Positions 1 to 45,902 of a stretch of 45,902 bases of DNA are shown one piece after another. Within the stretch, counting starts at the first letter, position 1, and each line of letters starts with the position of its first letter. Position numbers and translations under genes: made by a program. The notes beneath the pieces are model-generated. The model was not told where the DNA came from. It saw only the letters and a list, made by a program, of their open reading frames with translations, and did not search any database. The DNA comes from Lachnospiraceae bacterium (GTDB taxonomy: Bacteria > Bacillota > Clostridia > Lachnospirales > Lachnospiraceae): NCBI GenBank assembly GCA_024696005.1, contig JAILHF010000034.1:1-45902 (forward strand), in the 5' to 3' direction.

Positions 1-157
1 AAATACTGGCGATACGTGAACAGATCGACAATATTTGACGTTAAGGGCAACAGGATGTAAGATGAAAGGCAGATCTGGTCAGAAACATCCGGCCATGGGG
101 CCAATCTCATTTTCATCAACTGTCGATACCTTTACGCCATCAAGTGTCAGATTGTTG
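1..157. other. Left-edge sequence, no gene assigned
   Basis: No gene can be assigned with confidence here. On the plus strand one frame is open from the edge to a TAA at 58-60 and another to a TGA at 36-38; either could be the tail of a gene starting outside the window. On the minus strand a short frame ending at 79 reads like coding sequence (NNNLTLDGVKVSTVDENE), but it has no credible start because it would run through the antitoxin promoter and gene. It may be a relic of a lost gene. Confidence 0.2.
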
Positions 158-193
158 TTGAACGCATAGACATACAGTGATATGATATGTCTA
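158..193 (+). promoter_or_regulatory. Promoter and operator of the toxin-antitoxin pair
   Basis: A -35 box TTGAAC (158-163) and a -10 box TATGAT (181-186) are 17 bp apart. An 8-bp inverted repeat, TAGACATA (167-174) and TATGTCTA (186-193), brackets the spacer and -10 box. Phd/YefM antitoxins are known to repress their own operons by binding short palindromes over the promoter, so this is the likely autoregulatory operator. The boxes and repeat are seen directly; the binding is inferred. Confidence 0.7.
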
Positions 194-213
194 TAAAAAC
201 GGAGGTGATAATC

Positions 214-495
214 ATGTATGCACCACAGGAAGTGATCAGACCATCTGCGGATTTGAGAAATCATTATAACGAAATATCCAGACAATGCCGTGAGAAGAAT
301 GAGGCTGTTATCATTACGGTAAATGGAAGAGGGGACACGGTTTCTCTTGGTTATGAAGAATATAAGAGGATGAAAGCAAGGATCGAACTGTTGGAGGTTC
401 TTGCGGAAGCAGATGAGGATGTTAAATACGGCAGGGTTGCCCCCATGAAGGATACGTTTGACGACTTAAGAAGTCTTCTGGAGGACAAAACTTGA
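214..495 (+). CDS. Type II antitoxin, Phd/YefM family
   Basis: A protein of 93 residues. The start at 214 is chosen because a strong ribosome binding site (GGAGGTGAT, 201-209) lies just upstream; an in-frame ATG at 187 sits inside the operator. The N-terminal half has the Phd/YefM pattern: a short beta-strand entry, a helix with RPSADLRNHYNEI, then AVIITVNGRGDTVSLGYEEY, which in this family forms the DNA-binding dimer. The acidic C-terminal tail (EADEDVKYGRV onward) is the usual toxin-neutralising part. The stop overlaps the toxin start by 4 bases, so the two are translationally coupled. By family it neutralises the downstream toxin and represses the operon. Confidence 0.85.
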   Translation: MYAPQEVIRPSADLRNHYNEISRQCREKNEAVIITVNGRGDTVSLGYEEYKRMKARIELLEVLAEADEDVKYGRVAPMKDTFDDLRSLLEDKT

Positions 496-809
496 AGTAC
501 GAAGTTATACGAACAGATACGGCGGATTCTTCAATTCGAAGGATTGTCCTGTACATAGCGGAAAACTTTGGGAATGATGTGACTTTGGAGAGATTGGATC
601 ATCTTGAAGGATCGATCATGAAGCTTGCGCCGGATCCGCACATGGGTGTGGAACCGAAATATAACGTGCTGAAGAGGCAGGGATATCGGGTTCTTATTTT
701 GGAAAAGGATCTTGTATTTTACAAGCTTGATGATAATAAGAAGCAGGTTATCGTTTATGCCGTGGTAGATCAGAGACAGGATTACTTAAGTATTATCAGA
801 GGTTTATAA
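492..809 (+). CDS. Type II toxin, RelE/ParE family
   Basis: A protein of 105 residues, in the usual size range for RelE/ParE toxins. It starts at a TTG whose last bases form the TGA stop of the antitoxin gene. The sequence shows the family layout: an N-terminal strand, two helices (SSIRRIVLYIAENFGN and a second ending in GSIMKLAPDP), then a beta-sheet with GYRVLILEKDLVFYKLDD and a final IVYAVVDQRQDY strand. This C-terminal VVDQRQDY resembles the RelE/ParE signature ending. RelE members cut mRNA in the ribosome and ParE members poison gyrase; the sequence alone does not say which applies. Only about 20 bases separate it from the convergent sensor kinase gene, and no terminator is visible between them. 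Confidence 0.85.
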   Translation: MKYEVIRTDTADSSIRRIVLYIAENFGNDVTLERLDHLEGSIMKLAPDPHMGVEPKYNVLKRQGYRVLILEKDLVFYKLDDNKKQVIVYAVVDQRQDYLSIIRGL

Positions 810-829
810 TATCTGAGTTTGAAAGTGGC

Positions 830-2251
830 CTATTCGCCCTCATCCTCCACGAGCGGAAGGGAGAAGATGAACTCGGTACCCACACCCTCGGTGCTGATCA
901 CGTTGATGTTCTCGCCGTGGGCGCGGATGATCTCCTTGGTGATGGACAGGCCCAGTCCGGTGCCTTTTTTGTCCTTGCCGCGGGAGATGTCGGATTTATA
1001 GAAGCGGTTAAAGATCAGCGGCACGCTGTCCTTCGGGATGCCGATGCCGCTGTCTTTGACCGAAACAAAGACCTTGTTGTGCTTTTCCGTGGTCCCCACC
1101 TTGATCACGGAATTGTGATGGCTGAACTTGATCGCGTTGTCGATCAGGTTGTAGAGGACCTGCTGGATGCGGGTCAGATCGGCATGAACGGGCAGCTCCT
1201 CGCCCGTAAGGGACAGTTCCATGGCGATGCGCTTTTCCCGGCAGCTTCCCTCAAAGGTGGAGATGGTCTTGCGTATCACGTCATTGATGTCAAAATCCGT
1301 CTTGTCCAGGATCATTCCCTGGGTATTCAGGTTATTAAGCGTCAGCAGATTGTTGGTCAGCTTGATCAGGCGCTCGGTCTCGTTGATCACGATGTCGATG
1401 TACTTCGGATAGAGCTCGGGCGGGATGGTCCCGTCCTGCATGGCCTTGAGGTAACCGCCGATCGAGGTCAGGGGCGAACGGAAATCGTGCGAGACGTTTG
1501 CAACGATGTGCTTCTGGTTGTCCTCGCCCTTGGCCAGTTCCTGTGCCATGTAGGCCAGGGAAGCGGCCAGATAACCGATCTCGTCGTCGCTTTCCACGGG
1601 GATCTCGTAATGGAGGTTGCCGGCGGCATACTGCTCCGTTGCGTGGATGATGCGGTGCAGCGGTTTGTAGACAAGCTCGGTGAAGAAGATCAGGATGATC
1701 AGCGAAAGCAGGAAGAGGATCCCGACCAGGATGTAGTCCATGTCGATCAGATGGTTCGCCGTTTCCTGCAGAAGCTTCGTGTCGTAATGGATCACCACAT
1801 AGCCGCGCACCGCGTAGCCCATGGTGATCGGAGCGGCGACCGAGAGAAAGTCGCGGTCAAAGAGGCGGTAGAAATTCCCGACCGTGAAGAAGGAGCCCGA
1901 GAGCGCTGTCATGTCGAAGCCCTCTATGACGGCGGGATCGTCGATGTTGATCGGAAGCTCGGAATCCACGACCACCAGACCGGAGGGGTTCAGGATCTGG
2001 ATGCGCGCACCCAGCATCGAGGCATAAAAATCCAGCGAGACCTTGGTTCCCGCAAGGGAGGCCTCGTTGGTATAGATCAGCAGGCCTTCGTTCTCGGACA
2101 GAAGGGTGGCAACGCGGTAGAGTTCCTCGGCCTTGTTCTGCTGCAGACGGTTGAGCGTCATCTGCTGCATGAAGGTCGAGACGACGATGAAGCCGAATAC
2201 CGCAAAGATGACCCATGCGATCAGGAGTTTCAGATAAAGCGTTCGTTTCAT
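830..2251 (-). CDS. Membrane sensor histidine kinase
   Basis: A 473-residue two-component sensor kinase. The start at 2251 is chosen because its ATG overlaps the TGA stop of the response regulator gene (ATGA coupling). Two membrane segments (residues about 7-27 and 173-193) flank an extracytoplasmic sensing domain. A HAMP linker follows, then a HisKA domain with the phospho-accepting His near residue 255 (NVSHDFRSPL), and an ATPase domain with N-box NLIDNAIKFS, G1 DSGIGIP and G2 GTGLGLSI. It should phosphorylate the regulator encoded just upstream. The architecture is that of the PhoR/VanS-like kinases paired with OmpR-type regulators; the signal is unknown. Confidence 0.93.
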   Translation of the reverse strand: MKRTLYLKLLIAWVIFAVFGFIVVSTFMQQMTLNRLQQNKAEELYRVATLLSENEGLLIYTNEASLAGTKVSLDFYASMLGARIQILNPSGLVVVDSELPINIDDPAVIEGFDMTALSGSFFTVGNFYRLFDRDFLSVAAPITMGYAVRGYVVIHYDTKLLQETANHLIDMDYILVGILFLLSLIILIFFTELVYKPLHRIIHATEQYAAGNLHYEIPVESDDEIGYLAASLAYMAQELAKGEDNQKHIVANVSHDFRSPLTSIGGYLKAMQDGTIPPELYPKYIDIVINETERLIKLTNNLLTLNNLNTQGMILDKTDFDINDVIRKTISTFEGSCREKRIAMELSLTGEELPVHADLTRIQQVLYNLIDNAIKFSHHNSVIKVGTTEKHNKVFVSVKDSGIGIPKDSVPLIFNRFYKSDISRGKDKKGTGLGLSITKEIIRAHGENINVISTEGVGTEFIFSLPLVEDEGE

Positions 2252-2949
2252 AGGAGTTCGAAGCGGTAGCCGCGTCCCCAGATCGTGGAGATTTTCCATG
2301 CCTGGTGATCGCCGATCTTTTCACGGATGCGCTTGATGTGAACGTCCACGGTACGGGTATCCCCGACGTATTCATAGCCCCAGATCTGGTCGAGCAGCTG
2401 TTCACGGCTGTAAACGCGGCCGGGAGCGGAAGCGAGGAAATAGAGAAGCTCCAGCTCCTTGGGCGGCATATCGATGCGGTGGCCCATGCAGCTGACGCTG
2501 TAATTGGTCTTGTTGATGATCAGATCCGGGAAGCGCAGCTCTTCGCCGCCTTCTGCGGCCGGCTCCGGAGCGGAGGGTGCCTTGCAGCGCCGCAGCACCG
2601 CTTTCACGCGGGCGACCAGCTCCTTGGAATCAAAGGGCTTTTCCATGTAGTCATCGGCTCCGAGCTCGAGTCCCAGCACCTTGTCAAAGACCTCGCCCTT
2701 TGCCGAGAGCATGATGATCGGGATCTGGGAGTTCACGCGGATCTCGCGGCACACCTGGTAGCCGTCGATCCCCGGCAGCATCAGATCCAGAAGGATCAGG
2801 TGCGGGGCAAATTCCTTGACGGCACGCAATGCCGATTCGCCGTCGCCGACGATCTGCGTGTCGAAGCATTCCTTTGTCAGATAGAGACTGATGAGCTCCG
2901 CGATGTTCTCATCGTCGTCGACGATCAGGATCCTCTGTTTTTCGGCCAT
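2248..2949 (-). CDS. Response regulator, OmpR/PhoB family
   Basis: A 233-residue DNA-binding response regulator. The receiver domain (about 1-120) has the acidic triad VDDDE, the phospho-accepting Asp55 in LILLDLMLPG, and the conserved Lys in MEKPF. A linker rich in Ala, Pro and Glu leads to a winged-helix domain with PPKELELLYFLA, SREQLLDQIWG and TVDVHIKRIREKIG, diagnostic of OmpR/PhoB. It starts 15 bases after the mutS2 stop with a good GGA ribosome binding site, and its stop overlaps the kinase start. Targets are unknown. Confidence 0.94.
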   Translation of the reverse strand: MAEKQRILIVDDDENIAELISLYLTKECFDTQIVGDGESALRAVKEFAPHLILLDLMLPGIDGYQVCREIRVNSQIPIIMLSAKGEVFDKVLGLELGADDYMEKPFDSKELVARVKAVLRRCKAPSAPEPAAEGGEELRFPDLIINKTNYSVSCMGHRIDMPPKELELLYFLASAPGRVYSREQLLDQIWGYEYVGDTRTVDVHIKRIREKIGDHQAWKISTIWGRGYRFELL

Positions 2950-2964
2950 GATGATTCCTTTCTT

Positions 2965-5364
2965 TTATTTGAACGAAACGATGGTCACGCCTGCGTCTCC
3001 TTCACCGTGAGCGGCAAGCTCATAATGCTTCACGATGGAGTTGAAGCGCAGGTAGTCATGGATGCCCTTGCGCAGGGCTCCGGTACCTTTGCCGTGCACG
3101 ATGCGTACCTTGTCGGCATGGGACATATAGGCATCGTCCAGGTATTTGTCGATCCGGGCGATCGCTTCATCAACGGTGCAGCCCAGAACGTTGATCTCGG
3201 AATGAAAGCCCGAGGTTTTGGACAGATCCAGCACCGGCTGCTTGCCGGGCATTTTGGTCTTTTTCTCTTTGGCGGGCGCCTTCTGCTCGGCGCGGACCAG
3301 CTCTTCCAGAGGCACTTTGGAGCGGAGAATGCCGCACTGTACCTGCACAAAGCCGTCCTTGTCGGGGGCGCTTATGATGCTGCCGTCCACGTCCATGCTC
3401 AGGATATGGACCGCGGTCCCCGGAACGGCTTCCGAAGCCTTTAGTGATGCGCCGGCCATGGAGGCCTGCTGCTCCTTTTTGCGCTTCAGGCTGTCGCGGC
3501 TGAGCGCCTCATCCTGCCGGGTGATCTGTTCCCGCAGGCTGCTGCGTTTCTTTTCCATCGTGTCGATGCGCATCTGGTTGCCCTGCTTGTTGAAGGCGCG
3601 TATCGTCTCATCGGCGACGTCCTTGGCTTCCTTCAGCAGATCACGGGCTTCTTCCCTTGCGCTGCTTAGTATCTTGTCCTTCTGGGCTTCCAGTTTTTCT
3701 TCTCTTTCTTCGAGCTCGCGGATGCGGCGCTCAAGCCTTTCCTTTTCGGCAAGGAAGGCTTCCTGCTCTTTTTCCAGGCTGAGCCGCTTGTCCTGCAGGT
3801 CACTGATCACGGACTCGAAGCTTTCGGACTCGCTGTCGATGTGTGCGGAAGCCGCATCTATGATGTGCTGGGAGAGCCCCAGCTTGCCTGCGATCGCAAA
3901 GGCGTTGCTCTTTCCGGGAACGCCGGTGAGCAGACGGTAGGTGGGACTCAGGGTCTCCACATCGAATTCGCAGCTGGCGTTTTCCACCCCGGGGGTGGAG
4001 AGCGCATAGATCTTCAGCTCGCTGTAGTGCGTGGTGGCCATGGTGCGTATGCCCTTGATGTGCAGATGCTCCAGGATCGCAGTGGCCAGCGCGGCGCCTT
4101 CCGTCGGATCGGTCCCGGCACCCAGCTCGTCGAAGAGGACCAGACTGTCCTTTCTGGCCTTTTTCAGGATCACGACGATGCTGCTCATGTGGGACGAGAA
4201 GGTGGAAAGGCTCTGCTCGATGCTCTGTTCGTCGCCGATGTCCGCAAAGATGTCGCCGAAGAGCGAGAGCTCGGAACGGTCCCCCGCGGGGATGTGAAGC
4301 CCGGACTGGCCCATCAGCGCAAGCAATCCCACAGTCTTTAAGGAAACGGTCTTGCCGCCCGTGTTGGGGCCGGTGACGATGAGCAGGTCATAGGTATCGC
4401 CCAGGGTCACGTCGATCGGGACCGCGCGCTTCGGATCCAGAAGGGGATGCCTTGCCTGACGCAGGCGGATCCGGCCTTCGGTATTGTAGTGCGGGCGGGT
4501 GGCACCAAGCTTCAGGGCGTATTTTGCTTTTGCAAAGATGAAGTCCAGCAGCGTGACAAGGCGCTGGTCTTCGTTCAGGCGCTCGCCGTCTGCGTCCACC
4601 CTTGCCGTAAGGGCGGCCAGAATGCGGCGCACTTCGTCGTCTTCTTCCTGGTGCAGCGTGCTCAGCTTATTGTTCAGCTCCACGATGGAAGCCGGTTCGA
4701 TGAAAAAGGTGGAGCCGGAGGACGAGGTGTCGTGCACGATGCCCGGGACCTGGCCCTTGTATTCGGCCTTCACGGGGATGCAGTAACGGCCTCCCCTCTG
4801 GGTGACCACGGCGTCCTGCAGATAGCTGCGCATGCTCTGGTTCACCATCTGGTTCAGCTGGCTGTGGATGCGGGCGCTGATCACGCCGTAAGAGGAGCGG
4901 ATGCGCTTCAGCTCGGGGCTGGCGTTGTCGCTCATCTCTTCCTCGCTGATGATGCAGCGGTCGATCTCTTTCTTTAAGGGGGTGAGGGGATCGAGCACCT
5001 CAAAAAAGCCGTGAAGGCTGTCAGGCTCCTCGGTCGCGGTGGCTTCCCCGTATTCCGCCAGGTCTCCGACGCATTGCAGCAGGCGTGAGAGTGCGCAGAA
5101 ATTCCCCATCGAAAGGGGACGGCCGATGGAAGCCTCCTTTATGAGCTCCCGGGCATCAAAATTCGCACCGAAGGACAGGCGATCGTTCTTCAGAAGGCGC
5201 GTGAAAGCGTCTGCAGTCTGTTCCTGCGCGCTTTCGATCCATTCGCTGTTCTGGGAAGGACGGAGTGTTTCGCACATCCGCCGGGCCGGTTCACTGCCGC
5301 AATGATCCGCCAGAAGGGCGGTAATTTTATCAAATTCCAAAGTATGTAACACTTTTGCATTCAT
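2965..5364 (-). CDS. mutS2: MutS2 ATPase/endonuclease with Smr domain
   Basis: A 799-residue MutS2. The ATPase core carries Walker A GPNTGGKT (about 332-339) and Walker B LVLFDELGAGTDPTEG (about 407-422). A long charged coiled coil (about 510-640) follows, and a C-terminal Smr nuclease domain (last 80 residues) has the HGKGTGALR motif. MutS2 acts on branched DNA and, in Bacillus, on collided ribosomes (RqcU). It lacks the mismatch-recognition domains of MutS1. The start at 5364 is preferred over an upstream in-frame TTG at 5385 because a strong promoter (5374-5402) would start transcription about 2-4 bases before this ATG. It is the first gene of an operon with the two-component pair. Confidence 0.96.
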   Translation of the reverse strand: MNAKVLHTLEFDKITALLADHCGSEPARRMCETLRPSQNSEWIESAQEQTADAFTRLLKNDRLSFGANFDARELIKEASIGRPLSMGNFCALSRLLQCVGDLAEYGEATATEEPDSLHGFFEVLDPLTPLKKEIDRCIISEEEMSDNASPELKRIRSSYGVISARIHSQLNQMVNQSMRSYLQDAVVTQRGGRYCIPVKAEYKGQVPGIVHDTSSSGSTFFIEPASIVELNNKLSTLHQEEDDEVRRILAALTARVDADGERLNEDQRLVTLLDFIFAKAKYALKLGATRPHYNTEGRIRLRQARHPLLDPKRAVPIDVTLGDTYDLLIVTGPNTGGKTVSLKTVGLLALMGQSGLHIPAGDRSELSLFGDIFADIGDEQSIEQSLSTFSSHMSSIVVILKKARKDSLVLFDELGAGTDPTEGAALATAILEHLHIKGIRTMATTHYSELKIYALSTPGVENASCEFDVETLSPTYRLLTGVPGKSNAFAIAGKLGLSQHIIDAASAHIDSESESFESVISDLQDKRLSLEKEQEAFLAEKERLERRIRELEEREEKLEAQKDKILSSAREEARDLLKEAKDVADETIRAFNKQGNQMRIDTMEKKRSSLREQITRQDEALSRDSLKRKKEQQASMAGASLKASEAVPGTAVHILSMDVDGSIISAPDKDGFVQVQCGILRSKVPLEELVRAEQKAPAKEKKTKMPGKQPVLDLSKTSGFHSEINVLGCTVDEAIARIDKYLDDAYMSHADKVRIVHGKGTGALRKGIHDYLRFNSIVKHYELAAHGEGDAGVTIVSFK

Positions 5365-5373
5365 ATATGATAG

Positions 5374-5402
5374 AATATACCCCAAAGACCGTTAAAAATC
5401 AA
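5374..5402 (-). promoter_or_regulatory. Promoter of mutS2 operon
   Basis: On the minus strand, TTGATT and TATATT are separated by exactly 17 bp. The predicted transcription start (about 5366-5368) is only a few bases from the mutS2 ATG, so the message would be leaderless or nearly so. The -35 box overlaps the ribosome binding site region of the divergent esterase gene. Confidence 0.6.
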
Positions 5403-5412
5403 GGAGGCGCTT

Positions 5413-6255
5413 ATGCTTCACAAAACCATCAGGATCAAAACCGATGCTCCGGGTCCGGGGGCGGAGCTCACTACCTATCTTCTTTCCAAGTCCCCCGAGA
5501 TCGACGGGGCACCGAAGCCGCTCATCCTCATGTGCCCGGGCGGCGGCTATGCCTATACCAGCGACCGGGAGGCCGAGCCGATCGCGCTCTGCTTCAATTC
5601 CATGGGCTATCACGCGGCGGTGCTGCGTTACAGCTGTGCCCCGGCCAAGTTTCCCACGGCGGTCTCGGAAGCAGCGCTTGCGTTTGCGCTGATCCGAAAG
5701 AACGCGAAAAAGTGGAATGTCGATACATCACGCATCTTCATCCAGGGCTGTAGCTCCGGAGGGCATCTGGCATTTTCCTATGCTGTCTTTTATGCCGAGG
5801 AGGAGCTCCTGAAACTCACCGGGCTTACGGCTGCGGAGGCGCGCCCGGCCGGCGTGATCCTTTCCTATCCGGTGATCACTTCCGGGAAATACGCGCACCG
5901 CGGTTCCTTTGAGGTGCTGACCGGCAAGCCCTACGAAGAGGCAAAGAAGGATCCGCTGTTCAAGAAGCTGTCCCTGGAGACGCAGGTGAAGGCGGACACG
6001 CCTCCGGTCTTTGTCTGGCATACCTGGCCGGACGGCTGCGTCCCGGTCGAGAATACGCTGCTGCTTTTGGATGCGCTCGCAAAGAAAAAGGTCTCTGCCG
6101 AGGCGCACATCTTCCCGGTAGGGGAGCACGGACTGGGGCTTTGCAACGAAGTGACGATGACGCCCGGAGAACACTACGGCATACAGCCGGAATGCGAACA
6201 ATGGATACGCCTGGCCGGCGAGTGGCTGAAACGGCAGTGCGGAAAGGGGAAATGA
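5413..6255 (+). CDS. Alpha/beta hydrolase, esterase/lipase-like
   Basis: A 280-residue cytoplasmic alpha/beta hydrolase with no signal peptide. The start follows a strong AAGGAGG site. An oxyanion-hole motif PGGGYAY lies near residue 44. The nucleophile elbow GCSSGG puts the catalytic Ser at 114, an Asp in WPDGCVP is the likely acid, and the His in VGEHGLGL completes the triad. The fold and motifs match the acetyl-esterase/BD-FAE group (acetylxylan esterase-like, hormone-sensitive-lipase-like), which removes small acyl groups from sugars. The substrate cannot be told from sequence. Its stop is one base from the next start, so the two genes are coupled. Confidence 0.85.
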   Translation: MLHKTIRIKTDAPGPGAELTTYLLSKSPEIDGAPKPLILMCPGGGYAYTSDREAEPIALCFNSMGYHAAVLRYSCAPAKFPTAVSEAALAFALIRKNAKKWNVDTSRIFIQGCSSGGHLAFSYAVFYAEEELLKLTGLTAAEARPAGVILSYPVITSGKYAHRGSFEVLTGKPYEEAKKDPLFKKLSLETQVKADTPPVFVWHTWPDGCVPVENTLLLLDALAKKKVSAEAHIFPVGEHGLGLCNEVTMTPGEHYGIQPECEQWIRLAGEWLKRQCGKGK

Positions 6256-6256
6256 G

Positions 6257-6610
6257 ATGGACAAAGAAGTGATCGACGAGCTTTTTTCGGAAGAGGCCGA
6301 GGCGCAGCTGCGTCATGACGAGGGCGAGCTGGCCGAGGTGCTGGGGCAGAAGCGTGCGGCTGCTGCGGAGCGACTGGCGCGGATCGCGGAGCTGAAAGAG
6401 GAACTGGCCCGGCTTCAGGACGATTTCCTTTCGGACGGGGAAAGCCTGCAGGATCTGTATGACGATCTGGACTTTTCGCAGCAGTCGCTTCCCGTCGGAA
6501 CTGCAGTGGACGATCTGGCGGAAGAGATGTGCAGGGCAGCGGATGACCTGGACGCGCCTGTGGACGCGCTATCCGACCTTTTGCTTTTCCGTTTCAGGGG
6601 AGAGGAATAA
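6257..6610 (+). CDS. Small acidic coiled-coil protein, unknown function
   Basis: A 117-residue protein not recognised as any named family. It is strongly acidic, with heptad-like helices (residues about 10-60, including ERLARIAELKEELARL) and no cysteine cluster, membrane segment or signal peptide. It begins one base after the esterase stop, so it is almost certainly co-translated with it. It could be an accessory or structural partner of the esterase, but nothing proves this. The end of the gene meets the convergent 6S RNA terminator, so transcripts running through would be antisense to 6S RNA. Confidence 0.7.
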   Translation: MDKEVIDELFSEEAEAQLRHDEGELAEVLGQKRAAAAERLARIAELKEELARLQDDFLSDGESLQDLYDDLDFSQQSLPVGTAVDDLAEEMCRAADDLDAPVDALSDLLLFRFRGEE

Positions 6611-6631
6611 AAAACAGCGGCTGAAAGCCGC
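6609..6631 (-). terminator. Intrinsic terminator of 6S RNA
   Basis: On the minus strand the hairpin GCGGCT-TTC-AGCCGC is followed by TGTTTTTT. On the plus strand the same hairpin has no T-run, so it works leftward only. Confidence 0.85.
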
Positions 6632-6817
6632 CAAACATAATAAACCGGATACCGATCTCTGCTAATTGACTCCTAGCAAAGCTAGGTGGGCGACCGCAAT
6701 CAGAACTTCTGCCTTCCACTGATAGTTGCTGAGGCCTGACATCCGCCTGACAATATAGGAATCCCGTTTAAAGTACTGTAGGCTCAACACGCAGAGACCT
6801 TTTTCCGGTATCCGGAC
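6609..6817 (-). ncRNA. ssrS: 6S RNA (RNA polymerase sigma-A antagonist)
   Basis: A transcript of about 180-210 nt is defined by a strong promoter on one side and an intrinsic terminator on the other. Its 5' end (CCGGATACC, then TCTCTGC) pairs with its 3' end (GCAGAGA, then GGTATCCGG), giving the long interrupted closing stem of 6S RNA. A central hairpin region (GGCG...TCAG-GCCT with AGGC...CTGA...CGCC) forms the terminal arm. A perfect CCTAGC-TTT-GCTAGG hairpin lies in the 3' strand of the central bubble, as in many Firmicute 6S RNAs. 6S RNA mimics an open promoter and binds housekeeping RNA polymerase. The identification rests on structure and gene organisation; a covariance-model search was not possible here. 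Confidence 0.75.
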
Positions 6818-6823
6818 AAGCTT

Positions 6824-6852
6824 ATTATACCGCCGGGGCATGCGGATTACAA
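6824..6852 (-). promoter_or_regulatory. ssrS: Promoter of 6S RNA
   Basis: On the minus strand, TTGTAA and a perfect TATAAT are 17 bp apart, placing the RNA start near 6817, exactly where the closing stem begins. Confidence 0.8.
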
Positions 6853-6855
6853 TAC

Positions 6856-6884
6856 TGTACAAGAGCCGCATTTCCTGCTATAAT
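6856..6884 (+). promoter_or_regulatory. Promoter of the hybrid kinase gene
   Basis: A perfect -10 TATAAT (6879-6884) has a TGC just before it (extended -10) and a weak -35 TGTACA at 17 bp. It lies back to back with the 6S promoter; the two -35 boxes are only 3 bases apart. The predicted start point (6891-6892) coincides with the ATG of the kinase gene. Confidence 0.65.
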
Positions 6885-6891
6885 GTAATTT

Positions 6892-9681
6892 ATGGGCGTG
6901 ATACTACCAATTTTCTGTGCATGCGGCAGCCTGGCTTGGCTGATCAGCGTGATCCGTATCAATCAGGGAGAACCCTCCTATATCCAGAAGGGATTGAATT
7001 TTACGGGACTGGCGATGGCCATGGGCCTGCTCAGCATATGGCTGGGCGCGTGCGGGGGCAAAGAGAGTGCCAATGCCGCGATCTGGCTGGAATGCATATC
7101 CATGTGCGCTTTCATCGTGCTCCTGGTGTTCTTTTCGATACGCTCCTGCGGTGTGAAGATACCGGATCTGTTCCGTTTTCCGGTGCTCGCCTATTTTTTC
7201 CTGCATGTATGTGCCGTGATGCTCCTGCCGAAATTCGGGATCCCGTTTCTGGATGCGGCCTGGGAGGGTGAGCGGCTTGTCGTTCACAAATATCTGCCGC
7301 TGTATATCGATGCCGCGCTGTCCATTGTCGTGGCGGTCTTTGGCTTTACGATCACCTACCGTTATTACCGCATACGCCCGGTCGAGACCAACCGGGGAAC
7401 CAGGTGGCTGGCCTGGGCAGAGCTCCTGATGGGCGCGGACCTCTTTCTGGATCTGCTTTTTGGGCGTTTCCTGCCTTATTCCATGCAGGTGCCGGTGATG
7501 CTGCTCGTCTGGCTCCTGGTGGTGGCTGTTGTTTACCGCTACCGCATGTTCGACTCCATGCTCATGGCCCGGGACGACATCATCGAGACCATCGAGGAAG
7601 GCTTCGTGGTGATCGATGCCCTGGAACGCATCCTTTTCGTGAATGAAAAAGCCAGGGAGATCTTTCCGGAGCTCAATTACGAGGCGACCCGCGAGGGCAT
7701 CGTGCGCCGCCTGCGCGCAAGCGACAAGCAGGAGATCGAGGTGCGGGAGAGACAGTACCTGATCTCGCTGGTCCCGTTTTACGACAAGGATACCTACAAG
7801 GGCACGACGATCTGGATCAACGACAAGACCGAGGAACACGAATTCACCAATACCCTGATCGAACTGAAGAACGAGGCAGAAAAAGCCAACCAGGCAAAAT
7901 CGGTTTTCCTGGCCAACATGAGCCACGAGATCCGAACCCCGATGAATGCGATCATCGGCATGACCGAGCTGATCCTCAACGATAACATCAACGCCCACGT
8001 GGAGGAGAATGCCAACAACATCCGCAACGCGAGCAACACCCTGCTTTCGATCATCAACGGCATCCTGGACTTTTCCAAGATCGAGACCGGAAAAGTGGTG
8101 GCCACCGAAACGGAATACAACCCGGGGCTTTTGCTCAAGGACATCTGCAACATGGTGATGCTGCGTCTGGCCGACAAGAACGTGGAGCTGATCGTCCACG
8201 TGAAGGACAGCATCCCGAGAAAGCTGCTCGGGGATGAGACGCAGGTGCGCCAGATCTATTCCAACATCCTGACCAATGCGGCGAAGTATACGAACCGCGG
8301 CTACATCCGCATGAACGTGGACTGGGAGGAGCGCAGCGGTGGCGCGCTGATCAAGGTGTCCGTGGAGGACACGGGGCGCGGCATCCGTGAGGAGAGCCTG
8401 CCCACGTTGTTCGACAGCTTCCAGCGCGCGGACATGATCAAGAACCGTACGATCGAGGGGACGGGCCTGGGCCTGGCCATCTGCAAGCGTCTGGTGGAGA
8501 GCATGGGAGGCGGCATCTCGGTCAAGAGCACCTACGGCATCGGCAGCGTGTTCTCCTTCCATTACATGCAGAAGATCGCAGACAGCGAGCCGATGGGAAA
8601 TTACGACTACCTGGAGCTTCCGGTGCAGAGCGAGCACGAGCGCAAGAGCTTCATCGCGCCGCTGGCCAAGATCCTCGTGGTCGATGACAACATCACGAAC
8701 ATCAAGGTGGCGCAGGGGATCCTGAGCCTCTACCAGGTGCGCGTGGACACGGCGATGAGCGGGCAGGAATGTCTGCAGAAGCTGGAAAAGAACAACTACC
8801 ACATGATCCTGATGGACCAGATGATGCCCGAGATGGACGGCATCGAGACCACGGCCAGGATACGGGAGAGCCGGGAGCCGCGTGTGCGGAACATCCCCGT
8901 CATAGCCCTCACGGCCAATGCCATCAGCGGGACCAGAGAGATGTTTCTGCAGAAGGGCTTCCAGGAATACATCTCCAAGCCGATCGCGCTTTCCGCGATG
9001 GAAGCGGTGCTGAAGCAGTTTCTCCCGGCCGAGATCATCCATTACGTGGACCGCGAGGAGGAAGCGGCGGATTACAGCGATCTGCGCATCGAGATTCCCG
9101 GCGTGAGCAGCGAGGCGGGGCTGAGGAATTACGGCGGCGATCTGGGACGCTACCTGCAGATCCTCAAGTATATCTACGATGACGGCCCGGGCCACATTCA
9201 GAGAATGAAGGACTGCCTGGATTCCCGGAACTACCGGCAGTATATTTATGAAGTGCACGCGCTCAAGAGTCTGATGGCCGGTATCGGCGCGGCGCATCTG
9301 TCCGAGCTGGCACGCCTGCAGGAATACGCCGGGCGCGACGGCAAGGTGGGCGTGATCGACCGCGAAGGCGGCTTTTTGATCCGCCAGTACGAAAAGATGC
9401 TCGAGGGGATACGGAATGCCCTGAACGACGCGGGCATGCTCCGGGAGGAGATCATCCAGATCCGCGAGGAAGAGCTTTCCTGGGAGGAATTCTCCAACAT
9501 GCTCCACGCGCTGCAGGGCAGCCTGGAACTGCTGGAACAGTCGGAAGCCTCCCGCAAGATCGACAATCTTCTGACCTACCCGATGGACGCGGGGATACGC
9601 CGCCAGCTGCTTGAGGTCAAGCGCGCCGTGGCGGATTTCGAATACGATGAAGCAATGGAACTGATCAGACAGCTTTATTGA
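6892..9681 (+). CDS. Hybrid sensor histidine kinase (HisKA-HATPase-REC-HPt)
   Basis: A 929-residue hybrid kinase that can carry a full phosphorelay. The N-terminus has about seven hydrophobic helices (residues 1-220), resembling 7TM/MASE-type sensor regions, then a PAS-like segment ([11 protein letters not shown]). The HisKA domain has His345 in [12 protein letters not shown]; the ATPase domain has DTGRGI and GTGLGLAI; the receiver has Asp642 in [11 protein letters not shown] with Lys in ISKPI. A C-terminal HPt domain has His789 in [13 protein letters not shown]. No ribosome binding site precedes the ATG, and the promoter predicts a leaderless mRNA. The partner regulator is not adjacent. The gene after it (9720) is close and likely co-transcribed. 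Confidence 0.92.
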
Positions 9682-9719
9682 GGAAGGAAAGGAAGCCTCA
9701 GAGCGGAAAGGACGGGAAG

Positions 9720-10181
9720 ATGCTGCAGGAGAACAAAGAGAGTGTCAGCAGGAAGATCACGAAGTACCGAAAGGACGTGGAAGAACTCTGCCGTTATCTG
9801 AGCTGGCTGGAAAGCAAGCAGGGGCAGGATCTGCGGAGCAGCTACGATCCGGGAGAGGGGAAGAGCGCGGTGACCATCACGGTGCCCGTTTACGATTCCA
9901 CCCTTCTGGGCTTCATCAAAAAAGCGCAGAAGACGGCTTTCATGGACCGCAATTACGTCTATGTCTACCGCAGGCTCAGGATCAACTCGCCGGAGGATGA
10001 GCACCGCGTGATCGACACCACGCAGATCATGGAGATCGAAAACCTCGGCGCGATCCTTTCGAGCTATTGCATGCGGGGCATGACAAAATCGGTGGTCTGG
10101 AGCGAGGGCGTCCGCAACGGCGTGTTCTGCCATCTGGTGAAGCGGATGAAGGAACTGATCGAGTTCTGGAGCGCGGAGTAG
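9720..10181 (+). CDS. Conserved-looking protein of unknown function
   Basis: A 153-residue protein not recognised. The start at 9720 is chosen for the upstream GGA-type ribosome binding site; an in-frame TTG at 9678 overlapping the kinase stop (TTGA) is an alternative giving 14 more residues. The N-terminal 45 residues look helical and charged (KITKYRKDVEELCRYLSWL). The middle is beta-strand-like (SAVTITVPVYDSTLLGFIKK, VYVYRRLRI), and a C-terminal helix ends in KRMKELIEFW. There is no membrane segment or HTH. Its position 38 bases after the hybrid kinase suggests it shares that transcript and possibly that pathway; this is inference from position only. Confidence 0.75.
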   Translation: MLQENKESVSRKITKYRKDVEELCRYLSWLESKQGQDLRSSYDPGEGKSAVTITVPVYDSTLLGFIKKAQKTAFMDRNYVYVYRRLRINSPEDEHRVIDTTQIMEIENLGAILSSYCMRGMTKSVVWSEGVRNGVFCHLVKRMKELIEFWSAE

Positions 10182-10187
10182 GAATGC

Positions 10188-10216
10188 TTTACAAGGGCCG
10201 AAAAAAATGATACATT
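10188..10216 (+). promoter_or_regulatory. Probable promoter of the purL-rpoD cluster
   Basis: TTTACA and TACATT are 17 bp apart in the 139-bp gap before purL. The boxes are imperfect, but the spacing is ideal and the gap is otherwise free of genes. Confidence 0.45.
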
Positions 10217-10262
10217 TAATCGGTATGTCCGCAAAGGACAGATAAGAGCAAAAAAGAGGTCA

Positions 10263-10292
10263 GACACTACGGGGGAGAGTCCCTGCAGTGTC
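10263..10292 (+). promoter_or_regulatory. Hairpin in the purL leader
   Basis: GACACT (10263-10268) pairs with AGTGTC (10287-10292), and an inner GGG/CCC stem closes a short loop. It sits 28 bases before the purL ATG. It matches no riboswitch I know and has no T-run, so it is not a plain terminator. It might affect translation or bind a regulator. Confidence 0.35.
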
Positions 10293-10320
10293 ATTTGCGT
10301 ACGAAAAGGAAAGGATGGCC

Positions 10321-13300
10321 ATGAGCGGCGTAAAACGGATCTATGTAGCAAAAAAAAGTGAATATGCGGTAAAGGAACGGGAGCTGATGAGCGAGATCCC
10401 CGGGTATCTCGGGATCAAGGGCGTGACGGCGATCCGGGTCTATATCCGCTATGATGTGGAAAACGTGTCGGAGGAAGTATTCGAGACGGCCTGCCGCACG
10501 GTCTTCTCCGAACCGCCCGTGGATGAGCTTTTTCGGGAAGAGATCCCGATCCCGGACGGCGCGAGGGTGTTCGGCACCGAATATCTGCCGGGACAGTACG
10601 ACCAGCGTGCCGATTCGGCGGAGCAGTGCGTGCGCTTTTTGAAGGAAGACGAGGAGCCCGTGATCAGGACCGCCGTGACCTACGTGATCAGCGGTGACAT
10701 CACGGACGAGGAATTCGACCGGATCCGCCAGTACTGCATCAACCCCGTGGATTCGAGGGAGACGGGCATGGAAAAGCCCGAGACCCTGATCACGAAATAC
10801 GACGAGCCCGATGATGTCAAGATCTTTGACGGCTTCCGCGATCTGGACGAGGCGGGCCTGAAGGAGCTGTACAAGAGCCTGGGGCTGGCCATGACCTTCC
10901 GGGATTTCCTGCACATACGCGATTATTTCAAAAAGGACGAGGAGCGCGATCCTTCGATGACCGAGATCCGCGTCCTGGATACCTACTGGTCGGATCACTG
11001 CCGTCACACCACCTTTGCCACGGAGCTCAAGGACGTGCAGTTTAAGGACGGCTTTTACCGCACGCCGATCGAGACGACCTACCAGAGCTACCTGGATACG
11101 AGACAGGAATTGTACGGTAATCGGGACAACAAATTTGTCTGTCTGATGGATCTTGCACTTATTGCGATGAAAAAGCTAAAGTCCGACGGCGTTCTGACCG
11201 ATATGGAAGTATCGGACGAAATCAACGCCTGCTCGATCGTGGTCCCGGTAGAGATCACCCCCGGTGACGGGACGGCTCCCTATACCGAAGAATGGCTGAT
11301 CAGTTTCAAGAATGAAACGCACAATCATCCCACAGAGATCGAGCCTTTCGGCGGCGCGGCCACCTGCCTGGGCGGCGCGATCCGTGATCCCCTTTCGGGA
11401 CGTTCCTATGTATATCAGGCAATGCGCATTACCGGCGCGGCAGACCCCACGGTGCCCGTATCCGACACCCTGAAGGGAAAGCTTCCTCAAAAGAAACTGG
11501 TCCGCGGCGCGGCCGCCGGCTATTCTTCCTACGGTAACCAGATCGGTCTGGCTACCGGCTATGTCAAAGAGATCTACCATCCGAATTATGTGGCGAAGCG
11601 CATGGAGATCGGCGCGGTCATGGGTGCCGCTCCGAGAAAGAATGTGAAGCGCCTTACTTCCGATCCCGGGGATGTGATCATCCTTCTGGGCGGACGTACC
11701 GGTCGTGACGGCTGCGGCGGCGCGACGGGATCGTCCAAGGTGCATACCGAGCAGTCGATCGAGCAGTGCGGCGCCGAGGTGCAGAAGGGTAATGCCCCGA
11801 CGGAACGCAAGCTCCAGAGGCTTTTCCGCAGACCCGAGGTCAGCAGCCTGATCAAGAAGTGCAACGACTTCGGTGCCGGCGGCGTGTCCGTGGCGATCGG
11901 CGAACTGGCAGACGGCCTGACCGTCGACCTGGATCTGGTACCGAAGAAATACGCGGGTCTGGACGGTACCGAGCTTGCGATCTCGGAATCGCAGGAACGC
12001 ATGGCCGTTGTGGTGGATCCTGCGGATGAAGAGAAATTCATCGCCTATGCATCGGAGGAGAACCTGGAAGCCACCAGAGTGGCGGTGGTCACGAAGGAGC
12101 CCAGACTGGTCCTCAAATGGAGAGGAAAGGACATCGTGAACCTTTCCCGCGCGTTCCTGGATACCAACGGTGCGCATCAGGAAAGCTCCGTGGAAGTGGA
12201 GATCCCCACCGAAGAGGGCAATCCCTTCCGTGAAGTTGCGATCCCTGCCGTGCAGGAAGCGCTTTCTTCGGAAGACATCCGTACAGCCTGGCTTGCAACG
12301 CTCGCGGATCTCAATGTCTGCTCCCAGAAGGGACTGGTGGAGATGTTCGACTCCTCCATCGGCGCGGCCAGCGTGCTGATGCCTTACGGCGGAAAATACC
12401 AGCTGACCGAGACGCAGACCATGGTCGCGAAGCTCCCGATGAGCGGCACCGACAAGAGCGATGCCGTCACGATGATGAGCTACGGCTTTGATCCTTATCT
12501 TTCCGGCTGGAGCCCTTATCACGGCGCCATCTATTCGGTGCTGAGCTCTCTGGCCAAGATCGTGGCATCCGGCGGCGATTACCGCAAGAGCCACTTTACC
12601 TTCCAGGAATACTTCCGGAGGATGAGCGAGGAACCCTCGCGCTGGAGCCAGCCTTTTGCGGCTCTGCTGGGTGCGTATGACGCGCAGCTCGGCTTCGGTC
12701 TGGCTTCCATCGGCGGAAAGGATTCCATGTCCGGAACCTTCGGACACATCGATGTGCCGCCCACGCTGGTAAGCTTTGCGGTGGATGTGGCAGGGCAGGG
12801 AGATATCCTCACGCCCGAGTTCAAGCAGGCAGGCGACGTGCTTCTGCTCTTCTCCGTGCCGAAGGACGAATACGACATTCCGATCTATAAGGAAACGATG
12901 GAGCTCTTTGACGCGATCACTGGCCTGATCCACACCGGCAAGGCGAAAGCCGCATATGTGCTGGATGCGGCCGGCATCCCGGCTGCCGTAAGCCGCATGG
13001 GCTTCGGTAACGGCCTGGGCGCCGAGATCAGTGCAGTCCTCAGCGCGGAAGAGCTGTTTGCCAACAGGATCGGCGATATCCTGGTCGAGATCCCCGCGAA
13101 GGATGCCGATGAGTTTGAATCCGGGGATGCGTACGATGCGCTTTCCACCTATATCTGGCGGATCGGCAGCGTGACGGACGGTGCGTTTGTGTACGGCGAT
13201 TGCAGCATCCCGCAGGCGGATGCCCTTGCGGCCTGGAAGGGCACGCTGGAGCATGTATTCCCCTCTGTTTCGAAGCAGGGCGGCGAGGAGCTTTCGATCG

Positions 13301-14145
13301 CGGACGTCAAAAAAGGACAGATCTACATCTGCAAGAACAAAACGGCAAGGCCCAGGGTATTCATTCCGGTATTCCCGGGCAGCAACTGCGAATACGACAG
13401 CGCAAGAGCCTTTGCGAGAGCAGGGGCCGATCCCGTGGTACGTGTATTCCGCAACCGCAATGCCGAAGACATACGCGAATCCGCCGAGGAATTCGCGAAA
13501 GAGATCTCGAAGGCGCAGATCATCATGTTCCCGGGCGGCTTTTCCGCCGGTGATGAGCCGGACGGAAGTGCAAAGTTCTTTGCAACGGCCTTCCGGAACG
13601 CCCGCATGAAGGAGGAAGTGGACAAGCTTCTTTCGGAACGCGACGGACTGGTGCTGGGAATCTGCAACGGCTTCCAGGCGCTGATCAAGCTGGGACTCGT
13701 TCCGGAGGGCCGCATCACGGGCCAGAAGGAAGACAGCCCCACGCTGACCTTCAACACGATCAACCGCCATATCTCCAAGATGGCGTATCTGCGGGTGTGC
13801 TCCGATCTGAGCCCCTGGCTGCAGAAAGCAAAGCTCGGCGGCGTCTATTGCGCACCGGCTTCCCACGGGGAAGGACGCTTTGTGGCAAGCGAGGAAGTGT
13901 ACCGCAAGCTGTACGAGAACGGGCAGATCGCAACGCGCTATTGCGACACGGAAGGAAAGCTTTCGATGGACGAGGAGTGGAACATCAACGGTTCCCTCTA
14001 TGCCGTGGAAGGCATCACCTCTCCGGACGGACGCGTGTACGGCAAGATGTGCCATTCCGAGCGGCGTGACGACGGTGTGGCGATCAACATCACCGGCGAA
14101 CAGGACATGCTGATCTTTGAATCGGGTGTGGCATATTTTCAATAA
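10321..14145 (+). CDS. purL: Phosphoribosylformylglycinamidine synthase (single-chain PurL)
   Basis: A 1274-residue FGAM synthase, fourth step of purine synthesis: FGAR, glutamine and ATP give FGAM. It is the long form with both activities in one chain. The linker has LDTYWSDHCRHTTF; the ATP site has FKNETHNHPTEIEPFGG; a C-terminal class I glutaminase has FPGSNCEYD, the nucleophile Cys in LGICNGFQALI, and HGEGRF. Most Firmicutes split this into PurS, PurQ and PurL, whereas Lachnospiraceae and many other Clostridia use the long form. ATG codons at 10315 and 10321 are both possible; 10321 is better spaced from AAGGA. Only 25 bases separate it from dgt, so it probably heads the transcript. Confidence 0.96.
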   Translation: MSGVKRIYVAKKSEYAVKERELMSEIPGYLGIKGVTAIRVYIRYDVENVSEEVFETACRTVFSEPPVDELFREEIPIPDGARVFGTEYLPGQYDQRADSAEQCVRFLKEDEEPVIRTAVTYVISGDITDEEFDRIRQYCINPVDSRETGMEKPETLITKYDEPDDVKIFDGFRDLDEAGLKELYKSLGLAMTFRDFLHIRDYFKKDEERDPSMTEIRVLDTYWSDHCRHTTFATELKDVQFKDGFYRTPIETTYQSYLDTRQELYGNRDNKFVCLMDLALIAMKKLKSDGVLTDMEVSDEINACSIVVPVEITPGDGTAPYTEEWLISFKNETHNHPTEIEPFGGAATCLGGAIRDPLSGRSYVYQAMRITGAADPTVPVSDTLKGKLPQKKLVRGAAAGYSSYGNQIGLATGYVKEIYHPNYVAKRMEIGAVMGAAPRKNVKRLTSDPGDVIILLGGRTGRDGCGGATGSSKVHTEQSIEQCGAEVQKGNAPTERKLQRLFRRPEVSSLIKKCNDFGAGGVSVAIGELADGLTVDLDLVPKKYAGLDGTELAISESQERMAVVVDPADEEKFIAYASEENLEATRVAVVTKEPRLVLKWRGKDIVNLSRAFLDTNGAHQESSVEVEIPTEEGNPFREVAIPAVQEALSSEDIRTAWLATLADLNVCSQKGLVEMFDSSIGAASVLMPYGGKYQLTETQTMVAKLPMSGTDKSDAVTMMSYGFDPYLSGWSPYHGAIYSVLSSLAKIVASGGDYRKSHFTFQEYFRRMSEEPSRWSQPFAALLGAYDAQLGFGLASIGGKDSMSGTFGHIDVPPTLVSFAVDVAGQGDILTPEFKQAGDVLLLFSVPKDEYDIPIYKETMELFDAITGLIHTGKAKAAYVLDAAGIPAAVSRMGFGNGLGAEISAVLSAEELFANRIGDILVEIPAKDADEFESGDAYDALSTYIWRIGSVTDGAFVYGDCSIPQADALAAWKGTLEHVFPSVSKQGGEELSIADVKKGQIYICKNKTARPRVFIPVFPGSNCEYDSARAFARAGADPVVRVFRNRNAEDIRESAEEFAKEISKAQIIMFPGGFSAGDEPDGSAKFFATAFRNARMKEEVDKLLSERDGLVLGICNGFQALIKLGLVPEGRITGQKEDSPTLTFNTINRHISKMAYLRVCSDLSPWLQKAKLGGVYCAPASHGEGRFVASEEVYRKLYENGQIATRYCDTEGKLSMDEEWNINGSLYAVEGITSPDGRVYGKMCHSERRDDGVAINITGEQDMLIFESGVAYFQ

Positions 14146-14170
14146 AGACTGAAATTGACGGGGAAAGAAG

Positions 14171-15175
14171 ATGCTGATTCGAGAGGAACTGGAAAGAGCG
14201 GAACGGGAAAGGCTGAGCCCTTATGCGACGCTGAGCGAGAAATCCCGGGGGCGGGACCGCGAGGAAGAGCCCTGTGACATCAGGCCAGCTTTTGCAAGGG
14301 ACCGTGACCGCATCATCCATTCCAAGGCCTTCCGCAGGCTGAAGGATAAAACGCAGGTATTTCTGAATCCCGAGGGGGATCATTACCGCACGCGCCTTAC
14401 GCACACGCTGGAGGTTTCCCAGATCGCCCGCACGATAGCACGGGCACTGAAAATGAACGAGGAACTGGTCGAGGCCATAGCGCTCGGTCACGACCTGGGG
14501 CACACGCCCTTCGGTCATGCCGGGGAGCGCGCGCTCAATGAGGTGTGTCCGCTGGGCTTCCGCCACAACGAACAGAGCGTCCGCGTGGTGGACGTGCTGG
14601 AGCGGGACGGAGAGGGCCTGAACCTGACCTATGAGGTGAAGGACGGGATGCTCAACCACCAGACGCGTTCGCATCCCTCCACGCTGGAAGGCTGCATCGT
14701 GCGTTTCGCCGACAAGCTGGCCTACATCCATCACGACATGGATGACGCGATACGGGCCAAGGTCCTGACGGACGCGGATGTGCCCGCGCGGATCGGGGAA
14801 GTGCTCGGCTATACGACGAAGGAGCGGCTGGATCATCTGATCCACAACATCATCGCGACCAGCCAGGGCCGGAACGAGATCTGCATGGAAGAGGAATTCG
14901 AAAAGGCCATGTTTGACATGCGCGCTTTCATGTTTGACCGGGTTTATCAGAATCCCGTGGTCAAGGCAGAGGAATCCAAGGCGGAATCTCTTGTCAAGAC
15001 GCTCTATGTTTACTACGTCCATCACAGAGACGAGCTCCCGGTCGAATACCGGAAGCTGATGGAAAAAGGGGAGAGCGCGGAACGCGTTTCCTGTGATTAC
15101 ATTGCGTCCATGACGGACCATTTCGCGATAACGACGTACGAGGAGCTCTACATTCCCAAGAGCTGGCACGGTTAA
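14171..15175 (+). CDS. dgt: dGTP triphosphohydrolase-like HD protein
   Basis: A 334-residue HD-domain dNTPase. The start follows GGGGAAAG. Conserved stretches are HSKAFRRLKDKTQVF, the first metal His in THTLEVSQIARTIA, and the HD pair in ALGHDLGHTPFGHAGE, with a further metal Asp in FADKLAYIHHDMDD. Dgt enzymes cleave dGTP to deoxyguanosine and triphosphate; Firmicute homologues of this length may prefer other dNTPs. It lies directly upstream of dnaG, a common Clostridia arrangement tying dNTP control to the replication and sigma genes. Confidence 0.93.
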   Translation: MLIREELERAERERLSPYATLSEKSRGRDREEEPCDIRPAFARDRDRIIHSKAFRRLKDKTQVFLNPEGDHYRTRLTHTLEVSQIARTIARALKMNEELVEAIALGHDLGHTPFGHAGERALNEVCPLGFRHNEQSVRVVDVLERDGEGLNLTYEVKDGMLNHQTRSHPSTLEGCIVRFADKLAYIHHDMDDAIRAKVLTDADVPARIGEVLGYTTKERLDHLIHNIIATSQGRNEICMEEEFEKAMFDMRAFMFDRVYQNPVVKAEESKAESLVKTLYVYYVHHRDELPVEYRKLMEKGESAERVSCDYIASMTDHFAITTYEELYIPKSWHG

Positions 15176-15194
15176 ACCGGAAAGGAAGGCATGC

Positions 15195-16973
15195 ATGCCC
15201 CGTTATTCGGAGGAATTGCTGGAGGAGATTCGGCAGAAAAACGACATCGTTGACCTGATCTCGGGCTATGTGAACCTGAAGAAGAAGGGCAGGGATTATT
15301 TCGGGCTCTGTCCGTTCCATTCGGAAAGGACCGGCTCGTTTTCGGTCTCGCCCTCGAAGCAGATGTACTATTGCTTCGGCTGCCACGCTTCCGGCTCGGT
15401 CTATACCTTCATGCAGAAGCACGAGAGCATGAGCTTTCCCGAGGCGGTGCAGTTTCTGGCGGACAAGGCAGGCGTGAAGCTGCCCGAGATCAAGGAAACG
15501 GAAGAGATGGTCCGTGCCCGCAGCCGCAGGGAACGGCTGTACGATATCAACGAAGCGGCCGCGGAATACTATTTCTGCTGCCTGCGCGCTCCGGGCGGAG
15601 AGCTGGGGCTGCGCTATTTTGAAAAAAGAGAGCTGGACCGCGAGACCATGAACCGTTTCGGTCTGGGCTATGCAAGCCAGGACAGTTCGCGGCTTGTGGC
15701 CTACCTGAAGCAGAAGGGCTTTACGGCGGACGAGATGCGTGCGGCCGGGCTGGCCTCCTTCAGCGAGAAGTACGGCCTTCACGATTTCTTTTTCAACCGC
15801 GTGATCTTTCCGATCATGAACGGTTCGGGAAAGGTGATCAGCTTCGGCGGGCGTGTGATGGGCGACGGCGAGCCCAAGTACCTGAACACGCAGGAGACCG
15901 AGATCTTTGAAAAGGGGAAGAACCTTTACGGACTGCACATCGCGAGGGGAAGCAGGGCAAAGAACTTCATCCTCTGCGAGGGCTACATGGATGTGATCAG
16001 CCTGCACCAGGCGGGCTTCACGCAGGCCATGGCTTCCCTGGGAACGGCTTTCACGATACACCACGCCAACATCCTGCGGCGGATGAACCGCGAGATCCTC
16101 CTGTCCTACGACAACGACGGAGCCGGAAGGATGGCGGCCATCCGGGCGCTGCAGATGCTGCGCCGTGTCGGGATCCGGGCACGCGTGATCGATATGCAGC
16201 CCTACAAGGATCCGGATGAATTCATAAAGAACCTCGGCACCGAGGAATACGAAAAACGCATCGAGAATGCCGAGAACGGTTTTCTCTTTGAGATACGGAC
16301 GATACGCTCGGATTACGACACGTCCGATCCCGGCGGGAAGACGGAATTTGAACGCGAGATCGCAAGAAGACTCTGTTCCTTCGAGGAAGAGATCGAAAGG
16401 AACAATTATCTGGAAACCATAGCAGAGGAATACGGCATCCCGAAGGATGTGCTGCGCAGGCAGGTCATTGCGGAGGCGGAAAAGAGCGTGCGGACCGACC
16501 CGGAAACGGAAGAACAGGAATTTGTTCCCCGTCCCGGCGAAACGCGCCGGTCAGAAGACCAACGAAAATACGCCCAGCGTGTGCTGCTTACCTGGCTGTC
16601 CGAGGAGCCGAAACGATACGGGACCATACGCGGGATCATTACTGCGGAGGATTTTACCGATCCCGTATACCACAGGATCGCAGAGCGCTTGTTCCGCGAC
16701 ATGGAGGAAGGACCGCCTAATCCGGCAGCGATACTCAACATGTTTGAGGACGCTGACGAGCAGGAGGAGGCTGCGGCGGTCTTCCACACCAGACTGGCTG
16801 CGATCGTGACAGACGAGGAAAAAGAAAAAGCGTTCCGCGATGTAGTCGTGCGGATCAAAGAAGAGCGTCTGGAACACGATCAGAACCTGAGCGGTGAGGA
16901 AAAGATCCCCTTGAAAGCGATCCTGGAACAGAAACGCATACTGGAGGATCTGCGCAAGCAGAGCAGATTATGA
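15195..16973 (+). CDS. dnaG: DNA primase
   Basis: A 592-residue primase that makes RNA primers for replication. The N-terminal CHC2 zinc site reads CPFH followed by CFGCHASG (residues about 38-65). The RNA polymerase core follows, with a Toprim domain carrying CEGYMDVISLHQAGF and LSYDNDGAGRMA, whose acidic residues bind metal. The C-terminal part should bind the replicative helicase. It is the middle gene of the classic macromolecular-synthesis cluster: 19 bases after dgt and 15 before rpoD. Confidence 0.96.
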   Translation: MPRYSEELLEEIRQKNDIVDLISGYVNLKKKGRDYFGLCPFHSERTGSFSVSPSKQMYYCFGCHASGSVYTFMQKHESMSFPEAVQFLADKAGVKLPEIKETEEMVRARSRRERLYDINEAAAEYYFCCLRAPGGELGLRYFEKRELDRETMNRFGLGYASQDSSRLVAYLKQKGFTADEMRAAGLASFSEKYGLHDFFFNRVIFPIMNGSGKVISFGGRVMGDGEPKYLNTQETEIFEKGKNLYGLHIARGSRAKNFILCEGYMDVISLHQAGFTQAMASLGTAFTIHHANILRRMNREILLSYDNDGAGRMAAIRALQMLRRVGIRARVIDMQPYKDPDEFIKNLGTEEYEKRIENAENGFLFEIRTIRSDYDTSDPGGKTEFEREIARRLCSFEEEIERNNYLETIAEEYGIPKDVLRRQVIAEAEKSVRTDPETEEQEFVPRPGETRRSEDQRKYAQRVLLTWLSEEPKRYGTIRGIITAEDFTDPVYHRIAERLFRDMEEGPPNPAAILNMFEDADEQEEAAAVFHTRLAAIVTDEEKEKAFRDVVVRIKEERLEHDQNLSGEEKIPLKAILEQKRILEDLRKQSRL

Positions 16974-16988
16974 AAAGGAGCGAATGAC

Positions 16989-19178
16989 ATGGCTTCAAAA
17001 GACAATAAGAAGAACGTGAATAAGGCGGCAGCCGGAAAGGCAGCAGCACCCGCAAAGAAGAGCGCGGCGGCTGTTAAGAAGACGGCAGCGCCCGCAAAGA
17101 AGGCAGCAGCACCTGCGAAGAAGGCGGCAGCGCCGGCAAAGAAAGCGGTGGCAGCACCCGCGAAGAAGGCGGCTCCGGCAAAGAAAGCGGTGGCAGCGCC
17201 TGCAAAGAAGGCGGCTCCGGCAAAGAAAGCGGTGGCAGCACCGGCAAAGAAGGCGGCTCCGGCAAAGAAAGCGGTGGCAGCACCTGCAAAGAAGGCAGCA
17301 CCTGCAAAGAAGGTGACGGCGCCCGCAAAGAAGACCGTGGCAGCTCCCGTGAAGAAGTCGATGAGCGCAGCGGAGAAGGCAGCATTGGAAAAGAAGAAGG
17401 CAGCCGAGAAGAAGGCGGCTGAAAAGGCGGCGCTGGAGAAGAAGAAAGCAGCCGAGAAGGCGGCTTTGGAAAAGAAGAAGGCTGCCGAAAAGAAGGCAGC
17501 TGAAAAGGCGGCGGCAGAAAAGAAGAAAGCGGCCGAAAAGGCAGCATTGGAGAAGAAGAAAGCAGCCGAGAAGAAGGCAGCTGAAAAGGCGGCGGCAGAA
17601 AAGAAGAAAGCGGCCGAGAAGGCAGCTTTGGAGAAGAAGAAGGCAGCCGAAAAGGCAGCGGCCGAAAAGAAGGCGGCGGCAGAGAAGAAAGAAGCCGAGA
17701 AGAAAGCGGCAGCAGAAAAAAAGGCAGCGGAGAAAGCAGCATTGGAAAAGAAGAAAGCGGCAGAAAAAGAGGCGGCACAGAAGGGCGCGGCCGAAAAGAA
17801 AGCTGCGGAGAAAAAGACCGCAGAGAAAAAAGCAAGTGACAAGAAACAGGATAAAGCAGCAGAAGGGGAGATCACGGAAGAAAACGTGACACCCGAGAAC
17901 ATACAGATCCTTTTTGACGAAAAGCTGGCACGCCTTCTGAACGGGGCGAAAAAGACCGGCTTTGTGGAGTACCAGGAGGTCATTGACACCTTCTCGATCC
18001 TGAACCTGGACGAGGAGCAGTTTGACCGCATCTGGGATGCGCTGGACAAGAACCGCATCGTGCTCCGCATCGAGCAGTCCGAGGACGACGAGATCCCCGA
18101 GGACGAACTGGCGATGGAAGAAAGCGCCGAGATCGACCTGGATATCGAAAACCTGGATACGGCGACGCTTTCCGAAGGAACGAACATCGACGATCCCGTC
18201 CGCATGTACCTGAAAGAGATCGGCCGGGTGCCCCTGCTTTCCGCCGAGGAAGAGATCGAACTGGCAAAGCGCATGGAAGCCGGCATTGAAGCCGAGGAGA
18301 AGAACAACGATCTGGAAGCAAAGCTGGAAAAGCTGAAGAACCAGGAGAAGGACGTAAAGAAAAAGAACGGCGGCAGGCTTCCGCAGGAGTATACGAAAAA
18401 GAAGAAAGACCTGGAGGCCAAGATCGCCGAGAACAGGAAAAAGATCGAGTCGGGAAAGAGTGCCGGCAAGGATCTGTCCCAGGCGAACCTCCGTCTGGTC
18501 GTGAGCATCGCAAAGCGTTATGTGGGACGCGGCATGCTGTTTCTGGATCTGATCCAGGAAGGAAACCTGGGTCTGATCAAGGCTGTGGAAAAGTTTGATT
18601 ACCGCAAGGGATACAAGTTCTCCACCTACGCGACCTGGTGGATCCGTCAGGCGATCACCAGAGCCATCGCGGACCAGGCAAGAACGATCCGCATCCCGGT
18701 GCACATGGTCGAGACGATCAACAAGATCATCCGCATCAACCGCCAGCTCCTTCAGGAACTGGGCCGTGAGCCTTCGCCCACGGAGATCGCGGAGCGCATG
18801 GACATACCCGAGGAGCGTGTCCGCGAGATCCTTAAGATCGCGCAGGAGCCCGTTTCGCTGGAAACGCCCATCGGTGAAGAGGAAGACAGCCATCTTGGCG
18901 ACTTCATCCAGGACGACAACGTGCCGGTGCCTGCGGATGCGGCTGCATTCACGCTTCTCAGGGAGCAGCTGGACGAGATCCTGGATACGCTGACCGACCG
19001 TGAACGCAAGGTGCTTACCCTGCGCTTCGGCCTGATCGACGGACGTGCGCGTACGCTCGAAGAGGTGGGCAAAGAGTTCTCCGTTACCCGAGAGCGCATC
19101 CGCCAGATCGAGGCAAAGGCACTGCGCAAGCTGAGACACCCGAGCCGCAGCAAGCGGATCAAGGATTATCTGGATTGA
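16989..19178 (+). CDS. rpoD: Primary sigma factor RpoD with long Lys/Ala-rich N-terminal extension
   Basis: A 729-residue housekeeping sigma-70. Residues from 295 on are a normal Firmicute SigA: region 1.1-like segment, region 1.2 ([16 protein letters not shown]), region 2 ([16 protein letters not shown], then [19 protein letters not shown]), region 3, and region 4 with the -35 HTH ([20 protein letters not shown]). Residues 1-294 are extra. Residues 1-124 are AAPAKK repeats like histone H1 tails; 125-290 are [15 protein letters not shown] repeats likely to form a long charged helix. The start is supported by AAAAGGAG seven bases upstream, so the extension is meant to be translated. Usual Clostridia homologues are about 360-400 residues. 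Region 2 also contains an unusual lysine-rich insertion ([18 protein letters not shown]) after region 1.2. Confidence 0.95.
17145..17312 (+). repeat. Four 42-bp tandem repeats in rpoD
   Basis: Near-identical 42-bp units start at 17145, 17187, 17229 and 17271, each coding [14 protein letters not shown] (the last unit varies slightly). As the unit is a multiple of three, slippage would change protein length without breaking the frame. Further, less regular AEKK-coding repeats continue to about 17850. Confidence 0.9.
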
Positions 19179-19909
19179 TGCACAGGCTTTCCGACCGCCT
19201 GGAAACACTGCTCGCGCTCTGCCGGAAGGGAGAGCGCGGCGCGGATGTGGGCTGCGACCATGGCTATGTGAGCATCCGGCTGGTACGTGACGGGATCTTT
19301 CGCTCCATGCTGGCCATGGATCTGCGGGAAGGCCCGCTGCAGGCCGCAAGAGACCACATCCGGGAGGAAGGCCTGGAAGACAGGATAGAATGCCGGCTCT
19401 CCGACGGGCTGGAAGCATTGGAAGCCGGAGAAGCGGACGCACTGATCTGCGCCGGGATGGGCGGTGATCTGATGTGCCGCATTCTGGATGTCGGGATGGA
19501 TAAGCTCCGGCAGATGAAGCAGCTTGTGCTGCAGCCCCAGTCCGAGATTTCGGAATTCCGGCGTTTCCTGAGGAAGAACGGCTTCCGGATCGAAGCGGAA
19601 GAGCTGGTGCTGGAAGACGGAAAGTATTATCCGATGATGCGCGCCGCAAACGGCGTGGAAACATACGATGACGAGGACGCGTGCGCGCCGCTTTATGACG
19701 CGTACGGCAGGCTCCTGCTGCAGGGCAGGCATCCGCTCCTTAAGTCCTTTCTGGAAAGGGAGAGTGTGATCGCCGCCGGCGTGCGGGAACGCCTGCTGGA
19801 AAGCCCGAAGCGCGACGGTGAGCGCCTGCAGGCCAGGCTGGCCGAGGTGGACGCGGAGCTAGAGCGGATCGGACGGGCGCAGCGTTTTTTTGAAGAAGGA
19901 GAAGCGTGA
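19178..19909 (+). CDS. trmK: tRNA (adenine22-N1)-methyltransferase
   Basis: A 243-residue SAM-dependent methyltransferase of the TrmK (YqfN) family, which makes m1A at position 22 of some tRNAs. The SAM-binding motif is GADVGCDHGYVSIRL near the N-terminus; DALICAGMGGDLM and LQPQSEISEFRRFL are family signatures. The ATG at 19178 shares its A with the rpoD TGA stop (TGATG), implying coupling. In Bacillus, trmK also lies near dnaG-sigA, with the nif3-like gene next to it, as here. Confidence 0.93.
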   Translation: MHRLSDRLETLLALCRKGERGADVGCDHGYVSIRLVRDGIFRSMLAMDLREGPLQAARDHIREEGLEDRIECRLSDGLEALEAGEADALICAGMGGDLMCRILDVGMDKLRQMKQLVLQPQSEISEFRRFLRKNGFRIEAEELVLEDGKYYPMMRAANGVETYDDEDACAPLYDAYGRLLLQGRHPLLKSFLERESVIAAGVRERLLESPKRDGERLQARLAEVDAELERIGRAQRFFEEGEA

Positions 19910-19961
19910 CGAATACGTTTTGACACAGGAGAGGCCTGGCAGTCAGGAAAGGAGTACGCTC

Positions 19962-20744
19962 ATGCGGCTTAAGGATGTGATCGCCGAGCTGGAGCAGCTT
20001 TCACCGCCTTCCTTTGCGGAAAGCTGGGACAACAGCGGACTGATGTGCGGAAGTTCTTCGATGGAAGTGGAAAGCATCCTGCTTTCCGTGGATGCAACGG
20101 ACGAGGTGGTGGAGGAAGCGGTGCTTTCGGGAGCGGATCTTCTGCTGACGCACCACCCTTTGATCTTTCCGTCCATCTCCCATATCAGCGATGACGACAT
20201 CATCGGCAGACGCCTTTTAAAGCTGATCTCGGGAAATGTGGCCTGCTATGCGATGCATACGAATTTCGATGTGATGGGCATGGCGGATGAGGCGGCGGAC
20301 CGGCTGGACCTGCAGGAGCGGGAAGTGCTGGAGGTGACCTATGAGGACGCGCTGGCCAAGGAAGGGATCGGCCGTGTGGGAACGCTGCCGCGCACCATGG
20401 CACTGGCGGATTGCTGCGATCTGGTAAAGGAAGCGTTTCTGCTGGATAACCTGCGGCTGTTCGGGGATCCCGCAAAAAGAGTCCGCAGGATCGCCATTGC
20501 GCCGGGTTCGGGAAAGAGCATGATCCCCCATGCGCTGAAGGCAAGGGCTGAGCTTCTGATCACCGGAGACATCGGACACCATGACGGGATCGATGCCGTG
20601 GCAGCCGGCCTGGCCGTGATCGATGCGGGGCATTACGGAATCGAAAAGATCTTTGTAAGCTATATGAAGGAGTTCTTCCGGAAGAAGATGCCGGGGATGA
20701 ACGTGACGGCGGCTTCCCAGAAGGAACCGTTCACAGTAATGTAA
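19962..20744 (+). CDS. Nif3-like dinuclear metal centre protein
   Basis: A 260-residue member of the Nif3/YqfO (DUF34) family. The start at 19962 is chosen for the AGGAAAGGAG site just upstream. Metal ligands are visible in LLTHHPLIFPS near residue 60 and in TGDIGHHDG and DAGHYGIEK near the C-terminus. Members have been linked to GTP cyclohydrolase-like or metal-chaperone roles, none settled. It is shorter than the Bacillus protein, which has an extra inserted domain. It follows trmK, a conserved pairing. Confidence 0.92.
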   Translation: MRLKDVIAELEQLSPPSFAESWDNSGLMCGSSSMEVESILLSVDATDEVVEEAVLSGADLLLTHHPLIFPSISHISDDDIIGRRLLKLISGNVACYAMHTNFDVMGMADEAADRLDLQEREVLEVTYEDALAKEGIGRVGTLPRTMALADCCDLVKEAFLLDNLRLFGDPAKRVRRIAIAPGSGKSMIPHALKARAELLITGDIGHHDGIDAVAAGLAVIDAGHYGIEKIFVSYMKEFFRKKMPGMNVTAASQKEPFTVM

Positions 20745-20757
20745 AGGGGGTAAGAAG

Positions 20758-22419
20758 ATGAGTGATGTCACTTTGAGGATCCGTGGGGAGGAAAAACACT
20801 ACCCTTCGGATGCACACTATCTGGATGTTGTGAAGGAATACGCGGGCAGCTATGATGCCGCGATCGCACTGGTCCTGGAGAACGGCAAGATCAGGGAACT
20901 GCGGCGCACGGTGCGTCCCGGTGCCGAGGTGGATTTCATCACGCTCAAGCAGTCCAGCGGCCACAAGACTTTTGTGCGCACGGCGATCCTGTTGATGGTG
21001 AAGGCGATCGATGATGTGTGCGGTCATGACAAGAGCAAGCAGGTCAAGGTGGAATTTGCCATCGGCAACGGCTATTACATCAGCCCGAAAGCCGGTCTGG
21101 TAACGGACGAGGCGTTCCTTGAAAAGCTTGAGGCACGCATGAAGGAGCTCGCGGAAGCCGCGCTTCCGATCACGAAGCGTTCCGTTCCCACGGATGAGGC
21201 GCGCAGGATCTTTGCCGATGCGGGCATGAAGGACAAGGAAGAGCTCTTCCGTTTCCGCCGCAGCAGCACCGTGAACATCTACACGCTGGACGGATACCAG
21301 GATTACTATTACGGCTACATGCTTCCCGACACCTCTTATGTGAACCAGTTTGGCCTGAAGCGTTACGAGAACGGCTTCATGCTGATCCTTCCGGGAGCAA
21401 ACGAGCCGGACACCCTCCGGGAATGGCAGCCGCGCGAGAAACTCTTCGGCGCGCTGCAGACCGCGGATGACTGGGGACGCAAGCTCGGGATCGATACCGT
21501 CGGCGATCTGAACGAAAAGATCTGCGAGGGCGGGCTGGAAGAGCTGATCCTTTTGCAGGAAGCGCTGCAGGAACGCAGGATCGGTGAGATCGCAAAGCAC
21601 ATCGTGGACCGTGGCGGCGTGAAGTTTGTCATGATCGCCGGACCGTCTTCCTCGGGAAAGACCACGTTTTCGCATCGTCTGTCCGTGCAGCTGGCCAGCT
21701 ATGGCCTGAAGCCGCATCCGATCGGCGTGGACGATTATTTCAAGAACCGTCAGGACACCCCGAAGGATGAGGACGGAAACTATAATTTCGAATGCCTCGA
21801 GGCCATCGATGTGGATCTGTTCAACAGCGACATGGTGCGTCTGTTGAACGGGGAGACCGTGGAGCTGCCGACCTTCAACTTCAAGACCGGCCAGCGGGAA
21901 TACAAGGGAAATTACAAGACCCTGGGCTCGGATGACATCCTGGTGATCGAGGGGATCCACGCGCTGAACGACCGCATGAGCCACGCGCTTCCGACGGCGA
22001 GCAAGTTCAAGATCTACATCTCGGCGCTGACGAGCCTGAACGTGGATGAGCACAACCGCATCCCCACGACGGACGGGCGTCTGCTTCGCCGTCTGGTAAG
22101 AGACGCGAGGACCCGCGGAGCCAGCGCACAGCGCACGATCTCGATGTGGCCTTCGGTGCGCCGCGGTGAGGAGGAGAACATCTTCCCCTTCCAGGAGAGC
22201 GCCGATGAGACCTTCAACTCCGCGCTGATCTACGAGCTGGCGGCACTCAAGCAGTTCGCCGAGCCGCTGCTCTTTTCCGTGCGTCCGGGCGAGCCGGAAT
22301 ACCACGAGGCGAACCGCATGCTCAAGTTCCTGGAGTACTTCCTCGGGATGAGCACGGAAGACCTGCCGAAGAATTCGATCGTTCGTGAATTTGTAGGCGG
22401 AAGCTGTTTTAATGTATAA
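20758..22419 (+). CDS. Uridine kinase-like nucleoside kinase with N-terminal TGS domain
   Basis: A 553-residue protein. Residues 1-65 resemble a TGS domain and about 70-250 a threonyl-tRNA synthetase editing-like domain, although His motifs are not obvious. From about 285 comes a uridine kinase/phosphoribulokinase P-loop domain with IAGPSSSGKTTFSHRL and a DDYFKNR substrate loop, followed by VIEGIHALND. This architecture is widespread in Clostridia as 'nucleoside kinase'; the substrate and the reason for the TGS fusion are not established. The start follows AAAGGGGGT. The stop codon lies inside the -10 box of the rnpB promoter. Confidence 0.9.
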   Translation: MSDVTLRIRGEEKHYPSDAHYLDVVKEYAGSYDAAIALVLENGKIRELRRTVRPGAEVDFITLKQSSGHKTFVRTAILLMVKAIDDVCGHDKSKQVKVEFAIGNGYYISPKAGLVTDEAFLEKLEARMKELAEAALPITKRSVPTDEARRIFADAGMKDKEELFRFRRSSTVNIYTLDGYQDYYYGYMLPDTSYVNQFGLKRYENGFMLILPGANEPDTLREWQPREKLFGALQTADDWGRKLGIDTVGDLNEKICEGGLEELILLQEALQERRIGEIAKHIVDRGGVKFVMIAGPSSSGKTTFSHRLSVQLASYGLKPHPIGVDDYFKNRQDTPKDEDGNYNFECLEAIDVDLFNSDMVRLLNGETVELPTFNFKTGQREYKGNYKTLGSDDILVIEGIHALNDRMSHALPTASKFKIYISALTSLNVDEHNRIPTTDGRLLRRLVRDARTRGASAQRTISMWPSVRRGEEENIFPFQESADETFNSALIYELAALKQFAEPLLFSVRPGEPEYHEANRMLKFLEYFLGMSTEDLPKNSIVREFVGGSCFNV

Positions 22420-22420
22420 T
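22391..22420 (+). promoter_or_regulatory. rnpB: Promoter of rnpB
   Basis: TTGTAG and a perfect TATAAT are 18 bp apart. The boxes overlap the last codons and stop of the nucleoside kinase gene, giving rnpB its own promoter with start near 22427. Confidence 0.7.
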
Positions 22421-22426
22421 GGAAAA

Positions 22427-22765
22427 ACACAAGAGGGGCGGATGATCGCGCACGGCTCTGCCGTGTGAGGAAAGTCCGGGCTTCGCAGGGCAGGATGCCG
22501 GATAACGTCCGGCGGAGGTGACTCCGGGAAAGTGCAACAGAGAAGAGACCGCCGCGCAAGCGGCAAGGGTGAAACGGCGGTGTAAGAGACCACCGCTTTC
22601 GTGGTAACACGAAAGGTCAATGTAAACCCCATCCGAAGCAAGACCAAATATGGGAGCCATACGTCGGCCCGGCGTGCTCCCGGGTAGGTCGCTAGAGCCG
22701 TGTGGTAACATGCGGTCCAGATAGATGATCATCCCAGACAGAACCCGGCTTACAGCCCCTCTTGT
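22427..22765 (+). ncRNA. rnpB: RNase P RNA, bacterial type A
   Basis: This is the catalytic RNA that trims tRNA 5' ends. Conserved regions are all visible: GAGGAAAGTCCGGGC near the 5' end, AGTGCAACAGAGA in the middle, TGTAAACCCC, and near the 3' end AGATAGATGATC and ACAGAACCCGGCTTACAG. The 5' ACAAGAGGGGC pairs with the 3' GCCCCTCTTGT to close helix P1, fixing both ends. A T-run follows P1 directly and probably serves as its terminator. Confidence 0.97.
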
Positions 22766-22798
22766 TTTTTTATTTTTCCGGCTGCCGCGTGGCGGCCG

Positions 22799-22825
22799 GT
22801 CCGGAAACGGACTTCTTATTTTTTT
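22799..22825 (+). terminator. Intrinsic terminator after rnpB
   Basis: GTCCG-GAAA-CGGAC is followed by TTCTTATTTTTTT. A stronger-paired CCGGC...GCCGG hairpin lies just before it (22778-22799). Together they close rnpB transcription before rarA. Confidence 0.7.
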
Positions 22826-22894
22826 GGAGCAGGCCGGCGCTGCAGGGTTGATCTGTGCGGAACTGTCGGGTGTATAGCATTTGGAATGGGCGGA

Positions 22895-22903
22895 TGCTAT
22901 ACT
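22895..22903 (+). promoter_or_regulatory. rarA: Extended -10 promoter of rarA
   Basis: TGCTATACT is an extended -10 box with no clear -35. The start point near 22910 leaves a leader of about 22 bases before the rarA ATG. Confidence 0.45.
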
Positions 22904-22931
22904 TTTTTATGTAAACCAAATGGGGCAAAAA

Positions 22932-24263
22932 ATGGATAATCTGGATATCTTTTCGTATATGCAGGAACGTCAGGGGGAGAAGGAAAGCCCTCTGGCGGTG
23001 CGCATGCGTCCCGAAACTCTCGAAGAAGTCGTCGGACAGCAGCATATCATAGGGCCGGACAGGCTTTTGTACCGCGCGATCAAGGCAGACCGCCTTACGA
23101 GCGTGATCTTTTACGGACCGCCCGGAACAGGCAAGACCACGCTGGCAAGGGTGATCGCCAATACCACCAGTGCGGAATTCCGGCAGATCAACGCCACCGT
23201 GGCCGGGAAGAAGGACATGGAGGAGATCGTTGCGAAATCCAAACAGGACATGGCGCTGTACGGAAAGCGCAGCATCCTTTTTATCGATGAGATCCATCGC
23301 TTCAACAAGGCACAGCAGGATTATCTCCTGCCCTTTGTCGAAGACGGCACCGTGATCCTGATCGGGGCCACGACGGAGAATCCCTATTTCGAGGTCAACT
23401 CCGCTCTGCTTTCCCGCTCCAACATCTTTGAGCTCAAGCTCCTTTCCGCGGAGGACATCCGCGCGCTGATCCTCAGGGCGGTGTCGGACAAAAAGAAGGG
23501 GCTGGCTTCGATGGACGTGGAGATCAGCGAAGAGGCCGTGGATTTCCTGGCCCGCTCCGCCGGAGGCGATGCGAGAAGCGCGATCGGCGCGATCGAGCTG
23601 GGCGCCATGACCACGCCGCGTTCGGAGGACGGAAAGATACACATCACGCTCGAGATCGCCGCGGAATGCATACAGAAAAAACCCATGTCCTACGACAAGG
23701 ACGGCGATAACCATTACGACACGATCTCGGCTTTCATCAAGAGCATGCGCGGCTCCGACCCGGATGCCGTGAGCTATTACCTGGCCAGGATGCTGGCTGC
23801 CGGCGAGGACATCAAGTTCATCGCGCGCCGCATCATGATCTGCGCATCCGAGGACGTGGGGAACGCGGATCCGCAGGCCCTGCAGCTGGCGGTCGCGGCA
23901 AGCCTTGCGGTGGAACGCGTCGGGATGCCCGAAGCCAGGATCATCCTCTCGCAGGCGGCGATCTATGTGGCCTGCGCGCCGAAGAGCAATGCGAGCTACC
24001 TGGCGATCGGTGATGCGCTGCGCATGGTGGAATCCGGAAAGATCTGCCCGGTGCCCAGGCATCTGCAGAACGTGCACGCGGATTCCGCGGGACAGGAACG
24101 GGAGCAGGGATATCTCTATGCACACGATTATCCCGAACACTATGTGAAACAGCAGTACCTTCCCGATGAACTGCAGGGAACGGTATTTTACCGGCCGGGA
24201 GAGCTGGGGGCCGAGAAAGCGATGAAAGAACGCCTGGAGCGTTTGCGGGGGGACGGAGGATAA
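22932..24263 (+). CDS. rarA: Replication-associated recombination protein RarA (MgsA)
   Basis: A 443-residue AAA+ ATPase related to clamp loaders, acting at stalled replication forks. Family features are LAVRMRPETLEEVVGQQHI, Walker A YGPPGTGKTTLAR, Walker B ILFIDEIHRFNKAQQD, sensor 1 IGATTENPYFEVNSALLSR, and the C-terminal DKDGDNHYDTISAFIKSMRG and CPVPRHLQNVHAD tetramer region. The ATG at 22932 (MDNLDIF) is preferred; earlier in-frame ATGs at 22881 and 22920 are less likely because the promoter lies between 22895 and 22910. It is 3 bases from the next gene. Confidence 0.95.
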   Translation: MDNLDIFSYMQERQGEKESPLAVRMRPETLEEVVGQQHIIGPDRLLYRAIKADRLTSVIFYGPPGTGKTTLARVIANTTSAEFRQINATVAGKKDMEEIVAKSKQDMALYGKRSILFIDEIHRFNKAQQDYLLPFVEDGTVILIGATTENPYFEVNSALLSRSNIFELKLLSAEDIRALILRAVSDKKKGLASMDVEISEEAVDFLARSAGGDARSAIGAIELGAMTTPRSEDGKIHITLEIAAECIQKKPMSYDKDGDNHYDTISAFIKSMRGSDPDAVSYYLARMLAAGEDIKFIARRIMICASEDVGNADPQALQLAVAASLAVERVGMPEARIILSQAAIYVACAPKSNASYLAIGDALRMVESGKICPVPRHLQNVHADSAGQEREQGYLYAHDYPEHYVKQQYLPDELQGTVFYRPGELGAEKAMKERLERLRGDGG

Positions 24264-24266
24264 CGG

Positions 24267-25019
24267 ATGATCCGTATCGCAGCCTGCGACGGAGTGACGC
24301 CGTATGTTTGCGAACTGGGAAAGATCCTGAGAGAATGGGGAAACAAAAGGGGTTATGATCTGGAATACTTCATGTGCCCGACACCTGACGCTCTGCTCCT
24401 TGAGTTTGAACTTCATGGTCATCTGGATCTGGTATTTCTGGATCTGCACCCGGCGGGGGAGCAGAGCGGGATCGATGCGGCCCTGCGTTTCAAACGGCTC
24501 GACCCGACAACGGAGATCATCTTTGTTTTTTCGGAGTGTCTGGTCATGCCGGACATCATCCTGGCAAGGCCTGCGGCTTATTTTCTGAAGCCCCTGCAAA
24601 AGGGGAAGCTGACGGACTTTCTGGAGCAGTGGGCGTCGGAACGCAAGGACGACAAGTTCTGCTTCTCGATGCGGCAGATCCGCTATGCGCTGCCGGTCCG
24701 CAGGATACGCTACATCTATCATTTCAACCGAAAGATCTATATCTACCTGGACAACGGGGAATGCCCGGAGGCCTACATGCGCCTGGAGGAAGCGGAGGAA
24801 CGTCTCAAAGACTGCGATGCTTCGTTCCTGAAGGCGCATTTTTCGTATCTGGTCAATCTCTATTATGTGCAGCAGATGGGAAAGAGCATGCTGCGGCTGG
24901 ACGGGGGAGAGGAGCTGCCGGTCAGCCGCTCCCGCGGGAAGGAGATCTGCGGGATGTTTGATGCCTATCTGAGCCTGTACGGACAAAATCGTGCATCTTA
25001 TCCGCAAAATCGGACATGA
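24267..25019 (+). CDS. LytTR-family response regulator (orphan)
   Basis: A 250-residue regulator. The N-terminal receiver has the probable phospho-accepting Asp in LVFLDLHP and Lys in YFLKPL. The usual acidic pair near the N-terminus is reduced to one (IAACDGV instead of CDDE). The C-terminal LytTR DNA-binding domain shows IRYIYHFNRKIYIYL, FLKAHFSYLVNLYYV and LPVSRSRGKEI. The AgrA/LytR class usually pairs with a sensor kinase encoded next door, but none is present here. It is coupled to rarA by a 3-base gap and is followed 158 bases later by a strong terminator. Targets are unknown. Confidence 0.88.
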   Translation: MIRIAACDGVTPYVCELGKILREWGNKRGYDLEYFMCPTPDALLLEFELHGHLDLVFLDLHPAGEQSGIDAALRFKRLDPTTEIIFVFSECLVMPDIILARPAAYFLKPLQKGKLTDFLEQWASERKDDKFCFSMRQIRYALPVRRIRYIYHFNRKIYIYLDNGECPEAYMRLEEAEERLKDCDASFLKAHFSYLVNLYYVQQMGKSMLRLDGGEELPVSRSRGKEICGMFDAYLSLYGQNRASYPQNRT

Positions 25020-25177
25020 GCCGCACAGGAGCGTGCTCCTGCAGTATAGTGAACAGGCACCGGGGCGTGAAGGAAACGGACTTCGAGGGAGACTGCTGTG
25101 GAGCACATCGAACATTCTGCGTTCATTCCCGGCAGGTTGGACGAGGAACCGAACAGATCCCCTGTCATCACGTGCAA

Positions 25178-25210
25178 CGCCCTGCCCGGGGACGCGGCAG
25201 GGCGCTTTTT
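25178..25210 (+). terminator. Strong intrinsic terminator after the LytTR gene
   Basis: A 9-bp perfect stem CGCCCTGCC / GGCAGGGCG with a 9-base loop is followed by CTTTTT. It ends the rarA-LytTR transcript. The 158 bases between the LytTR stop and this stem hold a small CAGGAG-CGTG-CTCCTG hairpin (25025-25040) and no convincing gene. Confidence 0.85.
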
Positions 25211-25232
25211 GGTTCAGGGCAGGGGGGATGGT

Positions 25233-26213
25233 TCAGAGGCGGACGATGTCGCCGGAGGGCGCATAGCGCTTGCCCTGGTAGCTGCCGCGTCGTTCCATTT
25301 CGGCATGGAGGTGATTCAAGACATTCTTTTTGTCCGTGCTCCAGAGGGGAGCCAGCAGGATGGAGCGCGGTCCGTCGCCGGTCAGACGGTGGATCACGAT
25401 CTCGGGGGAGAGGCGCTCCAGCGAACCGATCAGAAGATCCAGGTACTCCTCTTCGGTGAGCACCTCAAAGCGTCTGGCAGCGTAGTCCGCGGCCAGGTCG
25501 GTCCCTTCCAGCACATGCAGAAGCTGCAGCTTGATGCCGAAGATCGGGAAGGTGTTGATGTATTCGATCGTGGAATACAGATCCTCGCGGCTCTCCCCGG
25601 GGAGGCCGATGATCGTGTGCACGATCAGGGGGATGCCGAGCCGGTGCAGCCGGTGGGCGGCTTCCTCAAAAACGGAATTGTCGTAACCGCGGCGGATGTA
25701 GCGTATGCTCGCGGGATGGATGGTCTGCAGCCCCAGCTCCACCCACAGCGCTTTTTCGGGAAAGAGCTGCTTTAAGGCGCGGAGAACCTGCAGGATGGGC
25801 TCGCTCAGGCAGTCGGGCCGTGTGGCGATGGAAAGGCCGACCACGCGGTCGTCCGAGAGCAGGGCGGTATAGATCCCGCGAAGACGCTCGGGATCGCCGT
25901 AGGTATTCGTATAGGGCTGCAGATAGGCCAGACAGTGCCTGCCGTGGTATTTTTCGGAGATCCGTTCCATGCCCATGTCCAGCTGCTCCCGGATGGAAGG
26001 CTCGCCTTCGGGCGTGAGGGGAAGGGCGGAGGCAAATTCGCCGCTCCCGCCTTCGGAACAGAAAATACAGCCCCGGGTATCCAGAGTGCCGTCCCGCACG
26101 GGGCAGGTACAGCCGGCGTGCAGAGCCAGCTTGTAGATTTTTTCACCGTATACGCTTCGGAAGTAATGATCCAGTGAGTAATAGGGGCGGTCCCCCCAAC
26201 GGCGCTGCTCCAT
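25233..26213 (-). CDS. Radical SAM protein, TIGR01212/YhcC family
   Basis: A 326-residue radical SAM protein. The ATG at 26213 has an AAAGGGA site upstream. The iron-sulphur cysteines are in AGCTCPVRDG and GCIFCSEGGSGEFA, the characteristic arrangement of this family. Also diagnostic are LAYLQPYTNTYGDPERL, GLSIATRPDCL, LWVELGLQTIH and HTIIGLPGESREDLYSTIEYI. Members such as E. coli YhcC have no firmly assigned reaction. The gene is divergent from rho with its own promoter. Confidence 0.93.
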   Translation of the reverse strand: MEQRRWGDRPYYSLDHYFRSVYGEKIYKLALHAGCTCPVRDGTLDTRGCIFCSEGGSGEFASALPLTPEGEPSIREQLDMGMERISEKYHGRHCLAYLQPYTNTYGDPERLRGIYTALLSDDRVVGLSIATRPDCLSEPILQVLRALKQLFPEKALWVELGLQTIHPASIRYIRRGYDNSVFEEAAHRLHRLGIPLIVHTIIGLPGESREDLYSTIEYINTFPIFGIKLQLLHVLEGTDLAADYAARRFEVLTEEEYLDLLIGSLERLSPEIVIHRLTGDGPRSILLAPLWSTDKKNVLNHLHAEMERRGSYQGKRYAPSGDIVRL

Positions 26214-26291
26214 GAGCAAATCCCTTTCGTGGTTTTGCGATGTAACGGTTCACAGCCTGCGGTGCTTTTCCGGGCGGTGAACAGCATCATC

Positions 26292-26320
26292 ATAGTACCA
26301 TTTTCGGCGTATTGGCGCAA
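26292..26320 (-). promoter_or_regulatory. Promoter of the radical SAM gene
   Basis: On the minus strand, TTGCGC and TACTAT are 17 bp apart, leaving a leader of roughly 70 bases. It is back to back with the rho promoter. Confidence 0.55.
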
Positions 26321-26328
26321 GAAAGTAT

Positions 26329-26357
26329 TTGCATTTGAAAATAAACTGATGTATAAT
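26329..26357 (+). promoter_or_regulatory. rho: Promoter of rho
   Basis: TTGCAT and a perfect TATAAT are 17 bp apart. The start near 26364 gives a leader of about 130 bases before the rho ATG. Confidence 0.8.
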
Positions 26358-26436
26358 GCCCGTGTAACGAAAGTTTAGGTCTTTTCTTTTGATGATGAAG
26401 TCTTGAGAACCCCTGTACTTTTTAGAATGAACATAA

Positions 26437-26470
26437 GCAGCGCCGCTGCATGGATTTTTGATATTTTTTT
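26437..26470 (+). terminator. Possible attenuator in the rho leader
   Basis: GCAGC-GCC-GCTGC is followed by two T-runs (26454-26458 and 26464-26470). The stem is only 5 bp and the first T-run is offset by a few bases, so the call is weak. Rho autoregulation through its leader is known in other bacteria. Confidence 0.3.
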
Positions 26471-26495
26471 ATTGCTGTGAGCAGGAGGACTATGC

Positions 26496-27947
26496 ATGGC
26501 TAACATGAGAGAACGGTATGAGACGATCTCCCTCGCCGACCTGAAAGGCATGGCGAAATTCCGCGGGATCAAGGGTGTTTCCACGATGAAGAAAGCGGAC
26601 ATTGTGGAAGCGATGGTCGCGAAGGACGAGGAAGAGGAAAAGGCGAAAGAGGCACAGGCTTCCCGGCCCGAGGCAGCGCCCGCAGCCAAGACCGCGCCCG
26701 CCGCGACGAACGCGGAAGGCGAGAAGAAGTACGGGAGAGGACCCGCGCCGCAGCCCGCACGCGAAGAAGGGAAGAAAGCGGAGGCGGAGCCGACAGAGGA
26801 TTCCGCGATGACGGAGCTGGACAGCGGCACGGCCGTGATCGGCATCCTGGAAGTGATGCAGGACGGCTTCGGTTTCATCCGCTGCGAGAATTTCCTGCCC
26901 GGCCCCAACGACGTGTATGTGGCTCCCAGCCAGATCAAGCGTTTCGGCCTTCGGACCGGAGACATCCTGGAAGGACATACCCGCGTAAAGACCGAGAAGG
27001 AAAAGTTCGCGGCGCTTCTGTATCTTACCAGCGTGAACGGCAGGGATCCGGAAAGCACGACCCGCCGCTTCAATTTCGAAAACATGACTCCGGTCTTCCC
27101 GAATGAGAAGATCCATCTGGAGCGTCCCGGAGCACCCGTATCCATGCGCATCATGGATCTGATCAGCCCGATCGGCAAGGGTCAGCGCGGAATGATCGTT
27201 TCCCAGCCCAAAGCCGGCAAGACCACGCTCCTGAAAGACGTTGCAAAATCCGTCAAGCTCAATCACCCCGACATGCACATGATCATCCTTCTGATCGACG
27301 AACGTCCCGAGGAAGTTACCGACATGAAGGAAGAAGTGGGCGGCAACGGCGTGGAGATCATCTACTCCACTTTTGACGAGACGCCCGAGCACCACAAGCG
27401 CGTGGCCGAAATGGTAGTGGAGCGGGCCCGCAGACTGGTGGAATATAAGAACGACGTGATCATCCTGCTGGATTCCATCACCCGTCTTACCCGTGCCTAC
27501 AACCAGGTGGTACCGCCCAGCGGACGCACGCTTTCCGGCGGTCTGGATCCCGCGGCGATGCATCCGCCCAAGCGTTTCTTCGGTGCGGCGCGCAACATGC
27601 GCGAAGGCGGCAGCCTTACGATCCTGGCAACGGCGCTGGTGGATACCGGCAGCAAGATGGACGATGTGGTCTATGAGGAATTCAAGGGCACCGGCAACAT
27701 GGAACTGGTGCTGGACCGCAAGCTTTCCGAGCGCCGCATCTTCCCGGCCATCGACATCCCCAAGTCGTCGACCAGAAGAGAGGACCTGCTGCTCACGCCC
27801 CAGGAGCTGGCGGCCATGAGCACGATCCGCAAGGCAATCAACGGCGTGCGCCCCGACGACGCCGTCGACAAGATCATCGACATGTTCACCCGCACCAGCA
27901 ATAACAAGGATTTCGTGAGTCTGGTGGAGAAGACGAGGTTTTATTGA
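26496..27947 (+). CDS. rho: Transcription termination factor Rho
   Basis: A 483-residue hexameric RNA-DNA helicase that ends transcription. The Rho_N helical domain (residues about 8-45) is followed by a low-complexity stretch rich in Ala, Pro, Lys and Glu (about 46-108). The RNA-binding cold-shock-like domain has [19 protein letters not shown]. The ATPase has Walker [37 protein letters not shown] and the R-loop region [15 protein letters not shown]. The start has a strong AGGAGG site. The promoter leader and downstream bidirectional terminator make it a single-gene unit. Confidence 0.97.
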
Positions 27948-27986
27948 GGGTAGTCTGATCGGGTTTTAGCCTGAATCAAAAAATGA

Positions 27987-28017
27987 GATTCCGTCCTGCG
28001 GGGCGGGATCTTTTTTT
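27987..28017. terminator. Bidirectional terminator between rho and the XRE gene
   Basis: A 10-bp stem GATTCCGTCC-TGCG-GGGCGGGATC (with G-T pairs) is followed by seven T on the plus strand and by TCATTTTTT on the minus strand, so it can end both convergent transcripts. Copies of GGGTTTTAGCCTGAA lie on each side (27961-27975 and 28034-28048). Confidence 0.85.
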
Positions 28018-28137
28018 GTTGTTTTGCATAATTGGGTTTTAGCCTGAAGCTAATCGGATACCAGGGTTGAACTCGCCAGAGTTATTCTGACTTTGATTCA
28101 GATCTGACTTCTGGTTTTGGCTGATTTAATCTGTGAT

Positions 28138-28482
28138 TTACTTGGAATGGTCGAACATTTTGGAATAGAGCTGAAGGGATTCCTGCAGGAGTGCGATCTC
28201 TTTTTGATCGGAACGGCGGAAGACTTCCAGTATCGTCTCGGGGATCTCCACCCCGTCGGCCAGTGTGTTGCGCCCTCTCAGCAGATAGTCCGTGCTGCAA
28301 TCCAGAGCGTCGCATAACAGAAGGAGCTTCTCATAAGAAAGACGGTCGTTCCCACGTTCCACTTCGCTGAGATGCTTGCCGCTGATGCCGACCAGTTCGC
28401 TGAGCTTGTCCTGGGTAAGCTTGCATGCCAGGCGCTTCGCGCGTATCCGCTCACCGATCTCTTCATTCAGCTTTTGTTTCAT
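28138..28482 (-). CDS. XRE-family helix-turn-helix repressor
   Basis: A 114-residue regulator. The ATG at 28482 follows GAAAGGAGC. The HTH spans about residues 8-65: IRAKRLACKLTQDKLSELVG, then ISGKHLSEVERG for the recognition helix, and a CDALDCSTDYLLRG ending typical of the family. The C-terminal tail (EIPETILEVFRRSDQKEIALL) is a short helical region, perhaps for dimerisation. It faces away from the giant surface-protein operon, from whose promoter it is about 110 bases distant, so it could control that operon; this is inference from position. Confidence 0.9.
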   Translation of the reverse strand: MKQKLNEEIGERIRAKRLACKLTQDKLSELVGISGKHLSEVERGNDRLSYEKLLLLCDALDCSTDYLLRGRNTLADGVEIPETILEVFRRSDQKEIALLQESLQLYSKMFDHSK

Positions 28483-28543
28483 TGGGAGCTCCTTTCGTGG
28501 GGGTGTTTTTCTGCCTTTTACTATGTTTAATGTTATATATGAA

Positions 28544-28556
28544 TTGGCATTGCCAA
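28544..28556. promoter_or_regulatory. Perfect palindrome, possible XRE operator
   Basis: TTGGCA-T-TGCCAA lies between the XRE start and the surface-protein promoter, the expected place for an operator serving one or both genes. Confidence 0.45.
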
Positions 28557-28592
28557 CACTACCCAATGGGTGAAATGGATACTCTTAATAGG

Positions 28593-28621
28593 TTGAATAA
28601 GGGCGGGGGTTGGGGTATAAT
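28593..28621 (+). promoter_or_regulatory. Promoter of the surface-protein operon
   Basis: TTGAAT and a perfect TATAAT are 17 bp apart; the start near 28628 gives a leader of about 170 bases with no other gene assigned in it. Confidence 0.75.
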
Positions 28622-28801
28622 TCTGAATAGATATACAAAGGTATTTTCGTTCTGGGAGCAGAGAGTTTGTTTACTTGTGGCTGTGGTATTAGTCTTGGGG
28701 ATGATTTGGAATATGAAAGATTTATGCGTAAAGATGCAGTCTATGCGCTAAATGCATTGAAATCACTTTAAGAACAGCGTTAAACGATGGAGGAGGAATA
28801 A

Positions 28802-31800
28802 ATGAATAAAAGATCTTATCGCTGCTGGACGTTTGTTTTAACAATCATTTTGCTTTTTTCGTCGTTTGATATGCCCGTGTATGCGGTGGGGGAGACATTC
28901 ACGCCTGAAGCAATATCAGAGAATGAAAGCGAACAACAAATCGAAGAGGATCCTGTTTGTGTATCTATGCAGGAAATAGAGGGAGGAGATGCTGATTATG
29001 ATGAAACAGAAGAGCAAGAAGAAGTGGAGCTAGGAGAAATTGTAGATTCCGGTGCATGTGGTGATTCTTTGACATGGTATGCCAGGGCGAATGGACAATG
29101 GGATTATACATTAGTTATTTCTGGTATGGGAAGAATGTATGATTACTCCGAGAACAGCCCGGCACCGTGGCATGAATACCGGTTTCATATAACAGAGATT
29201 ATTGTGGAAGATGGTGTTGAAAGTATAGGAAAATACGCATTTTATTATATTTTAAATGCCACCAGTATTGTTATTCCGGATACTGTTACGGAGATGTCTG
29301 CATATGCAATTCGTGAATGTATCAGTCTGACGAATTTACGAATTCCCAAGGGTATAACCAGCTTAGAGGATTATACTGTTTATGGCTGTAGTTCATTGCG
29401 GTCAGTTTTTATTCCTTCATCTATAGTCACTATCAGTGGAAGCGTTGCTCCGTTTTATAATTGTTCAAAAGATACATTGTATTATGTTGAAGCATCTACA
29501 ACTCCTAAAGGATGGAAAACAAGATTATCGGGGGTTTCGGATTCATCAATATCAACTTATCATATTGCATATTCGATTACGGAAAAAGAGTATTCTTATT
29601 GGAGCAGTTTAGATTATGATGCCAGTGAAATAACTATTAGGGATGGGATTATAAATATTCCGGATTATCAGTTTTTTCAGTGGCCAAATCTTAAAAGAAT
29701 CGTGATGTCGTATACAGTACAAACCGTCGGAAAGGAGAATTTTTATAAATGTAGAAAATTAACGGATGTGGTTTTTTCAGAGAATCTTATTGAGATAGGT
29801 GAAAATGCTTTTTCGGAGTGTATAAATCTTGTAGATGTTGACCTGCCTTCGACGATTGAACGGATTTCAAAAAATGCGTTTACTAACATCGGTATAGAGA
29901 AGGTTTTTTTGCCAAACAGTTTGCAAAGCGTAAATAGTTTGGCTTTTAATAATTGTAAGAACCTAAAGGAAATCACCATTGCAACAGACGCAATCCGTGA
30001 TCTTTTTGGGAAATCTACTGTCGAGAAAATAGTATATACTGACGATGTTACCAAAGTTCGAGGAATCTCAAATTTTACGGCTCTTAAGGAGGTTGTATTC
30101 GGAAAAAATATAACAGAGATATCTATGAATTCTAAATCGATAGAAAAAATAACCTTACCTAGCAAAGTAAAAACAATAGGATCTTTTGCGGGATGCTCAT
30201 CGCTTAAGGAGATATATATTCCCAATGGAGTAAAAACTATTGGCCAAGAGGCTTTTCGCGGTTGTGACTCATTGAGTACAGTATATCTCCCAGATACGGT
30301 TGAGGAAATAGGTTATTTGGCATTTGGAGTAAAAGAATGGGATGGCTTTGATTATTTGAGCTATGGCAGATATCCTAGAATATATACATCCGCAACCAGT
30401 ACGCCGGATAAATGGGATAGAAATTATCATGCTTATAAACAAAGACAAGGAGTCGATCTGTGTAGATATGGTGTTACTAGAGACGATTATGATTTTATTT
30501 CAAAGATACCTATTAATGCGACAAAGATAGAGTGCCCACGGACACTGAAAGCTGTTCCGTTGGCATTGTTTGGGGATTATTCTTCTCTTGAATCAGTGTA
30601 TATTCCTAAAACCGTACAGAGTTTTAAGGGACACTGCGATTTTACTTCAGGGGATATAGTTTTTCTTTTTGAATCCGATCAACAATGGCTTGACAGGTTG
30701 ACAAAATCTGTGGGCTGGAATTATTCCTATCTACATGGGGTTTATGTAACTTCATTGATTTTTAATGTGGGAGATCAGACTGGATACACTTATTGGTATG
30801 ACGAGATAGAAGACCTAGATAAATATGTGGAGTGTTTTGAGGTTAAGCAGGGAATAGCTACGATCCCGGACGAGTACTTTAAGGGCAATAGAACAATAAA
30901 AGAGATTGTTTTGCCTGAAACAATGGAATGCATAGGAAGAGCAGCATTTGCAGAGTGTGTAAACCTAAAAAAGATCAATATACCTGAAACTGTGAATAGT
31001 ATAGATGGAGGAGCATTTGACGGATGTACCGACCTGGAAATCATAGGAGTAATGGGATCGGAAGCATATTTCTTTGCAAAAAGAAAAGGATATAAGTTTA
31101 CATCCACCGGAAAAACAGAATGCGAGATCACATTTGATGTTAATGGGGGAAAGGAATTACAGACTAATAGTAAGAAAGTGATATTCTCGGAAAAGATAGG
31201 AGAAATGCCGATTCCATTAAGAGATAATTATACTTTTGTCGGATGGTATACAGATGTATATCGGGGTAACAGGATTACGGAGGACTCAATTTGTGAAGGG
31301 TCGATGACGCTTTATGCTCGTTGGGAAGGCTGTAAATGTACAGTATCTTTTGATCCGATGGGTGGGGAAGGAGATACATCTGATATTGTTGTGACATATA
31401 ATAGTTATTATGGGAACCTCCCGGTAGTTGAAAAAAAAGGTTATACATTTGTGGGGTGGTATACAAATAAACAGGGAGGAACTCGGGTTTATTATTCAAC
31501 TAAGGTTGATAAAACGTATGATCATAGTTTGTATGCCAGATGGACGCCTGTTAGCATCAATTTAACTTTTGATGCAAATCAGGGAGTCTGTGCGACTGCA
31601 TCTAAAAAGGTCAGTTATGATGAGGCTGTTGGAGAACTGCCTATACCCAGTCGGGTAGGATATACTTTTAGTGGCTGGTCAACATCAATGCAGGGCGGAG
31701 AAACAATTAAAGAAACTGATAAAGTTGAGTGGACATCAGATGTTACTGTATATGCGACGTGGGAGGCCGGTAAATACTGGGTAGAGTTTGATACCGATGG

Positions 31801-34800
31801 AGGAAATGTGCTTAGTCCTAAGCAGGTGACATATGATCAAGCATATGGAGTCTTGGAAACACCGGAGAAACCGGGCTATAGTTTTACCGGTTGGTATTAT
31901 AATGGGAAAAAGGTTCAGTCATCTACCATAGTTACTATGGCAATGGATCATATCTTAACAGCAAGTTGGACACCGAACAAATATCTTTTAATGCTAAATG
32001 CTAATGGGGGATCTTGTAATATAGAAACCAAAGATATTCTGTTTAACGAATGCTATGGACAACTTCCTTTGGCGAGTCGAGACGGTTATGATTTTGAAGG
32101 GTGGTTTACAGAAGCGGATGGTGGTTCGAGGATAGAGAGTGATAGTGTAGTTTCTAAAGCGGAAGATATTACACTGTATGCCCATTGGAGTGGGAAGAGC
32201 TATACGGTAAGTTTCGATTGTTCGGGAGGAATATGTTCGCAAAAATCAAAAACAGTAACTTTTGATCAGGAATATGGAAGCCTGCCGACACCAACTAAAA
32301 ACGGCTATGATTTTCAAGGATGGTATAGTGATGTTTCGGGTGGTAGTAAGGTCACATCAGCGACTTTTGTGAAAACAGCGAAGGATCATAGTCTATATGC
32401 CAGGTGGAAAGGAAAAACCGTAGCCGTATTATTTGATGCAAATGGAGGAAGCTTATCAGAGACATCCATGAATGTTATATATGGGGATGTATATGGAACT
32501 ATGCCGATTCCGGTAAGGGATGGATATACTTTCCTTGGATGGTACACAGCAGTTACAGGAGGAAGTGAAGTCTGTTCGAGTGATATTGTTGGTTTTGCCG
32601 ATACTAAAACACTTTATGCACACTGGGAAATAGAAATCATAGCGGTAACCGCTATATCGATAAGCGGGAGTTCGTTGAGTCTGCTTGTTGGAGAAGATGC
32701 GAAGCTGGAGGCAACTGTTGAGCCGGAAAACGCTACGAACAAGGCGATTGAGTGGATTTCCGAAGATAGCCGTATTGCAACGGTTGATGGAACCGGGAGG
32801 GTTACGGCTGTTGCAGAAGGGAGTACAGAAATAACTGCAAGAACGAAAGATGGAAAGTATTCGGCAAAGTGTATCGTGACGGTAAGTCAGATTATGGCGG
32901 ATGCGATCAGCCTGAATAAAGCGCAGCTTGAACTTGTTGTTGGAGAGACGGGAGAGCTGACGGCGGTAATTTTTCCGGAAAACACTACAGATAAAACAGT
33001 TACGTGGATTAGTAGTGATGAAAACATCGCGAGGGTTGATGAAGATGGATTGGTAACAGCAATAAAACCGGGAAATGCGAGGATTACTGCTGAAACTTTG
33101 CGAGGACTTCGCAAAGCGTATTGTCAGGTTTCTGTTAAGGGCAAGGAAGTAGAAAGTGTAGTTATCAATATAGAGGATATTGAACTTAAGGAGGGAGAAA
33201 GAATATTTCTGTCTGCAAGCGTTCTTCCGGAGGATGCAACAGATCCTGGTATTACATGGGTATCGGATGATGATACCGTTGCTACTGTGAGTGATGACGG
33301 AAGAGTAGAAGCTATTTCTGCCGGAGAGACTGTTATCAGTGCGCTTGCCCATAACGATGTAAAAGGGGAGTGTAGGGTAAGGGTTCTTCCAAACTCAAGT
33401 GAGGTTGAGCTTATCATCTTATCCGTTTCCTCTATGGAATTGACTACGGGAAAAAAAGGAGAAGTAGCATTTCAGATTTATCCGGAGGAAGCTGTTAGTT
33501 CGAATGTTATTTGGAGTAGTTCGGATGAAAAGGTTGCTGTTGTCCGCGAAGGAGATGACAAAGCTATAATTGAAGCTATTAGTAGCGGAAGTGCAACAAT
33601 CACTGTGCAAGCAGAGAATGGAGTAAAAGCGGCCTGTGAAGTGACTGTAAAAGATCTGGAAGTGACCGTATCATTTAATGCTTGTGGTGGATTTGTTGAC
33701 AGAGAAAGCATGAAAGTCATATATGGTTCTCCATATGGAAAATTGCCAACGGCTACGAAGGGCGGAATCGTTTTTGAGGGGTGGTATACTGCTGAAATCG
33801 GCGGTGAACGGATATTTGACAATAGTATTGTTTCTATTGATACGGATCATATATTATACGCCCATTGGGGGAATAAGGAAAACAGGGTGATTGGAGTTTC
33901 TCTGGAACGGAACAACCTTGTTATGAGAGTTGGTCAGGAAGAGGAACTGAGAGTGTCGATAGAACCTGAAGAAGCTACTGGTTATGATCTTCTTTGGACA
34001 TCAAATGATGACAGAATAGCATCTGTTGTCGATGGAAAAGTTACAGCCAAGAATTTGGGGACCACGTTTATAACTGTTTCTACGGAAGATGGGGCATACT
34101 CGGATAAGTGTCAGGTGACAGTTGTTGGAGGGTGCCTGCTTGTCTTTGTGTCTGATGGAATAGAATATAAAAAACTTTTTGTAGATGAGGGTACGGTGGC
34201 GGATAAGATAGAACCTCCCGTCGGCAAAGGGACATTTGTCGGCTGGTATTCCGAGGGAGTATTATGGGATCCGACGGTTCCTGTCTATTCGGATATGCTT
34301 CTTACTGCCAGATTTGTTCAAGAAGGGATTACGGAAGGCGAACGGGGAGAGAACCCTCTGGATTCCCAATCCGGCGTATATGACAAGACAGATCATCTTA
34401 CCTTGGTTAAAGGCCAGAAGTTCGTATTACCTGACAGCGGATGGGAGTGCAGTGCGAAGAGTTACATTTCTTTGAATAAGAAAGGTGAAGCTAAGGCGAA
34501 GAAAGCTACCGAATCGCCGATAGCATTAGTGCGGAAAGTTAACGGAAATGTTAAACAACAGATATGGGTAACAATATTGCAACCGAGCATTTCGAAGAGT
34601 ATGACGATCCAAGTAGGGGCGATAGAAAAGGTTTCTCTTACCGGGGGCGGAAATCTCAAGTGCTTTTGGACCAGTACGAACCCCGATGTGGCTACTGTTG
34701 ACTCGGACGGGACCATACATGGTCTTAGCAAGGGGAACGTGACTATTACAGCCTATATCAACGGCGTGGCACATAACTGTAAAGTTAAGGTGGCGGATGT

Positions 34801-35533
34801 CGATGCTTCCAAGCGTAATTTCACACAGAACTCGACGATCAGTCTGATGCCGATGCAGAGCACGACGATAAAGGTGAATGGTTTTAAGGCGGCAAATGCT
34901 GTTTGGTCTTCAGATCTGGAAGCGGTGCCGGCATCAAGGCTTGCAAAAGGAGTTGCTTATGAGAATGCCGTCGTTCGTATTACAAAGAAGGGCAAGATTA
35001 CGGCCATAGGAGCGGGAACGACCACACTCAAGGCGACAGGCGGCGGTGTAAATCTTAGCTTTACAATCGAAGTGAGCGCCCCGGTAACACGGATTGTGCA
35101 TCTGAATGTGAATAAGAATAAGACACTTAAGATTTATGGGACAAAAGGATCGCTCAATTGGAAGTCCTCAGGGACATCTACCCTGCTGATTAACGGGAAT
35201 AAGATCACAGGGTTGAAAGCCGGGGTCACAACCCTTACGACTACATACGAAAATCTGGAGTATAAGGTGATCGTTTATGTAGAGGATCCGTTGGTGATTT
35301 CGAGTGGCATCCATGGAAGCTATTCGAAGTATACGCTTGATCTCAAAGTCGGACAGACTGTGGTACTTAAGGAGAAGCAGACCTATCAATCGGTGCTTTA
35401 TAAGAGCAATAAAAATCACATTGCTTTTGTGGATGAGGCCGGCGTGCTTACGGCAAGAAGCAAAGGCAAAGCAGTGATCACGGCTAAGGTGAATGGGGTG
35501 AAGACTACGATTACGGTTAATGTGTCTGATTGA
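28802..35533 (+). CDS. Giant BspA-like secreted leucine-rich-repeat and Ig-like protein
   Basis: A 2243-residue surface or secreted protein with a GGAGGAGG site. A signal peptide (residues 1-29, ending MPVYA) is followed by a short acidic segment. A BspA-type entry module (GACGDSLTWYA...VISGMGRMYDY) leads into LRR_5 repeats to about residue 770, of the IPDTV..I...AF..C.SL type. Seven Listeria-Bacteroides (InlB B-type) repeats follow, each ending GW...LYAxW, then four Ig-like Big_2 domains, another InlB-type repeat, and more Ig-like C-terminal domains. There is no LPxTG motif or membrane anchor. Homologues act in adhesion or host contact. The low-G+C composition differs from the genes to its left. 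Confidence 0.92.
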   Translation: MNKRSYRCWTFVLTIILLFSSFDMPVYAVGETFTPEAISENESEQQIEEDPVCVSMQEIEGGDADYDETEEQEEVELGEIVDSGACGDSLTWYARANGQWDYTLVISGMGRMYDYSENSPAPWHEYRFHITEIIVEDGVESIGKYAFYYILNATSIVIPDTVTEMSAYAIRECISLTNLRIPKGITSLEDYTVYGCSSLRSVFIPSSIVTISGSVAPFYNCSKDTLYYVEASTTPKGWKTRLSGVSDSSISTYHIAYSITEKEYSYWSSLDYDASEITIRDGIINIPDYQFFQWPNLKRIVMSYTVQTVGKENFYKCRKLTDVVFSENLIEIGENAFSECINLVDVDLPSTIERISKNAFTNIGIEKVFLPNSLQSVNSLAFNNCKNLKEITIATDAIRDLFGKSTVEKIVYTDDVTKVRGISNFTALKEVVFGKNITEISMNSKSIEKITLPSKVKTIGSFAGCSSLKEIYIPNGVKTIGQEAFRGCDSLSTVYLPDTVEEIGYLAFGVKEWDGFDYLSYGRYPRIYTSATSTPDKWDRNYHAYKQRQGVDLCRYGVTRDDYDFISKIPINATKIECPRTLKAVPLALFGDYSSLESVYIPKTVQSFKGHCDFTSGDIVFLFESDQQWLDRLTKSVGWNYSYLHGVYVTSLIFNVGDQTGYTYWYDEIEDLDKYVECFEVKQGIATIPDEYFKGNRTIKEIVLPETMECIGRAAFAECVNLKKINIPETVNSIDGGAFDGCTDLEIIGVMGSEAYFFAKRKGYKFTSTGKTECEITFDVNGGKELQTNSKKVIFSEKIGEMPIPLRDNYTFVGWYTDVYRGNRITEDSICEGSMTLYARWEGCKCTVSFDPMGGEGDTSDIVVTYNSYYGNLPVVEKKGYTFVGWYTNKQGGTRVYYSTKVDKTYDHSLYARWTPVSINLTFDANQGVCATASKKVSYDEAVGELPIPSRVGYTFSGWSTSMQGGETIKETDKVEWTSDVTVYATWEAGKYWVEFDTDGGNVLSPKQVTYDQAYGVLETPEKPGYSFTGWYYNGKKVQSSTIVTMAMDHILTASWTPNKYLLMLNANGGSCNIETKDILFNECYGQLPLASRDGYDFEGWFTEADGGSRIESDSVVSKAEDITLYAHWSGKSYTVSFDCSGGICSQKSKTVTFDQEYGSLPTPTKNGYDFQGWYSDVSGGSKVTSATFVKTAKDHSLYARWKGKTVAVLFDANGGSLSETSMNVIYGDVYGTMPIPVRDGYTFLGWYTAVTGGSEVCSSDIVGFADTKTLYAHWEIEIIAVTAISISGSSLSLLVGEDAKLEATVEPENATNKAIEWISEDSRIATVDGTGRVTAVAEGSTEITARTKDGKYSAKCIVTVSQIMADAISLNKAQLELVVGETGELTAVIFPENTTDKTVTWISSDENIARVDEDGLVTAIKPGNARITAETLRGLRKAYCQVSVKGKEVESVVINIEDIELKEGERIFLSASVLPEDATDPGITWVSDDDTVATVSDDGRVEAISAGETVISALAHNDVKGECRVRVLPNSSEVELIILSVSSMELTTGKKGEVAFQIYPEEAVSSNVIWSSSDEKVAVVREGDDKAIIEAISSGSATITVQAENGVKAACEVTVKDLEVTVSFNACGGFVDRESMKVIYGSPYGKLPTATKGGIVFEGWYTAEIGGERIFDNSIVSIDTDHILYAHWGNKENRVIGVSLERNNLVMRVGQEEELRVSIEPEEATGYDLLWTSNDDRIASVVDGKVTAKNLGTTFITVSTEDGAYSDKCQVTVVGGCLLVFVSDGIEYKKLFVDEGTVADKIEPPVGKGTFVGWYSEGVLWDPTVPVYSDMLLTARFVQEGITEGERGENPLDSQSGVYDKTDHLTLVKGQKFVLPDSGWECSAKSYISLNKKGEAKAKKATESPIALVRKVNGNVKQQIWVTILQPSISKSMTIQVGAIEKVSLTGGGNLKCFWTSTNPDVATVDSDGTIHGLSKGNVTITAYINGVAHNCKVKVADVDASKRNFTQNSTISLMPMQSTTIKVNGFKAANAVWSSDLEAVPASRLAKGVAYENAVVRITKKGKITAIGAGTTTLKATGGGVNLSFTIEVSAPVTRIVHLNVNKNKTLKIYGTKGSLNWKSSGTSTLLINGNKITGLKAGVTTLTTTYENLEYKVIVYVEDPLVISSGIHGSYSKYTLDLKVGQTVVLKEKQTYQSVLYKSNKNHIAFVDEAGVLTARSKGKAVITAKVNGVKTTITVNVSD

Positions 35534-35570
35534 GGGTTGCTTGAAAGAAGGGGAGGTTTGGAGGCGTACA

Positions 35571-36560
35571 ATGAAAGAAAAGCATAAAAAGGGAGATGCA
35601 ACTGTTTACCGAGGTGAAAGCCGAAAATATGATGGTGATGAAAATGGAGGGATTATTCCTTCGGGTTATAGAGAGATTGGAAACGGGGACTCGGTTATAT
35701 TGCTTAAGGACCATATTGCTAAGCTTTATGGTCGCTATAAGGAGCTGTCCTTCTTCTCGGCTGTAAAAGAATCTCCTCGATTATCAGAAAAAAAGCGTGC
35801 GGAAATAGAGATAAAGCGTCTAGGGATAATGCAGCATTATGGAATGGGAACACCGTTGTTAGATCTTTCAAAAGATAAAAGGGTTGCGCAGTATTTTGCA
35901 TGCTGTGATGATTTTACAGAGGATGGATATGTATACTCGTTTTCAGAGAGCGGTATGTCAGGACTGGATACGAAAACGGTTCAGAGCCGAATGGAAATAA
36001 TTTGGCGTGCAAATAAACCGAAAAAAGATCTGAAGAATACCGCAACTAACAGAGGTTTCTGTTTTGATTATGTGAATCTATTCAAAACAAAATCGGATAA
36101 TATCAGATACGAAAGACAGAATGGATATTTTTATCTCCATAAATATGAATACGTTGGGGATACGATTAAACCTGTTTTTCTGAAATATGGAGAATCAGAA
36201 CGTATACCAAGTGATAAGAAAATTTTCCGTTTGATGCAGTTGGCCATAGAAGACGGGATAACAAAGGAATACCTTTTTCCGGATTCTGAAGAGAACATAA
36301 AGCTGATCAAAATGTATTGCGATGGAAATATCAATCGAGGTGATCAAAAAAGTGTTTTTGAAAGTGTGAAAAAAAAGAGAAGAGCATCTCAAGAGGCAAT
36401 CGAATGTTGGAGGGTGATTGAAAAACTATTGACAGAAGATGTGAATGGTTATGTTTTTTTACAGACAGATTTGAGAAAATTCATTGAAAGTATGAAAAAA
36501 GAGGATTATCTAAAATCTGGTGAAAAGATAAAAAAAGAATTACGAAAACTGCGGAGATAG
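35571..36560 (+). CDS. FRG-domain protein
   Basis: A 329-residue cytoplasmic protein with an FRG domain. Its signatures are VYRGESRKYD near the N-terminus, GIIPSGYR, and MQHYGMGTPLLDLSKDKRVAQYFAC (19 of these residues match the family's QHYG.PT.LLD pattern in spirit). The domain is named for its conserved Phe-Arg-Gly; here it reads YRG. No settled reaction is known. The C-terminal 120 residues are basic and helical, ending in KKELRKLRR. The start at 35571 has GGAGG upstream; an earlier ATG at 35520 overlaps the surface-protein gene. There is no signal peptide, unlike its neighbours, and it is co-transcribed with two giant secreted proteins. Confidence 0.82.
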   Translation: MKEKHKKGDATVYRGESRKYDGDENGGIIPSGYREIGNGDSVILLKDHIAKLYGRYKELSFFSAVKESPRLSEKKRAEIEIKRLGIMQHYGMGTPLLDLSKDKRVAQYFACCDDFTEDGYVYSFSESGMSGLDTKTVQSRMEIIWRANKPKKDLKNTATNRGFCFDYVNLFKTKSDNIRYERQNGYFYLHKYEYVGDTIKPVFLKYGESERIPSDKKIFRLMQLAIEDGITKEYLFPDSEENIKLIKMYCDGNINRGDQKSVFESVKKKRRASQEAIECWRVIEKLLTEDVNGYVFLQTDLRKFIESMKKEDYLKSGEKIKKELRKLRR

Positions 36561-36595
36561 TTTTTTGGGGGATTGGTTCAAGGAGGTTATAGTTT

Positions 36596-39500
36596 ATGAA
36601 AATGAGTTTGAAATTCAAGAGATTTTTTTCCAATCTACTTATAGTTTCCATGCTTGGATCATCGTTGGAATTGCACGTGTTCGCAGCTGGAGAGGCGGAA
36701 GATCCAGTTCTGCAAGGTGAAAAAGAGGCGGACTATAATGTGTTATACGAAGTGACAGAAACTGAGGAAGGTGAAGCTGCGGAGGAAGGACTGATAGCTA
36801 AAGATACCTATGAAGAAGAGCCTGCTTTGCGTGAAATAGAGAAGGAAGAAGAGCAGGAAGCAGAGCCGGAAAGGCAGCAGGAAGAACAGCGGGACGAAGA
36901 GCCAGAAGCACAGATTGAACCGCTTTATGAAGAAGAGCTTCCGGCTGATCCTCAGGAGGATGAACGGGATGAGATGAGCGAAGAAGCGGATCCTGATCAG
37001 GGGGAAGAAGAACCGGAGGTATTGCTGGCAGGGTATGCGCCTGGAGAAACCGTTGCATCGGGCTGGTGTGGCTTTAATTTGAGATGGAAGATCATTGCAG
37101 GAGAAAACGAGAAAAGAACGCTTATCATATCCGGAACTGGCGAAATGACGGATAATGCCTATAGCGAATGGAAGAGTTATTCGGTAAGTGAAGCACAGAT
37201 TGATCCGGGGGTGGAAACGATTGGGGAGTCTGCGTTTAAAAAGTGCAGTCAGCTAAAGAGTGTAACGATCCCAGATAGTGTGACAGACATAGGGATAGAG
37301 GCGTTTTCTGGTTGCAGCAGTCTGGAAAGTGTAACAATCCCGGATGGGGTAACGAACATAAGGAATTCAGTATTCAGGGACTGCAGTAGTCTTAAAAGTA
37401 TAGCGATCCCGGATGGAGTAACGAGCATAGGGGAGTATGTGTTTTATGAGTGCAGCAGTCTGGAAGGTGTAACGATCCCTGAGGGAGTGACGGGCATAGG
37501 AAGGAATGCGTTTTATGGGTGCAGCAGTCTAGAAGATTTAACGATCCCGGAGGGCATGACGGACATAGGGTATGAAGCGTTTTACGGTTGCAGCAGTCTG
37601 AAAAGTGTAATGATCCCGGAGGGCGTAACGAGCATAGGATGGCATGCGTTTGATAATTGTAGTAACTTGGAATACGTAGTGTTACCAAGGAGCTGGCAGG
37701 AAATCGATTATTATTCACGATTTAACAACTGCAGTAAACTGCTTACGGCTGGCCCTGCAGGAGGAGAATATAACATAGAGTTTGGCTGGGATGAAAACAT
37801 ACCGGCGTATGCATTTTATAATTGCAGCAGCCTTGGCACCGTGCGATTCCAGAGGGAGTGACGGACATAGGTGAAGACGCATTTTATAATTGCAGCAGCC
37901 TTGGCACCGTGACGATTCCGAAGAGCGTGAAGAGCATAGAGAATTCGTCATTTTCCGGTTGCAGCAGTTTGGAAAGTGTAACGATTTCTGAAGGAGTGAC
38001 GAGTATAGGTGGCTATGCGTTTTCTCGCTGCAGCAGTTTAAAAAACTTGATGATCCCGAAGGGAGTGACCAACATAGAATTCTTTGCATTTTCGGGTTGC
38101 AGCAGTTTGGAAAGTGTAACGATTCTTGAAGGAGTGACGAGTATAGGGTACCATGTATTTAAAGATTGCAGCAGTCTGGAACACATAGTATTACCGAAAA
38201 GCTGGCAGAAAATTGATAGCTATGCAAGATTTGACGGTTGTAGTAAGCTGCTTACGGCCGGTCCTATTGGAGGAGAATATAACATAGAGTTTGGCTGGAA
38301 TGAAAGTATTCCGGAGTATGCGTTCAATGAATGCAGCAATCTTGAAAGCGTGACGATTCCAGAGGGAGTGACGAGCATTGGGGAAACTGCTTTTAAAAAT
38401 TGCAGCAATCTGGAACACATAGTAATACCGAAGAGTTGGCAGGATATGACATATGATAACAATATCCATACAAGATTTGCCAGCAGCAGTAAGTTGCTTA
38501 CGGCCGGGCCTATAGGGGGCGGATATAACATTGAATTTGGTTGGGATGAGAACATACCGGCGTATGCATTTTATAAGTGTAGCTGCCTGAAAAGTGTGGT
38601 AATTCCTGAAGGAGTGACAGACGTAGGAGAATTTACTTTTAAGAATTGCAGCCTGGAACACGTAGTATTACCGAAGAGCTGGAAGGGAAATATTTATGAA
38701 CGATTTGGCGGTTTCAGTAAACTGCTTACAGCCGGACCTATAGGGGGCGGATATGATATAGAGTTTGGCTGGGATGAAAACATACCGGCATATGCGTTTA
38801 ATAGGTGTAGCAGGCTGAAAAATGTGACAATCCCAGAAGGAGTAACAAGCATAGGGAATTCAGCATTTAATGGATGTAGTAGCCTTGTTACCGTGACGAT
38901 TCCTGAGGGAGTGACGAGCATAGGGGAATCGGCATTTAGCGGCTGCAGCAGCCTTGGTACCGTGACGATTCCTGAGGGAGTGACGAGCATAGGGGGATCG
39001 GCATTTAGCGGCTGCAGCAGCCTTGCTACCGTGACGATTCCAGAGGGAGTGACAAGCATAGGGGATTCGACATTTAGTGGTTGCAGCAGTCTTGTTATTG
39101 TGGCGATTCCGAAGGGTGTGACGAGTATTGGTGGTTTCTCGTTTTATCGCTGTAGCAGCCTGGAAAGCGTGACGATACCTGAGGGAGTGACGAGTATAGG
39201 AAGGGCAGCGTTTAGCGGCTGCAGCAGTCTTGTTACCGTGACGATTCCGGAGAGAGTGACGAGTATAGGGAGCGAAGCGTTTTATAACTGCAGCAGTCTG
39301 GAACTTGTAGTATTACCGAATAGTTGGCAGGAAATCACAGATGATGATAATGATGATGAAATCTATTCTCGATTTGTCGGTTGCAGTAAGCTGCTTACGG
39401 CCGGTCCTGCGGGAGGAGGTTATAACATAGAGATTGGCTGGGATGAAAATATCCCAGCGTATGCGTTCTATGGCTGCAGTAGTCTTGAAAGTGTGACAAT

Positions 39501-42500
39501 CCCTGAGGGAGTGACGAATATAGGAAGCTACGCGTTTGAGGGCTGTAGTAGTCTGGAGAATGTGACGATCCCTGAGGGAGTGACGAATATAGGGAGCTAT
39601 GCATTTGACGACTGTAGTAATCTTGAAAGTGTGACAATCCCTGAGGGAGTGACGAGTATCGGGGCATACGCTTTCCGTAACTGTGCATCTCTCGAAAAGG
39701 TCATTATTCCTAAAACAGCCAGAACTATAGGATATTCTTGGGGATATAATTATAGTATATTTTCGGGATGTGAAAAACTTGAGACCGCAGGACCTGTGGG
39801 TGGCGGGTATAATATAGAATATGCTTGGGATGAGATTATACCCGAGAGGGCTTTCCTTGAAGCTGACCATCTAAAGAGTGTAGTGATCAGAGAGAGTATC
39901 AGTAAAATAGAGGCTGCAGCGTTTAGCGGCTGCAGCAGCCTGGGCAAAGTCACCATCCCAGAAAGTGTGACAAGTATAGGGGATTCGGCGTTTTCCAGTT
40001 GCAGCAGTCTGAGAAGTATCACCTTCCCGAAAGGATTGACGAGCATAGGGAGTCGTGCGTTTTATGGCTGCAGCAGCCTGAGTGGTATCGCCGTCCCAGT
40101 AAGTATAGGGGATTCGGTGTTTAGCGGATGTATCAGTCTGAAAAGTCTCACCATCCTGGAGGGAGTGAAGACGATAGGGTATTCAGCGTTTAGCGGCTGC
40201 AGCAGTCTGAGCACAGTCACTTTTCCTGAAAGTGTGACAAACATTGGAAATTCAGCATTTTACGGTTGTAGCAATCTGCGCAAGGTCACTATTTCGGAAG
40301 GGGTGACGAGCATAGGAGATTCGGCGTTTAGCGGCTGCAATGAGCTGAAAGAACTGCAGATCCCGTATAGTGTAAAAAGTATTGGTGAAAATGCCTTTAA
40401 GAATTGTGGCATAGAGGGAGAGCTTACGATCGCGGCAAGTTCTGTCGGCGAAGACGCGTTTTACGGCTGTACAGGTATTACAAAGGTTACGATCCTGGCC
40501 GGACTTACTTCTCTGAAAAAAGAGCTGTTCTGCGGCTGCACAGCTTTGGAGAGTATTGTATTGCCCTATAGTATCAAGACGATCGAGGATTATGCTTTTG
40601 ACCAGTGTAATGCCCTCCGGCATGTCTATTATGACTATCGGGAAAGTTCTTGGAATGAAATAAGCATCGGGGTGTATAATTCCGCGATAAAGGAGGCGGA
40701 AAAGCACTTCGGTACGAATTTCGGCGCGGGAAAGATCGATAAGATTCAATGGCTTTTAGATGGAGAAGGGACGCTGCATTTCGAGGGGGAGGGGAGCGTT
40801 GGTTACTGGAACGGCAATCCTTGGGATGTCTGGAAGGCAGATATCGTAAAGCTTGATATTTCCTTCGGGATCACCCAGATCAATAATAATGCATTTTCCA
40901 ATTGCGGAAACCTCCAATATCTTCGTATACCGGCTAGCGTTAAATCAATTAACAACAATTCGTTTTCCGGCTGTGATTCCATACAGCGGGTCGAATACTC
41001 TGGCACCAAAGAGCAATGGGAGACGCTGGTTCAGTATGTGAATGAGTTAAAGAATGTTACGGTGAATTATATCCCGCTTGTCATTTTTGATGCCAACGGA
41101 GGGAAGGCAGCAGTTACAAGCAAAGCATTTACAAAAGGAAATACCTATGGTGAGCTGCCGGTACCGGATGAGCGGCTCGGTTATTCCTTCCTGGGCTGGT
41201 TTACGGAAAAGGAGGGCGGAGATCAGGTCACGGCTGACACAAGAGTAACGGAGGAGGAAACGCACACACTCTACGCGCACTGGAAAGCGGAAGATATCCG
41301 GCTTTTGTTTAATGCAAATGCAGGAGAGACCGATACCGCTGTAAAGACTGTTCAGTATGGTGAGAAGATCGGTGAACTGCCGCAGGCGCGCAGGGAAGGT
41401 TTCACCTTCGATGGCTGGTTTACGGAGAAGGAATACGGGAGACAGATCACCGAGGATACCGTTGTCGATTTCCTTGAGGATACCACTTTATACGCACACT
41501 GGATTATCGTACCTGTGGAGAGTGTGATCCTTTCTTCTGAAAGCATCACATTGGAAGAAGGTGTACAGTGGGCTATCACGGCAAAGGTTCTTCCTGAAAA
41601 CTCTACCAGTTCGAATCTGGTATGGGCCAGTACGGATGAGACGGTGGCTGAGGTGGTCGGGACCGGGTGTGGTGCCCTGATCACGGCCAAAAGGATCGGA
41701 GAATGCGTGATAAGCGCAACAGCAAAAAACGGGGTCAGCGCAAAATGCTCTGTTAGTGTATGTGAAGCGGGAGAAAAGATCGTAAAGATCGAACTGTCGT
41801 CTTCTACCCTCCGTATTAAAGAAGGGGAAACGGCAACGATCACGGCAAGGGTGACACCGGAAAGCGCATCGGATAAATTCCTGAACTGGACCAGCAGTGA
41901 TCCCTTCGTTGCGGATGTTTCCTACGATGGCGGCAGCGCACTTGTGAGAGCTGTCGGAAAAGGAAGCGCAACGATCACTGCTATGGCACCCGGCGGCGTA
42001 TCGGCCAATTGTATGGTAACGGTTACGGATTCGAATGCGGGAGCATTGGTAGAATCAATAACCCTATCTGATACAAAGTTCTCTATGAAGAAGGGAGACA
42101 AGAAGGATCTTATCGCTAGCATTTTGCCCGTGGAAGCAGCGGAAGCTGACCTGACATGGGTCAGCAACAATGAAAAAGTAGTAACTATAAGCGGTACTGG
42201 GAAAAAAGTAACCCTGACTGCGATGGGTGAAGGGAATGCAAAGGTGACTGTGAGCGCTAAAAATGGCGTGATGGCAAGCTGCGATGTCACAATACGAGGG
42301 AATTCTCCGATGAATCCCACAGAGCCTATTGACGAAAAAACAACGGAACTCCATCTTGTGAAAGGACAGAAATTCACTCTTTCAGAAACTGGCTGGATCA
42401 GTGGTGATAAGCAAGCGTTGTCAATAAGTAAAAAAAATGTTTTGACTGCAAAAAAAGTGACAACTTCCCCGATTAAGCTTAAAAAGGGTAGTCGAATTAT

Positions 42501-43206
42501 CGATGTCTATATCACTAAGCCGTCTATGGTGTCGAAGACTATCACGCTGCAGGCTGGAAGCAGTCAGAAAATAAGCTTTAACTATGACAAGGAACATCTA
42601 AAGGTTCAGTGGTATAGTAATGCTCCCGATATAGCTACGGTTTCTGATGAAGGTAAGGTGAAAGCTGTAGCGAAGGGCACCGCTACGATTACCGCATATG
42701 TAAACGGATCCGCTTATACTTGTAAGGTTAAGGTGAATGAAGACATCCCGGCGGTAGACAGGACGCTTCATATGACGCTTAATGGAAATAAGACAATAAG
42801 CGTTAAGGGGGTTAAGAAGGTTACCTGGGTATCTGATGATATAGGTATCGTGAGTGTGACAAAGAAGAATAAGATTACTGCCAATGCTATAGGCGAAACA
42901 GTGTTGAGAACCAGGTATGAGGGTAAGGAGTATAGAATTCATGTTTTTGTTGAAAATCCGACTATAAGGACAAAGGGGATTCAGAGCACAGGCAAGAATA
43001 AATATCTGCTTAATCTCAAGTCGGGTGGAAGTACTACGATAGAGTTTGCGTCAATCGCCCAATCTGTGATCTTTAAGAGCAGCAAGGGTGAAATTGCTTA
43101 TGTGGATGCTGACGGAGTTGTTCATGCGAACAAACCTGGTAAAGCGAAACTGACGACAAAGATTAATGGTAAAACTGTTACGATTAACGTGATTGTTTCA
43201 AATTGA
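36596..43206 (+). pseudogene. Second giant BspA-like surface protein gene, frameshifted
   Basis: As read, the gene is split. Frame 1 (36596-37861) gives a 421-residue product with a signal peptide (ending LHVFA), an acidic Glu-rich segment and the first LRRs. The rest continues in another frame to 43206. The break is one missing A between 37843 and 37844: the sequence reads CACCGTGCGATTCC where the copy 69 bases later has CACCGTGACGATTCC. Restoring it yields one protein of 2203 residues: about 30 or more LRR_5 repeats, a recurring TAGPIGGGYNIEFGWDE module, two InlB-type repeats, three Big_2 domains, and a C-terminal region like that of the first giant protein. AAGGAGGT precedes the start. Confidence 0.88.
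37250..40400 (+). repeat. Leucine-rich-repeat array with 69-bp period
   Basis: Most of this stretch consists of 69-bp units coding 23 residues of the form CSSLESVTIPEGVTSIGxxAF. Several neighbours are nearly identical (for example 38880-39060), so recombination or slippage is likely. A longer module coding LLTAGP.GG.YNIE.GWDE recurs at about 37738, 38250, 38494, 38724, 39391 and 39776. Confidence 0.9.
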
Positions 43207-43233
43207 GGACGAAAAAAGAAATTGGTTTCGACT

Positions 43234-43959
43234 ATGAGAAGGCGTCTTTTTGAGATAATTGAGGTGGCTCGGGATAATGATAAGCTCAGTGCAGCTTATG
43301 ACTTGCTGATGATGTGTGCCATAGTCATAAGTGTCATCCCGCTTGCGTTCAAGGAGGCGCCTGAGTTCTTTGTCTATACGGATATCGTTACGGTCATTCT
43401 GTTTATTATCGATTATTTTTTTCGGTGGTTTACAGCTGATCATAAGATTGGCAGGAAAGGATTATCATTTATTATATATCCGTTCACACCGTTGGCTATC
43501 ATTGATCTTGTATCAATTTTACCGGCGCTTACGATTCTGAGTAGTGGATTCAAGCTTTTAAGGCTTTTCAGAGTGATCAGGACTATTCGAGTGTTCAGGG
43601 TGTTTAAGGCATTCAGGTATTCCAAGAGCATAGTTATCATAATCAAGGTTATGAAGAAGGCCAAGGATGCGCTGTTGGCGGTATGCACCCTGGCAATGGG
43701 ATATATCCTTGTATCGGCATTGATCATCTTTAATGTGGAAGGAGATTCCTTTAACACCTTCTTTGATGCGATATACTGGGCTACAGTGTCTTTGACGACC
43801 GTTGGTTATGGTGATATCTATCCTGTTACAACAGCAGGTCGGATTATTACCATGATATCTTCGATGTTCGGCATTGCGATAGTTGCGTTGCCAGCAGGCA
43901 TCATAACGGCCGGGTATATGGATGCACTCAATGAGGAAAAGAAAAGCGGTGATGCGTAA
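43234..43959 (+). CDS. Voltage-gated-type potassium channel
   Basis: A 241-residue six-helix channel subunit. S1 to S3 occupy about residues 20-110. S4 is RLFRVIRTIRVFRVFKAFRY, with basic residues every third position, as in voltage sensors. S5, the pore helix and the selectivity filter TTVGYGD follow, then S6 (IITMISSMFGIAIVALPAG). This matches prokaryotic Kv-like channels. ATG at 43234 is chosen; a TTG at 43222 adds four residues and is closer to a GAGGA site. It is 27 bases after the surface-protein gene and has a terminator just after it, so it is the last gene of that operon. Confidence 0.92.
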   Translation: MRRRLFEIIEVARDNDKLSAAYDLLMMCAIVISVIPLAFKEAPEFFVYTDIVTVILFIIDYFFRWFTADHKIGRKGLSFIIYPFTPLAIIDLVSILPALTILSSGFKLLRLFRVIRTIRVFRVFKAFRYSKSIVIIIKVMKKAKDALLAVCTLAMGYILVSALIIFNVEGDSFNTFFDAIYWATVSLTTVGYGDIYPVTTAGRIITMISSMFGIAIVALPAGIITAGYMDALNEEKKSGDA

Positions 43960-43965
43960 ATGCTC

Positions 43966-44003
43966 GCGCGAGTTGTACAAGTTGTGCATCTCGCGCAATT
44001 TTT
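43966..44003 (+). terminator. Terminator of the surface-protein/channel operon
   Basis: A 7-bp stem GCGCGAG / CTCGCGC with a 17-base loop (which can itself fold at TTGTACAA) is followed by AATTTTT. Confidence 0.65.
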
Positions 44004-44121
44004 GGATTCGCTATTGCAATCGATATCTGCATTTTGCGCCGAGTGGCGGCCACTGATGCGGTGTAAAGATTGTTTCAATAATGATTCGTCCGTTCGTATA
44101 TCACACAGAAGAGAGACAATT

Positions 44122-44213
44122 ATTGATGAGTTTGGCAAGTTTTTATTGATGGGTTTGGCGAGCTTTTATTGATGGGTTTGGCTGGTTTTTGATGATGGGT
44201 TTGGCGTGTGAGC
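44122..44213 (+). repeat. 23-bp tandem repeat, four copies
   Basis: Units start at 44122, 44145, 44168 and 44191 with the core ATTGATGGGTTTGGC (first and last copies vary by one or two bases) and a T-rich spacer. The 402-base gap 43960-44361 contains this, the terminator on its left, and a weak promoter for the next gene (TATAAT at 44286-44291); no gene was seen in it. Confidence 0.85.
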
Positions 44214-44361
44214 GTTCACGGAAAATGGCAAATACTGATGAAATGGAGGGTGCGGATCCCTGTGTGAATCATCTCATAAAAGTGATATAATTGAGGGGCA
44301 TCGGTAATAGAGACATGCGGGGGTGATAAGCCCGTTGCGCTGAGCAGGGAAAGGAAGAAAA

Positions 44362-45411
44362 ATGGAAAATGAAACAGTGATCGAGGACTGGTCTCCGGTA
44401 TCGGACATACAGGCGATTGTGGAAAAAACGGAGAAAAACTATTATTTCTATTTCTGGATCAATCCGGGCGGGGAAGGATCGGAGATCCGTTCCTGCTGGA
44501 TCTGCAACCGGGTAAAGGCGCCCGAGACTGTGGAAGAAGCATTGGCGGTGGAGGGGGAAGCACCCTGCATGCCGGCGGAGTATGTTGACCATGATCCGGA
44601 TGGGATCGAACTGGACGAGGAGTCTCTATCCATACAATGGTTTGAAGAGGGCAATGCCGCAGCGCTGTTATCCGGGGACAGGATCCTGGCTGTCATCCCG
44701 AATTTCAGCGGATATAAAGGCTTTCACGGATATTCGATCTATGCCAAAGGAACCGGGGACTTTGCCTGGGAATTAAAACAGGCATATCCGAGATTTGAGG
44801 AAGAAATCAAGAACAGCAGAAGATTCTGGGAGTTCTTCGACCAAGAAGATTTCTGGGGGCAGGTTCAGGATTTTCATTTGAAAACGCTGAATGAATTCTT
44901 CGGAAAAGAAGAGAAGTATTACGCGATCGATGGCGGAGAGTTCCCGCCGAAAGCCCTGGTTCAGGGAAGGAAAGGGAATTTGCTGTACGCGTTCACCCTG
45001 GGAGTGAGCATGATCCCCATGCCCAATGTGGACATGACCTATGAAGATTACAATGATTATCGCAGAATGGAACTGGGATTTGCCTGCAATGAACGTCATG
45101 AGCCGCTCTTAAAGCCGTTCGCCTCAACGATGTCCTGGCTTGCGGCATATCCGTGGAAGGATCTGACGTTTTTCGGTCACGGACATACCATCCCGTTCCG
45201 GAACATAAAGGGGATCGATTATATCCTGTTTCTGAACGACAGATTGCTTGGTGGCATTGAATCTCCCGCGTATAAAGAGTTCATGGGAGAAACGATCAAT
45301 CTGCTCTGGCTTGTCCCCATCACGCAGAAAGATCAGGAATTCATCGTCGAAAACGGGATCGATGAATATCTGAAGGATAAGGATGTTTCGAAGATGCATA
45401 TCCTGGAATGA
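44362..45411 (+). CDS. Suppressor-of-Fused-like (SUFU) domain protein
   Basis: A 349-residue cytoplasmic protein with no signal peptide. The start follows GGGAAAGGAAG. The C-terminal half resembles bacterial SUFU-domain proteins: ALVQGRKGNLLYAFTLGVSMIPMPN, then YRRMELGFACNE, a Trp-rich stretch (MSWLAAYPWKDLTFFGHGHTIPF), and the ending LLWLVPITQKDQEFIVENGIDEYL. The N-terminal 170 residues (YYFYFWINPGGEGSEIRSCWIC) may be a second, divergent domain. Bacterial SUFU proteins have no established biochemical role, though many sit near toxin or immunity genes. A TATAAT 70 bases upstream suggests its own promoter. Confidence 0.7.
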   Translation: MENETVIEDWSPVSDIQAIVEKTEKNYYFYFWINPGGEGSEIRSCWICNRVKAPETVEEALAVEGEAPCMPAEYVDHDPDGIELDEESLSIQWFEEGNAAALLSGDRILAVIPNFSGYKGFHGYSIYAKGTGDFAWELKQAYPRFEEEIKNSRRFWEFFDQEDFWGQVQDFHLKTLNEFFGKEEKYYAIDGGEFPPKALVQGRKGNLLYAFTLGVSMIPMPNVDMTYEDYNDYRRMELGFACNERHEPLLKPFASTMSWLAAYPWKDLTFFGHGHTIPFRNIKGIDYILFLNDRLLGGIESPAYKEFMGETINLLWLVPITQKDQEFIVENGIDEYLKDKDVSKMHILE

Positions 45412-45432
45412 AGAACGAAAGCAGGATGAAGC

Positions 45433-45537
45433 ATGAAACTTGTATTTGCCTCGGATTCCTTTAAGGGGAGCCTGAGCAGCAGGAGAATAACGGAATTGCT
45501 GACCGCGGCGACTGCCGCGGTTTTTGATAAGTATTAG
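45433..45537 (+). pseudogene. Truncated glycerate kinase (5' fragment)
   Basis: A 34-codon open frame starts 21 bases after the SUFU-like stop, with an AGGATGAAGC site. Its first 16 residues, MKLVFASDSFKGSLSS, match the start of GarK/GlxK-type glycerate kinases, which are about 370-380 residues long. Similarity stops after about residue 30; the frame then ends in DKY and a TAG. The rest of the gene is absent from the window, so the gene was cut by a rearrangement or insertion at about 45525. The product should be non-functional. Confidence 0.75.
45502..45525 (+). terminator. Terminator-like hairpin at the glycerate kinase break
   Basis: A perfect 7-bp stem ACCGCGG / CCGCGGT with loop CGACTG is followed by a T-run. 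It lies within the fragment, just before the point where kinase similarity ends, so the stem may be coding sequence that happens to form a terminator. Confidence 0.5.
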
Positions 45538-45589
45538 TCGAAAAAATACTAGGAGTTTTGGCTTGTTTTGGAAGGTGGCAGCCTCAAGC

Positions 45590-45685
45590 GTGTTATATTC
45601 CTCGGCAAGGATACGCTAATTTGGGGAACATCGAGGATTATAACGTTGAATCCGGCAATTAATTGTGCTATAATCCTCGACAAGG
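45590..45685 (+). promoter_or_regulatory. Promoter inside inverted and direct repeats
   Basis: TTGAAT (45646-45651) and TATAAT (45669-45674) are 17 bp apart. The promoter lies between and within a 12-bp inverted repeat, TCGAGGATTATA (45631-45642) and TATAATCCTCGA (45669-45680). In addition GTGTTATATTCCTCGGCAAGG (written here as two parts, GTGTTATATT and CCTCGGCAAGG, 45590-45610) recurs with three changes at 45665-45685. It points right, toward the 3' end of the DUF1016 gene. Confidence 0.5.
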
Positions 45686-45726
45686 TGGTGATTTGTACGG
45701 CAACATTTCTAAGTATCTCCTTTCGC

Positions 45727-45752
45727 ATTTGTGCAACGGCTGTTGCACAAAT
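45727..45752. repeat. Perfect 11-bp hairpin
   Basis: ATTTGTGCAAC and GTTGCACAAAT are separated by GGCT. The right arm touches the stop codon of the leftward DUF1016 gene. There is no T-run on either side, so it is not a classical intrinsic terminator. Confidence 0.7.
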
Positions 45753-45902
45753 TACTGATCCAGCTCTTTTTCTATTTCCTCTATGGTCGGCAGACTGCTC
45801 TTTAAGTCTTCAGGGAGGTTCTTAACAAGCTGATTCTCCCAGTCTGCAACACCTATCGGATTGTTGTATCCAGCAAGGGAATACTCCACAACCGTCTTGT
45901 TT
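45752..45902 (-). CDS. DUF1016/YhcG-type PDDEXK nuclease, C-terminal part
   Basis: The last 49 codons of a gene that continues beyond the right edge. The end reads NKTVVEYSLAGYNNPIGVADW, a short polar stretch, then LPEDLKSSLPTIEEIEKELDQ and a TAA. This matches the conserved C-terminus of DUF1016 (YhcG) proteins, whose usual form is EYAL...NKPIGVA...LPEELK..LP. The family has a PDDEXK nuclease fold, and many members lie in defence islands or near restriction genes. The catalytic part is outside the window. Confidence 0.72.
   Translation of the reverse strand, partial: NKTVVEYSLAGYNNPIGVADWENQLVKNLPEDLKSSLPTIEEIEKELDQ

Follow-up and report, generated by a model that had tools for sequence, protein, structure and literature searches.

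Evidence from sequence for a lysine- and alanine-rich N-terminal arm on the housekeeping sigma factor of some Clostridia

Introduction

HC2/HctB, the Burkholderia H1-like proteins and AlgP, whose likeness to the protein described here is one of Lys/Ala(/Pro) repeat composition, are free-standing proteins, and the N-termini of actinobacterial HrdB/SigA are Lys/Ala-rich. The best functional precedent for a basic arm on a transcription protein is Myxococcus CarD, which still works with its HMGA-like tail swapped for histone H1 or for the disordered H1 C-terminal region (PMC8156234, available excerpts). As in the present case, a disordered Lys/Ala/Pro-rich tail is carried by a protein that binds RNA polymerase, although CarD is an accessory regulator with a C-terminal tail whose DNA binding has been measured (PMC4374960, available excerpts), whereas here the protein is a primary sigma factor and its arm is read from sequence alone.

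Among primary sigma factors, the N-terminus of Mycobacterium tuberculosis SigA, ahead of region 1.2, is likewise long (about 225 aa) and disordered; according to the excerpts of the paper available, this protein still transcribed and complemented after the loss of 42, 92 or 132 N-terminal residues, with no significant difference in promoter binding (PMC10011835). Such tolerated deletions call for caution before an essential role is assumed for the arm. The critical residues of the mycobacterial N-terminus are an acidic stretch, 132-179, and its region 1.1 is described as “not well defined”, whereas in our protein a region 1.1 can be identified after the arm; the same excerpts do not mention lysine or alanine for the SigA N-terminus (PMC10011835).

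No such extension in a Firmicute sigma factor was found among the titles and abstract openings listed, a set that covers the subscription literature thinly and is therefore weak evidence of absence. In kind, the arm described below belongs with the disordered basic tails already known from transcription proteins, as a variant of them; it is unusual in being sited on a Clostridia primary sigma factor, in resembling H1 in its make-up and in appearing repeatedly.

The sigA locus and the sigma core

The window, that is, the whole stretch of 45,902 nucleotides that was analysed, encodes a complete SigA with a predicted size of ~80 kDa, calculated from its residue count (Table 1). Its ATG lies 15 bases after the dnaG stop codon (16971-16973). 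An earlier note on this DNA had described an in-frame, well-started extension of 294 residues ahead of a complete SigA, and both the coordinates and the length were right, as judged from the ATG, the Shine-Dalgarno sequence and the Pfam regions. The gene adjoins dnaG. As it is the only RpoD-like gene found in the genome at E<=1e-60, the main holoenzyme would carry the extension; the same note had supposed this of every holoenzyme.

Table 1. Features of the sigA locus, in positions of the window
Feature	Position	Strand	Details and basis
dnaG (DNA primase), upstream neighbour	15195..16973	+	translation; neighbour checks in relatives
Shine-Dalgarno AAGGAG	16975..16980	+	8 nt 5' of ATG 16989; read from sequence and scored
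SigA/RpoD ORF	16989-19178	+	729 aa, complete; translation
PAKK repeats	16989..17360	+	residues 1-124; charge +34; predicted disordered
AEKK/ALEKKK repeats	17361..17870	+	residues 125-294; charge +24; partly helical in model
Sigma region 1.1	17916..18131	+	residues 310-381; Pfam PF03979, E 4e-7, over cut-off
Acidic linker ahead of region 1.2	18069..18191	+	residues 361-401; disordered in AlphaFold model
Sigma region 1.2	18192..18293	+	residues 402-435; Pfam PF00140
Lengthened spacer, regions 1.2 to 2	18294..18479	+	predicted helical hairpin
Sigma regions 2, 3, 4 and stop codon	18480..19178	+	Pfam PF04542, PF04539, PF04545; TIGR02393

Regions 1.1, 1.2, 2, 3 and 4 follow each other in order, all five above the Pfam cut-offs (region 2 at residues 498-566, region 3 at 575-651 and region 4 at 665-717), as in a primary sigma factor of group 1. 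The TIGR02393 model (RpoD_Cterm) was passed with 401.3 bits for a cut-off of 354, the full-length model NF006666 was narrowly missed (570 bits for a cut-off of 572), and the score for NF004560 (PRK05901.1-1), which we take to represent the actinobacterial sigma type, was 448 bits, below its cut-off of 711.

Region 1.1 has been kept downstream of the extension and is well predicted by AlphaFold (pLDDT 75-86 for residues 301-360). The linker that follows has a charge of -16 (residues 360-401), and residues 295-401 together reach -23. The distance from the start of region 1.2 to region 2.1 is 97 aa, compared with 41 in most other aligned loci, and the additional residues are modelled as a hairpin with helices at 419-460 and from 466 on (pLDDT 75-92 for residues 421-500). 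This spacer also varies in other loci, with lengths of ~70-99 in some, 137-146 in L101 and L103, and 257 in L215.

Composition and translation of the extension

The extra segment ahead of region 1.1 (residues 1-294) contains 93 Lys and 118 Ala, with a net charge of +58. Composition and charge counts agree with its earlier division into 124 residues of PAKK repeats (35 K, 54 A, 14 P, 0 E and 1 D) and a remainder of AEKK type (58 K, 64 A and 32 E). The second half is far less basic than the first, and the term “cationic arm” consequently suits residues 1-124 best; applied to the whole extension, as in the earlier note, it fits less well. Lys and Ala together make up 78% of the richest 100-residue stretch of SigA. 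No other of the 142 stop-to-stop frames of at least 100 aa in the window exceeds 50%, and the one that attains this value has only 3% Lys.

The AlphaFold model, which was built from 27 aligned sequences and reached a mean pLDDT of 59 and a pTM of 0.29, was used for disorder and helix only. On that basis, residues 1-142 are inferred to be unstructured (pLDDT about 36-45 in residues 1-124) and the stalk that follows to be partly helical, with low-confidence helices at 143-171 and 205-262. Charged pairs at i,i+4 are more frequent than in shuffled sequences (29, against a shuffled mean of 20.7, with 36 of 2000 shuffles as high), a count to be read with the low confidence of the modelled helices in mind; pairs at i,i+3 are not unusual (435 of 2000 as high). 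The Ala/Glu/Lys repeats of residues 125-294 resemble TolA domain II and single-alpha-helix repeats. TolA spans the periplasm, and the match to it in the PDB search was weak (E 0.078), with no significant homology.

The repeat arrays are built of 42- and 81-base units, and their differences suggest that the extension is translated and kept as protein. At period 14, 11 of 11 single-base differences between units are synonymous where 3.3 would be expected (54 codon pairs); at period 27, the figures are 23 of 25 and 7.3 (87 codon pairs). None of 5000 simulations reached the observed count for either period, in a test that sets aside the 5 codon pairs per array that differ at two or more bases, and in which pairs from neighbouring repeats are not independent. 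Lys codon choice is the same in the arm and in the neighbouring genes (AAG 0.77 in both). By contrast, Ala codons are skewed towards GCA (0.48 in the arm vs 0.18 in the neighbouring genes), as expected from a recent spread of repeats. The synonymous bias and the start site together rule out a chance or wrong frame.

It could be argued that SigA begins near residue 290-300, by internal initiation or processing, the upstream part being unmade or clipped, since armless relatives start just ahead of region 1.1. However, the window sequence has no ATG near residues 290-300, and the nearest in-frame GTG, at 17886 near the end of the extension, has its GGAG badly spaced at 15 nt. Position 16989 is the best-scoring start, candidates inside the extension being weaker, and the synonymous bias lies within the arm itself. 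We regard this explanation as very improbable, with some small chance left for clipping.

Likeness to known domains and other proteins of the genome

The arm is a Lys/Ala/Pro-rich low-complexity sequence, as in H1-like and HC2 proteins, and the description “histone H1-like” holds by composition, but not by profile. None of the H1-like profiles scored past its cut-off (HC2, 13.4 for 40; NF038053, 22.1 for 80), and the scores obtained come from the AEKK half, the PAKK half matching no model. Searches of Pfam, NCBIfam and the PDB returned only weak, compositional matches, and homology to a known domain was consequently rejected.

Repeats like those of the arm were found in one other protein of the genome at E<=0.001, with 150 of 242 first-look candidates scored, and a general habit of this genome of adding PAKK tails was rejected on that count. 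The protein in question, of 309 aa and of the DUF6465 type (L190:1051-1980, + strand, in G000:C23), has AVKKEAAPAKK-type repeats and is encoded directly upstream of a putative hrcA-like gene.

Distribution in the genus

The genus survey covered 35 genomes, with readable N-termini in 28. A cationic extension is present in 15 of the 35 (loci L009-L021, L029 and L048) and absent from 13, namely L022-L027, of near-normal length, and L039-L045, with a divergent SigA; thus, sigma function does not in general depend on the arm. The remaining seven (G008, G009, G011, G012, G024, G025 and G033) gave no match at the threshold, or only one interrupted by the end of a contig or by a stretch of N; the G024 fragment (L201) begins without an extension.

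Extension length, counted as residues above 112 ahead of region 1.2 (an arbitrary cut-off), ranges from 49 to 391 residues in the genus, the longest having an open 5' end. The length table comprises 164 of 181 rows, after removal of 11 in which region 1.2 or 2 could not be recognised and of six duplicate loci (L001, L154, L178, L186, L188 and L189). Net charge is positive in all 15 extended members (+7 to +94). All 13 with a closed 5' end begin at an ATG that has a Shine-Dalgarno match of at least 5 bases, although the script used favours ATG and Shine-Dalgarno sequences and so biases the choice of starts; the 5' end is open in L013 and L014, and L013 was given a later start on second reading.

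In the seven divergent loci (L039-L045, from G004, G028, G021, G034, G003, G027 and G002), the best RpoD-like match has 61-62% identity to the core of the window protein, and neither dnaG nor trmK was found in them. In the six dnaG loci read (L202-L207, from G004, G028, G002, G009, G034 and G027), no sigma gene separates dnaG from the trmK that comes after it, G004 having another short ORF there. It seems that the housekeeping sigma gene of the L039-L045 members has left its usual place and diverged.

Distribution in the family and class

The family sample comprised 140 genomes, each at least 90% complete, with a best-match frame listed for 130. Twelve of these frames have at least 450 aa, and all twelve were read. 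Cationic extensions were found in at least eight, from eight genera (the window, G119, G106, G140, G177, G173, G151 and G100), a minimum because not all frames under 450 aa were read. A further cationic case, G264 (L167), is among the matches listed from a larger sample of 299 genomes. Beyond the genus of the window, cationic extensions occur in eight genera of the family (L154, L167, L168, L170, L173, L208, L209 and L211). The N-terminus of the G119 protein is the same as that of Shuttleworthella satelles L093, and four loci titled Butyrivibrio (L062, L064, L066 and L067) have Lys-rich extensions.

Extra length need not mean nucleic-acid binding, as Asp/Glu-rich N-terminal extensions also exist on SigA. 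Within the family sample they were read in G154, G196 and G210, and G148 has a short basic tract only; in all, acidic extensions with net charges of -25 to -49 (L169, L171 and L210 of these genomes, and L156 of G309) span at least four other genera.

The class sample had 147 genomes, 142 of them outside the family. Nine non-family best-match frames have at least 450 aa; seven were read, and the other two (G443 and G397) share a genus with one of those. G464 (L216), from another clostridial family, has a long EPAKKA-type arm and G356 a short Lys tract, the others read being acidic, ordinary, or long for another reason. L216 contains a pair of adjacent sigma-70 genes on the same strand, one for the 803-aa product with this arm and the other for a product with an acidic N-terminus.

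A survey of RpoD N-termini in relatives had been proposed in the earlier note, which supposed that related Clostridia might share the extension. Cationic extensions do recur, in 15 genus members, in eight further genera of the family and in a second clostridial family, and are absent from other members of the genus. That Firmicute SigA normally lacks such an extension is true, by length, of most frames listed, although the exception recurs. As far as sequences can tell, the arm is genuine, recurrent and fast-changing on the housekeeping sigma factor. Parsimony on a sigma-core tree gave 11 changes of the cationic label (L168 having been labelled by hand and re-read afterwards), with only 8 of 147 inner branches starred, and the labels, compared between cationic and acidic rows only, clustered no more than shuffled ones (106 of 500 as low). 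Consequently, the tree was not used for counting gains.

A possible electrostatic tether

The reading that we favour, with chances about even, is that the arm is a disordered, cationic tether that would attach the holoenzyme to DNA or RNA electrostatically and independently of sequence. In this putative mechanism, the PAKK repeats would form a disordered arm, joined to a normal region 1.1 by a partly helical stalk of AEKK repeats. In the holoenzyme, the arm would contact DNA (or RNA) at sites other than those touched at the promoter. Such binding would concentrate polymerase locally on the nucleoid and aid promoter capture, and the acidic region 1.1 and linker would keep free sigma from binding to the same extent. 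Charge and composition would be kept, with little constraint on length or on the exact repeats.

The sequences provide the frame, the start site, repeats conserved as protein, the retained region 1.1 and the recurrence in relatives. Together with the Shine-Dalgarno sequence, the synonymous bias, the Lys codons, the positive charge in 15 of 15 members and, by analogy, the CarD precedent, the start site and the recurrence in other genera give the tether roughly one chance in two. By contrast, the armless genus members, the acidic extensions, the tolerated M. tuberculosis SigA deletions and the Ala codon skew speak against it.

The main rival is that slippage and recombination in a Lys/Ala codon tract have produced a tolerated expansion of repeats, an arm with no function of its own in which selection only bars disruptive residues. 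The variation in length within one genus, from 0 to several hundred residues, the arrays of 42- and 81-base units, the armless members and the acidic extensions that arise elsewhere are consistent with such an origin. However, an expansion of this kind fits poorly with a charge that is positive in every extended genus member and with a similar Lys/Ala composition in eight other family genera and one other family, and with just one other repeat protein among the candidates scored, the genome does not seem generally prone to such repeats. We therefore hold it to be rather unlikely, if still a serious competitor.

In another alternative, the arm would fold onto the acidic region 1.1 and linker, tuning the auto-inhibition of sigma or the exit of region 1.1 from the RNA polymerase cleft. 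The neighbouring segments are indeed oppositely charged, region 1.1 is matched by Pfam in the window and in 4 of 4 other armed proteins scanned (L208 lying below the cut-off, with 20.0 vs 22.5 bits), and the critical mycobacterial residues, in the excerpts cited above, are acidic (PMC10011835). Nevertheless, acidic linkers are also found in armless relatives (e.g., L145 and L150), the acidic extensions of L156, L169, L171 and L210 would act oppositely, and the model, given its pTM, contains no trustworthy contact. An intramolecular gate of this kind is, in our opinion, improbable.

Provided that the arm binds nucleic acid, each transcription start at a main promoter in these bacteria would use a polymerase with a built-in histone-like tether. 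More tentatively, the housekeeping sigma factor of gut Clostridia may have acquired cationic H1-like arms several times over, and these may have been lengthened or lost quickly, setting how tightly the holoenzyme is tethered to the nucleoid or clustered on it. Sigma itself would then count among the nucleoid-associated proteins, and evolution could tune it through the length of its arm. The genus offers a natural series of closely related members that share a similar sigma core and differ in the arm, from none to several hundred residues, which suits the question of how a disordered cationic tail alters promoter search and polymerase clustering.

Other components of the genome

The delta subunit (PF05066) was not found in the genome, and HU has three family matches, the one read having no tail. 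Elsewhere in the window, and with nothing that ties it to the SigA arm, positions 6639-6820 of the minus strand give a full-length, sub-threshold match to 6S RNA (29 bits for a gathering threshold of 46.4, E about 7e-4), and a possible 6S RNA gene would lie there between two ORFs.
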